Positions 1-21,984 of a stretch of 21,984 bases of DNA are shown in pieces (the stretch's first letter is position 1; every line of letters starts with the position of its first letter). Below the pieces are notes generated by a model. That model was not told where the DNA came from and did not search any database. It worked only from the letters and a program-made list of their open reading frames with translations. The DNA is from a virus. The DNA lies in the IMG/VR virus record IMGVR_UViG_3300021963_000732, positions 1 to 21,984 of that record. The stretch is one strand, 5' to 3'. The position numbers were made by a program, and so were the translations under genes.

Positions 1-2211
1 AGACATTTATCTAAATTAATTCCTGTAAAGGTTAGAAATTTTACTATTGGTAAATCATGGGATGGTTTTAATGACGAACCCCACAACGGAGAACCCTACA
101 TAGATGATTTAGATAAAACATTACTATACGAACAAACACTCAAAAATCAGTATAGTAAATTAGAAGACCATAAATTGTATTCTAACTATTCTAACGAGTT
201 TGAACATAATATCAATATAGTTTTAGAAGAAACAGATCATCACTATTACTATTCGTCTTATAAAGGTCCTAAAATTGCTTATAATGTTTGGGAGTCAACT
301 CTACAACCTGAACATTTTTTTAATAAGTTAAAAGAATACGATCAAATCTGGGTGCCCTCAAAATGGCAAGCCGAGTGTACTATTGCTCAAGGTATGCCCG
401 TTGATAAAGTAAAAGTTGTACCTGAAGGAGTAGATGTTAACACCTTCTCCCCAGAACTCACTAAAAATGTTCCTGAATATTATGGTGATGGTCGTTTTAA
501 ATTTGTTGTATTTGGAAGATGGGAATATAGAAAATCTACTAAAGAGATTATTGAAACATTCCTTAAAGAATTTAAACCAGAAGAACCCGTTGATTTGATA
601 ATTTCAGTTGATAACTCATTCTCAGGAGATGGTTTAGAAACAACCGAAAATCGTTTAAAACACTATGGTTTAGAGGATTCACGTATTAAAATAGTTCATT
701 TTCCTTCTCGAAAAGATTATATTGATTATTTAAAAAACGGTCACGTGTTTTTATCTTGTGCTCGTAGTGAAGGTTGGAATTTACCTTTAATTGAGGCTAT
801 GGCTTGTGGTACCCCCTCTATTTATTCAGCTTGTTCTGGTCAAATGGAATTTGCTGAAGGTAAAGGATTACCTGTAAAAACATGGGGCGAATTACCAGCT
901 AAAGATCCTGATTATAAAGGAAGATTATTAGTAGGTTCTTATTATGAACCAGATTACGAAGATCTAGCTAAAGTAATGAGAGATGCTTATGTTAATTATA
1001 AAGAGCATAAAGAAAAAGCAATTAAAGATGCTAAAATTATTCACGAAAACTTTAATTGGGATAAAATAGCTGAAATAGGGAAAAATACCCTTCAAGAATT
1101 TATTGATAATTACGAAGAACCAGAAGATAAAAATACTATCCATATCAATTATATAGGTAAACCTAAAGTAGAAATTTTAGGAAATCTTAATAAATCTTAT
1201 TTTGTAGAATTTGTAGATTCTTCAACTGGTAAAGTTTACCACTCAGAAACTATCAACAATAATATGTGGGTAGAATGTGGTATACAATACTATGTTCCTT
1301 GGTCTATTAGAGTAGATGGTAAAGAAGTAAGTAAATTAAATTTAACTAATCAAAGAGTATTAATCTCTTTAGAATCTAAAGCAATTGGTGATACTATTGG
1401 TTGGTCTCCTTACGCAGTTGAATTTGCTAAAAAACATAATTGTAAAGTTGTATTATCTACATTCCATAATGATTGGTTTGAAGATTTAGAAACCTATAAA
1501 AATGTAGAATTTATAAACCCCGGCACTAATACAGAATGTGCAGCACATTATAAAATAGGCTGGTTTAGAGATAAAGACGGAGGATGGAAAAACCCAAGTT
1601 GTCATCCACGTCAATGTAATACTATTCCTATGCAAGCTACCGCTACCGATATTTTAGGGTTAGAATTTAAAGAATTAAATTACGGGATTAACGTTTCTAA
1701 AGGTGAAAGACCTTATCAACAAAAATATGTTGTAATAGGTCCAAACGCTACAGCAGGCTGTAAAGAATGGAAATATGAATATTGGTGTTCTTTAGTTAAA
1801 TTATTAAACCAACAAGGATATTTAGTAATTAGTTTAACTCAAAATGAATTTAACATTCCTGGTACTATTAATCATTATGGACATCCTATTAGTAATGTAG
1901 TTAATTATCTATATCACGCTGATTTATTTATAGGTTTAGGCTCAGGTTTATCGTGGCTAAACTGGTCTATTGGAAAACATACAGCAATGATAAATGGTTT
2001 TGCAGAAAAAAATCACGAATTTACTACTCGTGTTACGCGTATAATGACCGATAATTGTTTTCCATGTTGGACAAATCCTAATTTTGCATTTGATGCTGGT
2101 GATTGGGATTGGTGTCCTATTTGGAAAGGAACAGATAAACAACACATTTGTCAAAAATCAATTACTCCACAATTAGTAATGTCTAAAATTAAACCTTTAC
2201 TAAAAAAATAA
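1..2211 (+). CDS. Two-domain glycosyltransferase (GT4-like + autotransporter heptosyltransferase-like), 5' partial
   Basis: The reading frame is open from base 1, so the gene starts outside the window; 736 residues are visible. The first half is a GT4/GT-B retaining glycosyltransferase: a segment with VPSKW and VPEGVD (near 350-440), then FGRWEYRKS (near 510-540) and the E-x7-E nucleotide-sugar motif in SEGWNLPLIEA (glutamates at 769 and 793). The second half (about 1140-2205) resembles the bacterial autotransporter O-heptosyltransferase family (BAHT/TibC type, GT9-like): AIGDTIGWSPYAVEFAKKH, GPNATAGCKEW, GLGSGLSWLNW, then a cysteine finger C-x2-C-x15-C-x11-C starting at 2056 and ending in an ITPQ segment. 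Known BAHT enzymes add heptose to serines of adhesins and bind iron through four such cysteines. Here the acceptor is unknown; a virion surface protein or a host surface protein are both possible. The TTG at 175 is only the first start-like codon, not the true start. Confidence 0.85.
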   Translation, partial: RHLSKLIPVKVRNFTIGKSWDGFNDEPHNGEPYIDDLDKTLLYEQTLKNQYSKLEDHKLYSNYSNEFEHNINIVLEETDHHYYYSSYKGPKIAYNVWESTLQPEHFFNKLKEYDQIWVPSKWQAECTIAQGMPVDKVKVVPEGVDVNTFSPELTKNVPEYYGDGRFKFVVFGRWEYRKSTKEIIETFLKEFKPEEPVDLIISVDNSFSGDGLETTENRLKHYGLEDSRIKIVHFPSRKDYIDYLKNGHVFLSCARSEGWNLPLIEAMACGTPSIYSACSGQMEFAEGKGLPVKTWGELPAKDPDYKGRLLVGSYYEPDYEDLAKVMRDAYVNYKEHKEKAIKDAKIIHENFNWDKIAEIGKNTLQEFIDNYEEPEDKNTIHINYIGKPKVEILGNLNKSYFVEFVDSSTGKVYHSETINNNMWVECGIQYYVPWSIRVDGKEVSKLNLTNQRVLISLESKAIGDTIGWSPYAVEFAKKHNCKVVLSTFHNDWFEDLETYKNVEFINPGTNTECAAHYKIGWFRDKDGGWKNPSCHPRQCNTIPMQATATDILGLEFKELNYGINVSKGERPYQQKYVVIGPNATAGCKEWKYEYWCSLVKLLNQQGYLVISLTQNEFNIPGTINHYGHPISNVVNYLYHADLFIGLGSGLSWLNWSIGKHTAMINGFAEKNHEFTTRVTRIMTDNCFPCWTNPNFAFDAGDWDWCPIWKGTDKQHICQKSITPQLVMSKIKPLLKK

Positions 2212-2220
2212 TATTTATAA
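2211..2220 (+). promoter_or_regulatory. Candidate late-promoter motif ATATTTATAA (copy 1)
   Basis: ATATTTATAA overlaps the last base of the glycosyltransferase stop codon and lies only 4 bases before the ATG of the coiled-coil gene. It is one of six intergenic copies. The very short distance to the start is unlike the other copies (15-25 bases); if it is a promoter, the transcript would be leaderless or start inside the gene. Confidence 0.4.
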
Positions 2221-2224
2221 TCAT

Positions 2225-2473
2225 ATGGAAAAAAAAGTTTTAACTCCTGAAGAATTACAATCTTTAAAAGACCTAAATGAAAAACAGATTAATTTAATTA
2301 GTGCTCTTGGTCAAATTGAATATCAAATTATTCTTTTAAATAAACAAAAGGAAAATTTAAAAAACCAAATAGAAATAATTGAATCTGAAAACGTAAAATT
2401 AGGAAAAACCCTTACAGAAAAGTATGGAGATGGTAGTCTTAATTTAGAAACAGGAGAAATTACTTCATTATAA
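2225..2473 (+). CDS. Small coiled-coil protein, unknown function
   Basis: An 82-residue protein, rich in Lys, Glu, Asn and Leu. Residues about 8-65 form a heptad-like amphipathic helix (LKDLNEKQINLISALGQ onward), so it is probably an alpha-helical coiled coil resembling small prefoldin-like phage proteins. The C-terminus LNLETGEITSL looks like a short beta extension. There is no signal peptide or membrane segment. It is the only ATG in this frame near the 5' end and starts 13 bases after the glycosyltransferase stop, without a Shine-Dalgarno sequence. It lies directly before the tail sheath gene, so a role in virion assembly is plausible but not shown. I do not recognise a named family. Confidence 0.75.
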   Translation: MEKKVLTPEELQSLKDLNEKQINLISALGQIEYQIILLNKQKENLKNQIEIIESENVKLGKTLTEKYGDGSLNLETGEITSL

Positions 2474-2522
2474 ACTTAAGTTATATTTTAAAGGTTATAT
2501 TATATTTTTGAAAAGATTTTAC

Positions 2523-2532
2523 ATATTTATAA
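2523..2532 (+). promoter_or_regulatory. Candidate late-promoter motif ATATTTATAA (copy 2, before tail sheath)
   Basis: ATATTTATAA lies 23 bases before the sheath ATG, inside an 82-base AT-only-like intergenic region that also carries two copies of GTTATATT (2480-2487 and 2494-2501). The spacing fits a -10-type element followed by a short leader. Confidence 0.55.
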
Positions 2533-2555
2533 TAAAACTAAAAATATAACTTGCA

Positions 2556-4259
2556 ATGGCAGAAACTTTAATTTCACCTGGAGTATTAGCTAGAGAAAAT
2601 GACCAGTCGTTTATCACGCAGCAACCTGTAACTGTAGGTGCCGCCATCATTGGTCCTACTGTAAAAGGTCCTGTAGAGATCCCAACTGTAGTTACTACAT
2701 ACTCAGATTACTTAAGTAAATTTGGTGGCACTTTCCTAAGTGGTGGTCAAGAATACAGCTATTTTACTTCAATTGCTGCTTACAACTATTTCCAACAAGG
2801 TGGTGAAACCCTTTTAGTAGCTAGAGTAGCTTCAGGATCATGGTCCCCAGCTTCTGCCTCTATAGCAGCTATTAACACTTCAGCTTCTTTTGTATTAAAA
2901 ACTTTCTCTGAAGGCGTTATAATGAACAGTTCAAGTTCATTAGGTACTAATGGCATTTTAGCAAGCGGTTCAGCTGATAACGTTAGATGGCAGATTACAG
3001 GAGTAGACACAGGTTCAGGTCAGTTTAGCTTATTAATTAGACAAGGTAATGATACAGCTACTGAACCTATTGTTCTTGAAACATGGTCGGGCTTATCATT
3101 AGACCCAACTCAAGATAACTTTATTGCTAGAGTAATTGGTGATAGCTACCAACAATACAACTCAGCTGAAAATTATATTGAAACAATTGGTAACTATCCT
3201 AATAATTCAAGATATGTTTATGTATCTTCAGTAGTTAACCCAACTCCATACTTCTTTGATAACAACGGTACAGCTAAACCTGCGTTCCAACCTTATATCC
3301 CAGCAGCTACTAGTGGTGCTTTTGCAGGAGCTTTAGGTGATTTGTTCTATGGAGCCGGTGCTTTATATTATTCTCAATCACAAGGTACTACCAACATTCA
3401 AGGTATTAATGCTACGGATTATGATGATATGATTTCATTAATATCTAACCAAGATGATTATAGATTTAATGTAATTTCAGTTCCAGGTTTAACATTGCAA
3501 GATAATGCTTCTCAAACAACTACTTTAGTAAATGCTGTTCAATCTAGAGGTGATGCTATTGCTGTAGTTGATCCTAGCCCATATGCTTCTGCAATCTCTC
3601 AAGTAATTACAGATGCTTCAGCTGTAAACAGTTCATATGCTGCTGCTTACTGGCCTTGGTTACAAACTATTGATCCAGGTACTGGTCAATTAGTATGGGT
3701 GCCAGCCTCTACTATGATTCCGGCAGTATACGCGTTTACTGACAGTGTAAGTGAGCCTTGGTTCGCTCCGGCGGGTATTAACAGAGGTGGTTTAGATACC
3801 GTAGTAAGAGCAGAAAGAAAACTTTCACAAACTAATCGTAACAATTTATATGTAGGTAATGTAAACCCAATTGCTACATTCCCAGGAACTGGAGTTGTAG
3901 TATATGGTCAGAAAACTCTACAGAAAAAATCATCTGCACTTGATCGTGTAAATGTTAGAAGATTGTTAATCGCCCTTAAGTCTTACATTTCTCAAGTAGC
4001 TAATAACTTAGTGTTTGAACAAAACACAATCGCTACTAGAAACCAATTCTTAAGCCAAGTTAACCCATACCTAGAATCAGTTCAACAACGTCAAGGTTTA
4101 TACGCGTTTAGAGTAATCATGGATGATTCCAATAACACTCCAGACGTAATCGATAGAAACCAATTAATCGGTCAAATCTATCTACAACCAACTAAGACTG
4201 CTGAATTCATTTACCTAGACTTCAACATCTTACCAACTGGAGCTACTTTCCCAGCATAA
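2556..4259 (+). CDS. 18: Contractile tail sheath protein (T4 gp18-like)
   Basis: A 567-residue protein that forms the contractile outer layer of the tail. It begins with the family's typical N-terminus, ISPGVLARENDQS followed by VGAAIIGPTVKGPVEIPTVV, and ends with the conserved sheath C-terminal domain: segments LLIALKSYISQVANNLVFEQN, GLYAFRVIMDDSNNTPDVID and IYLQPTKTAEFIYLDFNI. The middle region is the variable surface part. The length is a little below that of T4 gp18 (about 660 residues), with the difference in the middle. The tail tube gene follows 46 bases downstream, the standard gp18-gp19 order. Arginine codons are 16 AGA and 3 CGT. The start ATG is preceded by an A-rich leader and a candidate late motif. 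Confidence 0.95.
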   Translation: MAETLISPGVLARENDQSFITQQPVTVGAAIIGPTVKGPVEIPTVVTTYSDYLSKFGGTFLSGGQEYSYFTSIAAYNYFQQGGETLLVARVASGSWSPASASIAAINTSASFVLKTFSEGVIMNSSSSLGTNGILASGSADNVRWQITGVDTGSGQFSLLIRQGNDTATEPIVLETWSGLSLDPTQDNFIARVIGDSYQQYNSAENYIETIGNYPNNSRYVYVSSVVNPTPYFFDNNGTAKPAFQPYIPAATSGAFAGALGDLFYGAGALYYSQSQGTTNIQGINATDYDDMISLISNQDDYRFNVISVPGLTLQDNASQTTTLVNAVQSRGDAIAVVDPSPYASAISQVITDASAVNSSYAAAYWPWLQTIDPGTGQLVWVPASTMIPAVYAFTDSVSEPWFAPAGINRGGLDTVVRAERKLSQTNRNNLYVGNVNPIATFPGTGVVVYGQKTLQKKSSALDRVNVRRLLIALKSYISQVANNLVFEQNTIATRNQFLSQVNPYLESVQQRQGLYAFRVIMDDSNNTPDVIDRNQLIGQIYLQPTKTAEFIYLDFNILPTGATFPA

Positions 4260-4274
4260 GAATTGTAATTGATA

Positions 4275-4284
4275 ATATTTATAA
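4275..4284 (+). promoter_or_regulatory. Candidate late-promoter motif ATATTTATAA (copy 3, before tail tube)
   Basis: ATATTTATAA lies 21 bases before the tail tube ATG, in the 46-base gap after the sheath gene. It would give the tube gene its own transcript, which suits a protein needed in many copies. Confidence 0.55.
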
Positions 4285-4305
4285 TAAAATAAATAATATA
4301 GCAAA

Positions 4306-4794
4306 ATGGCAGTATTAGACCCAAACGAAATATTTTTCACAGCGTTTGAACCAAAACAGGCGAACCGCTTTATCATGTACGTAGATGGTATTCCATCTTA
4401 CACAATCAAAGCAATTTCAGCTGTTACTTTCGAACAAGGTGAAGTAGTACTTAACCACATTAACGTGTACAGAAAGGTTAAGGGTAAAACCACTTGGTCA
4501 GATTTAACAATGACGTTATTTGATCCAATCACACCTTCTGGAGCACAAGCTGTAATGGAATGGGTACGTTTACACCACGAATCAGTAACAGGTAGAGATG
4601 GTTATTCAGACTTTTATAAAAAAGATTTAACTATCGATGTTTTAGGTCCTGTAGGTGATATCGTTTCTGAATGGGTAATCAAAGGAGCATTTATTAAGGG
4701 TGGTAACTTTGGTGAATACAACTGGGATACAGAAAATACTGCTATCAGCCTATCACTAACACTTGGTATGGATTATTGTGTATTAAACTTTTAA
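4306..4794 (+). CDS. 19: Tail tube protein (T4 gp19-like)
   Basis: A 162-residue protein, essentially the same length as T4 gp19 (163 residues), which polymerises into the inner tail tube through which DNA passes. Family features visible: RFIMYVDGIPSYTIKAIS near the N-terminus, INVYRKVKGKTTWSDLTMTLFDP in the middle, VMEWVRLHHES, and the C-terminal GAFIKGGNFGEYNWDTENTA / SLSLTLGMDYCVLNF strands. It follows the sheath gene directly and precedes a strong terminator. The codons are more balanced than those of the glycosyltransferase, in line with a highly expressed structural gene. Confidence 0.95.
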   Translation: MAVLDPNEIFFTAFEPKQANRFIMYVDGIPSYTIKAISAVTFEQGEVVLNHINVYRKVKGKTTWSDLTMTLFDPITPSGAQAVMEWVRLHHESVTGRDGYSDFYKKDLTIDVLGPVGDIVSEWVIKGAFIKGGNFGEYNWDTENTAISLSLTLGMDYCVLNF

Positions 4795-4819
4795 AAAGTT
4801 TTTTATCAAAATTAAATTT

Positions 4820-4847
4820 GAGCTTGGCTTTGCCAAGCTCTTTTTTT
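4820..4847 (+). terminator. Rho-independent terminator after the tail tube gene
   Basis: A perfect 9-bp stem (GAGCTTGGC / GCCAAGCTC) with a three-base TTT loop is followed by seven T residues. It starts 25 bases after the tail tube stop. It is the only strong intrinsic terminator I saw in the window and should end the sheath-tube transcript. Confidence 0.92.
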
Positions 4848-4864
4848 ATCTTATAACTCAATCT

Positions 4865-4885
4865 ATAAGGGATAGGTTCTTTGAC
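4865..4885 (+). repeat. Left arm of an imperfect inverted repeat around the small membrane-protein gene
   Basis: This 21-base arm (ATAAGGGATA then GGTTCTTTGAC) matches the reverse complement of 5228-5247 at 18 positions, with a one-base and a two-base gap. It lies between the terminator and the start of the membrane-protein gene. Confidence 0.45.
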
Positions 4886-4905
4886 ATCTAAATACTAAAC
4901 AAACT

Positions 4906-5220
4906 ATGGAAACAACATCATTTATTTTAGGTGTAGCTGCTGTCATTATTCTGATAATGGTTGTGGTTATGTTTATGAATTATATGGAAATCAAAAATCT
5001 CCAAAAACAAATCAATATTCTTCAAAATATTGATGAAGCAATTATACGTGATAATAATGCTCTTGAAATTAGATGTATTGATTATTCAACTAACCTAGAT
5101 AGAAACCTCAGAGATGAGCTAGAAAAACTTTACCGTCATATAGACAGTAGAACTGATAAACTAGAAACTAAAGTATACAAAGATTTTGATCTTAGCCGTA
5201 TACAAGGTAAATCTTATTAA
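4906..5220 (+). CDS. Small single-span membrane protein with coiled-coil tail, unknown function
   Basis: A 104-residue protein. Residues about 6-25 (FILGVAAVIILIMVVVMFM) form one strong membrane segment. They are followed by a helical, probably coiled-coil region (EIKNLQKQINILQNIDEA, then LRDELEKLYRHIDSRTDKLE). No cleavable signal peptide is evident; it is likely anchored in the inner membrane by its N-terminus. The gene is isolated: a terminator lies just upstream, an inverted repeat brackets it, and a candidate late motif for the next gene follows. It therefore looks like an independently inserted 'moron'-type gene. An i-spanin-like topology (N-terminal anchor, coiled coil) is possible, but no o-spanin partner is visible and I do not assign that function. 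Confidence 0.7.
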   Translation: METTSFILGVAAVIILIMVVVMFMNYMEIKNLQKQINILQNIDEAIIRDNNALEIRCIDYSTNLDRNLRDELEKLYRHIDSRTDKLETKVYKDFDLSRIQGKSY

Positions 5221-5227
5221 TTAACCC

Positions 5228-5247
5228 GTTAAAGAACCTCCCTTTAT
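5228..5247 (+). repeat. Right arm of the imperfect inverted repeat
   Basis: GTTAAAGAACCTCCCTTTAT is the partner of 4865-4885. It overlaps a small palindrome (TTAAC CC GTTAA, 5221-5232) and ends one base before a copy of the candidate late motif. Confidence 0.45.
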
Positions 5248-5248
5248 A

Positions 5249-5258
5249 GTATTTATAA
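5249..5258 (+). promoter_or_regulatory. Candidate late-promoter motif GTATTTATAA (copy 4, before gp26-like gene)
   Basis: GTATTTATAA lies 25 bases before the ATG of the gp26-like gene and shares the 9-base core TATTTATAA with the other five copies. Confidence 0.55.
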
Positions 5259-5283
5259 ACATATTAGTTATAACAAATAATCT

Positions 5284-6009
5284 ATGAGCGAATTTAAAAT
5301 CCCAACAGAAATAGTTGAGTTACCTTCAAAAGGTCTATTATACCCAGAAGGAAATCCTTTAGCAGAAGGAAAGGTAGAAATGAAATACATGACTGCTAAA
5401 GAAGAAGATATTCTTACAAACCAAGCCTACATCAAACAAGGTGTTGTATTGGATAAACTATTACAATCTCTTATTGTAACTAAAATTAATTACGATGATT
5501 TAATTATAGGTGATAAAAATGCACTTATGGTTGCTGCTCGTATTTTAGGTTATGGTAAAGACTACGATTTTGTTTATGATGATGAATCTTACGTAGTTGA
5601 TTTATCTACTATTGATAATAAACCTTTTGATGAATCCTTAGTTACTAAAGGAGTAAACGAATTTGCTTTTACCCTCCCTAATTCAGGGGTTGATGTAACA
5701 TTTAAAATCCTAACCTCAGCTGATGATAAAAAAATTGATGCTGAATTAGCTGGTTTAAAGAAAATTAACAAAGATTCTTCACCTGAATTATCAACTCGTT
5801 TAAAATATATTCTTACTTCAGTTGATAGTAATAGAGAAGCTAAAACTATTCGTGAGTTTGTAGACAATAATCTACTAGCCCGTGATTCAAGAGCACTAAG
5901 AGAATATATCCGTCAGGTTCAACCAGATGTTAATTTAACATTTACTACAAATAGCGGTGAGGAGGTCGCTATACCTGTAAATCTTAGCTTTTTTTGGCCT
6001 GACGCCTGA
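5284..6009 (+). CDS. 26: Baseplate hub/tail assembly protein (T4 gp26-like, T4_baseplate family)
   Basis: A 241-residue protein of the T4 gp26-type family (Pfam T4_baseplate, PF12322; assigned from memory of the family pattern). Signature parts: VELPSKGLLYPEGNPL at the N-terminus, VEMKYMTAKEEDILTN, then IKQGVVLDKLLQSLIV and VAARILGYGKDYDF. T4 gp26 (208 residues) is needed for baseplate hub assembly and is regarded as a tail-assembly chaperone rather than a virion part. The gene lies two places upstream of the tape measure gene, where tail-assembly chaperones sit in many phages. Its last codons run through a seven-T stretch (5989-5995) before the sequence WPDA and a TGA stop, and the next gene's frame is open across this point (see the frameshift entry). 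Confidence 0.85.
   Translation: MSEFKIPTEIVELPSKGLLYPEGNPLAEGKVEMKYMTAKEEDILTNQAYIKQGVVLDKLLQSLIVTKINYDDLIIGDKNALMVAARILGYGKDYDFVYDDESYVVDLSTIDNKPFDESLVTKGVNEFAFTLPNSGVDVTFKILTSADDKKIDAELAGLKKINKDSSPELSTRLKYILTSVDSNREAKTIREFVDNNLLARDSRALREYIRQVQPDVNLTFTTNSGEEVAIPVNLSFFWPDA
5989..5995 (+). promoter_or_regulatory. Probable programmed frameshift site (seven T) joining gp26-like and the 86-residue ORF
   Basis: The run TTTTTTT is read as TTT TTT TGG in the gp26 frame, five codons before the TGA at 6007. The downstream ORF is in the +1 (equivalently -2) frame, open from 5981 (its last stop, TAA, is at 5978-5980) through 6286. A Phe-tRNA slip of +1 on the T run would join the two into a product of about 334 residues passing through FFGLTPEVAPQVRMNLF. 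Frameshifted tail-assembly chaperones just upstream of the tape measure gene are well established in lambda (G/GT), P2 (E/E') and Mu. Confidence 0.65.
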
Positions 6010-6028
6010 GGTAGCTCCCCAAGTTAGA

Positions 6029-6289
6029 ATGAATTTATTTACCCAAATCCATGAAATAGTATTTCATGGTAAGGGTGGTTATGACTGGGAAACAGTCTAT
6101 TCTATGCCCATATGGCTAAGGAAATTTACTTTCTTTAAAATACAAGAATTTTATAGTGAAGAATCTAAAGCAATGGAACAAGCTAACCAAGGTTCTAACA
6201 AAACAACAGCTGTAGATTCCTCAGGTAAAGTAAATACTCCGGCGTTTGCTGGTGCATCTAAACCATATAGTAAAATAAGTTATAAGTAA
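6029..6289 (+). CDS. Tail-assembly chaperone extension (gp51-/E'-like by position), probably reached by frameshift
   Basis: An 86-residue ORF from its first ATG; the frame is already open from 5981. The N-terminal half carries IHEIVFHGKGGYDWETVYSMP and LRKFTFFKIQEFYSEES, a compact helical, Trp/Tyr-rich segment. The rest is a Ser/Thr/Asn-rich tail. It starts 19 bases after the gp26-like stop and ends 27 bases before the tape measure gene. In T4, gene 51 follows gene 26, and in many phages the second chaperone is made only as a frameshift fusion. I infer that role from position and frame; I do not recognise the sequence with certainty. Independent initiation at 6029 is also possible. Confidence 0.65.
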   Translation: MNLFTQIHEIVFHGKGGYDWETVYSMPIWLRKFTFFKIQEFYSEESKAMEQANQGSNKTTAVDSSGKVNTPAFAGASKPYSKISYK

Positions 6290-6291
6290 TA

Positions 6292-6301
6292 ATATTTATA
6301 A
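6292..6301 (+). promoter_or_regulatory. Candidate late-promoter motif ATATTTATAA (copy 5, before tape measure gene)
   Basis: ATATTTATAA lies 15 bases before the tape measure ATG, directly after the stop of the preceding ORF. Confidence 0.5.
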
Positions 6302-6316
6302 CAAATATTCATTTGA

Positions 6317-8968
6317 ATGGCTAACGAATTAGAGAATTATCAAAAACGCATTGAGGCTGCCTTAAAGCTTGAAAAACTTGATAAAGACAGAAAAAGACGT
6401 CTTCAAGAAGAATATGAAGCTTTAAGAAAGAATAATGCTACCGTTGAAGAATTTAGAGCCTTATCCGAAGATATCAATACTATTATTGATAATATTTCAA
6501 ATAATTTAGATTATGTATCTAAATCGTTTGCAGATTCTGTATCTGAACTTACAAAAGGTAAAAGTCTACTTAACGCCCAAAAATCAGCCCTAGAAAAACT
6601 ATCAGGTATTGCTCGTGAAACCTTAAGTATTAGAAGAGGAGATAGTGATTTAGATGATAAAAAATTTAAAAGATTACAAGAACAAGCACGTCGTCAAACC
6701 GATATTTTAAGGACTACTCGAGATCAATTAGCTACTCAAGGAAAATCTACAGCAGAAATTGAACAACAAATAGCAGACACTCAGCTTCTTCAAGATGGAT
6801 TTAATGCTATTTTAAAAGTAAACGAAGAAGTTGAAAAAAAGTTAGGTTTTATTCCCCAATTAGCTGAAGGTATTGATAAAGCTTTATCTAAAATAGGATT
6901 ACCTTCATTAGGATTTGCTGAAGCTGTAGCTGAAACCAAACGATTAGCACAAGAAGCAGATGCTGCCGGAATTAAGTTTAATGCTGCTAGTACTTATGTG
7001 GGTTTATTAAAAACTAACCTATTAGAAGCCCTTACCCCAGCTAACTTAATTCAATCAGCTGTGCTAGGAATAGTAGATGCCTTATTTGCTTTAGATGAAT
7101 CTACAGGAAAATTAGCTAAAAACTTTGGCATTTCCTATGCTGAAGCTACAGGAATCTCAGATGAACTAAACTCAGCAGCTAATAATGCGTATTTACTAAA
7201 TGTTACTACCCAGGGTTTAGTAGATTCTTTTGTTACTTTAAATAATGAATTTGGTACATTTGGACAGATTAGCGAGGAATCCTTAGTAACCTTTCAAAGA
7301 TTAACTAAAGAAGCAGGATTATCTAATGAGGCCGCTATTGGCTTATATAAAACTAGTATTTTAACTGGTAGAGAATTAGAAGATAATACTAAAGCATTCT
7401 TAGGTGAAGCCAAAGCAATCTCAGATGCTAATGGGTTAGCTTTAAATCAAAAACAAATTTTAGAAGAAGCTAAAAATATTTCTTCTGCTACTTTACTTAC
7501 TTTAGGAGGTCAACCTGAAGCAATAGCTAAAGCTGTAGTAAAAGCCAAAGCATTAGGTGTTACTCTACAACAAGTAGAACAAATATCATCTAGTTTACTT
7601 GATTTTGAAAATTCTATTTCTTCAGAATTAGAAGCTGAATTATTAACAGGTAAAAATCTTAATTTAGAAAAAGCTAGATTAGCAGCATTAAACGGAGAGA
7701 TAGCTACAGTTGCTGAAGAAATTGCTAAACAAACTGGCAAAGCAGCAGACTTTACTGAAATGAATGTTTTTAAACAAGAAGCATTAGCTAAAGCTGTTGG
7801 AATGACACGTGAAGATTTAGCTAAATCTTTAATAGAAAGAGAAGCATTAGCTAAAATCGGAGCAAAAGACTCAGAAGAAGCTAAAAAAAGATTTGATCTT
7901 TTAGTTAAACGATATGGTTATGAAGAAGCAACTAAAAGATTAGGTGATGAACAATATGCTCAACAACTTAGATCTCAATCAGTCCAAGAAAGATTCACAG
8001 CTTCTATAGAAAAATTAAAAGAAGTATTTGTTTCTATAGCCGAACCTTTACTTCCTATATTAGATATATTTGGTAAAATAGCCGAAGCTGTAGCTCCTTT
8101 AGCAGGATTTATAGGACAAATTGTTAAATATACTATAGAGCTTGGTAAATATTTACTCCCAGTATATGCCGTATATAAAGGAATTTTATTAATTCAACAA
8201 AGAGGATTACTTCAAGCCCAAGCCGCAGCTGCTCTTAATAAGTTAGGTTTAATTACTGATAAACAAAAACTATTTTATCAATCCAGATTAACATATTTTG
8301 AAAATGTTAAAAAAGGGACAGCTGAAAAGAATTTAATTCTAGAAAATGCTAGTATAGTAAATTCCCTAAAAAAGAATACATTAGCTGCTATAGCAGTAGT
8401 TCATGAAAGAATGGCTAATGTGCAAAAAAATATAGGCTTAGCTTTTGAAAATGCTGTACTAGCTGTAAAACAAAGAGGTATATTAGCTACTATAAAAGAT
8501 TTAGCAATGCAAGGACTCCTTAAAGCTAAAAAACTAGGAAGTATGTTAGTTGATGTTGGTTCTTTAGCACTTAGTGCTGCTAAAGCCGTTGCAGGTATTC
8601 CTATTATAGGTCCAGTTTTAATGGCAGGTGCTCTTGCAGGAGCCACAGCTTTAGGTATAGGAGTTTACAATCGTTTTAAAGGAGATGATGTTGTTTCCCC
8701 CGGATATGGTAAACGTACTTTGTTAGCTCCTGAGGGTGCTATTGATTTAAACGATAAAGACACGGTAATAGCCGGTACTAACTTAGGAGGTAAAAACCAA
8801 TCAGCAAATACCTCATCATCACCTTCAATTAATTTATCTCCGTTAGTTGAACGTATGGTCGCTGTAGAAAACTTACTAGGACAAATCCTAAGCAAAGAAG
8901 GCACAGTATATCTTGATGGTAATAAAGTAGGTACAGCTATGGCTATGGGCACTTATAAAACTCAATAA
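6317..8968 (+). CDS. Tail tape measure protein
   Basis: An 883-residue protein. It is assigned as the tape measure protein, which sets tail length and is ejected into the cell, by position (right after the assembly chaperones), size and composition. Residues about 1-190 are charged and alpha-helical with long coiled-coil stretches (KLEKLDKDRKRRLQEEYEAL; RRQTDILRTTRDQLATQGKS). The middle is rich in Ala, Glu, Lys and Leu. The last third holds hydrophobic segments, notably VGSLALSAAKAVAGIPIIGP followed by an Ala/Gly-rich stretch (about 750-790). The final 90 residues look like a separate small domain (LAPEGAIDLNDKDTVIAGTN) seen at the end of phage tape measure proteins. T4's equivalent, gp29, has 590 residues, so a tail longer than T4's is expected (inference). 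No peptidase motif was seen. Confidence 0.85.
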   Translation: MANELENYQKRIEAALKLEKLDKDRKRRLQEEYEALRKNNATVEEFRALSEDINTIIDNISNNLDYVSKSFADSVSELTKGKSLLNAQKSALEKLSGIARETLSIRRGDSDLDDKKFKRLQEQARRQTDILRTTRDQLATQGKSTAEIEQQIADTQLLQDGFNAILKVNEEVEKKLGFIPQLAEGIDKALSKIGLPSLGFAEAVAETKRLAQEADAAGIKFNAASTYVGLLKTNLLEALTPANLIQSAVLGIVDALFALDESTGKLAKNFGISYAEATGISDELNSAANNAYLLNVTTQGLVDSFVTLNNEFGTFGQISEESLVTFQRLTKEAGLSNEAAIGLYKTSILTGRELEDNTKAFLGEAKAISDANGLALNQKQILEEAKNISSATLLTLGGQPEAIAKAVVKAKALGVTLQQVEQISSSLLDFENSISSELEAELLTGKNLNLEKARLAALNGEIATVAEEIAKQTGKAADFTEMNVFKQEALAKAVGMTREDLAKSLIEREALAKIGAKDSEEAKKRFDLLVKRYGYEEATKRLGDEQYAQQLRSQSVQERFTASIEKLKEVFVSIAEPLLPILDIFGKIAEAVAPLAGFIGQIVKYTIELGKYLLPVYAVYKGILLIQQRGLLQAQAAAALNKLGLITDKQKLFYQSRLTYFENVKKGTAEKNLILENASIVNSLKKNTLAAIAVVHERMANVQKNIGLAFENAVLAVKQRGILATIKDLAMQGLLKAKKLGSMLVDVGSLALSAAKAVAGIPIIGPVLMAGALAGATALGIGVYNRFKGDDVVSPGYGKRTLLAPEGAIDLNDKDTVIAGTNLGGKNQSANTSSSPSINLSPLVERMVAVENLLGQILSKEGTVYLDGNKVGTAMAMGTYKTQ

Positions 8969-8974
8969 GTTTTA

Positions 8975-8984
8975 ATATTTATAA
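8975..8984 (+). promoter_or_regulatory. Candidate late-promoter motif ATATTTATAA (copy 6, after tape measure gene)
   Basis: ATATTTATAA lies 22 bases before the ATG at 9007, just after the tape measure stop. It would drive the whole baseplate cluster to about 15285, in which the genes abut or overlap and no further copy occurs. Confidence 0.55.
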
Positions 8985-9006
8985 CAAAACCTTAAATTTG
9001 CAAATA

Positions 9007-9279
9007 ATGGGAATACTCGATTTATTACTTAACCAGGGATCTAATTTAACACCGTATGATGGTAAAACTCCTAAAGTTAATCCTTTAGCTACTAAAGAAT
9101 CTAAACTACATGCTGATGGTAGCCAGCCAGGATATTCTTTAGATGGTTCAGCTGCATCTATTGTATCTAACAATTACACAGCATACAATGATGGTTACAA
9201 TAATGCTTTACCACAACCATCACAATTAGACCTTAACGGAAAAACTCCATCTAAGTATTTAGACAATCCTCCAGGATAA
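9007..9279 (+). CDS. Small virion-region protein, unknown function
   Basis: A 90-residue protein starting at the ATG at 9007. A TTG at 8998 is also in frame, but the ATG gives a natural N-terminus (MGILDLLLNQGSNL) and the usual A-rich leader. The sequence is low in predicted helix, rich in Asn, Gly, Ser and Pro, with LDLNGKTPSKYLDNPPG at the end; DGKTPK near residue 18 echoes NGKTPSK near the C-terminus. There is no membrane segment. It ends five bases before the large tail protein gene, so it is co-transcribed with baseplate genes and is probably a structural or assembly protein. I recall similar short proteins beside tail genes of environmental T4-like phages but know of no function. Confidence 0.7.
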   Translation: MGILDLLLNQGSNLTPYDGKTPKVNPLATKESKLHADGSQPGYSLDGSAASIVSNNYTAYNDGYNNALPQPSQLDLNGKTPSKYLDNPPG

Positions 9280-9284
9280 TATAA

Positions 9285-11387
9285 ATGCCTTTAGTAGAAT
9301 TAGTAACCGACTTAAAAAGCCTCAAGTACGGTAAGGATACCCCTGGAGGCGGATATAGTGGTCAACCCTATATCCAGGCTAAGATTCCAGTTGGTTTAGA
9401 ACCAAAATCTCCTGACTTTATTTTAAGGGGAGGTTACCTAACCGTAGGAGATTCTTTAACAGATATCAAAAGACTAACTAAAATGTTTTTTGATTTAAAG
9501 TCTCCTAACGGATTATTTTTTATTGCTAAACAAAACGTTTTATCTAACTCAGCCGCTCGTACTCAAACTAGTGGTATAATGAATGAAGGCATTTATACTC
9601 CATTAAATACATTAGCTGAGGCTGGTGTTATAGCTTTTGGAGGTCATTTAAATAAACAAGGGATTAATCCATTTGAACAAACCGGAGCTTATGCTGTAGG
9701 GGATGGGTTATATAATTCTGTTGTAAAACCTTCTCAACCACTTGCAGAAAATAGACTAGTTAGTTTATTCGAAGCTATTGATAAAAACGAAGCAATACGT
9801 AACTGGAATTTTTCAGGAGTCAATTTAAATGTAGGTGATAATGATATTTTATCATATAGAGGTGGTCCAGGTTCTATATTAGGTGTAGGTACTACTAATA
9901 TTAGATTCGCTGATAAAAGAACTGGTAATAATAACCCTTTAAAAGTTTCTAACCCAGATTATTTTTATGGTAAAAATCAACAAAGATCTGTTAATGTTAA
10001 TAACCAACAAGTTGGTGGTTTAAAAGTAGAGCCTTTTAAATCTTGGACTTGGGGAGGACCTACAATTTATACACCTAGTGGTTCTCTTAATTTAGTAAAT
10101 TTTTTACCAAGTTTTGATCTAAATAAACCACAATCTGGTAGCTTAAGTAAAATACCTAACGGACCCGAAACCTGGACTCCTAAACAAAACAATCCAGATT
10201 CTTTAAAATACTTAAAAACTATTGATAGCCCTGATAATACCGGGGTTTCAGGAAAATATACTAGATTAACAGGAGATAGATTAGTTAACAATTACAATCC
10301 TGATGGTATACCTTTTGATACTAAATTTTATAATGTATATGAACCCGCAGTTGAAGGTAATACATGGCCCAAAAATACCGATTTAATATACGCTAATAAT
10401 ACTTTTACCTATACTCAAGAAGATCTTATCCAATCTTTTCCTGACCCAGGTAAACTTAATGGTAGTCCTAAAACACAAGATTTTAGAGCGATATTAAGAA
10501 ATAAATTAGGAGGTTTTAAAAATAAAAATGGTAGAACCTCTAGTGAAGTAGGTGCTACTCCCTTATCCCCAGATTATCAAACTGAAAATATTGAAACTAG
10601 AGTTCATCTAGGAGACCCAGGAAAACGTGCTGATAAAGACTATTCAGATTACACTGCAGGTATAGCTTATCAGGGTGCTGTTAAAGCTTTAGATAAAATC
10701 ACAGCTTTACCAATTTACAGAAGTGATTCTGTAGCTGAAGATTCTGAAACTTACCCAGTAAATGATTTAGTTAAATTTAGAATAGCAGCTATTGATGGTA
10801 GTGCTCCTAATTTTAAAACATTTATTCACTTTAGGGCATTTATAGATAGCTTTAGTGATTCATATACTGCTGATTGGACATCTAACAAGTATATGGGTAG
10901 AGGGGAAGATTTTTATACTTACAATGGATTTGGTAGAACAATCTCATTATCTTTTACTGTTGCTGCCCAATCAAAGCAGGAACTTATTCCAATGTATCAA
11001 AAACTTAACTACTTAGCCTCTAACCTTACCCCAGACTATAGCCCTTCTGGCTATATGAGAGGTCCTTTAGTTCAATTAACTATGGGAGGTTATCTTTATG
11101 AGCAAGTAGGATTTATTACAGCTTTAACTTATGATGTTCCTAACGATACAACTTGGGAAATAGGTATTAATACTGAAGGTGGTAGTGATGATACTGTAAA
11201 AGAATTACCTCACAGAATAAACGTAAGTAGTTTTAACTTTACCCCAATTCATAATTTTGTACCACAAAAACAAGGTCTTACATTTGCGGATGGTAGAGGT
11301 AAAGTTACTGGATTTGGTCAACAAAGATATATCGCCTTGGATAATGGAAATAATACTAACTGGTTTCCTAAAAACCCTACCTTTTAA
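9285..11387 (+). CDS. Large tail/baseplate structural protein, probably with a tube-initiator-like domain
   Basis: A 700-residue protein. The first roughly 480 residues are rich in Asn, Gly, Ser, Thr and Pro with no motif I recognise. The C-terminal domain (roughly residues 495-680) carries FRIAAIDGSAPNFKTFIHFR, AFIDSFSDSYTADWTSNKYM, GRGEDFYTYNGFGRTISLSF, SKQELIPMYQKLNYLASNLTP and GPLVQLTMGGYLYEQVGF. This pattern occurs in baseplate proteins that start the tail tube (gp48/gp54 type, with a tail-tube-like fold). The assignment is by recalled pattern and by context between the tape measure and gp53-like genes. It starts five bases after the previous stop with an A-rich leader. Alternatively it is simply an unassigned virion structural protein. 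Confidence 0.6.
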   Translation: MPLVELVTDLKSLKYGKDTPGGGYSGQPYIQAKIPVGLEPKSPDFILRGGYLTVGDSLTDIKRLTKMFFDLKSPNGLFFIAKQNVLSNSAARTQTSGIMNEGIYTPLNTLAEAGVIAFGGHLNKQGINPFEQTGAYAVGDGLYNSVVKPSQPLAENRLVSLFEAIDKNEAIRNWNFSGVNLNVGDNDILSYRGGPGSILGVGTTNIRFADKRTGNNNPLKVSNPDYFYGKNQQRSVNVNNQQVGGLKVEPFKSWTWGGPTIYTPSGSLNLVNFLPSFDLNKPQSGSLSKIPNGPETWTPKQNNPDSLKYLKTIDSPDNTGVSGKYTRLTGDRLVNNYNPDGIPFDTKFYNVYEPAVEGNTWPKNTDLIYANNTFTYTQEDLIQSFPDPGKLNGSPKTQDFRAILRNKLGGFKNKNGRTSSEVGATPLSPDYQTENIETRVHLGDPGKRADKDYSDYTAGIAYQGAVKALDKITALPIYRSDSVAEDSETYPVNDLVKFRIAAIDGSAPNFKTFIHFRAFIDSFSDSYTADWTSNKYMGRGEDFYTYNGFGRTISLSFTVAAQSKQELIPMYQKLNYLASNLTPDYSPSGYMRGPLVQLTMGGYLYEQVGFITALTYDVPNDTTWEIGINTEGGSDDTVKELPHRINVSSFNFTPIHNFVPQKQGLTFADGRGKVTGFGQQRYIALDNGNNTNWFPKNPTF

Positions 11388-11396
11388 TATAATTAA

Positions 11397-11705
11397 ATGA
11401 ATAGATATCAGGACATACCCATTATTAAAACTACAGATGGAAAACGAGTATATGCTACATCTCGTTATCCTGAAGCCCCTTTATCTCCTAATGATATCTA
11501 CGTGTATACTACCCAAGGAGACAGATACGATATTTTAGCTTTAAATTATTATGGTGATTCTTCTTTATGGTGGGTTATAGCAATAGCTAACCCAAATGTA
11601 GACTTAATGACACTAGTTATCCCTGAAGGAGCCCAAATCCGCATCCCTAGTAACTTTTCAGGTGTTATAAGCGAATTTAATTTAATTAATCAATTACCGT
11701 TATGA
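11397..11705 (+). CDS. 53: Baseplate wedge protein, gp53/LysM-like
   Basis: A 102-residue protein with the compact LysM-like pattern of the T4 gp53 family: VYATSRYPEAPLSPNDIYVY, then TQGDRYDILALNYYGDSSLW, WVIAIANPNVDLMTLVIPEG and AQIRIPSN. In T4, gp53 has a LysM-like fold and clamps wedges together in the baseplate; LysM-type 'tail protein X' is its counterpart elsewhere. T4 gp53 is longer (196 residues), so this is a minimal version. It starts nine bases after the preceding stop, and its TGA stop overlaps the start of the hub gene by four bases (ATGA), indicating translational coupling. Confidence 0.8.
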   Translation: MNRYQDIPIIKTTDGKRVYATSRYPEAPLSPNDIYVYTTQGDRYDILALNYYGDSSLWWVIAIANPNVDLMTLVIPEGAQIRIPSNFSGVISEFNLINQLPL

Positions 11706-14638
11706 ACATAGTAGGTGAGGGTATTAACAAAACAATATCTGAACAAATTAAAGTTAGACAAGAAAAATATGGTTTAGGTCTTACTAGTAATAGAGATATT
11801 GAAACTATAGAATTCTTTAACTCTAGAACAGCATTTGTTAAATTAATTTCTTCAGTAAATATTGTAACTGACTTTAATCCTAAAAGCGAAGAATTAAAAC
11901 AAATTCTTAGCCAAATAGGTGATAATAAATTAGCTACTGAATTTGTTTTATTTAATGGTACTTCTACAATAAATCCTGAAACCAATGCTATTACCCAACG
12001 TTCAGGAATAGCTAGAACTAACTCAGTTATAAACAATGATGCTTATGGTTTGGGTGGTCTTGAATTTGGTTTAAGACCTATGCCCGGTATTATTTCTATG
12101 GAAACTAAAACTGAAAACAGAGGCTCATTAAGAACTTCTACAGTTAGAGTTAAAGCATGGAACCGTGTTCAATTTGAAATTCTTGATATCCTTTACTTAC
12201 GTTTAGGATATAGTGTTCTATTAGAATTTGGAAATATACTCTATTTCCAAAACGATGGAACTTTAATAAAAAATCGCCCTTGGACTTTACAAAGTGGATT
12301 TTTAAAAGGAAGTTATGATGTTGATACTTTACAAGAAGCTATATCAGATCTTAGAATAAAATCTAATGGAAATTATGATGCTGTATTTGGTAAAGTAACT
12401 AACTATAGTTGGTCTTTTGAAACTGATGGTTCTTACGACATTACTATAACTATAAAAAGTATAGGTGATGTTATTGAATCTTTAAAATTAAATACCTTAA
12501 TTGAAGATAAAAGCACAGAAGAAGATGAAGAAGAAGAAGCTACTACTGAAGAACCAACAATTGAATCTTTTAAAGATAAACACCAAATAGGTAGGTTATT
12601 TTATAATGCTAAAAAAGCTTTAAGTAAAAATCCTCAATTTAAAAAAGGGTGTAGAGGTTTAGAAACTGATTTATTAAAAGATATTACTTTTGAAAAAACA
12701 GGAATTAAACATTTTCTTCAACAAAACTATAATGGAACCGAACCCCAGTACTATATTAGATTAGGTTCTTTATTAGCTTTTATTCAAGAAAAAGTATATC
12801 CTAAATACACTAAAGGAGCTGATACTAGAATCCCACTTTTAAAATACGACTATAAAATTGAGGGTAACTTAATTTATACTGTTCTTAACCAGATTAGTAT
12901 GGACCCTAGAGTGTGTTTAATAAATACTTCTGTAACTGCTACTGATGGCACTTATGTATTCGCTCCTGAAGGAGAAGAATATGTTACTACTATAAGTAAT
13001 ATAAAAATAGGTCAAATTATGAATATATACGTTAATATGTTATATATTCTTAAAACACTTGATGCTAATCTAACCCCAGATAACTCTTCTACTACCATTG
13101 ATTTTTTAAATTCAATGTTATCTGATGTAAGTAAAGCTTTAGGTTCTATTAATACTTTAGAAGCCTTTAGAGATGAAGATACTAATACAGTAAAAGTAAT
13201 AGATCAATCTACTATTCCTGGTAAGTATGAGTTAATGAAAGAATTACAAAGGGTTACTCCTGAAGAAATTAACCCTATTAATCTATATGGATATGTTAAT
13301 GGTGGAAGTAACTTTGTTAGAAATTTTGGGATTAAAACCGAAATTACTCCTAATTTAGCTACTACTATAGCTATTGGAGCCCAAGCTGCAGGTACTGTAG
13401 TAGGAGAAGATTCTACAGCTTTATCTAAATTAAACTTAGGATTAGAAGATAGAATTAAAAATACTATAGAGGATGCCGTTACTGAAACCACTGAAGAAAA
13501 ATCTAAAGAAGAAGAATTAAACGATCGTTTCCCTAATGCTAACAAAAACTTTTCAGAAGCTGTTTTTGAATTAGGTGTTAAATCTTCAAGCAATTCTGTT
13601 CCTACTTTTAATGAAGAATCTATAGATTCATATTCACAAGTTCAAGCTACTTTTTTATCGTATGTTAATGCTAAAACCGCATTAAAATCTAAAAAAGCAT
13701 CATCTACTATAGGATTCCTCCCAGTTAATTTAAATTTAACATTAGATGGAATTTCTGGTTTAAAAATATACAATGCTTTAAATGTAGATACTAGATTTTT
13801 ACCTTCTAACTATCCTGAAACTATGGATTTTATTATAGTAGGATTAAGTCATAAAGTAGAAAATAATGACTGGACTACTAGCATTGAAACTAATATGGTT
13901 CCTAAAGATCCAAGCCAAGGAGAGGGCAATTCACCTAGTAGTAAAGCTAACCCTAATCAATCAGGAAATCAATCAAGCAATTCTGGCAATTCTGGAGGTA
14001 GATCGGGAGGTAGTTCTCCAAATGTAGCTTATTTCCAATCTAATGTTCCTGAAGCTGAAGCTAAACTTAGAGCTAGATTAACTCGTATTTTAGATGATGG
14101 AACTCAAACTTTAGGATTATTAACTATATTAGCTGAAGACGGAGTAACTGAATTATATACTGTAGCTACTGTAGAACTCCCATTTAAAAATAATGAAAAT
14201 GGAGCCAGTTGTGTTCCTACTGGAACCTATTTAGTAAACAGTAGACAAAACGTTAAATACGGTAAACATTTCTGGTTAGTAGGCTCGGCGGCCGGAAACT
14301 GGAAGAGAATCCCTGGCAATAATAATTCTGATAGAACTTGGGTATTAATCCATAAAGCCCCTAAAGCCCCTGGATGGTTACAAGGTTGTATAGGTCCTGG
14401 CCCTAAATTTAACTTTAAAAATAAAAACGCTCAAGGAAATCCTAATGGTATAGGATCAGCATATTTAGACCCAGCTGAAAGCGAATCCCAAAAAACTTTA
14501 GGCAGAATAGTAAATACTTTATTCAATACAGGTGGTTTTAAAATGACTATAGTAAACGGAAGAACTAATTTACCTACTAGTATAGATGATCCTGGGTTAG
14601 CAAATCTTAAAGAAAAATATCCTAAAATATTCTCTTAA
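11702..14638 (+). CDS. Baseplate hub protein (gp27-like) fused to a DUF5675 cell-wall-type domain
   Basis: A 978-residue protein in three parts. Residues about 1-735 look like a large baseplate hub: GLEFGLRPMPGIISMETKTE, RGSLRTSTVRVKAWNRVQFE, ILYLRLGYSVLLEFG, FGKVTNYSWSFETDGSYDI and a C-terminal FIIVGLSHKVENNDWTTSIE. It is interrupted near 12520-12565 by an acidic low-complexity stretch. A Ser/Gly/Asn-rich linker (about 13912-14020) follows. The C-terminal part (about 14065-14570) matches DUF5675: ARLTRILDDGTQTLG, ELPFKNNENGASCVPTGTY, KYGKHFWLVG, then LIH (His884) and QGCIGPG (Cys896). The conserved His and Cys recall the H...GC arrangement of L,D-transpeptidase-like enzymes, but the activity of DUF5675 is not firmly known. 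In T4 the hub gp27 carries the separate lysozyme gp5; here the wall-acting part appears fused to the hub. The start overlaps the gp53-like gene by four bases. Confidence 0.8.
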   Translation: MNIVGEGINKTISEQIKVRQEKYGLGLTSNRDIETIEFFNSRTAFVKLISSVNIVTDFNPKSEELKQILSQIGDNKLATEFVLFNGTSTINPETNAITQRSGIARTNSVINNDAYGLGGLEFGLRPMPGIISMETKTENRGSLRTSTVRVKAWNRVQFEILDILYLRLGYSVLLEFGNILYFQNDGTLIKNRPWTLQSGFLKGSYDVDTLQEAISDLRIKSNGNYDAVFGKVTNYSWSFETDGSYDITITIKSIGDVIESLKLNTLIEDKSTEEDEEEEATTEEPTIESFKDKHQIGRLFYNAKKALSKNPQFKKGCRGLETDLLKDITFEKTGIKHFLQQNYNGTEPQYYIRLGSLLAFIQEKVYPKYTKGADTRIPLLKYDYKIEGNLIYTVLNQISMDPRVCLINTSVTATDGTYVFAPEGEEYVTTISNIKIGQIMNIYVNMLYILKTLDANLTPDNSSTTIDFLNSMLSDVSKALGSINTLEAFRDEDTNTVKVIDQSTIPGKYELMKELQRVTPEEINPINLYGYVNGGSNFVRNFGIKTEITPNLATTIAIGAQAAGTVVGEDSTALSKLNLGLEDRIKNTIEDAVTETTEEKSKEEELNDRFPNANKNFSEAVFELGVKSSSNSVPTFNEESIDSYSQVQATFLSYVNAKTALKSKKASSTIGFLPVNLNLTLDGISGLKIYNALNVDTRFLPSNYPETMDFIIVGLSHKVENNDWTTSIETNMVPKDPSQGEGNSPSSKANPNQSGNQSSNSGNSGGRSGGSSPNVAYFQSNVPEAEAKLRARLTRILDDGTQTLGLLTILAEDGVTELYTVATVELPFKNNENGASCVPTGTYLVNSRQNVKYGKHFWLVGSAAGNWKRIPGNNNSDRTWVLIHKAPKAPGWLQGCIGPGPKFNFKNKNAQGNPNGIGSAYLDPAESESQKTLGRIVNTLFNTGGFKMTIVNGRTNLPTSIDDPGLANLKEKYPKIFS

Positions 14639-14640
14639 TT

Positions 14641-15285
14641 ATGTATTATCCTAAATCCCAAATAAAAACTAATTTATTTACCAATGGGGATGAATATTTT
14701 CTCTCTACAACTGGAGAATCCTATAAGGGATATTACTACAAAACTTCCACAGGACAAGTCTTTAGTGGCAAAACCCCAGATGATAGACCTAATATTCTTT
14801 TAGAATCAATTAGTTCTACAGAATGGGATTTAACCGTAGCTACAGAAAATGGAAGAAATTTTCAACAACGAGCTGATAATTTTGATGGTTTAGTTTATAA
14901 TAATGAACAACAAAAACCAGAAATAGTAAATACTTATTTATCTTTAAAACCTGAAAATTTAAATATTATAATTCCTTATTATGTTCCTTCAAAACCAACA
15001 GAACAAGAATATCAAATAGGGGAATTTAGAAGATATTTTTGTAAAAAAGTTAATGAAATTATTTATATTGAAATTAATAAAACTCAATATGATTTGCTAG
15101 TTATTAAAGATCCTAGTATATTATGGCAGTTATATTTTCCATTTAATTTACCTTGGCAATTAACTGGAACCCAAGAACAAGTAGCTCGTACTAATAAAAA
15201 TATAGTAGATTTAACCTCTGTAAGACTTCAATTACCTAAATTTGGAGATTATCTAAATAATAATTATCTTAAGTACTACAGATAA
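14641..15285 (+). CDS. Virion-region protein, unknown function
   Basis: A 214-residue protein with no recognised domain. The N-terminus (YYPKSQIKTNLFTNGDEY, then GESYKGYYYKTSTGQVFSGK TP) is a tyrosine-rich beta-type repeat-like segment that I recall from unnamed proteins in tail clusters of environmental T4-like phages. The C-terminal half has ILWQLYFPFNLPWQLTGTQE and ends in a Tyr/Asn-rich tail. No signal peptide or membrane segment is visible. It starts two bases after the hub gene stop, so it belongs to the baseplate transcript, of which it is the last gene. A neck, baseplate or fibre-attachment role is possible; none can be shown from sequence. Confidence 0.75.
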   Translation: MYYPKSQIKTNLFTNGDEYFLSTTGESYKGYYYKTSTGQVFSGKTPDDRPNILLESISSTEWDLTVATENGRNFQQRADNFDGLVYNNEQQKPEIVNTYLSLKPENLNIIIPYYVPSKPTEQEYQIGEFRRYFCKKVNEIIYIEINKTQYDLLVIKDPSILWQLYFPFNLPWQLTGTQEQVARTNKNIVDLTSVRLQLPKFGDYLNNNYLKYYR

Positions 15286-15298
15286 AAATGTACTTAAG
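15268..15298 (+). promoter_or_regulatory. Inverted repeat over the junction of structural and replication genes
   Basis: A perfect 9-bp inverted repeat, CTTAAGTAC (15268-15276) and GTACTTAAG (15290-15298), with a 13-base loop that contains the stop codon of the upstream gene. Its last base is the G of the GTG start codon of the polymerase gene. There is no T run, so it is not a standard terminator; it could fold over the polymerase start and lower its translation, or bind a protein as DNA. Confidence 0.5.
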
Positions 15299-16566
15299 TG
15301 TTTTGGTTAATAGAAAATAAGAGTCAATTAGACGAGTTTTGTCACAAGGGTTTTAAAGAAGCATTTGTGGAGATAATCCCATACTCTCCCTTCATACACC
15401 CAACTCAAAACTCGATTTGTGCTATTTACGTTCGTCCTACCCGAGATGTAAAAGGATATATGCTTCCTATTTTTCATACCGAGGTACAAGAAAATCTATT
15501 TGAAGATCAAGTTTACCGCTTACTTAAGGGATTAGATAAAATTTACTGCCGAGACAAAAAGGAATTTCTACACTATTTTCCTTTTAAGCAGCTTATTGAC
15601 ATTACCCTAACCTCCCCTACGTATATACAACCTACCCAAGCACACGAGTTTATATACAAGAAATACTCTAGCAGACCGGATGTAAACATACTTGTTCCTA
15701 TTGTTAAACATTATGAGTATTGCGAATCTATTTTTGAGGAGCTAGAGCATCTAATAGGACAACCTGTTAACGAGTTTTATAACCACAAAGCAAGTTGGAT
15801 GTTCTATGCCATTGAACAAACGGGACTTACCGTTGATATACCGCTTTATGAGCAATACTTTGAGCAGGACACGGAGGGTGTAGTTTATACTCAATACAAT
15901 TTTAAAACGCTTACTTCACGCCCGTCAAACAACTTTAATGGAATAAACTATGCAGCACTTAATAAAGAGAATGGGTGTAGGAAAGCTTTTATCGCGCGTA
16001 ATTCTTCGCTTGTTGAGTTCGACATTAGCGCTTACCATCCTACTTTATTGGCTAAGTTGGTTGGTTATGATTTTGGTAATGAGGACATTTATAGTCACTT
16101 TGCAGATGTTTATAAGTTGGATAGAAAAGATGCGAAAATCTTAACTTTACAACAGCTATATGGAGGAATTTTACCAAAATATCAAGAGCTTGAATTCTTT
16201 GGTAAAGTAAAAACCTATGTAGAAAATTTATGGGATGAATTTCAACATCAGGGTTTTATTGAATGTCCTATATCCGGCTTTAAATTTTATAGAGATAAGC
16301 TGGAAAACATGAACCCACAAAAACTTTTGAATTATTTGATTCAAAACTTGGAAACCTCATACAATGTTAATATATTGTGGGAAGTATTTAAGATAATAAA
16401 AAATAAAAAAACAAAATTAGTACTATATACTTATGATTCGTTTTTGTTTGATTGGAGCGACGATGAGCGCGAGGTTTTAACAGACATTCAAAAAGTATTT
16501 AAGAAATACAAACTTAATATAAAAGTTGCACATGGAATCAGTTATGACTTTAGACCTACCGTATGA
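15298..16566 (+). CDS. Family A DNA polymerase, short and without a functional-looking 3'-5' exonuclease site
   Basis: A 422-residue protein. The polymerase region starts with TLTSRPSNNFNGINYAALNK and GCRKAFIA, equivalent to the TGRLSS...PNLQNIP...IRQAF stretch of Pol I. Motif A is FDISAYHP (Asp242). Motif B is R276-x3-K280-x3-L284-x3-Y288-G289, matching Klenow R754/K758/F762/Y766/G767 spacing, with Leu at the 762 position. Motif C is YDS (Asp380) instead of HDE. Both catalytic aspartates are therefore present. Residues 1-110 look like a degenerate 3'-5' exonuclease fold (FVEIIP where DTET is expected; CRDKKEFLHYF for the exo II region). The first in-frame start is GTG at 15298, directly after an in-frame stop; the protein then begins FWLIENKSQLDEF, as such exonuclease domains do. 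T4 itself uses a family B polymerase (gp43). It is the presumed replicative polymerase here, with gp32-, gp41- and UvsX-like partners downstream. Confidence 0.85.
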   Translation: MFWLIENKSQLDEFCHKGFKEAFVEIIPYSPFIHPTQNSICAIYVRPTRDVKGYMLPIFHTEVQENLFEDQVYRLLKGLDKIYCRDKKEFLHYFPFKQLIDITLTSPTYIQPTQAHEFIYKKYSSRPDVNILVPIVKHYEYCESIFEELEHLIGQPVNEFYNHKASWMFYAIEQTGLTVDIPLYEQYFEQDTEGVVYTQYNFKTLTSRPSNNFNGINYAALNKENGCRKAFIARNSSLVEFDISAYHPTLLAKLVGYDFGNEDIYSHFADVYKLDRKDAKILTLQQLYGGILPKYQELEFFGKVKTYVENLWDEFQHQGFIECPISGFKFYRDKLENMNPQKLLNYLIQNLETSYNVNILWEVFKIIKNKKTKLVLYTYDSFLFDWSDDEREVLTDIQKVFKKYKLNIKVAHGISYDFRPTV

Positions 16567-16990
16567 TATTTATGGGACAGACAATCCCGTAAACTTCACA
16601 GATTTGAATAATAAGTTATTTTGTACATTTACTACGTTAGATGGTGTAAATGATTTGGTAGACTCTATCCAAAGGAGTTATACTGTGATGTACAATAAGA
16701 TATTTGTGCTAGAGGTTAAAAATAACAATGAGTACGTTTTAACGTATAACATTGAAATGGCTAATATAGCTAGCATCCCAGAAAACACGATTTTGGTTCA
16801 TCGTAAAAAAGAATCAAACACACTTTACACAATTAACGCCCTAAACGAGCTTATTAAAAGCTTAAATGGTGGGGTGGTAGATACACGTTTCCAGATCGAC
16901 TGGCAACACTATAAAAACACCATTTTGCTCACTCAGCAAAACGAGCTAAAGCAGCTAAGAACTAAGATTTACGAGATTATCGAACTTTAA
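16532..16990 (+). CDS. Protein of unknown function between polymerase and ssDNA-binding protein genes
   Basis: About 152 residues from the ATG at 16532. A TTG at 16526 and another ATG at 16544 are alternative starts, and all three overlap the 3' end of the polymerase gene in a different frame, implying translational coupling. The central part (KIFVLEVKNNNEYVLTYNIE; NTILVHRKKESNTLYTINAL) looks like a small alpha/beta fold. The C-terminal part (IDWQHYKNTILLTQQNELKQ onward) is helical. There is no catalytic motif, cysteine pair or membrane segment. Its place in the replication cluster suggests a replication or transcription accessory role; T4 has small accessory proteins there (gp59, gp33, regA), but I see no specific similarity and do not assign one. 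Confidence 0.65.
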   Translation: MESVMTLDLPYDIYGTDNPVNFTDLNNKLFCTFTTLDGVNDLVDSIQRSYTVMYNKIFVLEVKNNNEYVLTYNIEMANIASIPENTILVHRKKESNTLYTINALNELIKSLNGGVVDTRFQIDWQHYKNTILLTQQNELKQLRTKIYEIIEL

Positions 16991-17048
16991 CTTGGCTACC
17001 CAAAATCAGTTTTGTACATTCAGTTATTAATCAAATAAGTTATAAAAA

Positions 17049-17864
17049 ATGGATTTAGAAGCAATCAAATCGCGTTTGAACGCAATGCAAAAAACCTCAA
17101 ATGGTAACGGAGGCGAGCGCGCCTCTCTATTCTGGAAGCCCACAGTAGGCAAACAGACAGTTCGTGTTGTACCTTCAAAGTACAACCCCTCAATGCCCTT
17201 TAGTGAAATTTTCTTTCACTATGGTATTGATAAGCCTGTAATGGTATCTCCTATCAACTGGGGAGATAAAGACCCAATTGTTGAGTTCGCAGCTCAATTG
17301 AAAAAGACCAACGATAAGGAAAACTGGAAGTTGGCTAAAAAAATCGAACCAAAAGCTCGTTACTTTGCCCCAGTAATTGTACGTGGTGAAGAAGACAAAG
17401 GTGTTCGTTTGTGGCAGTTCGGTAAAGAAATTTACGAGACGTTCTTGCAAATGGCAGTTGACGAGGAAGTTGGTGATTACACTGACGTAATGGAAGGTCG
17501 CGATATCAAATTAACCACTGTAGGTCCAGAATCAACTGGTACCCCTTACAACAAAACCACTATTGCTCCTTCAATGAAGAATAGCCCGTTGGGTGAAGCT
17601 GAGCAAATCCGTTTGTGGAAAGAAAATCAACCAAATCCTAAAGATTTGTTTAAGCCATTTAGCTTTGACGAGATGAAGATCGCTCTTCAAAACTGGTTGA
17701 ACCCACAAGCTGAAGAAGGTGAAATCATTGATGACGAGAAGGAAATAGAAGAAGCACCTAAAACAAACTACTCAGTTAACACTTCAACTGCAGCTGTAAA
17801 GCAAAGCAAGCTTGATAAGTTTGATAGTTTGTTTGAAGAAGAATCTGACGATCTGCCCTTCTAA
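17049..17864 (+). CDS. 32: Single-stranded DNA-binding protein (T4 gp32-like)
   Basis: A 271-residue protein (T4 gp32 has 301) that would coat single-stranded DNA in replication and recombination. The N-terminal basic segment is followed by the OB-fold core: RASLFWKPTVGKQTVRVVPS, PFSEIFFHYGI, then RYFAPVIVRGEEDKGVRLWQ and FGKEIYETFLQMAVDEEVGD. The zinc ligands of T4 gp32 (His64, Cys77, Cys87, Cys90) are not kept: there is no cysteine in the protein, and the region reads VSPINWGDKDPIVEF; only His57 remains. The C-terminus is acidic and ends EEESDDLPF, like the DDDIPF tip of bacterial SSB that recruits partner proteins. All eight arginines are CGY codons. A 58-base leader without Shine-Dalgarno precedes the gene and uvsX follows two bases later. 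Confidence 0.92.
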   Translation: MDLEAIKSRLNAMQKTSNGNGGERASLFWKPTVGKQTVRVVPSKYNPSMPFSEIFFHYGIDKPVMVSPINWGDKDPIVEFAAQLKKTNDKENWKLAKKIEPKARYFAPVIVRGEEDKGVRLWQFGKEIYETFLQMAVDEEVGDYTDVMEGRDIKLTTVGPESTGTPYNKTTIAPSMKNSPLGEAEQIRLWKENQPNPKDLFKPFSFDEMKIALQNWLNPQAEEGEIIDDEKEIEEAPKTNYSVNTSTAAVKQSKLDKFDSLFEEESDDLPF

Positions 17865-17866
17865 TC

Positions 17867-18946
17867 ATGGCTAAAAAACGTAGTGAATCACTTTCAGCAG
17901 CAGTGTCTGCTGAGATCAAGGCTGGATTCAGTCTTGATAAATTTAAGGATAAAAAGGGACTATCTGGTTCGGTTAAATTTAAACCCCAACAATGGGTCCC
18001 CCTTTCACCAGCATTTCAGGAAGTAACAAGTGTGCCCGGTATTCCTACCGGCCACATTGTTCTTCTTCGAGGCCACAGTGATACAGGTAAAACTACTGCG
18101 CTTATTGAAGCAGCAGTTAATGCCCAAAAAGCAGGTATTCTACCGGTGTTTATCATCACCGAGATGAAATGGAACTGGGAACATGCCACCCAAATGGGGC
18201 TCCAGATGGAGGAAGTGTGGGACGAAGAAACTGGCGAACTAATCGATTATAAAGGTTTTTTCCTGTATGCCGACCGCGAGACTATCCACACTATCGAGGA
18301 TGTAGCAGCTTTCATTTTGGATTTGCTTGATGAGCAGAAAAAAGGTAACCTACCATATGATTTGATGTTCTTGTGGGACTCAATCGGTTCAGTACCTTGT
18401 GAGTTGTCTGTTACCTCTAAAAAGAATAACAACGAATGGAACGCAGGTGCTATGAGCACTCAGTTTGGTAATGGTGTAAACCAGAAAATTACATTGTCGC
18501 GTAAAGAGTCTTCAAAATACACAAACACACTTGTTGCAATCAACAAAGTATGGACTGCAAAACCTGAAATGCCTATGGGTCAACCTAAGTTGATGAACAA
18601 AGGTGGTTTTGCGATGTGGTTTGATGCTACATTTGTAGTTACTTTTGGTAATATCGCAAACGCTGGTACAAACAAGATTAAAGCAATCAAGGATGGTAAG
18701 CAAGTAGAATTTGCTAAACGTACTAATATCCAGATTGATAAAAACCACATTAACGGAATTACTACAAAAGGTAAAATCATCATGACACCTCACGGATTCA
18801 TTGATGATACAGATAAAGCCCTTAAAGAATATAAGGACTCGCACGCCAAAGAATGGAGTAAAATTCTTGGTGGAGGAGATTTTGCTATCGTAGAGGAAGT
18901 TGATACCTTCGAGCCAGCAGAAACATACGTACAAGAACCGGAATAA
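17867..18946 (+). CDS. uvsX: UvsX-like RecA-family recombinase
   Basis: A 359-residue protein. It performs ATP-driven strand exchange on gp32-coated single-stranded DNA and in T4-like phages also starts recombination-dependent replication. Visible: Walker A GHSDTGKTT (residues 69-77), the likely catalytic Glu99 in FIITEMKW, Walker B LMFLWDS (Asp171), and a DNA-binding loop region rich in Asn and Gly (NEWNAGAMSTQFGNGVNQK, about 188-207), then VAINKVWTAKPE and LMNKGGFAMWFDATFVVTFG. The length is close to T4 UvsX (391). The C-terminal tail is acidic. It starts two bases after gp32 (TAATCATG), so the two are co-expressed, and ends one base before the exonuclease gene. No UvsY mediator gene is recognisable in the window. 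Confidence 0.93.
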   Translation: MAKKRSESLSAAVSAEIKAGFSLDKFKDKKGLSGSVKFKPQQWVPLSPAFQEVTSVPGIPTGHIVLLRGHSDTGKTTALIEAAVNAQKAGILPVFIITEMKWNWEHATQMGLQMEEVWDEETGELIDYKGFFLYADRETIHTIEDVAAFILDLLDEQKKGNLPYDLMFLWDSIGSVPCELSVTSKKNNNEWNAGAMSTQFGNGVNQKITLSRKESSKYTNTLVAINKVWTAKPEMPMGQPKLMNKGGFAMWFDATFVVTFGNIANAGTNKIKAIKDGKQVEFAKRTNIQIDKNHINGITTKGKIIMTPHGFIDDTDKALKEYKDSHAKEWSKILGGGDFAIVEEVDTFEPAETYVQEPE

Positions 18947-18947
18947 G

Positions 18948-19988
18948 ATGGATACAAAAGATTTACTAGCACTCCTTAATAATGTTGTTGAGGAGAATGA
19001 GACAGAATCCCTTAATAAGCACGACCGCGTTCTTTTAATTGATGGACTAAATCTATTTTTCCGTAACTTTGCAATGCTGAATTTCGTCAATGAAGACGGG
19101 GTTCACGTGGGTGGTTTAGGTGGATTTCTTCGCTCATTAGGCACTTTAGTAAATCGAATTAATCCAACTTCGGTTTATGTAGTATTCGACGGAGTTGGTT
19201 CTACGGTTAACCGTAAGAACCTTCTCCCCGAATACAAATCTAATCGTAATTTAACTCGAATTACAAACTGGGATATTTTTGAAAATCTAGATGACGAGCA
19301 CGCGGCCAAAATTGACCAAATTGTGCGTTTAATCCATTATTTACAGTGCTTACCTGTTAAGACCGTGTCACTGGATAAAGTAGAAGCTGATGACATTATA
19401 GCGCATTTAGCAACTAAATTAGCTAATGATTATGGTTCAAAGGTATTCATAGTCTCCAGTGATAAGGACTTTATCCAACTTGTAAACGAAGATATTATTG
19501 TATATCGCCCAATCGAAAAAGATTACTACACAACAGATACCGTAGTAGAAAAATTCGGTATACCTGCTACAAACTTTATTTTGTATAAAGTGCTTATGGG
19601 AGATAATTCCGATAAAGTAGCAGGTGTAAAAGGATTGGGTGAGAAAAAATTACTCAAGTTATTTCCTGAATTAGCAGAGCGTACTTTGACTCTTGATGAT
19701 ATTTTTGAAATTAGCGAAGCTAAACTTAAACAAAATGTCATTTATGCTCGAGTATTGGATGCTCAGGACCAGCTTGAAAAAAATTATAAGATTATGAACT
19801 TGCATAATCCAATGTTAGATGATATTGAAAAAGAATTTCTTGATGCTCTTATCGAGTATCCGTTACCTGAACTTGACGTTGTAGAATTTCTTAAGTATTA
19901 TCACGAGGATGGTTTGAAGCACTTAATCAAAAATATTGATTACTGGATTCAATCCACATTTAAAGATTTAATTAGTTATAGTAAATAA
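18948..19988 (+). CDS. 5'-3' exonuclease / RNase H (FEN-family, T4 Rnh-like)
   Basis: A 346-residue protein from the ATG at 18948, one base after the uvsX stop. An upstream in-frame ATG at 18900 lies inside uvsX and would add an unlikely basic extension. It would remove RNA primers and flaps from lagging-strand fragments. FEN/PIN-type metal-binding residues are present: LIDGLNLFFR (Asp32), VVFDG (Asp81), KVEADDIIA (Glu146, Asp148, Asp149), VSSDKDF (Asp172, Asp174) and MGDNSD (Asp219, Asp222), followed by a helix-hairpin-helix, VKGLGEKK. T4 RNase H has 305 residues. In Pol I this activity is fused to the polymerase; here it is a separate gene in the same cluster as the family A polymerase. Confidence 0.9.
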   Translation: MDTKDLLALLNNVVEENETESLNKHDRVLLIDGLNLFFRNFAMLNFVNEDGVHVGGLGGFLRSLGTLVNRINPTSVYVVFDGVGSTVNRKNLLPEYKSNRNLTRITNWDIFENLDDEHAAKIDQIVRLIHYLQCLPVKTVSLDKVEADDIIAHLATKLANDYGSKVFIVSSDKDFIQLVNEDIIVYRPIEKDYYTTDTVVEKFGIPATNFILYKVLMGDNSDKVAGVKGLGEKKLLKLFPELAERTLTLDDIFEISEAKLKQNVIYARVLDAQDQLEKNYKIMNLHNPMLDDIEKEFLDALIEYPLPELDVVEFLKYYHEDGLKHLIKNIDYWIQSTFKDLISYSK

Positions 19989-19993
19989 GTTAT

Positions 19994-21352
19994 ATGACAC
20001 TTACAAATATTAATCAATACGGGCCTGGCTTTCAGGTTAAAGTATTAGCTGCGCTTTTGAGCCATAAAGAATTCCTGATTAATATCCATGATATTATTAG
20101 TGAAGAATACTTTGAATCGCAAGCACATAAGTGGTTAATTAAAGAAATTTTAAAATATTACGATAAGTACCATACAACACCTTCACTTGAGGTACTAAAA
20201 GTAGAATATAAAAAAGTACAAAATGAAGTTCTACAAATTGCTATTAAAGAACAACTTCGCGAAGCATATAAAGAATCAGATGATTTGGCTTATGTTGAAG
20301 AAGAATTTTCTGCGTTTTGTAAAAACCAGATGCTTAAAAAAGCGTTGTTGCAGTCAGTAGATTTACTACAAGCCGGAGACTATGATTCAATTAAATTTAT
20401 GATTGAATCAGCAATGAAAGCTGGTCAAGATAAAAACTTAGGTCATGAATACAATAAAGACATTGAAACACGTTATCGTGAAGAACACCGAATCACTATC
20501 CCAACTCCTTGGATTGAATTCAACAATCTACTTCAGGGGGGTCTCGGAAATGGAGATTTTGGTCTTATATTTGGTAATCCAGGAGGTGGTAAGTCTTGGG
20601 CGTTAATTGCTCTAGGAGGTCATGCTGTTAAAATGGGTTATAATGTAATCCACTATACTTTGGAACTAGGTGAAGATTATGTTGGACGTCGATATGACGC
20701 TTTCTTTACAAATATCCCAGTAAACGTAATTACAGCTAATAAAACCAAAGTAGAAGAGGTAATGGGTAAACTACCAGGTAATCTAATTATCAAAGAATAC
20801 GCGCCAGGTAAAGCATCCATATCTACGCTTGAATCTCATATTCAAAAATGTATTGATCTTGACTTTAAACCTGACTTGATTATTATTGACTATGTAGACC
20901 TTCTTCGCTCAAAGAAGTCAAATCGCGAACGTAAAGAAGAGATTGATGATATTTATGTTGGCACTAAAGGATTAGCTCGCGGGCTAAACATCCCAGTTTG
21001 GAGCGTCTCTCAGGTTAACCGCGCCGGTGCCAAAGACGACATTATTGAGGGTGATAAGGCCGCCGGTTCTTATGATAAAATCATGATTACCGACTTCGCA
21101 GCGTCTTTGAGTCGCAAAAGACAAGATAAGGTTAACGGCACAGGTAGATGGCATATTATGAAAAATAGGTACGGAATGGATGGACTTACTTACGGCGCGA
21201 AGATAGACACATCAACAGGTCATTTTGAAATGATCTCCGATGCCGAACTTGAGGAAATTACCCCTGCTGAAACCAAATCTAGTTTTGGACAAGTCTCAGA
21301 TTCTGAAAAAGAACAACTGCGACAACACCACAACTTTTTCCTAAATAATTAA
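19994..21352 (+). CDS. 41: Replicative DNA helicase (DnaB/T4 gp41-like)
   Basis: A 452-residue protein, nearly the same length as T4 gp41 (475). It is the hexameric 5'-3' helicase that unwinds DNA ahead of the polymerase. The N-terminal helical domain (about 1-150) corresponds to the DnaB N-terminal region. The RecA-like motor has Walker A GNPGGGKS (194-201), the H1a-type Glu in YTLELGEDYVGRR, Walker B LIIIDYVDLL (Asp299), the sensor Gln in WSVSQVNRAG (Gln340) and arginines in KNRYGMDG. The C-terminus is acidic and Gln/His-rich. It starts five bases after the exonuclease stop, with only an A-rich leader. No separate helicase loader (gp59) or primase (gp61) was recognised in the window. Confidence 0.93.
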   Translation: MTLTNINQYGPGFQVKVLAALLSHKEFLINIHDIISEEYFESQAHKWLIKEILKYYDKYHTTPSLEVLKVEYKKVQNEVLQIAIKEQLREAYKESDDLAYVEEEFSAFCKNQMLKKALLQSVDLLQAGDYDSIKFMIESAMKAGQDKNLGHEYNKDIETRYREEHRITIPTPWIEFNNLLQGGLGNGDFGLIFGNPGGGKSWALIALGGHAVKMGYNVIHYTLELGEDYVGRRYDAFFTNIPVNVITANKTKVEEVMGKLPGNLIIKEYAPGKASISTLESHIQKCIDLDFKPDLIIIDYVDLLRSKKSNRERKEEIDDIYVGTKGLARGLNIPVWSVSQVNRAGAKDDIIEGDKAAGSYDKIMITDFAASLSRKRQDKVNGTGRWHIMKNRYGMDGLTYGAKIDTSTGHFEMISDAELEEITPAETKSSFGQVSDSEKEQLRQHHNFFLNN

Positions 21353-21364
21353 TAAACTTTTACA

Positions 21365-21984
21365 ATGGCAAAGAAATCAAATCTGTTGCATGAGAGGATT
21401 GTCTACAAACCTTTCGAATACCCACAAGCTTACGAATATTGGCTTTCTCAACAGCAAGCACACTGGTTACACACTGAAGTTCCAATGATGTCTGATTTGA
21501 ATGACTGGAAGCAGAATTTAAGTGAAACAGAAAAAAACATTATTGGTTCAATCCTAAAAGGATTTGCCCAAACAGAAACTATTGTAAATGATTATTGGTC
21601 AGGATTAGTAACAAAATGGTTCCGTAAACCAGAAGTTATCATGATGGCGACTACCTTTGGTAGTATGGAAACTATTCACGCTGAAGCTTACTCTTTATTA
21701 AATGAAACACTTGGACTTGATGACTTCTCAGAATTCCTTGAGGATGAGACTACAATGGCAAAAATTGAAAATCTTATGCTTGTTAGGGATAGTTTTGATG
21801 GCGAAAAAGATCTCCACGAAATTGCCAAATCATTGGCTATATTCTCAGCCTTTACCGAGGGCGTTAACTTATTCTCTTCATTCGCCGTACTACTCTCTTT
21901 CAAAATGCGAAACAAGCTTAAGGGAGTGGGTCAAATTGTTGAATGGTCTATTAGAGACGAGTCGATGCACTCAGAAGCAGGATG
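21365..21984 (+). CDS. nrdB: Ribonucleotide reductase class I beta subunit (NrdB), 3' partial
   Basis: The frame from the ATG at 21365 runs off the right edge after 206 codons and two bases. It encodes the radical-generating small subunit that, with NrdA, turns ribonucleotides into deoxyribonucleotides. All six metal ligands of the di-metal site are recognisable: Glu71 (GFAQTE), Glu102 and His105 (METIHAEAY), Glu165 (FTEGVN), Glu199 and His202 (RDESMH). Tyr109, four residues after the first His, is at the place of the radical Tyr122 of E. coli R2, so a tyrosyl-radical enzyme is expected. The gene begins 12 bases after the helicase stop, with no Shine-Dalgarno. The C-terminal third, including the NrdA-binding tail, is outside the window. 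Confidence 0.92.
   Translation, partial: MAKKSNLLHERIVYKPFEYPQAYEYWLSQQQAHWLHTEVPMMSDLNDWKQNLSETEKNIIGSILKGFAQTETIVNDYWSGLVTKWFRKPEVIMMATTFGSMETIHAEAYSLLNETLGLDDFSEFLEDETTMAKIENLMLVRDSFDGEKDLHEIAKSLAIFSAFTEGVNLFSSFAVLLSFKMRNKLKGVGQIVEWSIRDESMHSEAG

Follow-up and report, generated by a model that had tools for sequence, protein, structure and literature searches.

The DNA analysed here (the window) is a stretch of 21,984 bases that makes up a single viral record, probably a fragment, and it opens inside a gene for a two-domain glycosyltransferase. The contig end cuts off the 5' end of this gene, so that 736 codons are present and, judged from the longer 5' ends of its relatives, about 25 are missing; the proteins of the relatives begin M-K-P-K-V-F-A-H-G-P-Y-I-G. 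The features of the gene and its downstream neighbours are as follows.

1-2211, + strand: fusion glycosyltransferase gene (GT4 plus TibC-like), 5' end missing
1-1113, + strand: GT4 domain (GT-B fold, retaining type), residues 1-371
769-795, + strand: E257-x7-E265 motif of GT4
1132-2208, + strand: TibC-like domain, residues 378-736, made up of an N-terminal beta-barrel part, a catalytic GT-B part and an iron finger
1390-1392, + strand: D464, the counterpart of the catalytic base Asp110 of TibC
1750-1764, + strand: T584 and K588, the counterparts of the phosphate-binding Thr226 and Lys230
1897-1899, + strand: V633, aligned with Arg286 of TibC (adenine N1 contact)
1954-1956, + strand: W652, the counterpart of the sugar-binding Trp305
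2056-2151, + strand: four-cysteine metal finger (C686, C689, C705 and C717)
2225-2473, + strand: conserved 82-aa ORF that separates the fusion gene from the sheath gene, its cluster found in 82 loci
2556-4259, + strand: tail sheath gene (PF04984/PF17482, phrog_23), a constant downstream landmark
4306-4794, + strand: tail tube gene, the second constant landmark, its cluster found in 75 loci

The T4-like tail-gene setting proposed in a preliminary description of this DNA is confirmed. The nearest isolate by sheath protein was the Flavobacterium phage Immutovirus (54% identity), in which the gene at the place of the tube ORF is annotated as tail tube and the TibC-like domain is absent. Farther downstream, at 15298-16566, is a gene for a family-A DNA polymerase-like protein of just 422 aa; Immutovirus encodes one of similar length together with a second, longer one.

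The N-terminal half of the fusion protein belongs to GT4 by Pfam match, motif and fold. Residues 164-285 matched the Pfam GT4 family (PF00534; E value, 1.3e-12, above the gathering threshold), the half also matched phrog_2170 (E value, 2.7e-28), and the E257-x7-E265 motif was invariant in 32 of 32 phage proteins. The model of residues 1-371 had a GT-B fold and matched the retaining GT4 enzymes 3oy2 (the best match; Z, 26.3), MshA and HepE. GT4 glycosyltransferases of Streptomyces and other phages (phrog_2170) have a homologous domain but, unlike the fusion enzyme, are without a TibC-like half.

Profile, fold and catalytic residues mark the C-terminal half as closely related to the TibC family. 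Residues 399-731 matched the NCBIfam family of TibC/Aah O-heptosyltransferases (TIGR04414) with 214 bits (E value, 3e-63; curated cutoff, 200 bits), eight of eight related records also exceeded this cutoff, and a phmmer comparison with TibC itself gave an E value of 8e-34. A merely generic GT9 likeness was rejected, given 18 bits for heptosyltransferase I. In the AlphaFold2 model (mean pLDDT, 82.7), residues 378-736 superposed on residues 22-390 of TibC (4rb4) with a Z score of 35.7 and an rmsd of 2.0 Å over 344 aligned residues (Foldseek E value, 9e-27), and both the beta-barrel and the GT-B core were present; confidence was low for the loop 583-587 and the finger part 698-703, and a pTM of 0.55 makes the relative placement of the two halves unsure. 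The preliminary description had read the gene as a GT4 domain joined to a TibC-like domain with an intact C-x2-C-x15-C-x11-C finger, and the family matches, the E-x7-E motif, the model of both halves and the exact spacing of the cysteines bear it out.

The active-site residues are those named for TibC (PMC4358343); the phmmer alignment was used to transfer their numbering, and 32 phage proteins were then checked at these positions. D464, T584, K588 and W652 were invariant in this set, as was the finger C686-x2-C689-x15-C705-x11-C717, the cysteines of which correspond one to one in the alignment to Cys339, Cys342, Cys358 and Cys370 of TibC and are predicted to hold a metal. In TibC, Arg286 contacts adenine N1, and its alanine mutant lost or largely lost activity (PMC4358343). 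This position was occupied by V, I, S, T or L in 32 of 32 phage members and, elsewhere, by I in Microcystis phage Mel-JY01, T in L112 and L in L121, whereas the arginine was kept in three bacterial members (Paraburkholderia, Acetobacter and Pandoraea). The residues that form the dodecamer/thumb contacts of TibC also differed, with Phe265 replaced by T, V, A, N or I, Val266 by I, L or T, and Phe368 mostly by H. On their conserved residues, the phage proteins look like active glycosyltransferases, and their nucleotide preference and assembly may differ from those of TibC. Because Arg286 is lost and the dodecamer contacts are mostly not kept, the family name "heptosyltransferase" should not be taken as an activity.

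The replacement of Arg286 in all phage members also means that the donor need not be ADP-heptose, and it points to another sugar rather than to heptose supplied by the host; the TibC-like half may work with a different donor or may have acquired a different function. A full ADP-heptose pathway was not found: gmhA was absent from the 20 records searched and HldE-type nucleotidyltransferases occurred in three, below the cutoff. One relative (G005; L109:2108-3936) has genes for an HldE-like adenylyltransferase, a cupin and an HldE-kinase-like protein just before its ssb gene, a possible partial ADP-heptose route.

A scan of IMG/VR yielded 104 viral stretches encoding relatives, and the phages that carry the fusion enzyme are a family of aquatic T4-like phages. 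The loci kept, together with the window and Mel-JY01, formed 39 clusters at 90% identity, and the fusion was complete in most of them, which excludes chance; most of the contigs are partial. Among named phages, the TibC-like half was found in four records only, namely, Mel-JY01, two versions of a 735-kb phage, and a 636-kb phage. The Mel-JY01 protein (1226 aa) is annotated as "methyltransferase FkbM" and has both the GT4 and the TibC-like domains. An origin as a bacterial host gene was rejected: of 395 genomes from the phylum to which G023 (a metagenome-assembled genome named Bacteroidetes) belongs, only one exceeded the TIGR04414 cutoff, and a gene for a Ser/Thr-rich Gly-X-Y fibre lies on the contig responsible. 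The full-length fusions that occur in genome assemblies were located on contigs of metagenome bins, one of them with phage sheath and tube genes. A metagenome bin contig (L116) has two fusion-like genes (5551-8358, 935 aa; 9707-12481, 924 aa) and a Ser/Thr-rich Gly-X-Y fibre gene. Two loci, L068 (8190-9074) and L059, have a further TibC-like ORF, partial and about 294 aa long, located directly after the fusion gene and overlapping it by 4 nt.

As the window is cut off upstream, its neighbourhood on that side was inferred from relatives that are 72 to 95% identical. The order of genes was conserved: fibre genes, optional modification genes, the fusion gene, the 82-aa ORF (in most loci), the sheath gene and the tube gene. 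Nearly all loci that extended far enough in the upstream direction had ORFs for Gly-X-Y fibres there. When a neighbouring 249-aa transferase was used as a second query, 34 new loci were retrieved, some of them longer cuts of contigs already counted, and the fusion gene was present in 34 of 34 with the order unchanged. Genes for fibres of the Ser/Thr type (see below) stop 66 to 67 nt upstream of the fusion gene; in other layouts, a glycosyltransferase gene ends 1 to 3 nt before it or an FkbM-like gene overlaps it by 4 nt. This spacing is operon-like, and the enzyme gene lies within the late structural operon, as part of a larger cassette for fibre modification that is truncated in the window. 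No paper describing this cassette was found in the literature searched.

The number of Gly-X-Y triplets in the upstream fibre proteins ranges from tens to 716. These proteins match Pfam Collagen (PF01391) and PHROG tail fibre families, and several end in Peptidase_S74 (PF13884), a fibre chaperone domain. By these features the relatives have collagen-like tail fibres, the genes for which would lie outside the cut window. No strand-loop-strand autotransporter was found as an adjacent acceptor, the neighbours being the Gly-X-Y fibres, whereas a bacterial family member adjoins an AIDA-repeat protein, its likely acceptor. With neither the adenine-contacting arginine nor an autotransporter partner, the enzyme is not filed as an autotransporter heptosyltransferase. 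The phage lineage is related to the TibC family but has a new architecture and probably a new acceptor, a Gly-X-Y fibre rather than an autotransporter-like protein.

Two types of fibre were distinguished. Fibres of the Ser/Thr type consist mostly of GSS and GTS, with proline at no more than 8% and usually near 0 and with Ser and Thr making up 62 to 99% of the X and Y positions; one has 1274 Ser/Thr in its 716 triplets, and proline-free Gly-Ser/Thr fibres reach 621 uninterrupted triplets. Fibres of the proline type have GPI/GPQ-like triplets, with proline in 26 to 47% of X and Y, mostly in X. Two layouts recur accordingly, proline-free (GSS/GTS)n fibres accompanied by the fusion enzyme alone and proline-rich fibres accompanied by an inserted 2OG oxygenase, a GT4-GT25-oxygenase fusion and GT-A transferases. 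The inserted oxygenase (203 aa) is of the 2OG-Fe(II) type (PF13640). The second fusion enzyme matches Pfam GT4 and GT25 and the oxygenase family phrog_61; its GT4 half and that of the TibC-like fusion gave no significant match to each other in pairwise BLAST. The GT-A transferases, judged by fold, are 250-aa proteins, one to four in number, and their structural matches, all tied, included blood-group GT6 enzymes and human COLGALT1, a collagen galactosyltransferase (Z, 11.5). Genes for an FkbM methyltransferase, a carbamoyltransferase, a UDP-galactopyranose mutase or a GT2 enzyme are sometimes inserted as well.

After dereplication, 20 genomes had a fibre that could be read and clearly typed. 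The 2OG-Fe(II) oxygenase gene was present in 11 of the 11 that have proline-type fibres, against 0 of the 9 in which all fibres are of the Ser/Thr type; L018 was assigned to the proline type by visual inspection of an interrupted repeat, and L097 and L099 (about 8 to 9% proline, oxygenase present) were left out of the count. The raw Fisher P value of 6e-6 ignores relatedness and should not be taken by itself. On the fusion-protein tree, where the window falls in the proline-type clade, the fibre/oxygenase state changes three times, with at least two of the changes forced by well-supported branches, and an independent-pairs test had too few pairs for significance; the link is consistent but rests on no more than two to three independent switches. 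The oxygenases may hydroxylate proline, although their family is broad and the proline of the fibres is mostly in X. The animal prolyl-4-hydroxylase acts on proline before Gly, that is, in Y. Three proline-type genomes with long upstream sequences (L095, L096 and L106) also carry Ser/Thr-type fibres, which makes the Ser/Thr fibre the more constant companion of the fusion enzyme.

The same pairing was found in phages unrelated to this phage family, since both Mel-JY01 and the 735-kb phage LR756501 have a TibC-like domain and Ser/Thr-rich Gly-X-Y fibres. The fibre gene of the isolate Mel-JY01 (L082:2-3052; PP395634, 1-3052) is mostly unannotated, with antisense hypothetical genes recorded in its place. 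LR756501 (L194, 110-135 kb) has several giant Ser/Thr-rich Gly-X-Y ORFs, of up to 2373 aa from stop to stop, far from its TibC-like gene, and a nucleotide search with the repeat matched just the two versions of this phage. Against the pairing, no Gly-X-Y run was found within 9 kb of the TibC-like gene in the 636-kb phage LR756504. In its favour, Immutovirus, which has no TibC-like domain, had no such run of 15 or more triplets in the 80 of its 160 kb examined, tail region included.

Together, these observations suggest that the phage probably decorates its own collagen-like fibres with sugars. We consider Ser/Thr of the Gly-X-Y fibres the likely site of O-glycosylation by the fusion enzyme, whose GT4 half would extend the glycan or add a second sugar. 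The TibC-like half would place a sugar on Ser/Thr of the tail fibres before or during trimerisation, and the GT4 half would then lengthen it or contribute a sugar of a second kind. In phages with proline-rich fibres, the 2OG-Fe(II) oxygenase, the GT4-GT25-2OG fusion and the GT-A transferases would add hydroxylation and sugars of the collagen type. Long, proline-poor fibres may gain stability, stiffness or shielding from the glycans. If the (GSS/GTS)n repeats are assumed to form a triple helix, stabilisation of proline-free helices by sugars is an attractive, hypothetical reason for the modification.

The preliminary description had left the target as either a virion protein or a host surface protein, and the operon of the relatives, running from collagen-like fibre genes to the sheath gene, favours the virion. 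The main rival is that the infecting phage modifies the surface of its host (lipopolysaccharide, the capsule or a protein of the outer membrane), for instance as a barrier to superinfection. Lipopolysaccharide is a common target of GT4 and GT9-type domains, and a survey of pelagimyophages read glycosyltransferases in the tail-fibre hypervariable region in this way (PMC7029224); however, the fusion gene lies in a late structural operon, a few nucleotides from its neighbours, the TibC family modifies proteins (PMC4358343), and a host-surface role would not predict the match between oxygenase genes and fibre proline content. We therefore regard this explanation as unlikely. Glycosylation of the sheath, tube or capsid instead of the fibres appears less probable again: the genes constantly found downstream are those for sheath and tube, and capsid and tail-tube glycosylation is known from mycobacteriophages (as cited in PMC12619734), but Immutovirus has sheath and tube genes without a TibC-like domain, and it is the Ser/Thr-rich fibre that co-occurs with the enzyme across unrelated phages. 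Phage DNA, a common target of phage glycosyltransferases, is a very improbable substrate, since DNA-glucosyltransferase families were unmatched in the family searches, the family of the second half is protein specific, and the gene is in a late structural location.

Fibre glycosylation by the fusion enzyme has partial parallels in known systems. TibC and AAH (the BAHT family, TIGR04414; PDB 4RAP/4RB4) share with the phage half the whole-domain fold including the beta-barrel part, the residues Asp110, Thr226, Lys230 and Trp305, the four-cysteine iron finger, and an acceptor gene nearby that encodes a repetitive, Ser-rich protein (for the phage, the putative acceptor). In contrast, the phage enzyme is fused to GT4, has V, I, S, T or L for Arg286 and mostly changed residues for Phe265 and Phe368, and is phage-borne, with a Gly-X-Y fibre as its neighbour in place of the autotransporter of bacteria. 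In the mimivirus collagen hydroxylation and glycosylation system and in the glycosylation of Bacillus BclA (PMC8968730), a virus or microbe likewise modifies a collagen-like protein of its own with a hydroxylase and glycosyltransferases, but the enzymes differ, and here a tailed phage with a TibC-like transferase would be involved. The same review describes phage collagens only as stretches of about 18 residues (PMC8968730). Mycobacteriophage virion proteins also carry glycans (Freeman et al. 2023, as cited in PMC12619734); in that account they are the capsid and tail tube, whereas here they would be collagen-like fibres modified by a TibC-like enzyme.

More tentatively, and with somewhat less than even confidence, we propose that these phages encode a complete maturation line for collagen-like fibres (hydroxylase, GT25-type and GT-A transferases, and the GT4-TibC fusion), that this line hyperglycosylates each chain at hundreds to more than a thousand Ser/Thr, that the TibC-like enzyme has moved from ADP-heptose to another nucleotide sugar, and that its sugars, in place of hydroxyproline, stabilise proline-free triple helices. 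Such glycosylation offers a testable reason for the stability of proline-free Gly-Ser/Thr fibres. If fibre glycosylation holds true, the TibC family would extend from bacterial adhesins to phage tail fibres and gain a new kind of acceptor, the collagen-like repeat. Phages would then modify the fibres with which they contact their hosts, which would bear on adsorption and virion shielding and also on the production of modified collagen-like proteins in bacteria.
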